The notes beneath the pieces are model-generated. The model did no database searches and was not told the origin of the DNA. It saw only the letters and a program-made list of their open reading frames with translations. Shown here one piece after another: positions 1 to 33,476 of a stretch of DNA of 33,476 nt. This DNA comes from Planctomycetia bacterium (GTDB lineage Bacteria; Planctomycetota; Planctomycetia; Pirellulales; JALHLM01). The first letter of the stretch is position 1. Each line of letters opens with the position of its first letter. A program made the position numbers and the translations under genes. The stretch spans positions 1 through 33,476 of the forward strand of contig JAWXBP010000201.1 of the NCBI GenBank assembly GCA_034440135.1, in the 5' to 3' direction.

Positions 1-850
1 GGTTATAAAAGCCTTGCTGGTACTGCTCCATCTGCCGGATGTTCGCCAGCAGCGTCCGTTCGGAAAGGGTCAACGTTTCCATTACCCGGGCACGGCCGCC
101 AGCACGCAACAGGGGCTGCACGAGGCTGAAATCCAAGAGCGTGGTCGCCACTTCACTGTTGGAGCCCGAGAACTGCCAGACGATCGAATTCGCCATATCG
201 GCCGTGAGCTGCGCGCCGCTGGTGAACAGTCGCGTGGCTTGCGCCGAGGTGTCGGTGTTCAAGGTCGTTCGCGCGGCGCCCGCGCCGGGGCGAATCGGCC
301 CGTCGACGGTGAAGAACGTGTCGTTGCCGCCGAAGAACTGCGTATCGAAGCGGAAGCGCTCGAATGTTACGTCGAGCGCAGAGAGGTACAGGTCCTCCAA
401 CTCTTGTTGGTACTCGCGGGAGTTTAAGCGCGCGAGTTCGACGGCGCCGGTTTGATCGAGGACGACGCTCCCTTCGGCGTCGCGCGGCAGGTATTCCATC
501 CAGGCCAGCGAATCGACATACGGAACGTCGCCGTTGCAGTGCCAGCAGAGATAACCCTCCTTGCCGTCGACGTAGTGCATCAGCGCGTGCGAATCCGGAT
601 CGTCCGGCGGCATCATCGGCCGGTCAGGATTTTCCGGGTCGTACATCCGCGAGCGCGAGTCGATGTCGATCGTAAAACCTTCCAGCTCGGCATGATTCGT
701 GACGACCGCCTTCTCGACCAACGAGCCAACCTCCGCGTCGGCCTGCGTGCGATAGAACGCGCGAGTGCATCCGCTGGAAAAAAGCAGCGCGAGGCAAACG
801 AGCGCAGCGAGTTCGGCCCGTGGGGCGGCTAGGGGCGAAGGACGGCTCAT
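1..850 (-). CDS. TolC-like outer-membrane lipoprotein, 5' part (runs off the window)
   Basis: The minus-strand frame is open from the ATG at 850 to the window edge, about 283 codons with no stop, so only the N-terminal part is visible. It begins with a hydrophobic signal ending in a lipobox-like LLFSSGC, suggesting a lipid-anchored exported protein. A stretch around residues 140-165 (SREYQQELEDLYLSALDVTF) and another around residues 240-260 (LVQPLLRAGGRARVMETLTL) resemble the planctomycete branch of TolC-family outer-membrane efflux proteins as I remember it. A CWHC pair near residue 105 is unusual for classical TolC. The start codon overlaps the stop of the upstream MarR-like gene (ATGA at 850-847), so the two are probably translated together. 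An efflux or export role is inferred from family resemblance and the regulator next to it; the substrate is unknown. Confidence 0.62.
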   Translation of the reverse strand, partial: MSRPSPLAAPRAELAALVCLALLFSSGCTRAFYRTQADAEVGSLVEKAVVTNHAELEGFTIDIDSRSRMYDPENPDRPMMPPDDPDSHALMHYVDGKEGYLCWHCNGDVPYVDSLAWMEYLPRDAEGSVVLDQTGAVELARLNSREYQQELEDLYLSALDVTFERFRFDTQFFGGNDTFFTVDGPIRPGAGAARTTLNTDTSAQATRLFTSGAQLTADMANSIVWQFSGSNSEVATTLLDFSLVQPLLRAGGRARVMETLTLSERTLLANIRQMEQYQQGFYN

Positions 851-1473
851 GAGTTGCGCCCTCCCGTGTTGTCGGCCAGCCGAATGCCGCGCGGCCCCGC
901 CAACTCGCCGCAGCGCGATTCCAAAGCCGTGAGGCGCTCCGCAAATTCGGATAAGTCGAGTTTAGTTGCTTCGATCGGCGGCTCGCCCAGGCGCTCTCGC
1001 CATCCGCGCCAGATTTCCGCGACACAATTTTGCCCTAAATCGGTGAGCCGCCAACATTGCCGGCGGCGGTCTTGAGGCAATCGCTCCGCCGTCAGCAGTC
1101 CACGCGCCCGGAGTCGCTCCACGACGCCGCTGAGATGGCCAGGCGACCAACCCAGCCGGTCGCCAAGCTCTCGTTGCTGGCAAACGCCCGAAAGCGATTG
1201 GGCCGCGATCAGGGTCAAGGCCTCGGGCAACGCCAAGTCGCTGGCCTCAGCCACGTCCGTGAGTAGGCTCTCGACCTGCTTTTGGGCTCGCTCCAACGCC
1301 AATAGGACGTCCGACCAGAGGGCTTCCTCGGTCGGGAGGCAATTTGACGCATCGCGAGTGGGCGGGGACTTCCGGTTCGGCTGCACGCGTCCATCCTTGC
1401 CGGGAGCGAATCGTTCGGTCGAAGCATGATTCGGCAGCCGGATTGTTCGGACTTGAACGGATGTGCGGGACAT
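847..1473 (-). CDS. MarR-family transcriptional regulator
   Basis: This 208-residue protein contains a winged-helix DNA-binding region at about residues 80-155. The recognition-helix area reads RELGDRLGWSPGHLSGVVER, followed by a basic wing (ERLPQDRRRQCWRLTDLG). That order (helix, recognition helix, RGLL, basic wing, LTDLG) is typical of MarR regulators. The first 40 or so residues are low in family features, so the true start may lie further in. I chose the ATG at 1473; a GTG two codons upstream is the alternative. The gene overlaps the TolC-like gene by four bases, which suggests that it controls, or is co-expressed with, that putative exporter. MarR proteins usually repress neighbouring efflux genes and respond to small ligands, but no ligand can be read here. 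Confidence 0.7.
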   Translation of the reverse strand: MSRTSVQVRTIRLPNHASTERFAPGKDGRVQPNRKSPPTRDASNCLPTEEALWSDVLLALERAQKQVESLLTDVAEASDLALPEALTLIAAQSLSGVCQQRELGDRLGWSPGHLSGVVERLRARGLLTAERLPQDRRRQCWRLTDLGQNCVAEIWRGWRERLGEPPIEATKLDLSEFAERLTALESRCGELAGPRGIRLADNTGGRNS

Positions 1474-1542
1474 TTCCACTCGGTCAAAACGGGCCGCCTG
1501 GGCGCTTTCCGCCTCCTGGGACAGACAGCCAAAATGCGCAGC

Positions 1543-1571
1543 TTGACGCGACCTAATTTGCTGTCTAACAT
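1543..1571 (+). promoter_or_regulatory. Sigma-70-like promoter for the 1670 gene
   Basis: A -35 box TTGACG (1543-1548) and a -10 box TAACAT (1566-1571) are separated by 17 bases. Transcription would start near 1578, giving a leader of about 90 bases before the ATG at 1670. The site lies between two divergent genes, so a MarR-type regulator could also act here, but I see no clear operator palindrome. Confidence 0.5.
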
Positions 1572-1669
1572 CGGTTTATGGCGGCGGATCAGCCTCCCGG
1601 CAGTGGCCGGTTGTGTGGACGTGCCCCACTAACGGCCTTTTGCTCGCCCGGAACCCGAGTCGAGTCCCT

Positions 1670-2812
1670 ATGAATCTGGCAAGCAAGATCATCCTGGGCT
1701 TCCTGATTGTCGTCGCCCTGGTGTTCTTCTATCTGGCGATGTACGCGCAAGACTTGCACGGCTGGCAGCGCGCCGCGCAGACGATGAAAACCAACCTGGA
1801 GCGCACCAACGCGGAAAATGCGCTGCTGCGCAATAGTGACGACGCGAATGCCAGCGACGCATTGATTCAGCTCGCTTCAACGCCCACCGAACGCGAAGGC
1901 CGCAAGCAACTGCGTGGCGATTTGAGCCGCATTGTGGTCGATCGCGGCCGCATGTGGCTCGGCAACGCGGTGCCCGCCGCAAACGCTCCGGGCGCGCCGT
2001 TGATCTTCACCATCCAGGCCGATCCGGCGAAACCGACGCCGCTCAGCATGGAACCGAAGATGTCGTTGTTCGTCTTCGAGTATCCGCCCGTCGCGGGCGA
2101 TGCCGCGAACAACGCGCCGCCGGGGCGCTTCCTGGGCGAATTCACGGTGCTGGACGCTCCGCCGATTGATCCCGCCGGTGGCAAGTTCGCGATGACCCCT
2201 GCGCGATCGATGTCGACACGCGAACAAACACGTTTGACCGAGGCCATTCAATCCGGCATGCCCTGGATCGCTTACGAAAACCTGCCGCACGATCAGTACG
2301 GCGTGTTTGAAGGCATGACGGCCGAACAACTCGAAACGCAGTTCCCTGGCGTCTTCACCGCCGAGCAAAAGGCCGAACTGGAACTCGACGGCCAACCGTT
2401 CGAATCGGGCAAGCATCCGGCCGATCGCCAAGACGCGAGCGGTAAGTACCGTCGGCCGTTGACCGACTTCGGGCATGCGTTGCAGACGATGTACCGGGTC
2501 CGCTCACTGCTGACGGCCGAGATCGCCGCCTGGCAGAAGGACCTGGAGTACATGAAGTTCGCCAACGAAGACGTGCAAAAGCAGATCGCCTATCGCCAGG
2601 ACGAAATCAAGCTGCTCCAGGAAGAGCTCGCCCGTACCGAGGCGGAGACGAAGTTGGTGCAAGATCAACTCCAAGCAGTCGAAGCGAAACTCGCCACAGT
2701 GCGCGCCACGGCCGATCGCATCGAGCAAGACAACCGCCGCCTGGTCGCCCAACTCGCCGGCAAGCAGCGCCAAGCGCTGACCGCACTGGAAACCGCGCAA
2801 GCTTCGCCGTAG
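1670..2812 (+). CDS. Membrane-anchored coiled-coil protein of unknown function
   Basis: The 380-residue protein starts with one hydrophobic segment (IILGFLIVVALVFFYLAMYA, residues about 6-25) that can act as an uncleaved signal anchor, leaving the rest outside the cytoplasmic membrane. Residues about 265-365 are rich in E, K, Q, A and L with heptad-like spacing and should form a long coiled coil. The middle part has no motif I recognise. The ATG at 1670 places the anchor at the very N-terminus; an in-frame start at 1613 would add 19 residues with no hydrophobic or other signal and was not chosen. It lies behind its own promoter and is followed by a perfect inverted repeat. A structural or envelope role is possible, but no function is assigned. 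Confidence 0.72.
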   Translation: MNLASKIILGFLIVVALVFFYLAMYAQDLHGWQRAAQTMKTNLERTNAENALLRNSDDANASDALIQLASTPTEREGRKQLRGDLSRIVVDRGRMWLGNAVPAANAPGAPLIFTIQADPAKPTPLSMEPKMSLFVFEYPPVAGDAANNAPPGRFLGEFTVLDAPPIDPAGGKFAMTPARSMSTREQTRLTEAIQSGMPWIAYENLPHDQYGVFEGMTAEQLETQFPGVFTAEQKAELELDGQPFESGKHPADRQDASGKYRRPLTDFGHALQTMYRVRSLLTAEIAAWQKDLEYMKFANEDVQKQIAYRQDEIKLLQEELARTEAETKLVQDQLQAVEAKLATVRATADRIEQDNRRLVAQLAGKQRQALTALETAQASP

Positions 2813-2834
2813 GCCGTCAAAGTTTCGCACTCTC

Positions 2835-2914
2835 GTAGGTCAGGCTTTCCAGCCTGACGATCTGGCCGCTCGACGTCGATTCCGGCGCCTGTCAGGCTGG
2901 AAAGCCTGACCTAC
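2835..2914. repeat. Perfect 24-base inverted repeat
   Basis: Arms at 2835-2858 and 2891-2914 are exact reverse complements (each begins or ends with GTAGGTCAGGCTTTCCAGCC), with a 32-base loop. It follows the stop at 2812 by 22 bases and could work as a factor-dependent terminator, but there is no T-run after it. I believe this arm type recurs in planctomycete genomes; that is memory, not a search. Confidence 0.8.
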
Positions 2915-2948
2915 ACCGAAGGCGCCTCCAACCGCATCCCCGGCCCCA

Positions 2949-3278
2949 TCACTTCCGGGTTCTTGATCCCTGTGGCGGCCGTCGCGTGGGGACAACACGG
3001 GTCCGTACGTCGTGCTCCGTCGGGTTTTGCACGCCCGCCCGTTCGAGCCTGTCGGCGTCGCCACTCACAGTAGCCGCCCGTTGCTGTACCCGTTCTTTTG
3101 CTTGATTCAGTTTTTCAGCGGGATCGGGTTTGCGGCCCATCGCCCAGCCCGCCAGAACATTCCGGAGAAAGCCCTTGAACGAACGGAGAATTCTCGCCTG
3201 GCCCCGATAATCGTTCGTTTTGACTGCCAACACGTACTGCTCTTCGAAGATCGCGGCAACTCGAATGGCCTCGGTCAT
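2949..3278 (-). CDS. Doubtful small ORF, 109 residues
   Basis: From the ATG at 3278 the frame encodes a protein beginning MTEAIRVAAIFEEQYVLAVK, with plausible amino-acid composition over the first 75 residues. The C-terminal 30 residues are rich in R, P and T and look like read-through into non-coding DNA. No good ribosome-binding site precedes the ATG. It abuts the transposase scrap at 3287-3415 on the other strand, so it may be a broken gene or a chance ORF. I recognise no family. This is the only candidate gene in the stretch 2813-3677 apart from the transposase remnant. Confidence 0.3.
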   Translation of the reverse strand: MTEAIRVAAIFEEQYVLAVKTNDYRGQARILRSFKGFLRNVLAGWAMGRKPDPAEKLNQAKERVQQRAATVSGDADRLERAGVQNPTEHDVRTRVVPTRRPPQGSRTRK

Positions 3279-3286
3279 CGGCTCGG

Positions 3287-3415
3287 CCTGGCCTAACGAA
3301 TCTGGCTGACGTGCTTCGGCGGCTCCCCAACACTCCGACCGAGCGCCTGGCTGAAATGCTGCCCGACATCTGGTTCCAGACCCACCCGAATGCAGCCAGA
3401 AAACGGGCCGCGTAG
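3287..3415 (+). pseudogene. 3' remnant of an IS66-like transposase gene
   Basis: In this frame the last 40 or so codons before the TAG at 3413 read LADVLRRLPNTPTERLAEML followed by PDIWFQTHPNAARKRAA. This resembles the C-terminal tail of IS66-family TnpC transposases, where a DVL-R-L-P helix is followed by LLP-x-x-W and a short basic end. Nothing upstream in the frame continues the catalytic domain, so only the tail survives. The sequence GGACGGTTAC at 3461-3470, about 45 bases after the stop, resembles the terminal inverted repeat of that family, which usually ends in CGCTTAC; a matching left end was not found. The family call rests on pattern memory and a short match. Confidence 0.5.
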
Positions 3416-3677
3416 CTTGAAAATGGCTTCTCGCTGGGCGAAAATACCGGCCATCGAGTTGGACGGTTACCATGGTCTTGCGGCATTCGAGGTGCCCCGC
3501 CCGCTTGAATGCGGCTGGTGGCGCCAGAGTGGCCGTTCGGCGGCTCGAAAAAAACTTTCCGGTCCGGCTGTCACAGCGGGCTGGCCGCCGCGAAGAAGAA
3601 GTGAATACCGGAAGCTACTCATCGCCGCGGTTCGGCGAGCGAGCTCGCCGGATGCTGCCATCAAAAGGAGAACTCGA

Positions 3678-5012
3678 ATGGGCGTCCCGATGTCCCAGCG
3701 GCCAGGTCAGCTTACCCTTGAAAAGGAGTTGGGCGACTTTCTTTACAAGGTTTTGACCGGGAGTGTTACGCAAGAGTACAGAAATCAACTCGCCAACTGG
3801 GAGATTCACACCAATTCTCTCATTGCCTGCGCACGCAACGCATCCAAGCATCAAAAGGCGTGGTTGGATTGGGCCAAAAAAGATCATCAATCGAGTGTCG
3901 CACGGCTCAACGCCCTAGCACTGCTGGGCTTGTCGCTCGTCACGGGACCGGGCCTGTCCTTCTTATCCGGGTATGTGCAGCATCGGTTGGTCCCCAGGAT
4001 CTTTGATAATAAATACAAACGCAACGTGCCCAATCCCCAATGGACTCCGCCGACTGCCCATCCCGTCCCGAAGCCAATTCATCCCGTGCCCAAACCAGCG
4101 GGTAAAATGCCCAGGGCGGCAGAACCGATCGAATTGAAACCGTCCAAGGTACCAAGTGTGGTGCAGTCGATTCACCCCAGATTGAAAGAAGTCGACAGAT
4201 TTGACGCTGGCACACAGAGGCAGGTCGGCAAGTTCTTCGGCGATCTTACCACCGCCTTTGCTACGAACGGAAAAACAATCATAAGCATTGCGACTCCCAA
4301 CGGGCCGCTCCTGTCCGCCGTAAGTAGAATGGAGGATTCAACGGATATTGACATGTTGGAGTCCACCTACAAAAGTGTGCTGATTGAAGCCAAAAAGTTG
4401 GGTGAAACCACTTTTCAGAATGCCGCAAGTGGGTTGCTCACACCATACAATAACCAGATCGACAACTTTCTGGCCGCCTATCCCGACGCGCGAGACGACC
4501 AAGCCGATAGGTTGCCCTATCCCGATCAGTTGCGGCATTACCAAAAAAGGCTGCTTGAAATCGTGAATACGCTACGTAAGGGGTGGGCCACTGATTGGTT
4601 TTATTTCGGCAACAGTCCACCGACATTTTCAACAAGTTATGCAACTAACTCCATTGAGGCCGAAATGTGGGCTTTTTGGATTTTGTCCGACAACTTTAAG
4701 CCCGGAGCCGATGACGAAGAATGGCCGATGTTCGGCGATACAGGTCTCAAATTGGAGCCGATTGCCCGCCGGCTGCGCGAGCTGGGTGTTATCGATAAGG
4801 AATACCATGCCGAGAGTTGGCGCCGACATTTTGACAAGGATCTGCTTCCCAAGCAGATCGACAACATTTATGGCGAGGTAGACAGAAAGGACGAGGAGGA
4901 GGCAATCCTTAAGTGGGCTGAAAACCACCCGCGGCAATACTTGGGCGGTAACCGAATGGGCTATTCTCCCCGCACGATCAACCAACTCGATCTAACCAAT
5001 ATCCCGATATAA
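3678..5012 (+). CDS. Protein of unknown function, low-GC accessory gene
   Basis: The ATG at 3678 follows a strong ribosome-binding site (AAAGGAG at 3664-3670) and gives 444 residues; the frame is open further upstream but that part has no coding character. Residues about 1-75 look helical and charged. A hydrophobic glycine-containing segment follows at about 75-98 (LNALALLGLSLVTGPGLSFL), then a proline-rich linker with a repeated HPVPKP unit at about 115-135. The remaining 300 residues are a soluble, acidic region with many W and Y and the ending TINQLDLTNIPI. Hand counts of two sampled lines gave 45% and 52% GC, against 65% in a neighbouring core gene, and codons more often end in A or T. 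I recognise no family. An N-terminal helical part, a membrane-like patch, a flexible linker and a large C-terminal domain could suit a secreted effector or toxin, but that is speculation. Confidence 0.7.
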   Translation: MGVPMSQRPGQLTLEKELGDFLYKVLTGSVTQEYRNQLANWEIHTNSLIACARNASKHQKAWLDWAKKDHQSSVARLNALALLGLSLVTGPGLSFLSGYVQHRLVPRIFDNKYKRNVPNPQWTPPTAHPVPKPIHPVPKPAGKMPRAAEPIELKPSKVPSVVQSIHPRLKEVDRFDAGTQRQVGKFFGDLTTAFATNGKTIISIATPNGPLLSAVSRMEDSTDIDMLESTYKSVLIEAKKLGETTFQNAASGLLTPYNNQIDNFLAAYPDARDDQADRLPYPDQLRHYQKRLLEIVNTLRKGWATDWFYFGNSPPTFSTSYATNSIEAEMWAFWILSDNFKPGADDEEWPMFGDTGLKLEPIARRLRELGVIDKEYHAESWRRHFDKDLLPKQIDNIYGEVDRKDEEEAILKWAENHPRQYLGGNRMGYSPRTINQLDLTNIPI

Positions 5013-5454
5013 GGCCGGACGTCGATGCGTCGGCGTCGGGCGTCAAAACGATGTCCCACCGAAATGCGAGTGACGGCAACAACACTTCAATGCCGACCCG
5101 CGTTGGCTTTGACAGTTCCTCTCCGGATGCGCTACCGGCTTCCGCCAGGAGGAACGTGAACGACTGGCGCACACTGGAGGCTGGGTTCACGACGTGGATG
5201 AGGCGGCCGTATCTGCGGGACCATGTGGGCGGGAGCTAATGGCTAGCGCACATGAGCGGAGCGAGGATCGGTGGACGGAGCGCTTGGTCGGGGACGCCGT
5301 TAAGTCTATGGAAAGCAAGACGGCAGTAAACAGGAAGAATGGCACGGCCAAGGCAAGCGTGCCTACCACGCTAGCACGACGAGTGCTCTGACACGTGCGA
5401 TATGCCGTCGGCCACTCGCCCGACCGAAGGTCTCCACGATCCACGACCACACGA
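5013..5454. other. Intergenic stretch without a convincing gene
   Basis: The frames here are short, arginine-rich and lack ribosome-binding sites or recognisable domains. The part from about 5340 carries repeat-like text: a GGCACGGCCAAGGCAAGCGTG unit shortened here to its first part, and at 5412-5435 a copy of a 24-base unit that recurs at 8668-8691 with one mismatch. It separates the low-GC gene from the 3' end of the cyclase-fold gene. Confidence 0.5.
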
Positions 5455-6507
5455 CTACCGCTGGTAAATCGGCAAGAACGCCTTTTCGAGTTGCAGCATC
5501 GTCAGGTTCAACGCCGTGATGTATACCGGGCCGATGTCGCCGGTCCAGGAGCCGTCTGTCGCTTGCTCGCGGACGATCTTCTTATAGATGCGATCCCGGA
5601 ACTTCCCCCAGGTGTCGCCTCCTTGGCGGTACATCACCTGTGAATAGTAGTAGTACGCGTAGTGCCAGTGGCCGAACTGCCGGTCCTGCAAGTTCGAGAG
5701 TTTCTTGTCGCAGTACGCCAGCAGCTTGGGTACGAACTCGTTGTCGTACTCGCCCGCGTTGAACAGGCAAGCGATCGCCGCGGCGCTGATCGCCGGGCGC
5801 GAGCTCCCGCGATTCTTCGAGCTATACGCCACGCCCCCATCCGGCTCCATGCAGTTCTTGATGTATTGCACCGCCCGGTCGATGACTTCGTTGGGCACGG
5901 GAATGCCCGCGTTGCGGCAGCCGCGCAATCCTTGTACCTGCGTGATGGTCGTCGAGCCTTCGTCAAAGCCGTCGCCGTCTTTGGAACTGACATAGCCCCA
6001 GCCGCCGGAGGGCGTTTGCGCTTCGCCGGAAAACTTCGCGGCCCTGGTCAGCACGTCGACCAGCTCGTCGCGGCGTTCTTGATCCTCTTCCTCGCCCAAG
6101 AGTTGCGAGAGGAACAGCATCGAGAAGCCGTGACCGTAGGTGTAGCGATTATCGCTCGTGGGATCGCCGATCAACCCGTTGTCGCGACTCTTGCCGATCA
6201 GAAAATCGAGCGCCAGGCGAATATTCGACGAGTACTTGCCCTGCGTCGCGGTCGAACCTTCCGACAACATCGCCACGCCGGCGAGTGCCGTCATCGCCGT
6301 GGGATAGAGTCCGCCGGCCGACCAGTGCCCCAAGCGCGACTGCGTGGATGCAAGCCAATCGAGACCTTTGTCAACCGAGGAGATGACCTGCGGATCCTGC
6401 ACGGAAGGTTCCGCTCGCCCTGTGCGAGGGAAGCCGAAATAGCCAGCCGCAGAAAGCGCGCCGAGCGTACGCAGCCAGTGCCGTCGCGTGATGATTCGTG
6501 AAGTCAT
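5455..6507 (-). CDS. Tat-exported squalene-cyclase-fold (alpha/alpha-toroid) protein
   Basis: The 350-residue protein begins with a twin-arginine signal (TRRHWLRTLGALSAAGYFG, residues about 7-25), so it is probably exported folded. The rest consists of repeated helical hairpins with glycine and tryptophan-rich turns, for example TPSGGWGYVSSKDGDGFDEG (about 165-185), EPDGGVAYSS (about 235) and ATDGSWTGDIG near the C-terminus. These match the repeat pattern of prenyltransferase and squalene-oxidase families. The acidic DXDD motif of true squalene-hopene cyclases is not evident, so terpene cyclisation should not be assumed. Planctomycetes carry many such proteins of unknown function. It starts 33 bases after acs and is probably co-transcribed with it; a GAGG lies 11 bases before the ATG. 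Confidence 0.8.
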   Translation of the reverse strand: MTSRIITRRHWLRTLGALSAAGYFGFPRTGRAEPSVQDPQVISSVDKGLDWLASTQSRLGHWSAGGLYPTAMTALAGVAMLSEGSTATQGKYSSNIRLALDFLIGKSRDNGLIGDPTSDNRYTYGHGFSMLFLSQLLGEEEDQERRDELVDVLTRAAKFSGEAQTPSGGWGYVSSKDGDGFDEGSTTITQVQGLRGCRNAGIPVPNEVIDRAVQYIKNCMEPDGGVAYSSKNRGSSRPAISAAAIACLFNAGEYDNEFVPKLLAYCDKKLSNLQDRQFGHWHYAYYYYSQVMYRQGGDTWGKFRDRIYKKIVREQATDGSWTGDIGPVYITALNLTMLQLEKAFLPIYQR

Positions 6508-6540
6508 GGCTCGCGGATTCCTCGTGACGGGTTCGCGTGG

Positions 6541-8496
6541 CTACTCCTCGTCCTTCTGCAGGCTGGCCAGCACGCTGAAATCCTCCAGCGTCGTGGTATC
6601 GCCGATCTGGTGCTTGCCGCTGGCGATGTCCCGCAGCAGGCGGCGCATAATCTTTCCGCTCCGGGTCTTCGGCAGGGCCTTCGTAAAGCGTACATCATCC
6701 GGGACCGCCAGTGCGCCGATTTCTTTGCGCACATGGGCCTTCAATTCCCGCTTCAACTCCTCATTCGGCACCCCGGATTTCAGCGTCACGAACACCGCCA
6801 CGGCCTGGCCTTTCAGATCGTCCGGACGGCCGATCGCTGCGGCCTCGGCGACGTCCGGGTGGCTCACCAGGGCGCTTTCCACTTCGATCGTGCTGAGCCG
6901 GTGCCCGGCGACGTTAATCACGTCGTCGATCCGCCCCATGATCCAATAATACCCATCCGCGTCGCGCCGGGCATTGTCTCCGGCCAGATAGTGATGGGGA
7001 ACCTTGCTCCAGTATTGCTGCCGGTAACGATCGTCGTCGCCCCAGATGCCTCGCAACATGCCGGGCCAGGGCTTGGTCATCACCAGCATCCCGCCCTGGC
7101 CGTCGGGGACCGGCTGGCCGCTGTCCGTGACGATCGCCGGCAGAATTCCCGGCAGCGGCCGCGTGCAGCTCCCAGGCTTCGTCGGAATCGCCCCCGGCAA
7201 CGGCGACATCATGATTCCGCCCGTTTCCGTCTGCCACCAGGTATCGACAATGGGACAGCGCTCCCGGCCGATCTTGCGGTGATACCACATCCACGCTTCG
7301 GGATTGATCCCTTCACCCACGGTGCCGAGCAGGCGCAGCGACGAGAGGTCATACTTGTCGACCCACTTGTCGCCCCATTTAATGAACGCCCGAATCGCCG
7401 TCGGCGCGGTGTAGAAGATGGTGGCGCGATACTTCTCGATGATCTCCCAGAAGCGGCCCTCGTCCGGCCAATTCGGGGCGCCTTCGTACATCAGCACCGT
7501 GGCGCCGCAACTGAGTGGGCCGTAGACGACGTAGCTGTGTCCGGTCACCCAGCCGCAGTCGGCCGTACACCAGTAGACGTCCTCGTCGCGCAGGTCGAAG
7601 ACCCATTCCATGGTCTTCTTGACGTAGAGGTTGTACCCGGCCGTGGTGTGTTTGATGCCCTTCGGCTTACCGGTCGATCCGCTGGTGTAGAGGATGTAGA
7701 GCGGATGCTCGCTATCGAGGGGCGTCGCCGGGCAATCGGCCGACGCGCCGTCCATCAACTCGTGCCACCAATGGTCGCGTCCTTCGTGCATGTGAACGGC
7801 GTTGTTCAAACGCCGCAGCACGATGCAATGCTTCACCGTCGGGGATTTTTCCAGCGCCTCGTCGACATTCGACTTGAGCGGCAACTGCGCGCCGCGGCGC
7901 CAGCCGCCGTCGGCGGTGATGACCACTTTCGCGCCGGCGTCGTTGTTCCGCTCGGCGATGGCGGTGCTGGAAAAACCGCCGAAGATCACCGAATGCACCG
8001 CGCCAATCCGCGCGCAGGCCAGCATCGCAATCGCCAATTCCGGCGTCATCGGCAGATAGATCGACACCACGTCGCCCGCCGCGACGCCTAAGTGCTTGAG
8101 CACGTTGGCGAATTTGCAGACTTCGCGATGGAGTTGCAAATAGGTCAGCGTCCGCGTGTCGCCCGGTTCGCCTTCCCAGAGGATGGCGGCCTTATTCTGC
8201 CGCGGCGTGCCGAGATGCACGTCGAGGCAGTTGTACGACACGTTCGTCTGGCCGCCGACGAACCAGCGGGCGAACGGCTCTTGCCAGTCGAGCACCTTGC
8301 TGAACGGCCGAAACCAATGCAGTTCCTGGGCAAGTCCGCCCCAAAACGCTTCGATGTCGGCGGCCGCTTCATTCCAGAGTTTTTCATAGTCCGCCAGCGA
8401 GCCAATCCGCGCCCGCGCCGCGAACTCCGCCGGCGGAGCGAACACGCGATCTTCGCGCATCACCGTATCGACCTGTCCAGACTGTGTCCCGCCCAT
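6541..8496 (-). CDS. acs: Acetyl-CoA synthetase (acetate--CoA ligase, AMP-forming)
   Basis: The 651-residue enzyme activates acetate with ATP to acetyl-AMP and then acetyl-CoA in the cytoplasm. It shows the adenylate-forming hallmarks in order: the phosphate-binding loop [14 protein letters not shown], the [10 protein letters not shown] motif, the hinge segment [20 protein letters not shown] and the C-terminal [17 protein letters not shown]. The lysine in that last motif (about residue 615) is catalytic and is the usual site of regulatory acetylation. Length matches typical Acs (about 650). I chose the ATG at 8496, preceded by GAGG; a GTG at 8535 would add 13 residues. A cyclase-fold gene follows after 33 bases. 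Upstream lies a large nested inverted repeat instead of an obvious promoter. Confidence 0.95.
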
Positions 8497-8609
8497 GCCG
8501 CCCTCGAACGATGCCAGAAGCAAGAGGTTGCGCACTCAACGAGTGCCAGGGCGATTTTAGCGCAAGACGCGCCCGAGCGGTAGTACGGGGGGGAGTTTGA
8601 AGTTTGAGG

Positions 8610-8782
8610 GAGTTTGAAGTTTTCAGTGTTCAGTGAGAGCGCGTTGTGGCACGGTCTCCCGACCGTGCCACTCGGCCGACCGAAGGTCTCCCATGCCGCA
8701 TCCGCGCAACGTGGCACGGTCGGGAGACCGTGCCACAACAAATCATTCGCGCCGAAAACTGAACACTGAAAACTTCAAACTC
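8610..8782. repeat. Nested double inverted repeat
   Basis: The outer arms 8610-8634 and 8758-8782 are exact 25-base reverse complements (containing TTTTCAGTGTTCAGT). Inside them the arms 8643-8671 and 8711-8739 are exact 29-base reverse complements (containing GGCACGGTCTCCCGACCGTG). The inner arm is itself partly palindromic. The element fills most of the 292-base gap between the start of acs and the 3' end of cheB. A simple AGTTTGA repeat precedes the left outer arm. It could terminate cheB transcription in from the right; no protein is encoded. Confidence 0.85.
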
Positions 8783-8788
8783 GAATCG

Positions 8789-9913
8789 TCAAACTGCCGC
8801 GGCTACACGGCCCCACAACTTCTGCACCTGCGTCATGATCGTCGTCGCGCCCTGGTCAAGATGAAACTGGCGATCGACGTGTCCTTCGAGTTGGGCGACT
8901 TTGTTCATGCCGTAGACGTCGCTGCTTTCGGCGTCTTGTCCGAGGACATAGCCGCCCGCGGCGCGGATCGCCCCGCAGCCGTCGGAACCGTCGCGGCCCA
9001 TGCCGGTCATGATCACGCCCAGGCAGCGGTCGCCGTAAATCGCCGAAGCGCATTTCATCATCACGTCCACGCTCGGCTTGTGCCCACTGACGGTGTCGCC
9101 ATCGGTGACGTGACAGCGGACTTCGCGACCGAGTTTCTTTAACTCCAGGTGCGAACCGCCCGGCGCCACGTAAGCGCAGTTCGGTTTCAATACGTCTCCC
9201 GTCGCGGCCTCTTTGATCGTGAGGGACGACATCGCGTTCAATCGCCATGCGAAGGCTTTGGTGAACTGCGCCGGCATATGTTGCACGATCACCAGCGGCG
9301 GCAATGGCCCCCGCAGCGTCTCGAACAATTGCGTCAGCGCCGGCGGTCCCCCGGTCGAGATACCGAGCGCGATGCACTTATCCGCCAACTCGACGTCCGC
9401 ATGCGGGACCGCCGCTGCCGCCAACGGCAATTTAGGCGGAGCAATGGCCGCAGCCACTTGACGCTTGGCGGCGCGTGCGCGGCGGATCTCGATGATCTTC
9501 TTCACATCTGTGCCAGCCACGGCGCGGATCTTGCGCAACAATTCCTCGCGCAAGTGCGCACTCGTCGTCGGCCCGACGCCGTCCGGCTTGGCAATGTAAT
9601 CCATTGCGCCGCGGTCGAGCGCATCCAGCGTCGTGTTCGCTCCCAATTGAGTGAGCGAACTGACCATCAACACCGGCAACGGATGTTTCTTGAGAATCTC
9701 TTCCAGCGTTTCCAAGCCGTTCTTACGCGGCATCTGGACGTCGAGCGTCACCACATCCGGGTGCAACTTATCGAGCAACCGGAGCGCCTCGTCGCCATCG
9801 CGCGCAGTGCCCGCCAGTTCCATTCCGGGCGTTTCGCGGATGAAGTCCGAAATCATCTCGCGCATCAGCGCGGAATCGTCCACCACTAGCACACGAATGA
9901 CGCGGCCGGACAT
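8789..9913 (-). CDS. cheB: Chemotaxis response regulator protein-glutamate methylesterase CheB
   Basis: The 374-residue protein has an N-terminal receiver domain (residues 5-125) with the acidic pair D12-D13, phospho-acceptor D58 in TLDVQMP and K109 in AKP. A linker of about 50 residues leads to the C-terminal methylesterase domain with the catalytic triad S186 (GISTGG), H212 (QHMP) and D308 (GMGRDGSDG). CheB removes methyl groups from, and deamidates, chemoreceptor glutamates and glutamines when phosphorylated by CheA. A GAGG six bases before the ATG supports the start. No cheA, cheR, cheW or receptor gene is in this window, so its partners must lie elsewhere. The divergent oxidoreductase gene is unrelated in function. 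Confidence 0.93.
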   Translation of the reverse strand: MSGRVIRVLVVDDSALMREMISDFIRETPGMELAGTARDGDEALRLLDKLHPDVVTLDVQMPRKNGLETLEEILKKHPLPVLMVSSLTQLGANTTLDALDRGAMDYIAKPDGVGPTTSAHLREELLRKIRAVAGTDVKKIIEIRRARAAKRQVAAAIAPPKLPLAAAAVPHADVELADKCIALGISTGGPPALTQLFETLRGPLPPLVIVQHMPAQFTKAFAWRLNAMSSLTIKEAATGDVLKPNCAYVAPGGSHLELKKLGREVRCHVTDGDTVSGHKPSVDVMMKCASAIYGDRCLGVIMTGMGRDGSDGCGAIRAAGGYVLGQDAESSDVYGMNKVAQLEGHVDRQFHLDQGATTIMTQVQKLWGRVAAAV

Positions 9914-10189
9914 GAGCTGCCTCGGAAAGTTGCTCGGAACCAGGAAATGCCGTGGGGGATGAGGAAACTTAGCTCAGGTCTACGCACCAACTTGGGGGCC
10001 CTTGAGCAATACAGGCCCAATTTGCGGAACACCGTAGCGGACATCCGTCGCGTCGTCCGGCGTTACCCCTACTGGCGGTCGCTCCGGTCTATCCCTACCC
10101 CCGACTCACTCCCTGTTAGTGGCATCCCCTAGTCGGTATGTTCGAGCGAAAGCACGCAATACCCATCACGAACCTCACCTCGTTACCGC

Positions 10190-11449
10190 ATGGCAGTCGA
10201 TACTCCCGCCCGCATCGCCATTCTCGGCGCCGGTCCGATCGGACTCGAAACGGCCTTGTACGCGCGGTTTCTTGGCTACGACGTCGACATCTATGAGCGC
10301 GGGCGAGTTTGCGAACATATCCGCCGTTGGAGCCACGTGCGGATGTTCAGCCCGTTTGGCCTGAACGCCTCGCCGTTGGGGATCGCGGCCCTCGTGGCGC
10401 AAGAGCCAACCTGGCGAGTGCCTGCGGCCGACGCTTTGCTCACCGGAGCTGAGTTTTTGGAGCAATACCTGCTCCCCTTGGCGTCCAGCGACCTGATCGA
10501 AGATTACTTGCACCTGGAAACGGAAGTGCTAGCGATCGCCAAGACGGAAGCGCTCAAGGGCGAGCTCTTCCAGCAGGAGGAACGCGGCGACGAGGATTTT
10601 CGCTTGCTTGTGCGCGACAAGTCCGGCGCCGAGCGCTACGCCGAGGCCGACGTGGTAATCGACGCCACGGGCGTTTTCGGCCAGCCCAATTCCCTCGGCC
10701 CGGGAGGGCTGCCTGCTTTGGGCGAGCGCGATGGGGCGGATCAACTGGAACGCGGCCTGCCCGACGTGCAGGGAGCGGACCGAGTGCACTTTGCGGAAAA
10801 GCACGTGGCCGTGATTGGCGAAGGCTTCTCCGCGGCGACCAACGTGATCGCGCTGACGGAACTAGCCAAGCGCTATCGCCAGACTCGTGTCACTTGGATC
10901 ACCCGCTCGTCCGGGCACGGCGAGGGACCCATGCGGCGTATTGCGAACGATCAACTACCGGAGCGCGACCGCATCGCCGCCACGGCAAATGCGCTCGCGA
11001 ATTCAGACCAGGTCGCGTGGTTGCCGGAAAGCGTCGTCCGAGCCGTGAGTCGCTCCAACGAAAACGGTACGTGGGCGCTGCAACTCGCCGGCAGCGCGAC
11101 GCAGGAATTGGTCGTCGATCAGGTCATCGCCAACGTCGGCTATCGGCCCGACAGCGCGATTTACCGAGAACTGCAAGTCGATGAGTGCCCGGCTACGGAC
11201 GGCCCCGCGCGATTGTCCAGCATGTTGACGGCGCAAGGCGCTACGGATTGCCTCTCCGTTACCGCCGGCGTCCCGGACTCGCTGCTCACCTCGGAACCGA
11301 ACTTCTACGTGCTCGGCGCCAAGAGCTATGGCCGAAGATCGAACTTCCTGCTCCTCAACGGCATTCGCCAGATCCGCGAGCTGTTCAAGATCATCGGCGA
11401 CCGCGACTCGCTCGACCTCTACAAAACCATTGGCGGCGTGCAGTTGTGA
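10190..11449 (+). CDS. FAD-dependent oxidoreductase, flavin monooxygenase-like
   Basis: The 419-residue protein begins with a dinucleotide-binding motif (IAILGAGPIGLETALYARFL, residues about 9-28) for FAD. A second Rossmann-type glycine motif (VAVIGEGFSAATNVIAL, about residues 205-221) would bind NAD(P)H. An ATG-type motif (VVIDATGVFGQPNSLG) lies between them. The C-terminus has YVLGAKSYGRRSNFLLLNG, comparable to the FAD-contacting end of flavin monooxygenase and thioredoxin-reductase-like enzymes. Redox-active CxxC is absent, so it is not a thioredoxin reductase. The substrate is unknown. The gene ends 21 bases from the end of convergent fabF; no clear ribosome-binding site precedes the ATG. 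Confidence 0.8.
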   Translation: MAVDTPARIAILGAGPIGLETALYARFLGYDVDIYERGRVCEHIRRWSHVRMFSPFGLNASPLGIAALVAQEPTWRVPAADALLTGAEFLEQYLLPLASSDLIEDYLHLETEVLAIAKTEALKGELFQQEERGDEDFRLLVRDKSGAERYAEADVVIDATGVFGQPNSLGPGGLPALGERDGADQLERGLPDVQGADRVHFAEKHVAVIGEGFSAATNVIALTELAKRYRQTRVTWITRSSGHGEGPMRRIANDQLPERDRIAATANALANSDQVAWLPESVVRAVSRSNENGTWALQLAGSATQELVVDQVIANVGYRPDSAIYRELQVDECPATDGPARLSSMLTAQGATDCLSVTAGVPDSLLTSEPNFYVLGAKSYGRRSNFLLLNGIRQIRELFKIIGDRDSLDLYKTIGGVQL

Positions 11450-11470
11450 GTCGCGTCGCCGTCTTTGCTG

Positions 11471-12748
11471 TCACATCTTCGACACAATCAGCGTGATGTT
11501 CTGGCCGCCGAAGCCGAAGCTGTTGGAGAGGGCGTGTTGGCACTTCGCCTGTCGGGCCTCGTTCGGGATGTAGTCGAGGTCGCAGTCGGGGTCGGGAGTC
11601 TCGTAGTTCGTCGTCGGCGGCAGGACTTGGTCACGGAGGGCAAGCAGGCAGATGATCGCTTCGGTTGCCCCGGCGGCTGCGATCAGATGGCCCGTCATGC
11701 TCTTGGTGCTGGAGACCGGAATCTTGTACGCCTGGGCGCCGAAGGCTTGCTTGATAGCCAGCGATTCGACGCGATCGTTCACCGCGGTGCTAGTGCCGTG
11801 GGCGTTGATGTAGTGAATCTGCTCGCCGTTGAGCTTGGCGTCCTGCAGGGCCATCTTGATGCAACTGATCGCGCCACGCCCTTCGGGATGCGTATCCGTG
11901 ATGCGAAAGGCGTCGGCCGTGGAGCCGTAGCCGGTGAGTTCGCCGTAGATCTTCGCGCCGCGGGCTTTGGCGCGCTCGTATTCTTCGAGCACGACCATCG
12001 AAGCCCCTTCGCCGAGCACAAAGCCGTCGCGATGCATATCGAACGGGCGCGACGCTTTCGTGGGATGTTCGTTGTTGGTGCTGAGGGCCGTGAGTAAATT
12101 GAAGCCCGTCACGCCGAACGGGTGAATCATGCTGTGCGCGCCGCCGGAGAGCATCACGTCGGCTTCGCCACGGCGGATGATTTCGCTGGCCTCACCGATC
12201 GCCTGGCTGCTTGCTGCGCAGGCCGTGAGGCAATTCGAGTTCGGTCCCTGGGCGTCGAACAGCGAGGCCAGATGCCCGGCCGGCATGTTCGGCTCTTGCT
12301 CCAGTTCGGAGATGGGATGCATCTCGCGCAGGCCGGTCTGCGTGAACTTGACCATGTCAAGCTGGTCGCCGTCTTCCATCGCGGCGAGCATCATCTTGGT
12401 GAAGCGGCCGAAATCCTGCTGGCCTTCGCCGCAGCCGAGGTACACGCCGAACCGCGTCGGATCGATCGACTGGTCCAGCACGCCGGCGTCCCCCACCGCT
12501 TGCTTCGCGGCGCCGACCGCGAAATGCGTGTGGCGACCTTGATAGCGCCAGCGCTCCGGGTCTTCTCCCACATCCGCGATGGACCAGTTGCGGACCTCGG
12601 CGGAGATCTTGGTCGGAAAGTTACTGGCGTCGAACAACGTCGTGTAGCCGACGCCGGAAGCGCCTCGCTGCAGATTCTGCCACAGCTCCTCGATCTTGGT
12701 CCCCAGAGGAGTGACGCAGCCCATGCCAGTGATCACGACGCGACGCAT
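11471..12748 (-). CDS. fabF: Beta-ketoacyl-ACP synthase II
   Basis: The 425-residue condensing enzyme elongates acyl chains with malonyl-ACP in type II fatty-acid synthesis. The start MRRVVITGMGCVTPLG at 12748 matches the family; the frame is open to 12844, but that extension comes from repeat DNA. The nucleophile is C177 (SNCLTACAAS), and the catalytic histidines are H317 (NAHGTSTAVND) and H354 (SMTGHLIAAAGATEA). The C-terminal SNSFGFGGQNITLIV is diagnostic. It lies downstream of the FabZ-like gene on the same strand, separated by 122 bases that hold a GATGAATGATGAA inverted repeat. An acyl carrier protein gene is not visible. Confidence 0.93.
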   Translation of the reverse strand: MRRVVITGMGCVTPLGTKIEELWQNLQRGASGVGYTTLFDASNFPTKISAEVRNWSIADVGEDPERWRYQGRHTHFAVGAAKQAVGDAGVLDQSIDPTRFGVYLGCGEGQQDFGRFTKMMLAAMEDGDQLDMVKFTQTGLREMHPISELEQEPNMPAGHLASLFDAQGPNSNCLTACAASSQAIGEASEIIRRGEADVMLSGGAHSMIHPFGVTGFNLLTALSTNNEHPTKASRPFDMHRDGFVLGEGASMVVLEEYERAKARGAKIYGELTGYGSTADAFRITDTHPEGRGAISCIKMALQDAKLNGEQIHYINAHGTSTAVNDRVESLAIKQAFGAQAYKIPVSSTKSMTGHLIAAAGATEAIICLLALRDQVLPPTTNYETPDPDCDLDYIPNEARQAKCQHALSNSFGFGGQNITLIVSKM

Positions 12749-12820
12749 GAGGTTGGTTGCCTGGACCTGGTTTCGAGGGAAAGCGGCGCCGAAGAGCTGA
12801 TCAAATGATGAATGCAGAAC

Positions 12821-12879
12821 GATGAATGATGAACAATCTCGCACGCATTCTGTTCATCATTCTGAATTCATCATTCATC
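12821..12879. repeat. Inverted repeat of TTCATCATTCATC type
   Basis: GATGAATGATGAA (12821-12833) is the exact reverse complement of TTCATCATTCATC (12867-12879). A second pairing, GAATGATGAAC (12824-12834) with GTTCATCATTC (12852-12862), is possible inside it, so alternative hairpins can form. The right arm covers the stop codon of the FabZ-like gene (12871-12873). Low-complexity text of this kind is the third arm class seen in the window. Confidence 0.75.
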
Positions 12880-13404
12880 TTTCGCCTTGCGTCTCAACGC
12901 CTCCAGCCCCGGGGGATACGGCAACAGGTTGCCGTCTGCGCCGCGGCCGACGTCGAAGACGCCGAGGAGTTTGAGCGTGAAGACGAAGTTCTTCGGCTCG
13001 AAGGAGCGGCGTTGACGGCCAGCGTCATTCAGATGGGCGAAGACGATTTCACCCTCCGCTTGCAGCCGATCGCCGACGTGACTAGTGACGTGTACCATCG
13101 CGCCGTCGTCTTGAATGTACTCGATCGTGGCCGTGTAGGTCAGCGTCTCGCCGGGGCGCGCCGGGCCGTGGAAAGTCAACTTGGGGATTTTGGCCAGGAT
13201 GACCTTTTCCTCAAACGCCCGGGCCTCGCCGACCAGCAGCCCGCCGGTCTGGGCCAGCCCCTCGATGATCAGCGACCCCGGCATCACGGGGTAGCCCGGG
13301 AAATGGTCGTGAAGGTGCTCTTCGGCGAGGGAAAGATTCTTGATCGCCACCGCGCGCCGCCCGCTCTCGAACTCGGTAAAGCGGTCGATCCAGATCCAAC
13401 GCAT
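12871..13404 (-). CDS. fabZ: FabZ-like 3-hydroxyacyl-ACP dehydratase
   Basis: The 177-residue hot-dog-fold protein carries the signature HDHFPGYPVMPGSLIIEGLA with the catalytic pair H34 and E48. This corresponds to the active-site His and Glu of FabZ, which dehydrates 3-hydroxyacyl-ACP to trans-2-enoyl-ACP. It is about 30 residues longer than usual FabZ (about 145); the C-terminal extension (KNFVFTLKLLGVFDVGRG and a basic tail) has no motif I know. fabF follows on the same strand, which supports a role in fatty-acid or related lipid synthesis. A FabA or specialised hydroxyacyl-ACP dehydratase role is an alternative. No clear ribosome-binding site is seen before the ATG. Confidence 0.8.
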   Translation of the reverse strand: MRWIWIDRFTEFESGRRAVAIKNLSLAEEHLHDHFPGYPVMPGSLIIEGLAQTGGLLVGEARAFEEKVILAKIPKLTFHGPARPGETLTYTATIEYIQDDGAMVHVTSHVGDRLQAEGEIVFAHLNDAGRQRRSFEPKNFVFTLKLLGVFDVGRGADGNLLPYPPGLEALRRKAKDE

Positions 13405-13474
13405 AGGGGGCGAATCGAGTAACGGAGAGGAATACCGGGCCGGCGGCCCGAGCTAGACGTCGTCGTCGAAGTTC

Positions 13475-13540
13475 AAGCCCAGGGAAGGCCACCGATGACT
13501 TTCGCCGATAGGACCGACTTCGAGGGCCTTCCCTGGGCTT
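13475..13540. repeat. Inverted repeat with AAGCCCAGGGAAGGC arms, copy 1
   Basis: The arms 13475-13490 and 13525-13540 are perfect 16-base reverse complements with a 34-base loop. The same arm sequence forms the hairpin at 30931-30995. Here it sits between tRNA-His and the FabZ-like gene on the minus strand, with no T-run on either side. Confidence 0.8.
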
Positions 13541-13569
13541 AAAGCGCGGTTCTCGTCCAAATCTGCGTC

Positions 13570-13576
13570 AAAAAAG
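13570..13576 (-). terminator. T-run after tRNA-His
   Basis: On the minus strand a C and six T follow the tRNA discriminator base immediately. There is no separate hairpin; the acceptor/T-arm stem may serve as one. Confidence 0.4.
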
Positions 13577-13651
13577 GGTGGCTAACGGGGCTCGAACCCG
13601 TCACCTCTGGAACCACAATCCAGCGCTCTAACCAACTGAGCTATAGCCACC
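13577..13651 (-). tRNA. tRNA-His (anticodon GTG)
   Basis: The minus strand folds into a complete cloverleaf: acceptor GTGGCTA (13650-13644) with TAGCCAC (13584-13578), a D arm with AGCTCAGTTGGTTAGAGC, an anticodon arm CTGGA-TTGTGGT-TCCAG with anticodon GTG, and a T arm with GGGTTCGAGCCCC. The base before the acceptor is G (G-1, 13651) and the discriminator is C73 (13577), the pair that identifies tRNA-His. The 3' CCA is not encoded. A run of six T follows on the minus strand (13575-13570). Confidence 0.96.
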
Positions 13652-13669
13652 ATCTGTGCGAAGTCCTTC

Positions 13670-13697
13670 AATATAGGAAGGAGAGGCGATGGGTCAA
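13670..13697 (-). promoter_or_regulatory. Sigma-70-like promoter for tRNA-His
   Basis: On the minus strand a -35 box TTGACC (13697-13692) and a -10 box TATATT (13675-13670) are separated by 16 bases. Transcription would begin about 10-14 bases before the tRNA 5' end at 13651. Confidence 0.6.
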
Positions 13698-13750
13698 GAC
13701 GGTTCGGGGCATGGTCGCGCGGCCCTCCTGTGGCAATCACCCGGCGTGAT

Positions 13751-14035
13751 CTATCCCGGAATCCAAATCTTCCGCGCCTGAATCAACTCGCAGCCAAGCG
13801 GCAGGGACAACTCCGTCGACGACGTCGTGAAAAAGGCGAGGCCTTTGTAGCTCGACAGGTACTGATAGTTGGTACTGAAAAACCCGCCCGTAGCCTGCAC
13901 CACCAGCGGCTCCTGCTGCCGTCGGAGGATGTCCAGGAATGCCTCGGGTTCGACACGGACGATCACGCCCGAGGCTTTGATCGCTTGCGCCCTCGCGGCG
14001 GCAGCGGCCGCCCCTGCACTTGCACCGGCACTCAT
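13751..14035 (-). CDS. Small protein of unknown function, 94 residues
   Basis: The ATG at 14035 is preceded by AAGGAG at eight bases, a strong sign of real translation. After an alanine-rich start (residues 1-20) the protein reads as a compact alpha/beta unit: VIVRVEPEAFLDILRRQQEP, then VVQATGGFFSTNYQYLSSYK, and ends in ELIQARKIWIP. I think similar short proteins occur in other planctomycetes, but cannot check. No catalytic motif or signal peptide is visible, so it is probably cytoplasmic. It is monocistronic between tRNA-His and the PEP-CTERM gene. Confidence 0.75.
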   Translation of the reverse strand: MSAGASAGAAAAAARAQAIKASGVIVRVEPEAFLDILRRQQEPLVVQATGGFFSTNYQYLSSYKGLAFFTTSSTELSLPLGCELIQARKIWIPG

Positions 14036-14196
14036 CGCGAACGCTCCTTACGCCGAATGGCTATGCGCACGAGTCGGAATTGCCTTGGTCAGCGACAATC
14101 CCCGAGTGGCCGGCGCAGTATAGCGGCCCGGAACAAGTCCAGGCAATCAATTCGATATTCTCGGTGATGGCTGAAAACCCCACCGAAACCCGTCGG

Positions 14197-15531
14197 CTAG
14201 GTGCGTTCAGGGCGTGACTTCCAATACCGCCGGCCAACCAATACGCCGCAGCCGATGGCAGCCAGGGCGATCGAACCGGGTTCGGGGTTGTTGATGGTGA
14301 AATGTACGTCTTCGACGCCGAACGATTGCAACCCAGGGTCGAGCACGGCACCCAGGGCGTTGCCATACGTCAACTCGATGCGATCGATGAATTGATCGAA
14401 TCTTACGATGGCGCCATGCGGCCCATCCGCAGGCACACCCGTCAGGACATTGCCGTCGACAAGTACGCCCCGGCTGATCAACAGCGGCGCCACTTCCACG
14501 TTGCCGAGGAAGCCGCGGACCGCAACCTGATCGGCAAAGCCAGCCAGTTCCTCGGTCGCCAAACGCTGGCTGATCTCTTGGAGACCAAACTCCACATCGG
14601 TGACGACGCGCGAAAACTCGAGCGTGGCGGTGACCGTTTGACTAGCGTCTGTGAAGTCCATCGGGATTAGCAGGCCATGCTCTCGAAGCCGCTCGCCCGA
14701 ATCAAGCGGCCAGATATCCGGACCGCCGAAGTGTTCGTTCGGCGGGAACATCGTGTCGCCAGTGAAGGAGACGTCGACGTTGATGTTCTTGAGCCGGAAG
14801 GTCTGGTTGCGCGCGGCGGGATCGGTCCAATTGACCGCCTCCCAATCGAGCACGCGCAGGTTCTGATGATTCGCCGGCATCCCAAGTTGAATTTCTCCAA
14901 GCACCACGGGATCCGTGACGGCGACGAGCATTTTGTCGTCATCATAAATGCTGAATGCCTTGTCTGCGACGTTGTATTCGGGACGCAGCATTGCCGGCTG
15001 CGCGCCATTCCGATCGATGTAGGTCGACCCAATGTAAACCGGCCCTTCCTGGCCGATGCGATAACGCTGGTCCACCGCGGGATCGCCGAAGTCGCGGGGA
15101 AAGAGCCCCACAAAGACGCTGCGCAAGTCGGAATTCGACGGGCCGATGTCGGCGTTGTCATCCCACTTGGGAACCAGACCATCGGGACCCTCTTCAATGG
15201 CAATTAAGGATGTGTCGGGCCTCCAACGGGTCCGGATCGCGTTTTGCTGGAGCCGGAACAAGTCAACGTTGAAGACCAGATTGCCGAAACCAAGTTGGTT
15301 TTCTTGCAGATCAGCGATCTCGAAGAAGTAGTCGACCTTTACCGTCAGTGGCACGCTCTGCAATTCGTGGAGGCTCGGCGTTTCGCCTGCCGGAAATGGC
15401 AATAGGTCCCGTTGAAGGATTTCGGAGACGACCGGCGTCAACGTCAATTCTGCAGCGGCCGCGCGCTGGGCAGCGAACGGGAGAACAAGAGCGGCGCAGC
15501 AAATAACTAGGCGGGCGCGAAAGCAGGTCAT
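14197..15531 (-). CDS. PEP-CTERM sorted surface protein
   Basis: The 444-residue protein has an N-terminal signal peptide (LVICCAALVLPFAAQRAAAA, about residues 8-27) and a C-terminal sorting signal: PEP at 416-418, a short hydrophobic helix (SIALAAIGCGVLVG) and the basic tail RRYWKSRPER. PEP-CTERM proteins are processed by an exosortase and sent to the cell surface or extracellular matrix. The body is rich in beta-strand sequence and has no enzymatic motif that I recognise. I chose the ATG at 15531, which has AGG about ten bases upstream; a TTG at 15549 is the alternative. No exosortase gene lies in this window. Confidence 0.82.
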   Translation of the reverse strand: MTCFRARLVICCAALVLPFAAQRAAAAELTLTPVVSEILQRDLLPFPAGETPSLHELQSVPLTVKVDYFFEIADLQENQLGFGNLVFNVDLFRLQQNAIRTRWRPDTSLIAIEEGPDGLVPKWDDNADIGPSNSDLRSVFVGLFPRDFGDPAVDQRYRIGQEGPVYIGSTYIDRNGAQPAMLRPEYNVADKAFSIYDDDKMLVAVTDPVVLGEIQLGMPANHQNLRVLDWEAVNWTDPAARNQTFRLKNINVDVSFTGDTMFPPNEHFGGPDIWPLDSGERLREHGLLIPMDFTDASQTVTATLEFSRVVTDVEFGLQEISQRLATEELAGFADQVAVRGFLGNVEVAPLLISRGVLVDGNVLTGVPADGPHGAIVRFDQFIDRIELTYGNALGAVLDPGLQSFGVEDVHFTINNPEPGSIALAAIGCGVLVGRRYWKSRPERT

Positions 15532-15709
15532 GGAGGGCCTCGGTTCCAAGAAATCAAAAGGATTGACCAGCGCGCGGGTATGGTATCACACGCCTGCGGA
15601 AAACGGAAATTAAATGTCGGTTGTTTTCGTGAGCGACGCCATGCTTGCGAGCGGCTGCGGGCCGCGCTCATAATGCGTTCCTCACCATTCCTGAATTGAG
15701 GCGCCCGCC

Positions 15710-17959
15710 ATGTTTGCTCCGCGTGTTGTATGGATTGCGCTATTGCTTCACTGCATGGCCGGGAATACTGCGCCGGCGGTGGAACCGTTGCCGGGAACGG
15801 CGCCGTTGGAACTGGAAGGAGACATCGCCTCGCAGTTGGTGGACGGCGTGGATCGGTTTCTGTTGCGGAAGATTGAGGAAGCAACTCCGCCCGGCTTGCA
15901 ACCTCGTCGCGCAGGGCCACCGCGACTTCGGATGCGCGGCCCTGCTCCGCAACCGGGCAACGTCATGGAGGCGAAGCGCGCGCGACTTGAGCACATTCTG
16001 GGCATTCGTGATGACCGGCTGCCGTTTGACGCCTTTGAACTTCGCGTTACGACGCGCGACGGTTCGCTAATTGGTAAGGGGACCAATTATGAAATCCATG
16101 CGATCCGCTGGCCGGTACTGGGAGTGCCCGGCCCGGATTGGTTTGACGAGCCCCTCGTGTATGGCGAGGGCTTGCTGCTAATTCCCGATCAAGGCCGCAA
16201 GCCGATCGCGGACGCGGTCGTAATTCCTGACGCGGACGAAACGCCAGAGCAGGTTGTAGGCCTCGTCGAAGGTTCACCGCGCGAACAGCAGATTGCGCGC
16301 GGCTTGGCGCAGTTGGGGATGCGCGTCATCGTACCGACATTGATCAGTCGTCACGAACGCCAGCGCCGGAACCGCGCCAAGCTCAGCGATCGCGAATACC
16401 TGCACCGCGCGGCCTTTGAGCTGGGTCGCACACTGCCAGGATACGAAGTTCAAAAAGTGCTCGCGTGCGTCGATTGTTTCGATCACGAAGCAAGCGGCAA
16501 GGAGAAAATCGCTGTGATTGGTTACGGCGAGGGCGGGATGATCGCCTTGTACGCCGCGGCACTCGATTCGCGAATTGAACTTACTGTAAGTGGTTACATC
16601 GACGATCGCCGCAATATTTGGAAGCAACCAGTCGATCGCAATATTTTCGGTCTACTGCCGGAGTTTAGCGATGCCGGGCTGCTTGGTATGGTTGCGCAAG
16701 GCCAGAGATTCGTCGAAGTCGGCGGCGGCCCTATTGTCACGCTTGCCGGTTCGGGCGGAGCGGCGGCGGAATTGCGGGGAACGGACAGAGAATCTGCGCT
16801 AAAGGTTCTCGACGCCGCCGGAATTGGACGCGCTCCATTGGTAAGTCTTGATGCAATGCGGCCGAAGCAAGACGATCCACTTCCAGCGATTGCCGGCCCG
16901 TTGCCGGACAACGATGCGAGGCAAGAGCGCCAAATCGCCGAAATCGATCGGCACAACCAATGGCTCCTCCGCGAAAGCGAGCATGTGCGCAAGGAGTTTA
17001 TGAACCAGCTCGACACTTCGTCGCTGGAAAAATACGAGGCGTCCGTCGAGCCGTATCGGGCGATCTTCGCGAACGAGGTGATTGGGCGATTCGATGACCC
17101 GTTGTTGCCGGCGAATCCGCGCTCCAGGAAAACTTACGACAAGGAGAAGTGGACGGGCTACGAAGTGGTGCTGGACGTGTTTCCGGATGTGATCGCGTAT
17201 GGCGTGTTGCTGGTGCCAAAGGATTTGAAGGAAGGCGAACGGCGGCCCGTCGTGGTTTGTCAGCACGGATTGGAAGGCCGGCCGAAGCACGTCATCGAAG
17301 GGGACGAAGGGGCGTATCATGATTTCGCCGCCAAGCTCTGCGAGCGCGGGTTTGTCGTGTTCGCGCCGCAGAACTTATACATCTTTGAGGATCGTTTTCG
17401 CACCTTACAGCGGAAGGCGAATCCGCTCGGCAAGACGCTGTTCTCAATCATGGTTCCGCAGCATCAGCAGATCACCGATTGGCTCAAGACGCTGCCGTTC
17501 GTGGACGGCGAGCGGATCGGCTTCTACGGGCTCAGCTACGGCGGCAAGAGCGCGATGCGCATCCCCGCGCTCGTAAAGAATTACTGCCTGTCGATCTGCT
17601 CCGCCGACTTCAACGAATGGGTTTGGAAGAACGCCTCGACGCGCAGCGAATATAGCTACGTCTGGAGTGGCGAGTACGAGATCTTCGAATGGGACCTGGG
17701 CAGCACGTTCAACTATGCTGAGATGGCGGCACTGATCGCCCCGCGGCCGTTCATGGTGGAACGCGGTCACTTCGACGGCGTCGCGCCGGACGAAGCCGTG
17801 GCCTACGAGTACGCCAAGGTGCGGCATCTTTACGCTGCGAAACTCGGCATCGGCGACCGCACCGAAATCGAATTCTTCGTCGGCCCGCACACGATCAACG
17901 GCCAAGGCACGTTCGACTTCCTACACCGGCACCTGAACTGGCCGAAGCCGGGGGAGTAG
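15710..17959 (+). CDS. Secreted two-domain alpha/beta hydrolase, acetyl-xylan-esterase-like
   Basis: The 749-residue protein starts with a signal peptide (VVWIALLLHCMAGNTAPA, about residues 6-23). Two alpha/beta-hydrolase modules follow. In the first, the nucleophile elbow reads GYGEGG at 271-276, with Glu274 where Ser is expected, so that module is probably inactive. The second (about residues 440-745) has a normal elbow GLSYGG with S609, a GHFDG acid region (about 686-690) and a late histidine in VGPHTINGQGT (H727), an intact triad. Similar planctomycete proteins are annotated as acetyl xylan esterases or dienelactone-hydrolase-like; polysaccharide deacetylation is a reasonable guess, not shown. 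A GAGG lies eight bases before the ATG. An inverted-repeat block begins at its stop codon. Confidence 0.8.
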   Translation: MFAPRVVWIALLLHCMAGNTAPAVEPLPGTAPLELEGDIASQLVDGVDRFLLRKIEEATPPGLQPRRAGPPRLRMRGPAPQPGNVMEAKRARLEHILGIRDDRLPFDAFELRVTTRDGSLIGKGTNYEIHAIRWPVLGVPGPDWFDEPLVYGEGLLLIPDQGRKPIADAVVIPDADETPEQVVGLVEGSPREQQIARGLAQLGMRVIVPTLISRHERQRRNRAKLSDREYLHRAAFELGRTLPGYEVQKVLACVDCFDHEASGKEKIAVIGYGEGGMIALYAAALDSRIELTVSGYIDDRRNIWKQPVDRNIFGLLPEFSDAGLLGMVAQGQRFVEVGGGPIVTLAGSGGAAAELRGTDRESALKVLDAAGIGRAPLVSLDAMRPKQDDPLPAIAGPLPDNDARQERQIAEIDRHNQWLLRESEHVRKEFMNQLDTSSLEKYEASVEPYRAIFANEVIGRFDDPLLPANPRSRKTYDKEKWTGYEVVLDVFPDVIAYGVLLVPKDLKEGERRPVVVCQHGLEGRPKHVIEGDEGAYHDFAAKLCERGFVVFAPQNLYIFEDRFRTLQRKANPLGKTLFSIMVPQHQQITDWLKTLPFVDGERIGFYGLSYGGKSAMRIPALVKNYCLSICSADFNEWVWKNASTRSEYSYVWSGEYEIFEWDLGSTFNYAEMAALIAPRPFMVERGHFDGVAPDEAVAYEYAKVRHLYAAKLGIGDRTEIEFFVGPHTINGQGTFDFLHRHLNWPKPGE

Positions 17960-18111
17960 CCCGCGAAACACGCTGAACACGCGGGAAAAATTTCTTGGAA
18001 GCGCGTACGCGACCGGTGCTCAACGAAAAATAATTGCGCCATCAGCGTGGATGACGCAGGACTTATTCGCCTTGCCCGGTACTTTCCGCGTGTTCGGCGT
18101 GTTTCGCGGGC
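17959..18111. repeat. Long-range inverted repeat, 26-base arms
   Basis: The arms 17959-17984 and 18086-18111 are reverse complements with one mismatch in 26 (GCCCGCGAAACACGC at the outer end), around a 101-base centre. The left arm begins in the stop codon of the hydrolase gene. The centre holds no gene. Confidence 0.75.
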
Positions 18112-18132
18112 AAACTCACTGCGCATAAAAAA

Positions 18133-18170
18133 AGGTCATGGTGAACCGGTCCGTCAGTTCACCATGACCT
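18133..18170 (-). terminator. Intrinsic terminator on the minus strand
   Basis: AGGTCATGGTGAAC (18133-18146) and GTTCACCATGACCT (18157-18170) form a perfect 14-base stem with a 10-base loop. On the minus strand the stem is followed at once by a run of seven T (18133-18127), the classical rho-independent form. On the plus strand no T-run follows. It may end the DUF1549/DUF1501 transcript, 480 bases downstream of the last stop, or a separate small RNA. Confidence 0.75.
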
Positions 18171-18290
18171 CTATCCTGAAACGGGATCCCCGGGGACCCC
18201 GCCCTCCCGGCTAGCTATCTACTGCATTTATCGGACAGTCGGCGTCCAAGAAATAAGTCCGATAGGTGATTTTCTCGGCACCACCGACGG
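18133..18290 (-). ncRNA. Candidate small RNA ending in the intrinsic terminator
   Basis: Upstream of the terminator on the minus strand lie other pairings: TATCGGAC (reading 18264-18257) with GTCCGATA (18236-18229) around a 20-base loop, and a GC-rich block at 18183-18207 that can fold on itself. This arrangement of a 5' hairpin, a GC-rich middle and a strong terminator is typical of bacterial small RNAs. No promoter was convincing: a CATAGT-like -10 near 18310 lacks a -35. The same features could instead be the 3' untranslated end of the DUF1501 transcript. The 5' end is a guess. Confidence 0.35.
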
Positions 18291-18652
18291 GGGATTCACT
18301 ATGAAGGCAAGGAGGCACGGTGGGCGTCAGCCATTTGAAACGCGGAAACGCGGAGGCGCAGAGTCGCGGAGGGGGAGAGGCAGAGTGGGGAGGACTGGTG
18401 TAGGGCGGGCCGCGCGAGCGTTTCGTATCGTGTGCTCGAATGATTCTGGCGAAAGGCGAATGCCGGAATTGTTCGAAACGTAAGGCCCGCCGGGTCGCTC
18501 AATGGCGGGCCTTACCTCTGCGGTCTACGCCACCGTTCTCCTTCATCGCTTCAATCGTTCGCCGCGGCGAAGCTCTCGCGCGGCTCGCCCTACATCGCTC
18601 CTCGCACCCACTCCTTCTCTCTCCGTGTTCTCCGTGACTCTGTGGTGAATCC
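18171..18652. other. Intergenic repeat block between convergent genes
   Basis: Besides the candidate RNA, this stretch holds a perfect 12-base hairpin (18480-18491 with 18504-18515, GTAAGGCCCGCC) and a longer imperfect inverted repeat. In the latter, the text from about 18402 (GTAGGGCGGGCCGCGCGAGC) recurs in reverse complement near 18571-18592 with a few differences. Around 18612-18650 lies a unit reading, on the minus strand, TTCACCACAGAGTCACGGAG, resembling 23049-23080. No frame in it looks like a real protein. Confidence 0.6.
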
Positions 18653-19945
18653 TCAGAACAACTCCGCGATTGTTTTTCCGCCGCCGACGGCTTTGATGGG
18701 CCTTCCCAATGGCGTTGTGTTTTCCGTGTTCGGATCAATACCGAGGGCCTGACAGTAGGTGCGGAAAAGGTCGGGGACGGTGACGGGGCGGTCGGTGACT
18801 TGTTCACCGGCGGCGTCGGTGGCGCCGATCACCTGGCCGCCGCGGATGCCGGCGCCGGCGACGGCGACATTGAAGGCGCGGGGGAAATGATCGCGGCCGG
18901 CGCGCGGGTTGATGCGCGGCGTGCGCCCGAATTCGCCCATCCAGATGACGAGCGTGGATTCGAGCAGGCCACGTTCGCGGAGCTCGGTCAGTAATTGCGC
19001 GACCGGCTGGTCGATCGTGCCGCACTGCCGGCGACATTCGGCGAAATTGTTCTGGTGCGTGTCCCAGCCGTTGAGGCCGACTTCGACGAACGTGACGCCT
19101 GCCTCGATCAAACGGCGGGCCAGCAGGCAACTCGCGCCGAACTTGGTGCGGCCGTAGGCGTCGATCACCGACGGCTTTTCTTGTTCGACGTCGAAGGTCT
19201 TCATCTCGGGACTGAGGATCATGCGCGCCGTCTTGTCGTAGAGCTGCTGATGATCGGCGACAACTTGCGCGCCGTCGGCGGCGCGGTAATCGGCTTCCAT
19301 GCGCTTCATCAGCTCGAGCCGCTTTCCGAATCGAACGGCGCCGTGCGACGGCTTCGTGTAAGCCGGCGCTTTTTCCGGGTTGGTGATTTCGAACGGGTCA
19401 TACTCGACGCCCAGGATGCCGCCTCCGCCGGCCGTGCGGAAGCGCCCGCCGATGCGACAGAACGCCGGCAGCGCGGTGTCCTTCGCCGCCAGCGCCTGCG
19501 TGGCCAGCGCGCCGAACGTCGGATATTTCACCGTGGGGTTCGGCAGATAGCCCGTGTGCAACAATTGCTGCGCGCGCGGGTGATTGCCTTCTTTCGAAGT
19601 CACTGAACGGATGATTGCCAACTCATGCATGTGCTGAGCGAGCTTCGGCAAATTGTCGGCGATCTGAATGCCGGAGACGTTGGTGGCGATGGCCTGGGTC
19701 TCGCCGCCGTTTTCGTGCCGCGGCTTGGGCGAGAAGGTCTCGAACTGACTCGGTCCCCCTTCCATCCAGAGGAGAATGCAGGCCTTGCCGCGGCGCTTGA
19801 GGTCATCGGCGCGGAGCGCCATCATGTCTTGCCAGCCGAGCATGCCAGCGGCGAACGCGGCGGCCGAAACGCCACGCAGGAAATCGCGCCGACGGATTCC
19901 GCCGCGCCGTTGGATCGAAACGTCGGTTTGGTGGGTCCAGAGCAT
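18653..19945 (-). CDS. DUF1501 protein, Tat-exported, sulfatase/phosphatase-fold
   Basis: The 430-residue protein has a twin-arginine signal (GIRRRDFLRGVSAAAFAAGM, residues 16-35). DUF1501 landmarks follow: ACILLWMEGGPSQFETFSPK near residue 55, LNGWDTHQNNF in the middle, VIWMGEFGRTPRINPRAGRD and HFPRAFNVAVAGAGIRGG. The family is distantly related to the alkaline-phosphatase and sulfatase superfamily; several D, H and E residues in these motifs could bind metal, but activity is not established. It follows the DUF1549/DUF1553 gene on the same strand by 104 bases, the standard planctomycete pairing. A poly-protein surface or polysaccharide role has been suggested for such pairs; this window gives no direct evidence. 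Confidence 0.9.
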   Translation of the reverse strand: MLWTHQTDVSIQRRGGIRRRDFLRGVSAAAFAAGMLGWQDMMALRADDLKRRGKACILLWMEGGPSQFETFSPKPRHENGGETQAIATNVSGIQIADNLPKLAQHMHELAIIRSVTSKEGNHPRAQQLLHTGYLPNPTVKYPTFGALATQALAAKDTALPAFCRIGGRFRTAGGGGILGVEYDPFEITNPEKAPAYTKPSHGAVRFGKRLELMKRMEADYRAADGAQVVADHQQLYDKTARMILSPEMKTFDVEQEKPSVIDAYGRTKFGASCLLARRLIEAGVTFVEVGLNGWDTHQNNFAECRRQCGTIDQPVAQLLTELRERGLLESTLVIWMGEFGRTPRINPRAGRDHFPRAFNVAVAGAGIRGGQVIGATDAAGEQVTDRPVTVPDLFRTYCQALGIDPNTENTTPLGRPIKAVGGGKTIAELF

Positions 19946-19965
19946 GAGGGCGGGGAGGAGGTTGG

Positions 19966-20045
19966 AGGAGTAAAGGTGTAAAAGAGGGCGAGCGGAGAAC
20001 CCGAGTTTCTGGAGCTACTTTACTCCTTTACTCCTGTACTACTCC
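19966..20045. repeat. Imperfect inverted repeat of ACTCCTTTACTCC type
   Basis: GGAGTAAAGGTGTAAAAG (about 19967-19983) pairs imperfectly with CTTTACTCCTTTACTCC (about 20018-20034), followed by further TACTACTCC. It fills the gap between the DUF1549 stop and the DUF1501 start, so it would be transcribed inside the operon. Confidence 0.6.
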
Positions 20046-20049
20046 CCTC

Positions 20050-21666
20050 TCACCGTCTCAGCGTCATTTCCGTCGAATTCACCAACGCCCAGAGGATGTC
20101 TTCATACGCTTCAACGCGGTTGCCGGTTGAAGCGATGTGTTGTTCACTGATCTTTAGTTCCTGCTCGGTCGGCGCGCGGCCGAGGCAGCGGAGGTAGAGT
20201 TCGGTGATTCGTTGGTCGTCTTTCAGATCAGCGGCGAGCAGTTTGCCCAACGAGGTTTGACTCGTGGCGCCATCGATCGAGCGCTGAATCGCTTTCGCGT
20301 TCATCAGCATCAGCGTTTGAGGGATCGTGCCGGACTGTTCATCGCGAGGGTCGCTCGGGTCGTAGCCAAATTCTTCCGCGAAGATCGCCCGCGGGCCACG
20401 CAGCGCCGCTGCCGGGCCGCGGCGCGGGGTGAGGTCGAAGTACAAATCGTTGTCGCCCAGCGCGGCGATGAGTGAATCGTAAAGTTGATCGCTGCGCAGT
20501 CGACTGGGCTGGCTCGTGGCGATCCGCGAGGCGCCGTCAGCACCGGGAGCGCGTTGGTACATCGCCGTGGCCATGATCGTGCGATAGAGCCACTTTACCG
20601 AATAATCGTGTTTGACGAATTGCGCAGCGAGGAAGTCGAGCGTTTTCGGCGCGCGGCATTCGCGATCGGGGCCGAGGTCGTCGATCGGCTCATAAAAGCC
20701 CCAGCCGACGAGCTCCGACCAAATGCGATTGACGAACGCCTTGGCGAACCAGGGATTCTTTTCCGCCGTCGACCACTCCGCCAGCACGTTGCGTCGCAGT
20801 GCATCCGTTTTGCCGGTGTCGAGTCGCTGCGAAGTGAGAAACAGCGCTGGCTGGACGATCGTGCCCTTGGCCTGGGGATCGGCCAGGTCCGGCATGAAGT
20901 GTTCCAGCGAACGGTTCTTGCCGTTCGGCGTTGGCGGAGCGTAGACCGGGCCGCGGTCCCGCCCGATCACGATGAAGTCGAAGCGTTTGTCGGTGTCGCG
21001 GCGCTGCCGGGTTTCGACGCGCGCAAAGAACGCGGCCAGCTCGTGGAACTGTTGGCGCTTCCAGCGATCGGTCGGATGGTCGTGGCACTGCGCGCATTGA
21101 ATCTGCACGCCCAGGAAGATGCGGGAAACCTCGGCGGCGACTTCTTCCGCGTTGCCGGCGTGAGCCATGATCAGAGCCGTGGCGCCGTTCTCGCGCACGC
21201 TGCCCTTGGCTTCGATCATCTCCTTGGCAACCACGTTCCAGCCGACGTCCGCGTTGAAACTCTCGAACAGGTAGCCAGCGAGCGTGCCGGCGACCAGTTC
21301 CGCGCGGGGCTCCGTCCGACGCGAGAGAATCACATCACGCCAGTAGTTGGCCCAGTTGTCGCCGTAGTCCGGGGAGGCGAGTAGTTTATCGACGACGCCA
21401 GCGTGTTTTTCCGGCGAGGGATATTCGGCAAAGGCCAGTACTTGCTTCGATGTGGCGGGACGGCCGATCAGGTCGAGCGACGTGCGTCGCAACAAGTCGG
21501 CGTCGCTGGCGCGCGTGAGTTTGTCCGGCGTGGCATCGCTCAGCTCGCCGGCCAACAAGGTATCGACTCGGGCGGCAGCCGCCGGGGCCGCGAGTCCGTC
21601 CGCGTGCGCGATGGCCGGACCAAGGCAACCGACGGCGACGATGTAAGCGGCCCAAATAAGCTTCAT
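20050..21666 (-). CDS. DUF1549/DUF1553 protein
   Basis: From the ATG at 21666 the protein has 538 residues; another ATG three codons upstream (21675) is equally possible because both follow an AGGGA. A signal peptide (LIWAAYIVAVGCLGPAIAHA, about residues 3-22) leads to the DUF1549 domain (about 32-200), which ends in the landmark GVQIQCAQCHDHPTDRWK with a CxxCH at 191-195. The DUF1553 domain follows (about residues 270-530) with NPWFAKAFVNRIWSELVGWG and a long helical end. CAQCH resembles a haem c site, but haem binding is not proven for the family. It is the promoter-proximal gene of a pair with the DUF1501 gene. An extension to 21954 is open but lacks coding character. Confidence 0.9.
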   Translation of the reverse strand: MKLIWAAYIVAVGCLGPAIAHADGLAAPAAAARVDTLLAGELSDATPDKLTRASDADLLRRTSLDLIGRPATSKQVLAFAEYPSPEKHAGVVDKLLASPDYGDNWANYWRDVILSRRTEPRAELVAGTLAGYLFESFNADVGWNVVAKEMIEAKGSVRENGATALIMAHAGNAEEVAAEVSRIFLGVQIQCAQCHDHPTDRWKRQQFHELAAFFARVETRQRRDTDKRFDFIVIGRDRGPVYAPPTPNGKNRSLEHFMPDLADPQAKGTIVQPALFLTSQRLDTGKTDALRRNVLAEWSTAEKNPWFAKAFVNRIWSELVGWGFYEPIDDLGPDRECRAPKTLDFLAAQFVKHDYSVKWLYRTIMATAMYQRAPGADGASRIATSQPSRLRSDQLYDSLIAALGDNDLYFDLTPRRGPAAALRGPRAIFAEEFGYDPSDPRDEQSGTIPQTLMLMNAKAIQRSIDGATSQTSLGKLLAADLKDDQRITELYLRCLGRAPTEQELKISEQHIASTGNRVEAYEDILWALVNSTEMTLRR

Positions 21667-21910
21667 GGCGTGCATCGTTCCCTGCGGTTTCACGGGGCAA
21701 AATCGTGCATTGGATCGCGTTGCCATTTTGCCACCTGGTTGAGTTTTGGCTACGTCGTGGCTGGTCGGCGTCGCCCGAATCGGGGCCTTGTCTCGTGTCA
21801 CAAGTCGGTGAGCTGTAAGTGGTTGGCGATTGGTCTGCTGGAGCGAAGGGACGTCGGCGCGGGGCTTGCTTTTGGGTTCCGTTGTCCGATCACCCGCGGA
21901 GCTGCCAAGC

Positions 21911-23125
21911 ATGACGTTTGACGCCCAATTTCGAGTGCTGGAAATCAACTCCATCGAAGGGTTGCTACCCTACCGGTTCGTGTGGCGAGGGCTGTTTGCG
22001 GATACGGCGGACGCCAGCTTCTTTCAGACCTATGAATGGTTTGTCTGCTATTGGAAGCACTTTGGAGCCTCGCAACGGATGCGGGTGCTCGTTGTCCTCC
22101 ATGGTGATACGGCGGTCGGGATCGTTCCTTTCATTATTCGCATAGAATCTACCAAGGCGGGCCCCATTCGGGTGCTGACCTACCCCCTTCATGACTGGGG
22201 GAGCGTCTACGGACCGATTGGTCCACAACCGGCGGCGACTCTGCTGCTGGCATTTCGGCACTTATCGGAGACTGCCCGGGATTGGGACACCTTGGATCTA
22301 CGCTGGATCGACGACGCTGGGTCGGACCATGGCCGGACCGGCAATGCGATGGCGCTGGCCGGGCTGTCGCCGGTGATCGCGGATTGGAAGCACTCGGCGA
22401 TCGTCGAGTTTGACGGCGACTGGGAAAGCTATTGGGCCGCGCGGAAATCGCACTGGCGGACCAATTGCCGGCGAAACGAGCGGCGACTGGCAACGATCGG
22501 CGACGTCCGGCTGGTGCGTTACCGGCCCGTGGGGAGTGCTTCCGGCGACGACGATCCGCGCTGGTATCTGTTCGAGCAATGCATTGAGTTGGCCCGGCGA
22601 AGTTGGCAAGGAGACGTGGCCGACGGCACGACGATGAGTCACGAGGCGATCGTGAGTTTCCTCCGTGACAGCCATGCCGAGGCCGTGCGCTTGGGCATGG
22701 TCGACGTGTGTGTATTGGAAGTCGACGGGCAGGCCGTGGCCTACGCCTATAACTACCAGTTCAACGGCCGAGTGTTCGGGCTGCGAATGGGGCACGATCG
22801 GGACGAAACCTACGAAGGGGCCGGCACCGTGCTGATGTGGAAGATGCTCCAGGACAGTGCGCAGCGCGGCGACCAATATGTCGACCTGGGGCAGGAATAC
22901 TTGGAATGCAAGCGGAACTGGTTGACGACGATCGTCTCCAGCGGACGGGCGACGCACTACCCGGTGTTGGCGCTGCGAGGCCAGGTGCTGCGTCTGAAGC
23001 GTTGGTGGGACCGTCGGCGGGGCGGTGCAGGCGTAGTCCGGCGCGGAGGTTCACCACGCAGTTCACGGAGAACATGGAGACAGGCAGGAGGAGCCGTGCG
23101 AAGTGAGGCGAGCGGATCGCGCTGA
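21911..23125 (+). CDS. Acetyltransf_6-type GNAT acetyltransferase (CelD/BioF2-like)
   Basis: The 404-residue protein begins at the ATG at 21911; an open extension to 21830 has no signal. The C-terminal half (about 180-350) has the GNAT features of the Acetyltransf_6 family: a basic region SHWRTNCRRNERRL, a beta strand MVDVCVLEVDGQAVAYAYNY, the acetyl-CoA-site loop region DETYEGAGTVLMWKMLQDSA and the ending YVDLGQEYLECKRNWLTTIV. Such proteins are often tied to polysaccharide or cell-envelope synthesis; the acceptor here is unknown. The last 30 or so residues (RRRGGAGVVRRGGSPRSSRR and beyond) are arginine-rich and are encoded by a dispersed repeat (about 23049-23085), so the native C-terminus may have been shorter. 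Confidence 0.78.
   Translation: MTFDAQFRVLEINSIEGLLPYRFVWRGLFADTADASFFQTYEWFVCYWKHFGASQRMRVLVVLHGDTAVGIVPFIIRIESTKAGPIRVLTYPLHDWGSVYGPIGPQPAATLLLAFRHLSETARDWDTLDLRWIDDAGSDHGRTGNAMALAGLSPVIADWKHSAIVEFDGDWESYWAARKSHWRTNCRRNERRLATIGDVRLVRYRPVGSASGDDDPRWYLFEQCIELARRSWQGDVADGTTMSHEAIVSFLRDSHAEAVRLGMVDVCVLEVDGQAVAYAYNYQFNGRVFGLRMGHDRDETYEGAGTVLMWKMLQDSAQRGDQYVDLGQEYLECKRNWLTTIVSSGRATHYPVLALRGQVLRLKRWWDRRRGGAGVVRRGGSPRSSRRTWRQAGGAVRSEASGSR
23049..23085 (+). repeat. Dispersed repeat unit inside the 3' end of the acetyltransferase gene
   Basis: This reads TTCACCACGCAGTTCACGGA and then GAACATGGAGACAG. On the minus strand 18612-18650 carries the close relative TTCACCACAGAGTCACGGAG followed by AACACGGAGAGAG. 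The two share about 30 positions with a handful of changes. Confidence 0.55.
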
Positions 23126-23155
23126 AGTTGTCAGAAGTCTTGCTGGCCGCTGATC

Positions 23156-23164
23156 TGTTATGAT
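23156..23164 (+). promoter_or_regulatory. Extended -10 promoter for the symporter gene
   Basis: TGtTATGAT is an extended -10 element (TGn before TATGAT at 23159-23164). A poor -35 lies upstream. The predicted start near 23171 gives a 44-base leader before the ATG at 23215. Confidence 0.4.
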
Positions 23165-23214
23165 TTGGTCGCATTGAGGGATCTTTCTTTTGCGACCCGT
23201 TCCCCGACTATTCT

Positions 23215-24537
23215 ATGGCCGAAGTGCGTTCTGAGGCGGTTGCTGTGCGGCCGCACGTGATTCGCTTTCCGCTTTATGCGCGAATTGCGGTGGCCGTGGC
23301 GGGCGGAGTCTTGCTGGGAATGTTCTTCGGCAAGGCGCCTTATTGGCCCGGCGGCGGCTTTGGGAACGTCGAGCTAGGGCGGTTGACGCTGCTGGTCGTT
23401 ACGCTGCTGAAGGCGTTGGCTTCGCCGCTCATCTTTTTCGCGGTGCTGGACGCTTTCCTGCGGACCGAGATCACCTTCGAGCGCGGCGGCAAGCTGATCT
23501 TGTTCAGCCTCGTCAATGTCGTCGCCGCAATGACGATCGGGCTGGCGGTGATGAATCTTTGGCGGCCCGGCGAATCGTGGCAGGGCAAGTTCGAGGAATA
23601 CGCCCAAATCGCCAGTTCCGAAGGGGGCGCCAAGCTCAAGGAAGCGGCGCCGCTGACTGTGGTGGAAAGCCTCCGGCAAGCGATTCCCGAGAATCTCTTT
23701 CAACCATTTATTAACGGGAACCTGCTCGGGGTGATTCTCCTCGCGGTGCTGAGCGGGGCGGCGCTGCGCGTGGTGCGCGGTGCGCAGCAACGGCATGGGC
23801 AGGTCGCCTACCTGGCCGTCGAACAGGCTGTGGAGACGCTCTACCAGGTCTTCGTGAAGATGTTGGAATGGGTGGTGCTGCTGGTGCCGTTGGCGGTGTT
23901 GGGCGGCGTGGCTCAGTCGGTTGCCGAAACCGGCAGCAAGACTTTCCCTTTGGTGGGCATTTTTCTGCTGGCCATGCTGACGGGGTTGGCGATTCATGCG
24001 TTCGGCTACTATGTGCTGGCCGCCTGGTTGTACGGCGGAAAGTCTCCCCCCGCGTTCTTGCGGGCCGGGTTTGAGCCGTTTCTCACGGGGCTGTCGACCA
24101 ACAGCAGCCTGGTGACGATTCCGGTGACCTTGCGGGCATTGACCGAGCGGCTCGGCGTCTCGGAGCAATCGGCGCGGCTGTCGACCTGTGTCGGCACCAA
24201 CTTCAACAACGACGGCATCACGCTGTACGAAGCGATGGCGGCGATTTTCGTCGCCCAGGCCGTGGGGTTGAATCAATCGCTGGGCGTACAGATCAACGCC
24301 GTCGTGGTCTGCGTGCTGGCGAGCTTGGGGTCGGCAGGCATTCCGCAGGCCGGGCTGGTGATTTTGCCATTGGTACTGGCGGCGACCGGGTTGTCCGACG
24401 AGACGATCAACATCGCGTGGCCGCTCATTATGGCGGTCGACTGGATTATCGCCCGAGTGCGATCGGGAGTGAACGTCCTGGGCGACATGACGGTGGCGGT
24501 TCAGTTGGACCGTTCGCGTCACGAGGGCGGCGGGTAG
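23215..24537 (+). CDS. Dicarboxylate/amino acid:cation symporter, SDF (DAACS) family
   Basis: This 440-residue inner-membrane protein has about eight hydrophobic segments and the two re-entrant regions of the GltPh/DctA fold. Hairpin 1 reads LTGLSTNSSLVTIPVTLRAL (about 290-310), in the place of the serine-rich SSSAATLP motif. The cation-site motif of TM7 reads GTNFNNDGITLYEA (about 326-340), where family members usually have the NMDG tetrapeptide. Hairpin 2 is SAGIPQAGLVILPLVLAATG. The family couples uptake of glutamate, aspartate or C4-dicarboxylates to Na+ or H+. The changed NMDG (here NNDG) and serine-poor hairpin point to a divergent subfamily whose substrate cannot be read. Confidence 0.88.
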   Translation: MAEVRSEAVAVRPHVIRFPLYARIAVAVAGGVLLGMFFGKAPYWPGGGFGNVELGRLTLLVVTLLKALASPLIFFAVLDAFLRTEITFERGGKLILFSLVNVVAAMTIGLAVMNLWRPGESWQGKFEEYAQIASSEGGAKLKEAAPLTVVESLRQAIPENLFQPFINGNLLGVILLAVLSGAALRVVRGAQQRHGQVAYLAVEQAVETLYQVFVKMLEWVVLLVPLAVLGGVAQSVAETGSKTFPLVGIFLLAMLTGLAIHAFGYYVLAAWLYGGKSPPAFLRAGFEPFLTGLSTNSSLVTIPVTLRALTERLGVSEQSARLSTCVGTNFNNDGITLYEAMAAIFVAQAVGLNQSLGVQINAVVVCVLASLGSAGIPQAGLVILPLVLAATGLSDETINIAWPLIMAVDWIIARVRSGVNVLGDMTVAVQLDRSRHEGGG

Positions 24538-25110
24538 GGCAGTATGCGCACAGTGCTGCAGCGAACAGGGCGCAGGGTCCTCCCAGCACTTACAGGTGCG
24601 CGGTGAGGGCAATTGTCTCGGCCCGCGAGCGGCCGTGAGGCCCCCGAATCACCTGGCATTTCTTCCGCTTCGCTCGATCTTTCGGCCGATAGACGCTAGG
24701 GATCAACGCGCCGGAAGCCCAATGGACGGCGCGCCATTGCCAATAAGATTTGGAAAGCGAATTCGGCGAGTACTTTTCTTGAATCGAACGCCCGTCGACA
24801 GGCGTTCTTAGAGGAGGCGTCCTGCACGGACCTATTAGGGAGTCGAGTCTTCCGAAGGGAACGAGCAGGCGGTTCGACGGCGACGCTGGCCAGGCGTTTC
24901 CGCCGCAGGCAGCGGTTTGCGAGTCGACTCAGCCAGGCCTTGACGCGCCGCCGAAGAGTTAAACCGGGGCGGTCGAGGAAAATGGGGCGGAATTCACTTG
25001 ACGGATGCGCTTCCAGCGGTCAAATTACCGTGGTCGGGCCACGTCTTTCTCTCGTCTGCGTTCGCATTTCCGCTCGGTCTTCAGGGGCCTTCTCGAAGGA
25101 GTCGTTGCAC
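24538..25110. other. 573-base intergenic stretch, no gene seen
   Basis: None of the frames has a ribosome-binding site, domain or signal sequence that would support a gene. A short 7-base hairpin (GAACGCC 24786-24792 with GGCGTTC 24801-24807) is present. A TTGACG at about 24997 with CAAATT 17 bases downstream is a weak promoter candidate for the DUF1559 gene. Confidence 0.5.
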
Positions 25111-26259
25111 ATGTCTCTCTCCGTGTCCCGTCGGCGCGGGTTTACCCTCGTCGAATTGTTGGTGGTCATCGCCATCATTGGCATCCTGATCGCCCTGTTG
25201 TTGCCCGCCTTGCAGACTGCTCGTGAAGCGGCTCGGCGCGCTCAATGCTTCAACAATCTGAAGCAGCTGTCGTTGGGGTGCCACACCTACCACTCCACGT
25301 ACAACACCTTTCCGCCGGCTTCCCAATTGGTTGGCACTGGGACCACGACGATCAACTACCCGAATATCTCGCGGAACGATCAGCACGGTCCGAACTGGGT
25401 GATCGCGATCCTGCCGTTCATCGAACAGCCGGCGCTGTACAAGTCGTTCGCGCTTAAGAACGCCGCCGGGGCGAATCTGTCTGTGGAAGACCCGCTCAAT
25501 GAAGACGAGCGGAAAACGGTCTTGACCACCATGATGTGCCCCAGCGACGCCTTCAATCAGTCGCCGTATGTCTCCGGCGCCAGCCGCTCGAATCCGGCCG
25601 GTATCCAATGGGCCCGCGGGAACTACGCCGCCAATAGCATCAATCAGTCGGCCGATGGCACCGGCACCTTCAATGTGGCCACGGGGCGTTGGACCGGAAA
25701 CTACGGCAATCCCGCCTGGGACCGTTGGTCGGACAAGCAACATTACCGCGGCGTGATGGGCTTTGGTTTGGCGACGAAGATCGGCCAGATCAAGGATGGT
25801 ACCAGCAATACGATGTTGATCGGCGAATTGCGGGCCGGCTTGTCTCCGATTGATCGCCGCGGCATTTGGGCGATCGGGGATGCGGGCTGCAGCATTCTGG
25901 CCTGGCACGGCTGCGAAGGGGACGCCGCTGGCCCGAATCAGTGTATCAACACCGCCTCGGACGACATGCGCTCGTGTGCTCAGGTCACCGCATCGCTTGG
26001 CCAGCAGTACTTGGTGACTGAGTGCATGACCTGCTGGACCGGTTGCGATGTGAACTATCAAGGCACCGCCCGCAGCAAGCATGCCGGCGGCATTCAATGC
26101 GGCTTCGCTGACGGCAGCGTGCATTTCGTTTCTGACACCGTCGAAACCGGCGGCAACTGGGCCAACTGCAAGGATCCTAATCAGTTCAAGGCGTGGGAAC
26201 GCCTGATTGTTTCGGCCGACGGGCTGCCCATCGAAATGCGGAAGGTGATTAGCGAGTGA
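25111..26259 (+). CDS. DUF1559 protein with type IV pilin-like N-terminus
   Basis: The 382-residue protein starts at the ATG at 25111, ten bases after GAAGGAG. The N-terminus carries the prepilin motif RRGFTLVELLVVIAIIGILI followed by ALLLPALQTAREAARRAQC, so a prepilin peptidase should cut after the glycine and methylate the phenylalanine. DUF1559 features follow: NNLKQLSLGCHTYHSTYNTF, GTSNTMLIGEL in the middle, and the C-terminal H-X9-DG motif in KHAGGIQCGFADGSVHFVSD. These proteins are abundant in planctomycetes and are thought to be pseudopilins or surface proteins. Several Cys pairs (residues about 265-315) may form disulfides outside the cell. A small lipoprotein gene lies downstream, a common companion. 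Confidence 0.93.
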   Translation: MSLSVSRRRGFTLVELLVVIAIIGILIALLLPALQTAREAARRAQCFNNLKQLSLGCHTYHSTYNTFPPASQLVGTGTTTINYPNISRNDQHGPNWVIAILPFIEQPALYKSFALKNAAGANLSVEDPLNEDERKTVLTTMMCPSDAFNQSPYVSGASRSNPAGIQWARGNYAANSINQSADGTGTFNVATGRWTGNYGNPAWDRWSDKQHYRGVMGFGLATKIGQIKDGTSNTMLIGELRAGLSPIDRRGIWAIGDAGCSILAWHGCEGDAAGPNQCINTASDDMRSCAQVTASLGQQYLVTECMTCWTGCDVNYQGTARSKHAGGIQCGFADGSVHFVSDTVETGGNWANCKDPNQFKAWERLIVSADGLPIEMRKVISE

Positions 26260-26292
26260 TCTTGGAATCACTCGTTTGCAGGGATTGTCAAT

Positions 26293-26340
26293 CATCCGCT
26301 CGCTTCGGTATCATGCCGGGCGAGCGGATGCTTTATTTCT
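26293..26340 (+). terminator. Hairpin terminator after the DUF1559 gene
   Basis: CATCCGCTCG (26293-26302) pairs exactly with CGAGCGGATG (26321-26330), and inner bases extend the stem; CTTTATTTCT follows. A second perfect 8-base hairpin (26253-26260 with 26267-26274) covers the stop codon just upstream. Confidence 0.65.
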
Positions 26341-26490
26341 GCGGCGCCGGCAGTCGCAAGGTCTTGCGACGAGGCTGATGGCGGCCTGAAATGGCGAGCA
26401 CCTCAAAGCTGCGATCGCAGTTTCCGGGCCGCGTTGTTTTCGAAACCATTCCCATTGTGTTGAATTCGCGACCGCGAGTTCATTCGATTC

Positions 26491-26916
26491 ATGAGCGAGG
26501 TTGCCGTGTTGCGATTCGCGTTGCTGCTTGGGTGTGTGGCGGGTTTGTCGGGCCTCAGCGGGTGTGGCGGCGGATCGCCTTACGACACGGTTCCCATCTC
26601 CGGGACCGTGACACTCGCTGATGGTGGCGACCTAAAAGGGTACGCGATGAAGACGATTCGCTTGGCGCCAAACTCGACCGATGCTGAAGCCCGTCCCGCG
26701 TCCGGCGAAGTGCAGGAAGATGGAACTTTCAAGCTGGGCACTAAGACGGCAAGTGACGGCGCCATTCCAGGCAAGTACGCCGTGTTCGCGAGCATCATGA
26801 AGAACTATCCGCCGACTCCCGCGGACATAAGCAAGACCTGGGTCTGCGATCCAGCGGAGATCGACGTCAAAGAGGGCATGGAGCCGATTTCCATCAAGGT
26901 CAGTGTCGGCAAGTAA
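26491..26916 (+). CDS. Small lipoprotein of unknown function, DUF1559-associated
   Basis: The 141-residue protein has a short hydrophobic signal and a lipobox LSGC with Cys25 as the lipid-attached residue, followed by GGGSPYDTVPISGTVTLADG. The PISGTVTLADG pattern starts a beta-sandwich domain like the carboxypeptidase-regulatory fold, often seen in planctomycete lipoproteins next to DUF1559 genes. The rest (SGEVQEDGTFKLGTKTASDG, then IPGKYAVFASIM) fits that fold. It is on the same strand as the DUF1559 gene but behind a terminator, so it may have its own promoter. Function unknown. Confidence 0.75.
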   Translation: MSEVAVLRFALLLGCVAGLSGLSGCGGGSPYDTVPISGTVTLADGGDLKGYAMKTIRLAPNSTDAEARPASGEVQEDGTFKLGTKTASDGAIPGKYAVFASIMKNYPPTPADISKTWVCDPAEIDVKEGMEPISIKVSVGK

Positions 26917-26984
26917 GCGGCTGACGAGTTTTCTGGCGATGCCATGCGCATGGCTTATCTTGCGCGCTTCAGGATTGTTCAACG

Positions 26985-27659
26985 ATGCAACGATTTCGTT
27001 CCAACCAGTTGTGCGCGCTGATGCTGATATTGGCCGTCTGTGTCGTGGCGGGCTGTGGGCCTGCGGAGCCGCCTGAAGCGGCGATGTTTCGCGAGATGGA
27101 AGCTCGCGACGTAATCGTCAAGGACGGCAAACTCACCGAGCTTAACTTCGGTTCGCAGTCGTTCAGCGACGCGGATTGCGCGAAGCTGGCCGCGCTCTCT
27201 GATTTGCAGGTGCTGGATCTGGGGAAGTGCCAGATCACGGATGCGGGACTCGATCAGGTCGCGAAGCTGATTACGCTGGATTCGTTGTCGCTTGAAGGAG
27301 TTACGGCGATCACCGACGCGGGCATCGCCAAGCTTTCCCCGCTTAAGACGTTGACCAATCTCAACCTGGGCGGAACCGGCGTGACCGACGAGTCGCTGGA
27401 GTCGATCGCCAAACTGCCAGCATTGCAAAAACTGTCGTTAGCGCCAGCGCCCGCTATCACGGACGCCGGGTTGAGCCAACTCGACGGGCTAAAGCAACTG
27501 AACGAGATCTGGCTTGTCGGCACGGGAGTGACCGCGGAAGGCGCCAAGTCGCTCAAGGCCGCGCATCCGGGCATCCTAGTCCATGGCGTCGACGAAGAAG
27601 AAGAAACCGAGTCGGAAATTGACTCGGCGGCCGAAAAGGCGCCGTCGCCATCGTCTTGA
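26985..27659 (+). CDS. Leucine-rich-repeat lipoprotein
   Basis: The 224-residue protein begins with a signal ending in the lipobox VAGC (Cys24), so it should be anchored in a membrane facing the periplasm or outside. Five or so leucine-rich repeats of about 24 residues follow (about residues 60-195), for example LQVLDLGKCQITDAGLDQVA and LTNLNLGGTGVTDESLESIA, of the cysteine-containing/bacterial type with the ITDAGL signature. The C-terminal 25 residues are acidic and serine-rich (EEEETESEIDSAAEKAPSPS). LRR domains bind proteins; the partner is unknown. It lies 68 bases downstream of the small lipoprotein gene and may be co-transcribed with it. Confidence 0.82.
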   Translation: MQRFRSNQLCALMLILAVCVVAGCGPAEPPEAAMFREMEARDVIVKDGKLTELNFGSQSFSDADCAKLAALSDLQVLDLGKCQITDAGLDQVAKLITLDSLSLEGVTAITDAGIAKLSPLKTLTNLNLGGTGVTDESLESIAKLPALQKLSLAPAPAITDAGLSQLDGLKQLNEIWLVGTGVTAEGAKSLKAAHPGILVHGVDEEEETESEIDSAAEKAPSPSS

Positions 27660-27792
27660 TTCTTCGTCGGGGGCGGCTCTGTTTGCAGCCACCTTGTGTG
27701 CCCGCTCGCGGCTTGTGTCGCCGGCCCTCGTGACTGAGAATCGGATCCGGTGATTTTCCGGCGAAGGGGCCTCATTCCGGAGCGATTGCGCG

Positions 27793-29043
27793 ATGGACGA
27801 TGGTGCGGCGGAACGAGCCCGGCAAGTCGTTGGCGATGTTTACCGCGATGAATCCCGCCGCGTGTTCGCAACCCTGGTCCGGCTGATCGGCGACATGGAC
27901 CTGGCCGAGGAGGCGATGCACGACGCCTTTGCCGCGGCCGTCGAACAATGGGCCTCTGAGGGCGTACCAGCGAACCCCCGAGCCTGGCTGGTCTCAGCGG
28001 GCCGGTTCAAGGCCATCGACGTCATCCGACGGCGCGCGCGGTTCGATGCATCGTTGGGCCAAATCAGCGCTCGAATCGAGGAGCAGTCGCAGTCGCTCCG
28101 GCCGGGCGAAGCCGAAGACGTCGTCGACGATCGGCTCCGACTGATCTTCACCTGCTGCCACCCGGCCTTGCCGGATAGCACGCAAGTCGCCCTGACGTTG
28201 CGCGAGGTTTGCGGGCTGACGACGGAGGAAATCGCCAGTGCTTTTCTGACGGCGCCGGCCACGATCGCGCAACGCATTGTGCGAGGCAAAGCGAAAATCC
28301 GCGACGCGAGAATTCCGTATCAAGTTCCGGCTCTGACGGACTTGCCGGATCGGCTGGATTCCGTGCTTTCGGTGATCTATCTGGTGTTCAATGAAGGGTA
28401 TTCGGCGTCGTCCGGCGAGACGTTGACGAGGGCCGACTTGTCCGGCGAGGCAATTCGCTTGGCGCGGCTGCTGTCGGAACTATTGCCGGACGCCGAGGCG
28501 TTGGGATTGCTGGCGCTCATGTTGCTGCACGAATCGCGCCGGGGCGCAAGGACTTCGGCAAACGGAGATCTGATCCTCTTGGAAGACCAGGATCGATCGC
28601 TTTGGAATCAGCATCAGATTCGTGAAGGACAGACGCTCGTGGAGAAGGCCTTCGGCTCAGGTCAACTGGGCGCGTATTCGATTCAGGCGGCGATTTCCGC
28701 CGTCCATGCCACGGCGACGTCGGCCGTAGCGACCGATTGGGGACAGATTGTCGCGCTCTACGATTTGCTGCTGCAGTCCGGGCCGTCTCCCGTGATTGAG
28801 CTCAACCGGGCCGTTGCGATGGCCATGCGCGACGGACCCAACGTTGGCCTGGCGTTGATCGACGGAATACTCGATCGAGGCGACTTGGCCGACTATCGGC
28901 TGGCGCATGCCGCGCGGGCCGATTTCTGCCGGCGATTGGGACTCGCGGATGACGCGCGGGAATCGTACGAGCGCGCCTTGGCGCTTTCCAAGCAAGCGCC
29001 GGAACGCCGGTTTCTGGAACGCCGGCTGCAAGAGCTGCGCTGA
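27793..29043 (+). CDS. ECF42-type RNA polymerase sigma factor with C-terminal TPR-like extension
   Basis: The 416-residue protein is twice the size of a usual ECF sigma factor. Region 2 is at about residues 15-85 (DMDLAEEAMHDAFAAAVEQW and RFKAIDVIRRRARFD). Region 4 is at about 120-180 (VALTLREVCGLTTEEIASAF, then TIAQRIVRGKAKIRDARIPY). A conserved ALTDLPDRLDSVLSVIYLVF joins them to a C-terminal helical region (about 215-416) with TPR-like repeats, ending in AHAARADFCRRLGLADDARE. This is the ECF42 group, which lacks a cognate anti-sigma factor and whose extension is thought to regulate activity. ECF42 genes are typically next to DGPF/YCII genes, exactly as here. The signal is unknown. Confidence 0.88.
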   Translation: MDDGAAERARQVVGDVYRDESRRVFATLVRLIGDMDLAEEAMHDAFAAAVEQWASEGVPANPRAWLVSAGRFKAIDVIRRRARFDASLGQISARIEEQSQSLRPGEAEDVVDDRLRLIFTCCHPALPDSTQVALTLREVCGLTTEEIASAFLTAPATIAQRIVRGKAKIRDARIPYQVPALTDLPDRLDSVLSVIYLVFNEGYSASSGETLTRADLSGEAIRLARLLSELLPDAEALGLLALMLLHESRRGARTSANGDLILLEDQDRSLWNQHQIREGQTLVEKAFGSGQLGAYSIQAAISAVHATATSAVATDWGQIVALYDLLLQSGPSPVIELNRAVAMAMRDGPNVGLALIDGILDRGDLADYRLAHAARADFCRRLGLADDARESYERALALSKQAPERRFLERRLQELR

Positions 29044-29136
29044 AAAAAGTCTCAGTGGGGCGTCGATTCGCGGCGCGTCCGCACGACTACTCATTAAAGG
29101 CGGTGAGAATCACTCTCCTGACGAGGGGGCGGCGCG

Positions 29137-29511
29137 ATGAAGTTTATCTGTCTCGGGTACATCGATGAATCGAAATGGGACTGCCTGGCGAGTGGCGAAC
29201 AGACGTCGTGCATGGAGGAGTGCCTCGCGTATGACGCTGAATTGAAGCGCGGAGGGCACTTTGCAGGCGGGATGTGCCTGGAGAGCGTGCGGCATGCTGT
29301 GACGCTCAAGCATCGCACCGGGGGCGTGGAGGTCACCGATGGTCCGTTTATCGAAACGAAGGAACACCTGGGCGGAATCCTGATCCTCGAGGCGAGAGAC
29401 TTGAACCACGCCATCCAATTGATGTCGCAACATCCCGGGGTGAAGATGGGACCGTTCGAAATCCGCGCCCTCGACGAGAAACTCGCGGCTCAAGTTGGAG
29501 CCACAGTTTAA
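29137..29511 (+). CDS. YCII-related (DGPF) protein 1
   Basis: The 124-residue protein has the DGPF signature at [20 protein letters not shown] (about residues 66-85), part of a dimeric ferredoxin-like alpha/beta fold. The N-terminal [14 protein letters not shown] and the C-terminal [14 protein letters not shown] also fit the family. The enzymatic activity of DGPF proteins is unsettled. The GAGGGGG seven or so bases before the ATG supports the start. It is the first target-type gene behind the ECF42 gene, after a 93-base gap that may hold an ECF42 promoter. Confidence 0.88.
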
Positions 29512-29541
29512 GCAGTTCACTTTTTTATTTGGAGTAAGAAG

Positions 29542-30021
29542 ATGCACAGCGAACCGCAACAAGAGCACCATTGGTTGCAGAAAATGGTCGGCGACTGGAC
29601 CTGCGAGTTTGAATGCGACATGGGGCCGGATCAGCCGACGAAGACGACGGCGACGGCGGCGGTGCGATCGCTGGGCGGCCTATGGACGATCTCGGAAGCC
29701 GATGGCGAGGTGCCCGGCGGAGGCAAAAGCCAGAGCATCATGACGCTTGGCTACGACCCGGCGAAGCAGTGCTTTGTGGGTTCATTCGTCGCGTCAGTGA
29801 TGACGTACCTGTGGATCTACGACGGCGGTTCGTTGGACGCCGCCGGCAAGGTGTTGACGCTCAGCGCCGAAGGACCGAGCTTCACCGGCGAAGGCCTCGC
29901 GAAGTACCAGGACATCATCGAGTTCATCGACGATGATCATCACACGCTTTCATCGCGCGTGCAGGGCGCCGACGGAAATTGGACGCACTTCATGACGGGG
30001 CACTACTACCGCAAGAAGTAG
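29542..30021 (+). CDS. DUF1579 protein
   Basis: The 159-residue protein shows DUF1579 features: an N-terminal HHWLQKMVGDWTCEFECDMG (the GxW motif), then VRSLGGLWTISEADGEVPGG, SIMTLGYDPAKQCFVGSFV and the C-terminal HFMTGHYYRKK. The fold is a lipocalin-like beta barrel. The molecular function is unknown; DUF1579 genes are regular members of ECF42/DGPF clusters. GGAGTAAG precedes the ATG by about five bases. It lies 30 bases behind YCII protein 1 and 36 before YCII protein 2, so the three are one transcription unit. Confidence 0.88.
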   Translation: MHSEPQQEHHWLQKMVGDWTCEFECDMGPDQPTKTTATAAVRSLGGLWTISEADGEVPGGGKSQSIMTLGYDPAKQCFVGSFVASVMTYLWIYDGGSLDAAGKVLTLSAEGPSFTGEGLAKYQDIIEFIDDDHHTLSSRVQGADGNWTHFMTGHYYRKK

Positions 30022-30057
30022 GCGGCGGCGTTTCCTTCCGCGATCAGGAGCAAATCC

Positions 30058-30417
30058 ATGAAGTACATGCTGTTGATTTACAGCGACGAAAAGGCCTGGA
30101 AAGACGAGGAACGCGAAGCCTGTTTCGAGGAATCGATCGGGCTTACGCGCCAATTGGACGCCAGCGGCAAGTTTCTCGGCGCTTCGCCGCTGCATCCAGT
30201 CGCGACTGCGACCAGTGTGCGCGTGCGGAATGGCAAGCGGCTCGTGACGGATGGTCCGTTTGCGGAAACGCACGAGCAACTCGGCGGGTATTTCTTGGTC
30301 GACGCGCAGGATCTCGACGAAGCGATCGAGATCGCCGGACGGATTCCCGGTGCGCGGAAAGGAACGGTCGAAGTGCGGCCGGTCTTCGAACTGGCTGGCC
30401 TGCCGCCAGGCAAATAA
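30058..30417 (+). CDS. YCII-related (DGPF) protein 2
   Basis: This 119-residue protein starts MKYMLLIYSDEKAWKDEERE, the classic start of the DGPF family, and has LVTDGPFAETHEQLGGYFLV at about residues 62-81 with an IPGARKGTVEVRPV end. It is the most typical of the three DGPF proteins here. A histidine, as in related YCII enzymes, is present in the DGPF loop (THEQLGG). AGGAGC precedes the ATG by seven bases. Confidence 0.92.
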   Translation: MKYMLLIYSDEKAWKDEEREACFEESIGLTRQLDASGKFLGASPLHPVATATSVRVRNGKRLVTDGPFAETHEQLGGYFLVDAQDLDEAIEIAGRIPGARKGTVEVRPVFELAGLPPGK

Positions 30418-30476
30418 GCGGTCCGCGGACGGCAATGTGGCTTGAACCGAGTAAGTACATCGAGAGGAACAGAGCA

Positions 30477-30899
30477 ATGCGCGTGATGGTGATCGTCAAG
30501 GCAAGCCAGGATTCCGAGGCCGGCCTGATGCCGAGCGAACAATTGTTGGCGGAAATGGGCGACTTCAACGAACAACTGGTGAAGGCCGGCATCCTGCGCG
30601 ACGGCGCGGGTTTGCATCCCAGTTCCAGAGGATTCCGCGTGCGGTTCTCTGGGAAAAACCGCACGGTCATCGATGGGCCGTTCGCCGAAACCAAGGAACT
30701 CGTGGCGGGCTACTGGCTCTGGGAGGTCCAATCGATGGACGAGGCCGTGGAGTGGGTCAAGCGCTGCCCGAACCCAATGTTGGAGGATTCCGAAATTGAA
30801 ATTCGGCGACTCTTCGAAGCGGAAGATTTCGGCGAGTCGCTGACGCCGGAGCTGCGCGAGCAGGAAGAGCGCATTATTCGCGGCGTCAAGGGAAGCTGA
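30477..30899 (+). CDS. YCII-related (DGPF) protein 3
   Basis: From the ATG at 30477, preceded by GAGAGGAA, the protein has 140 residues. It starts MRVMVIVKASQDSEAGLMPS, has TVIDGPFAETKELVAGYWLW at about residues 62-81 and ends in an acidic helical tail (EADFGESLTPELREQEERII region). It is longer and more diverged from the other two, matching the PhnB/YCII subgroup that starts with MKVMVMVKA. The frame is open upstream to 29979 but that part overlaps YCII protein 2 in another frame and was rejected. A hairpin terminator follows. Confidence 0.9.
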   Translation: MRVMVIVKASQDSEAGLMPSEQLLAEMGDFNEQLVKAGILRDGAGLHPSSRGFRVRFSGKNRTVIDGPFAETKELVAGYWLWEVQSMDEAVEWVKRCPNPMLEDSEIEIRRLFEAEDFGESLTPELREQEERIIRGVKGS

Positions 30900-30930
30900 T
30901 TTGCTTTAGCGGTCGCTCGCGCGGCACAAT

Positions 30931-31000
30931 AAGCCCAGGGAAGGCGGTCCACAATCGTCGGCTTTGTCGACGGTTCTGGACAGCCTTCCCTGGGTTTTTC
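30931..31000 (+). terminator. Hairpin terminator, copy 2 of the AAGCCCAGGGAAGGC arms
   Basis: The arms 30931-30945 and 30983-30997 are reverse complements apart from one base, and a T-run (30995-30999) follows on the plus strand, 30 bases after the last stop of the ECF42 operon. The arms equal those at 13475-13540, while the loop sequence is different. The loop contains an additional imperfect pairing. Confidence 0.7.
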
Positions 31001-31032
31001 GCTTTTCTCATTGACCCAACGCGAGCGACGCC

Positions 31033-31893
31033 ATGAAAGAACGATTGATTACCATCGCCGTGTCCGTGGCCACCACCTGGGGCCTGTTGCGGGCCGAGCC
31101 GGAACCGATCCAGGAATTGGTCGTCGATCGACTCGTGGTGCGCAATGAGCTGATCGTGTCCGACACCGGGCAACCGTGGGAGGCGGGCTTCGAGGCGCAG
31201 CAGATCCCCCGCGGCATTTACGCGCGCTCGGTCGGCGCCGGCGGCGGCGGACTTTGGGTGCGCAGTCGCTTGCACAAAGCGGAATTGGACGATCCATTCG
31301 ACGATCGGTTTCACGCGATGAATCGCGACGGCTCGCCGTTTCGGGCGCCGGGGCATATTTCCTGGAACGTCTGGCTCGACGGTGCGTGGCGACAGATGTC
31401 GATCATTCAAGGCGAGGCGATGGAACTCTCGGAGATTCCTGCCGAGCAATGGAACGGCGGCAATCATCCGGGACGTCTGCGATTTCAGACGTTCCGCCCG
31501 CACCACGACGAGCCGCTGACGGACGCGCTAATCGGCCAAGGCAAGATGTCATTGGGCGGAGGCGGTTACGGCGGAGGCGGACTGCCGTATCCGTCGGAAG
31601 CGCTGCAACTTTGGGGAGGCGGACTAAGCATCGCTTCGATTCCCACGCCGAGCGCGCCGCAGGTGATTCAGGAAGTGGGAGGCGAAGCGCATCGCTATGC
31701 CATCGTGGCCCTCGGCGTGCAAGGAGCGCGGACCGAGCGCTCGCCCGAGGTTGCGGCGGCCGGCCGCGCGACGTTGCGCTGGGACAGCGTGCCGGGCGCC
31801 GATGCGTATATTGTCTTCCGCGACGGAAAGGAGATCGCAGGACCGCTCCGCATCGAAGGTTCGCAAAAAGAATGGACCGATCGTGAGGAATAA
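31033..31893 (+). CDS. Secreted protein of unknown function with C-terminal FnIII-like part
   Basis: The 286-residue protein has a short N-terminal hydrophobic signal (ERLITIAVSVATTWGLLRAE). After it come a repeated VV-x-R-L segment (LVVDRLVVRNELIVSDTG), a beta-rich middle with many W and H, and a glycine-rich loop (MSLGGGGYGGGGLPYP, about 175-190). The last 80 residues resemble a fibronectin type III domain (RATLRWDSVPGADAYIVFRD). No enzymatic motif is evident. It could be a surface or matrix protein; I do not recognise the family. It stands alone behind the terminator of the ECF42 operon, and its stop codon is inside a hairpin shared with maf. Confidence 0.7.
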   Translation: MKERLITIAVSVATTWGLLRAEPEPIQELVVDRLVVRNELIVSDTGQPWEAGFEAQQIPRGIYARSVGAGGGGLWVRSRLHKAELDDPFDDRFHAMNRDGSPFRAPGHISWNVWLDGAWRQMSIIQGEAMELSEIPAEQWNGGNHPGRLRFQTFRPHHDEPLTDALIGQGKMSLGGGGYGGGGLPYPSEALQLWGGGLSIASIPTPSAPQVIQEVGGEAHRYAIVALGVQGARTERSPEVAAAGRATLRWDSVPGADAYIVFRDGKEIAGPLRIEGSQKEWTDREE

Positions 31894-31908
31894 CACTCCG
31901 GTTATTCC
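31887..31908. terminator. Perfect 8-base hairpin covering the stop codons of two convergent genes
   Basis: GGAATAAC (31887-31894), loop ACTCCG, GTTATTCC (31901-31908). The TAA of the 31033 gene lies in the left arm and the TAA of maf (minus strand, 31904-31902) in the right arm. There is no T-run, so any terminator action would be weak. Confidence 0.5.
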
Positions 31909-32507
31909 GTCCCTCGGGCGCCATGCTTAGGTTTTCGCACTTTGGAGGCTTTGCGAAGCAATTTTTTCAGGGCTTCCATCGGCAAGCCGACGACATTCGA
32001 TTCGCTGCCTTGAATGACATGGAGCCAATCGGGGCCGTCCTGATAGCCGAAGGCGCCGGCTTTCCCCTCCCAGGCGCGCGTGGCAAGGTACGCGTCCAGG
32101 TCGGCCGCGGCGAGCTTGTCCATGCGTAGGACGGTGCATTCGACGACCACTTCCGGCTCCCCATGCGGCGTCGGCCAGACGCAAAGCCCGGTATAGACGC
32201 GGTGCGCGCGGCCATTGAGGTGTCGGAGCATCGCCTTGGCGTGCGCGGCGTCGCGCGGCTTGCCCAGAATGTGCCCATCACATTCAGCGACCGTGTCGCA
32301 GGCAATCACAATCCCCTCGGTAATCTGGCCGACGACGTCGACGGCCTTCTGCCAGGCCAGCCGTGCGACCAACATCGGCGCCGGCTCGTCCTCTCCGGCG
32401 TCCGTCTCCGCTTCAGGTCGCGGCGGCGTGACGGTGAATTCATACCCAGCCTCGCGCATCAATTGCTGCCGCCGCGGCGATGAGCTAGCGAGGATAAGTG
32501 GAAGCAT
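31902..32507 (-). CDS. maf: Maf-family nucleoside triphosphate pyrophosphatase
   Basis: The 201-residue enzyme has the Maf signatures in order: LILASSSPRRQQLM (residues 4-17), IACDTV (about 68-73), GKPRD, and EGKAGAFGYQDGPDWLHVIQ with GSESNVVGLPMEAL near 155-185. Maf proteins hydrolyse non-canonical or modified nucleotides (dTTP, UTP, m7GTP, depending on subgroup), and limit their entry into nucleic acids. The subgroup cannot be fixed by eye. The C-terminal 20 residues are basic. It lies 48 bases downstream of the GH32 gene on the same strand. Confidence 0.93.
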   Translation of the reverse strand: MLPLILASSSPRRQQLMREAGYEFTVTPPRPEAETDAGEDEPAPMLVARLAWQKAVDVVGQITEGIVIACDTVAECDGHILGKPRDAAHAKAMLRHLNGRAHRVYTGLCVWPTPHGEPEVVVECTVLRMDKLAAADLDAYLATRAWEGKAGAFGYQDGPDWLHVIQGSESNVVGLPMEALKKLLRKASKVRKPKHGARGTE

Positions 32508-32555
32508 GGGGAGTGATGCGTGGTGAATGATTGTCGCAGCGTCCAGACACTGGTA

Positions 32556-33476
32556 CTACTGCTTCTCCGGAGCGTGCCAGATCGATTTCAACTTGCGCAC
32601 ATAGCATTTGACGATTTCCACCTTGCCGCCTTCGGCGTAGAGTTCGAGGCGATTGCTTTTCGAACTGGCGAAGACCAGGTCGGTAATCACCGTTTCGCCG
32701 TGGTTGCCGAAGACTTCGACGGAGCTGGCGTCGACGTAGATCGTCATCCGCACGAGGCCGTTTTCGTCCGGCTTGAGCGGCCCCGCATGGCGACCGGCGA
32801 AGGCGCGGTGAAAGGTCACATTGCCTGACTTCGTGCGGTCGACAAACAGCGATTCGTTCTTGGCGTCGTATCCGACCGTTGTCTGTTCGCGCTCTCCTTT
32901 TAGCACTCGCGCGCCGAACTCTGTCGCCGTTCCAGGTCGAAACTCCAACGTGATCTCCAGTTGCTGTCCAGTGACATCCACTGGCACCGCTTCGCTATCG
33001 AGCGAGCGCGGTTTGAAATCGACGGCGTCATCGCAGAGACTTTTTAGCTCGCGCACCGGCCGTTGGCAGAGGCGCAACTTGCCGTCCACCCGGCGCAAGG
33101 TCAGCTCCCGCGGAATCGACATCGCACTCCGCCAGGGATACGTGGGATTCAGCGCGGTTTCCCAGTTGTTCATCCATCCGAGCCAGATGCGCCGTCCGTC
33201 TTCGCGCGGGATATCCGACCAGGAGATGGGGGCGTAGAAATCGCGGCCGAAGTCAACCCATTGCGACTCCTTCGATTCGGCGACGAATTTCTCGCCGTCG
33301 AATGCGCCGATGAAGTACTCGCCCCGCCAGGTCGGGCCGACCGGGACGCCGTCGAGGCCGAGGATCAGGACCTCCTCGCCCCCCTTCGTGACGGTCTCCG
33401 TTCCACCCGGGGAATCGTCGGGCCCGCGGTTGGCCACGTAGTCGGCCCAGAGGGGGGCGGCCGCGCAGGCGAAGAC
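32556..33476 (-). CDS. Glycoside hydrolase family 32 enzyme, C-terminal part (runs off the window)
   Basis: The minus-strand frame is open from the stop at 32556 to the window edge (about 306 codons), so the gene's start is outside. The visible part carries the last blades of a GH32 five-bladed propeller, with QWVDFGRDFYAPISWSDIP and GRRIWLGWMNNWETALNPTY, then the C-terminal beta-sandwich with LVRMTIYVDASSVEVFGNHG. GH32 enzymes hydrolyse beta-fructosides such as levan, inulin or sucrose. The catalytic WMNDPNG, RDP and ECP motifs would be upstream and are not in the window, so substrate and activity cannot be judged. A GTG at 33437 is an internal codon. Confidence 0.85.
   Translation of the reverse strand, partial: VFACAAAPLWADYVANRGPDDSPGGTETVTKGGEEVLILGLDGVPVGPTWRGEYFIGAFDGEKFVAESKESQWVDFGRDFYAPISWSDIPREDGRRIWLGWMNNWETALNPTYPWRSAMSIPRELTLRRVDGKLRLCQRPVRELKSLCDDAVDFKPRSLDSEAVPVDVTGQQLEITLEFRPGTATEFGARVLKGEREQTTVGYDAKNESLFVDRTKSGNVTFHRAFAGRHAGPLKPDENGLVRMTIYVDASSVEVFGNHGETVITDLVFASSKSNRLELYAEGGKVEIVKCYVRKLKSIWHAPEKQ

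What the first reader, a model, noticed from the sequence alone, without database searches (positions are those of the whole stretch)
8610..8782. Nested pair of perfect inverted repeats, 25 and 29 bases
Two independent exact inverted repeats are stacked inside one 173-base element between cheB and acs. The outer and inner arms have unrelated sequences, so one repeat seems to have been inserted into, or grown within, the other. The inner arm also contains a smaller palindrome. Such an element could extrude as a cruciform, act on transcription, or be a non-autonomous mobile unit.
Basis: seen in the sequence. Interest (0 to 1): 0.55.

Follow-up and report, generated by a model that had tools for sequence, protein, structure and literature searches.

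The report
Nested dispersed palindromic repeats
The gap between two genes of an uncultured, probably planctomycete bacterium holds two unrelated high-copy hairpin repeats, one inside the other, and a close relative suggests that the inner one arrived later, like a tiny passive mobile element.

Summary
In detail: exact inverted repeats of 25 bp (8610-8634/8758-8782) and 29 bp (8643-8671/8711-8739) are nested between cheB and acs. Neither is local. The inner hairpin has 160 genomic matches (3 mismatches or fewer), the outer arm 205 (2 or fewer); reversed-pattern controls gave 0.

The inner element is a pair of inverted 26-bp hairpins with GTT/AAC ends, laid out like a REPIN (head-to-head REP dimer). 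It lacks the GTAG tag, no Y1 transposase gene was found beside it, and it shows no target duplication. The outer element is a palindrome whose arms lie against gene ends.

In a congeneric genome the same gap keeps both outer arms identical but has no inner element. So the outer is older and the inner was probably gained; loss in the relative remains possible. The loop also changed, so it is not a clean insertion.

At 10 other doubly anchored inner sites, the relative has an inner hairpin in 2 and an outer arm in 5: the inner may prefer outer-bearing gaps.

Verdict: real, mobile-like, REPIN-like but untagged; moderately interesting. This window also holds a canonical GTAG REPIN.

The parts
8610..8634 (+). 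left arm of the outer palindrome (dispersed family, GAGTTTGAAGTTTTCAGTGTTCAGT)
   Evidence: 205 matches of its 19-nt core in the genome, control 0
8758..8782 (-). right arm of the outer palindrome; ends 6 nt from the cheB ORF end at 8789
   Evidence: 22 of 22 compared bases identical in the relative
8643..8645 (+). GTT end of the inner element
   Evidence: 87 of 95 fetched G000 hairpins carry GTT here
8646..8671 (+). left hairpin of the inner element
   Evidence: compensatory stem changes in the family
8672..8710 (.). 39-nt spacer of the inner element, with a left sub-hairpin GACC-GAA-GGTC
   Evidence: 39 nt is the second commonest spacer length, 6 of 38
8711..8736 (-). right hairpin of the inner element
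8737..8739 (+). AAC end of the inner element
8635..8642 (.). left remainder of the outer loop; no counterpart recognised in the relative
8740..8757 (.). right remainder of the outer loop; only its last bases (GAAA) match the relative
8591..8607 (+). 17-nt duplication of the outer end of the left outer arm (15-nt exact repeat, step 17)
8789..9913 (-). cheB (chemotaxis methylesterase), flank
6541..8535 (-). acs (acetyl-CoA synthetase), flank

Best explanation
Two unrelated families of short non-coding palindromic elements, one inside the other. The outer (8610-8782) is an old copy of a family whose arms, built of 7-nt steps, tend to lie against gene ends. The inner (8643-8739) is a copy of a REPIN-like family: two inverted hairpins with GTT/AAC ends around a short spacer. 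SHOWN: both families are dispersed; in this genus the inner hairpins lie mostly in convergent pairs; the inner stem keeps pairing through two-sided changes; in a congener the same gap has the outer arms and no inner element. INFERRED: the inner is a non-autonomous unit copied in trans as single-stranded hairpin DNA by an enzyme not identified here (an HUH/IS200-like route is the best analogue), and it entered or replaced the loop of the older outer palindrome after the two species split. An effect on the cheB-acs transcript, if any, is probably a by-product.
For: Inner 82+78 matches in 7.29 Mb, control 0; outer 101+104, control 0. In fetched G000 sequence 38 of 39 neighbouring inner hairpin pairs are convergent (18 of 95 hairpins unpaired), spacers 45 nt in 13 and 39 nt in 6 of the 38; G001 16 of 17 (10 of 43 unpaired). 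87 of 95 hairpins carry GTT at the foot; stem pairs changed on both sides still pair in 15 of 16 cases (G000) and 14 of 16 (G001). Congener gap: both outer arms 22/22 identical, no inner. Of 10 other doubly anchored inner sites the congener has an inner hairpin in 2 (L003; L013, a single hairpin) and an outer arm in 5; of 15 doubly anchored outer sites 11 are shared, so the inner turns over faster. No target duplication.
Against: No enzyme found: none of the 5 Y1_Tnp loci has an inner hairpin within its flanks, and G026 has 26 inner hairpins but no Y1_Tnp match (790 contigs, so one may be missed). One-sided stem changes are commoner than two-sided (83 and 41). In the loci fetched from outside the genus 14 of 18 hairpins were unpaired, so the pair is not the only form. 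The event here is not clean: the congener's 25-nt loop has no counterpart in the window, so replacement, or loss in the congener, is possible. At G000:C226 (L127) the inner element inside an outer arm is shared by both species, so nesting is not always recent. One congener cannot polarise the change firmly.
Confidence: 0.72

Rival explanations
1. The inner element is a MITE of a DDE-type insertion sequence: its 29-bp inverted repeats are terminal repeats cut and moved in trans by that transposase.
For: Perfect 29-bp terminal inverted repeats, about 100 bp length, about 80 copies' worth of hairpins.
Against: No target duplication of 3-8 nt in 35 G000 and 13 G001 elements with intact ends. Each end is itself a hairpin that keeps pairing, as in REP-type ends. 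No autonomous copy was recognised in the fetched loci, but they were not searched for one systematically.
Confidence: 0.1
2. No transposase is involved: the gaps exchange and grow palindromes by template switching, slippage and recombination between similar arms.
For: Outer arms 252 of 264 bases identical over 6 shared pairs while 5 of 6 loops are clearly less alike than the gene flanks. Tandem partial end copies follow some inner elements (L011, L019, L022). The left outer arm here is partly duplicated. The intergenic changes seen are not clean insertions.
Against: A convergent pair with constant GTT/AAC ends and preferred spacer lengths at many unrelated loci needs a defined unit to be copied.
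Confidence: 0.1
3. It is a local regulatory structure (terminator, attenuator or mRNA stabiliser) kept by selection between cheB and acs.
For: Very stable predicted RNA (z -14.4); lies 6 nt beyond the cheB ORF end; outer arms conserved in the congener.
Against: Both arms are dispersed families; the inner half is absent in the congener; no T-tract terminator there; no Rfam family reaches its gathering score (best 33.9 of 90 bits).
Confidence: 0.08

Closest known systems
REPIN (REP doublet forming hairpin; Bertels and Rainey, PMC3116915, passages seen)
   Same: Two inverted hairpin repeats around a short spacer, dispersed, together able to form one long hairpin; no recognisable target duplication.
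   Different: No GTAG-type tag; no RAYT gene seen beside any copy; other sequence; sits inside a second repeat family.
GTAG-tagged REPs, head-to-head (HH) dimers (PMC3733652; sections 5 and 16 read, other passages seen)
   Same: Short-loop palindromes with 11-bp stems, HH dimers 20-100 bp apart, sub-types with complementary stem changes.
   Different: Foot is GTT, not GTAG or its listed variants. The same genome has a true GTAG family, also in this window.
TIRs / TIRtrons of the same paper (TIR-associated tyrosine transposases)
   Same: Dispersed inverted repeats, partly self-complementary, arranged as dimers, unrelated to GTAG REPs.
   Different: There the repeats flank a tyrosine transposase gene; here none was found flanked by the inner or outer repeat.
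MITEs (general knowledge)
   Same: Small, non-coding, terminal inverted repeats, many copies.
   Different: No target duplications.
Short tandemly repeated repeats of cyanobacteria (heptamers; recalled, from no call)
   Same: The outer arm reads as 7-nt steps ACTGAAA/ACTGAAC/ACTTCAA.
   Different: Here mirrored into a palindrome around a loop.

Membership tests
REPIN | REP-like hairpins in inverted pairs at preferred spacing | tested here: met
   38 of 39 G000 and 16 of 17 G001 neighbouring pairs convergent; spacers 45 and 39 nt commonest. Outside the genus 14 of 18 fetched hairpins unpaired.
REPIN | high copy number, dispersed | tested here: met
   160 matches, control 0
REPIN | associated RAYT gene flanked by the same repeat | tested here: not met
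   5 Y1_Tnp loci, no inner hairpin in the flanks; assembly of 534 contigs, about 96% complete, so one could be missed
REPIN | excision or movement seen in reads | not testable with these tools
   no reads held
GTAG-tagged REP | GTAG (or GYAG, GYRG, GTRG, GTMG, GTGG) unpaired tag at the foot | tested here: not met
   87 of 95 have GTT followed directly by the paired stem; variants listed in PMC3733652 section 5
CGTC-tagged REP | CGTC unpaired tag at one end | tested here: not met
   foot is GTT in 87 of 95; CGT in 1
DDE-type MITE | target-site duplication | tested here: not met
   none of 3-8 nt in 35 + 13 elements; 2-nt matches 1 and 0, below the shuffle means
Intrinsic terminator | hairpin followed by a T tract | tested here: not met
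   one site in 8400-9000, at 8880 inside cheB; 0.7 expected in shuffles
Rfam RNA family | score over the gathering threshold | tested here: not met
   six matches up to E 1, none over its gathering score

The most novel reading that the evidence does not exclude
Outer palindromes act as landing and exchange sites: their arms stay constant while the loop is repeatedly replaced, and the REPIN-like inner element lands preferentially in such gaps or loops, giving composite two-family elements that can themselves be inherited.
Probability: 0.22. Interest if true: 0.6.

Novelty: new variant of a known kind. Interest (0 to 1): 0.36.

Why it matters
It adds two interspersed palindromic families, for which no named counterpart was found in the searches made here, in a little-studied lineage. 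One has REPIN layout without the GTAG tag or a neighbouring RAYT, which bears on how untagged palindromic repeats spread. The pair of congeneric genomes makes gain, loss and nesting of such elements countable.

Tried and rejected
Target duplications: tested, none. RAYT linkage: no inner or outer repeat directly flanking; one outer copy with a degenerate inner half lies about 1 kb from the Y1_Tnp of L061. Presence of Y1_Tnp across 57 genomes does not follow the inner family: 5 of the 6 inner-positive and 37 of the 51 inner-negative genomes have it. Rfam: nothing over threshold. Viral contigs: no exact inner match. Phylum-wide draw: 2 of 294 genomes, own included. Clean empty sites that would give exact ends: not found; in most compared gaps much of the non-coding sequence differs. 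Literature: no paper in the held library carries any of five repeat strings; REPIN + Planctomycet gave 7 papers, of which only PMC3733652 and PMC6006769 concern such repeats by their titles and abstracts; other searches (the last found 0). Of papers, PMC3733652 sections 5 and 16 were read and other passages seen; PMC3116915 and PMC6006769 passages only; the rest search listings. A k-mer survey of fetched loci was too biased towards the two families to count others.

Full report
What is there. The window's 8610-8782 holds a perfect 25-bp inverted repeat around a perfect 29-bp one. The left and right inner arms are each hairpins, GTGGCACGGTC-TCCC-GACCGTGCCAC, so the element has three levels. It lies between cheB (8789-9913, minus) and acs (6541-8535, minus). 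It is far beyond chance and folds very stably as RNA and DNA. The lineage is probably planctomycete: the window codes for DUF1501 and PSCyt2/PSD1 proteins, which I recall as typical of that phylum, and the only outside genome with a full exact inner element in the one collection scan made is a Gemmataceae MAG from Lake Baikal (records very near the window's own genome may be left out there).

Two dispersed families. The inner hairpin matches 160 times in the 7.29-Mb, 534-contig genome at up to 3 mismatches, the outer core 205 times at up to 2; reversed controls gave 0. In 57 genomes (own included; one of the same genus, the rest of the same order) the inner occurs in 6: G000 160, G001 42, G026 26, G009 23, G032 9, G036 1. 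The outer, at 1 mismatch, occurs in 6: G000 159, G001 156, G031 10, G014 2, G021 2, G036 1. In an even draw of 294 genomes of the phylum the inner, at 2 mismatches, occurs in 2: G000 and G161 with 3. So both are patchy and abundant only in this genus.

Anatomy of the inner family. In fetched G000 sequence I found 95 distinct hairpins (7 mismatches or fewer; the sample leans to exact copies, since the first loci were chosen as such). 87 of 95 have GTT at the foot. 38 of 39 neighbouring pairs are convergent; 18 hairpins were unpaired; spacers run 26-74 nt with 45 (13) and 39 (6) commonest. The Gemmataceae copies and some copies in both species of the genus have a second, inner pair of sub-arms (GACCGAAGGTC ... 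GACCTTCGGTC), making a longer palindrome; most copies in the genus, including the window's, keep only one sub-arm. Two-sided stem changes pair in 15 of 16 cases in G000, 14 of 16 in G001 and 3 of 3 elsewhere, although one-sided changes are commoner (83, 41 and 21). Outside the genus 14 of 18 fetched hairpins were unpaired. Elements with intact ends show no target duplication: 0 of 35 and 0 of 13 at 3-8 nt.

Anatomy of the outer family. Arms read GAGTTTGAAGTTTTCAGTGTTCAGT(TTTCAGT), in 7-nt steps, facing each other round a loop. By a crude ORF caller, 33 arms lie a median of 17 nt from a gene edge on the outer side and 89 nt on the loop side; 16 of 33 are within 20 nt outside, 5 on the loop side. 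Of 17 distinct outer pairs in fetched G000 sequence, 4 hold inner stems in the loop (window, L127, L051, L041); counting only the 12 found in loci chosen for the outer arm, 2 do. In G001 it is 1 of 4. Of 29 inner sites, not counting the window, 5 have an outer arm within 250 nt, each facing the inner element.

The relative. The same gap in G001 (cheB 95%, acs 98% protein identity) carries the outer palindrome with a 25-nt loop and no inner element. Both arms are identical over 22 nt each. The loop has been replaced, not simply split. From 28 inner-site flanks G001 gave 13 matches, 10 anchored on both sides. At these 10 it has an inner hairpin in 2 and an outer arm in 5 (L010, L020, L016, L021, L030); in 4 of those 5 G000 also has an outer arm. 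From the average outer density in G001 (156 in 5.8 Mb) about 0.13 arms would be expected in those 4.9 kb; this is my arithmetic and ignores that repeats keep to gaps, so it overstates the surprise. From 19 outer-site flanks (4 of them picked because they were nested) 18 matched, 15 anchored on both sides, and 11 of these are shared. The inner therefore turns over faster than the outer. At C226 (L127) the inner beside the outer arm is shared by both species, so some nesting is older. Over six shared outer pairs the arms agree at 252 of 264 bases, flanks at 81-97%, and loops at 23/123, 25/36, 15/32, 41/63, 91/104 and 74/126.

Mechanism. The evidence favours a small passive element copied as a defined GTT...AAC unit, by analogy with REPINs and their single-strand transposases. 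That step is inferred. The genome has 5 Y1_Tnp genes; no inner hairpin lies in the flanks of any, though one, at C285, is flanked by a different hairpin whose 16-mer recurs in the fetched sequence. G026 has inner hairpins and no Y1_Tnp match. A retired or missing enzyme, or another one, must be assumed. Recombination or template switching at palindromes could explain the loop changes.

Known or new. In layout the inner is a head-to-head REP dimer or REPIN (PMC3733652 sections 5 and 16; PMC3116915 passages). It fails the GTAG-tag and RAYT tests, so I do not file it as a member; it works like one. The window itself offers the comparison: 2835-2914 is a true GTAG REPIN-like pair with 51 matches in the genome. 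No paper in the held library carries the repeat strings.

Verdict. Correct observation, good first reading, a new variant of a known kind. The preference of the inner for outer palindromes is the part worth a whole-genome test.

Noticed in passing
2835-2858 / 2891-2914: Perfect 24-nt inverted repeat GTAGGTCAGGCTTTCCAGCCTGAC: GTAG tag plus hairpin, a canonical GTAG REPIN layout; 51 matches in the genome, control 0.
   Followed up: partly
13472-13543 and 30931-30997: Two palindromes of one further family (AGCCCAGGGAAGGCC...); 15 distinct copies in fetched G000 sequence, window included.
   Followed up: partly
12804-12883, 17959-18111, 18390-18603, 19966-20035: Four more long inverted repeats in or near gaps, each with further copies in the fetched G000 sequence (6, 3, 8 and 7 distinct, window included): the genome's gaps seem full of such families.
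   Followed up: partly
L011, L019, L022, L027 beside inner elements: Tandem partial copies of the inner element's end (about 16-20 nt steps ending in GTGCCACAAC) run outward from the element, as if ends were copied repeatedly.
   Followed up: no
L143/L172, L055/L168, L060/L171, L047/L176, L051/L180: The same gap holds an outer palindrome in one species and other repeat-like inverted sequence in the other, judged by eye from alignments.
   Followed up: no
L141 (G000:C285) about 3198-3361: A Y1_Tnp gene has a pair of inverted hairpins (GCACTGGCGGACGAGCCGCCAGTGGCACCC) beside it whose 16-mer recurs at 5 places in fetched sequence: a likely RAYT with its own repeat.
   Followed up: no
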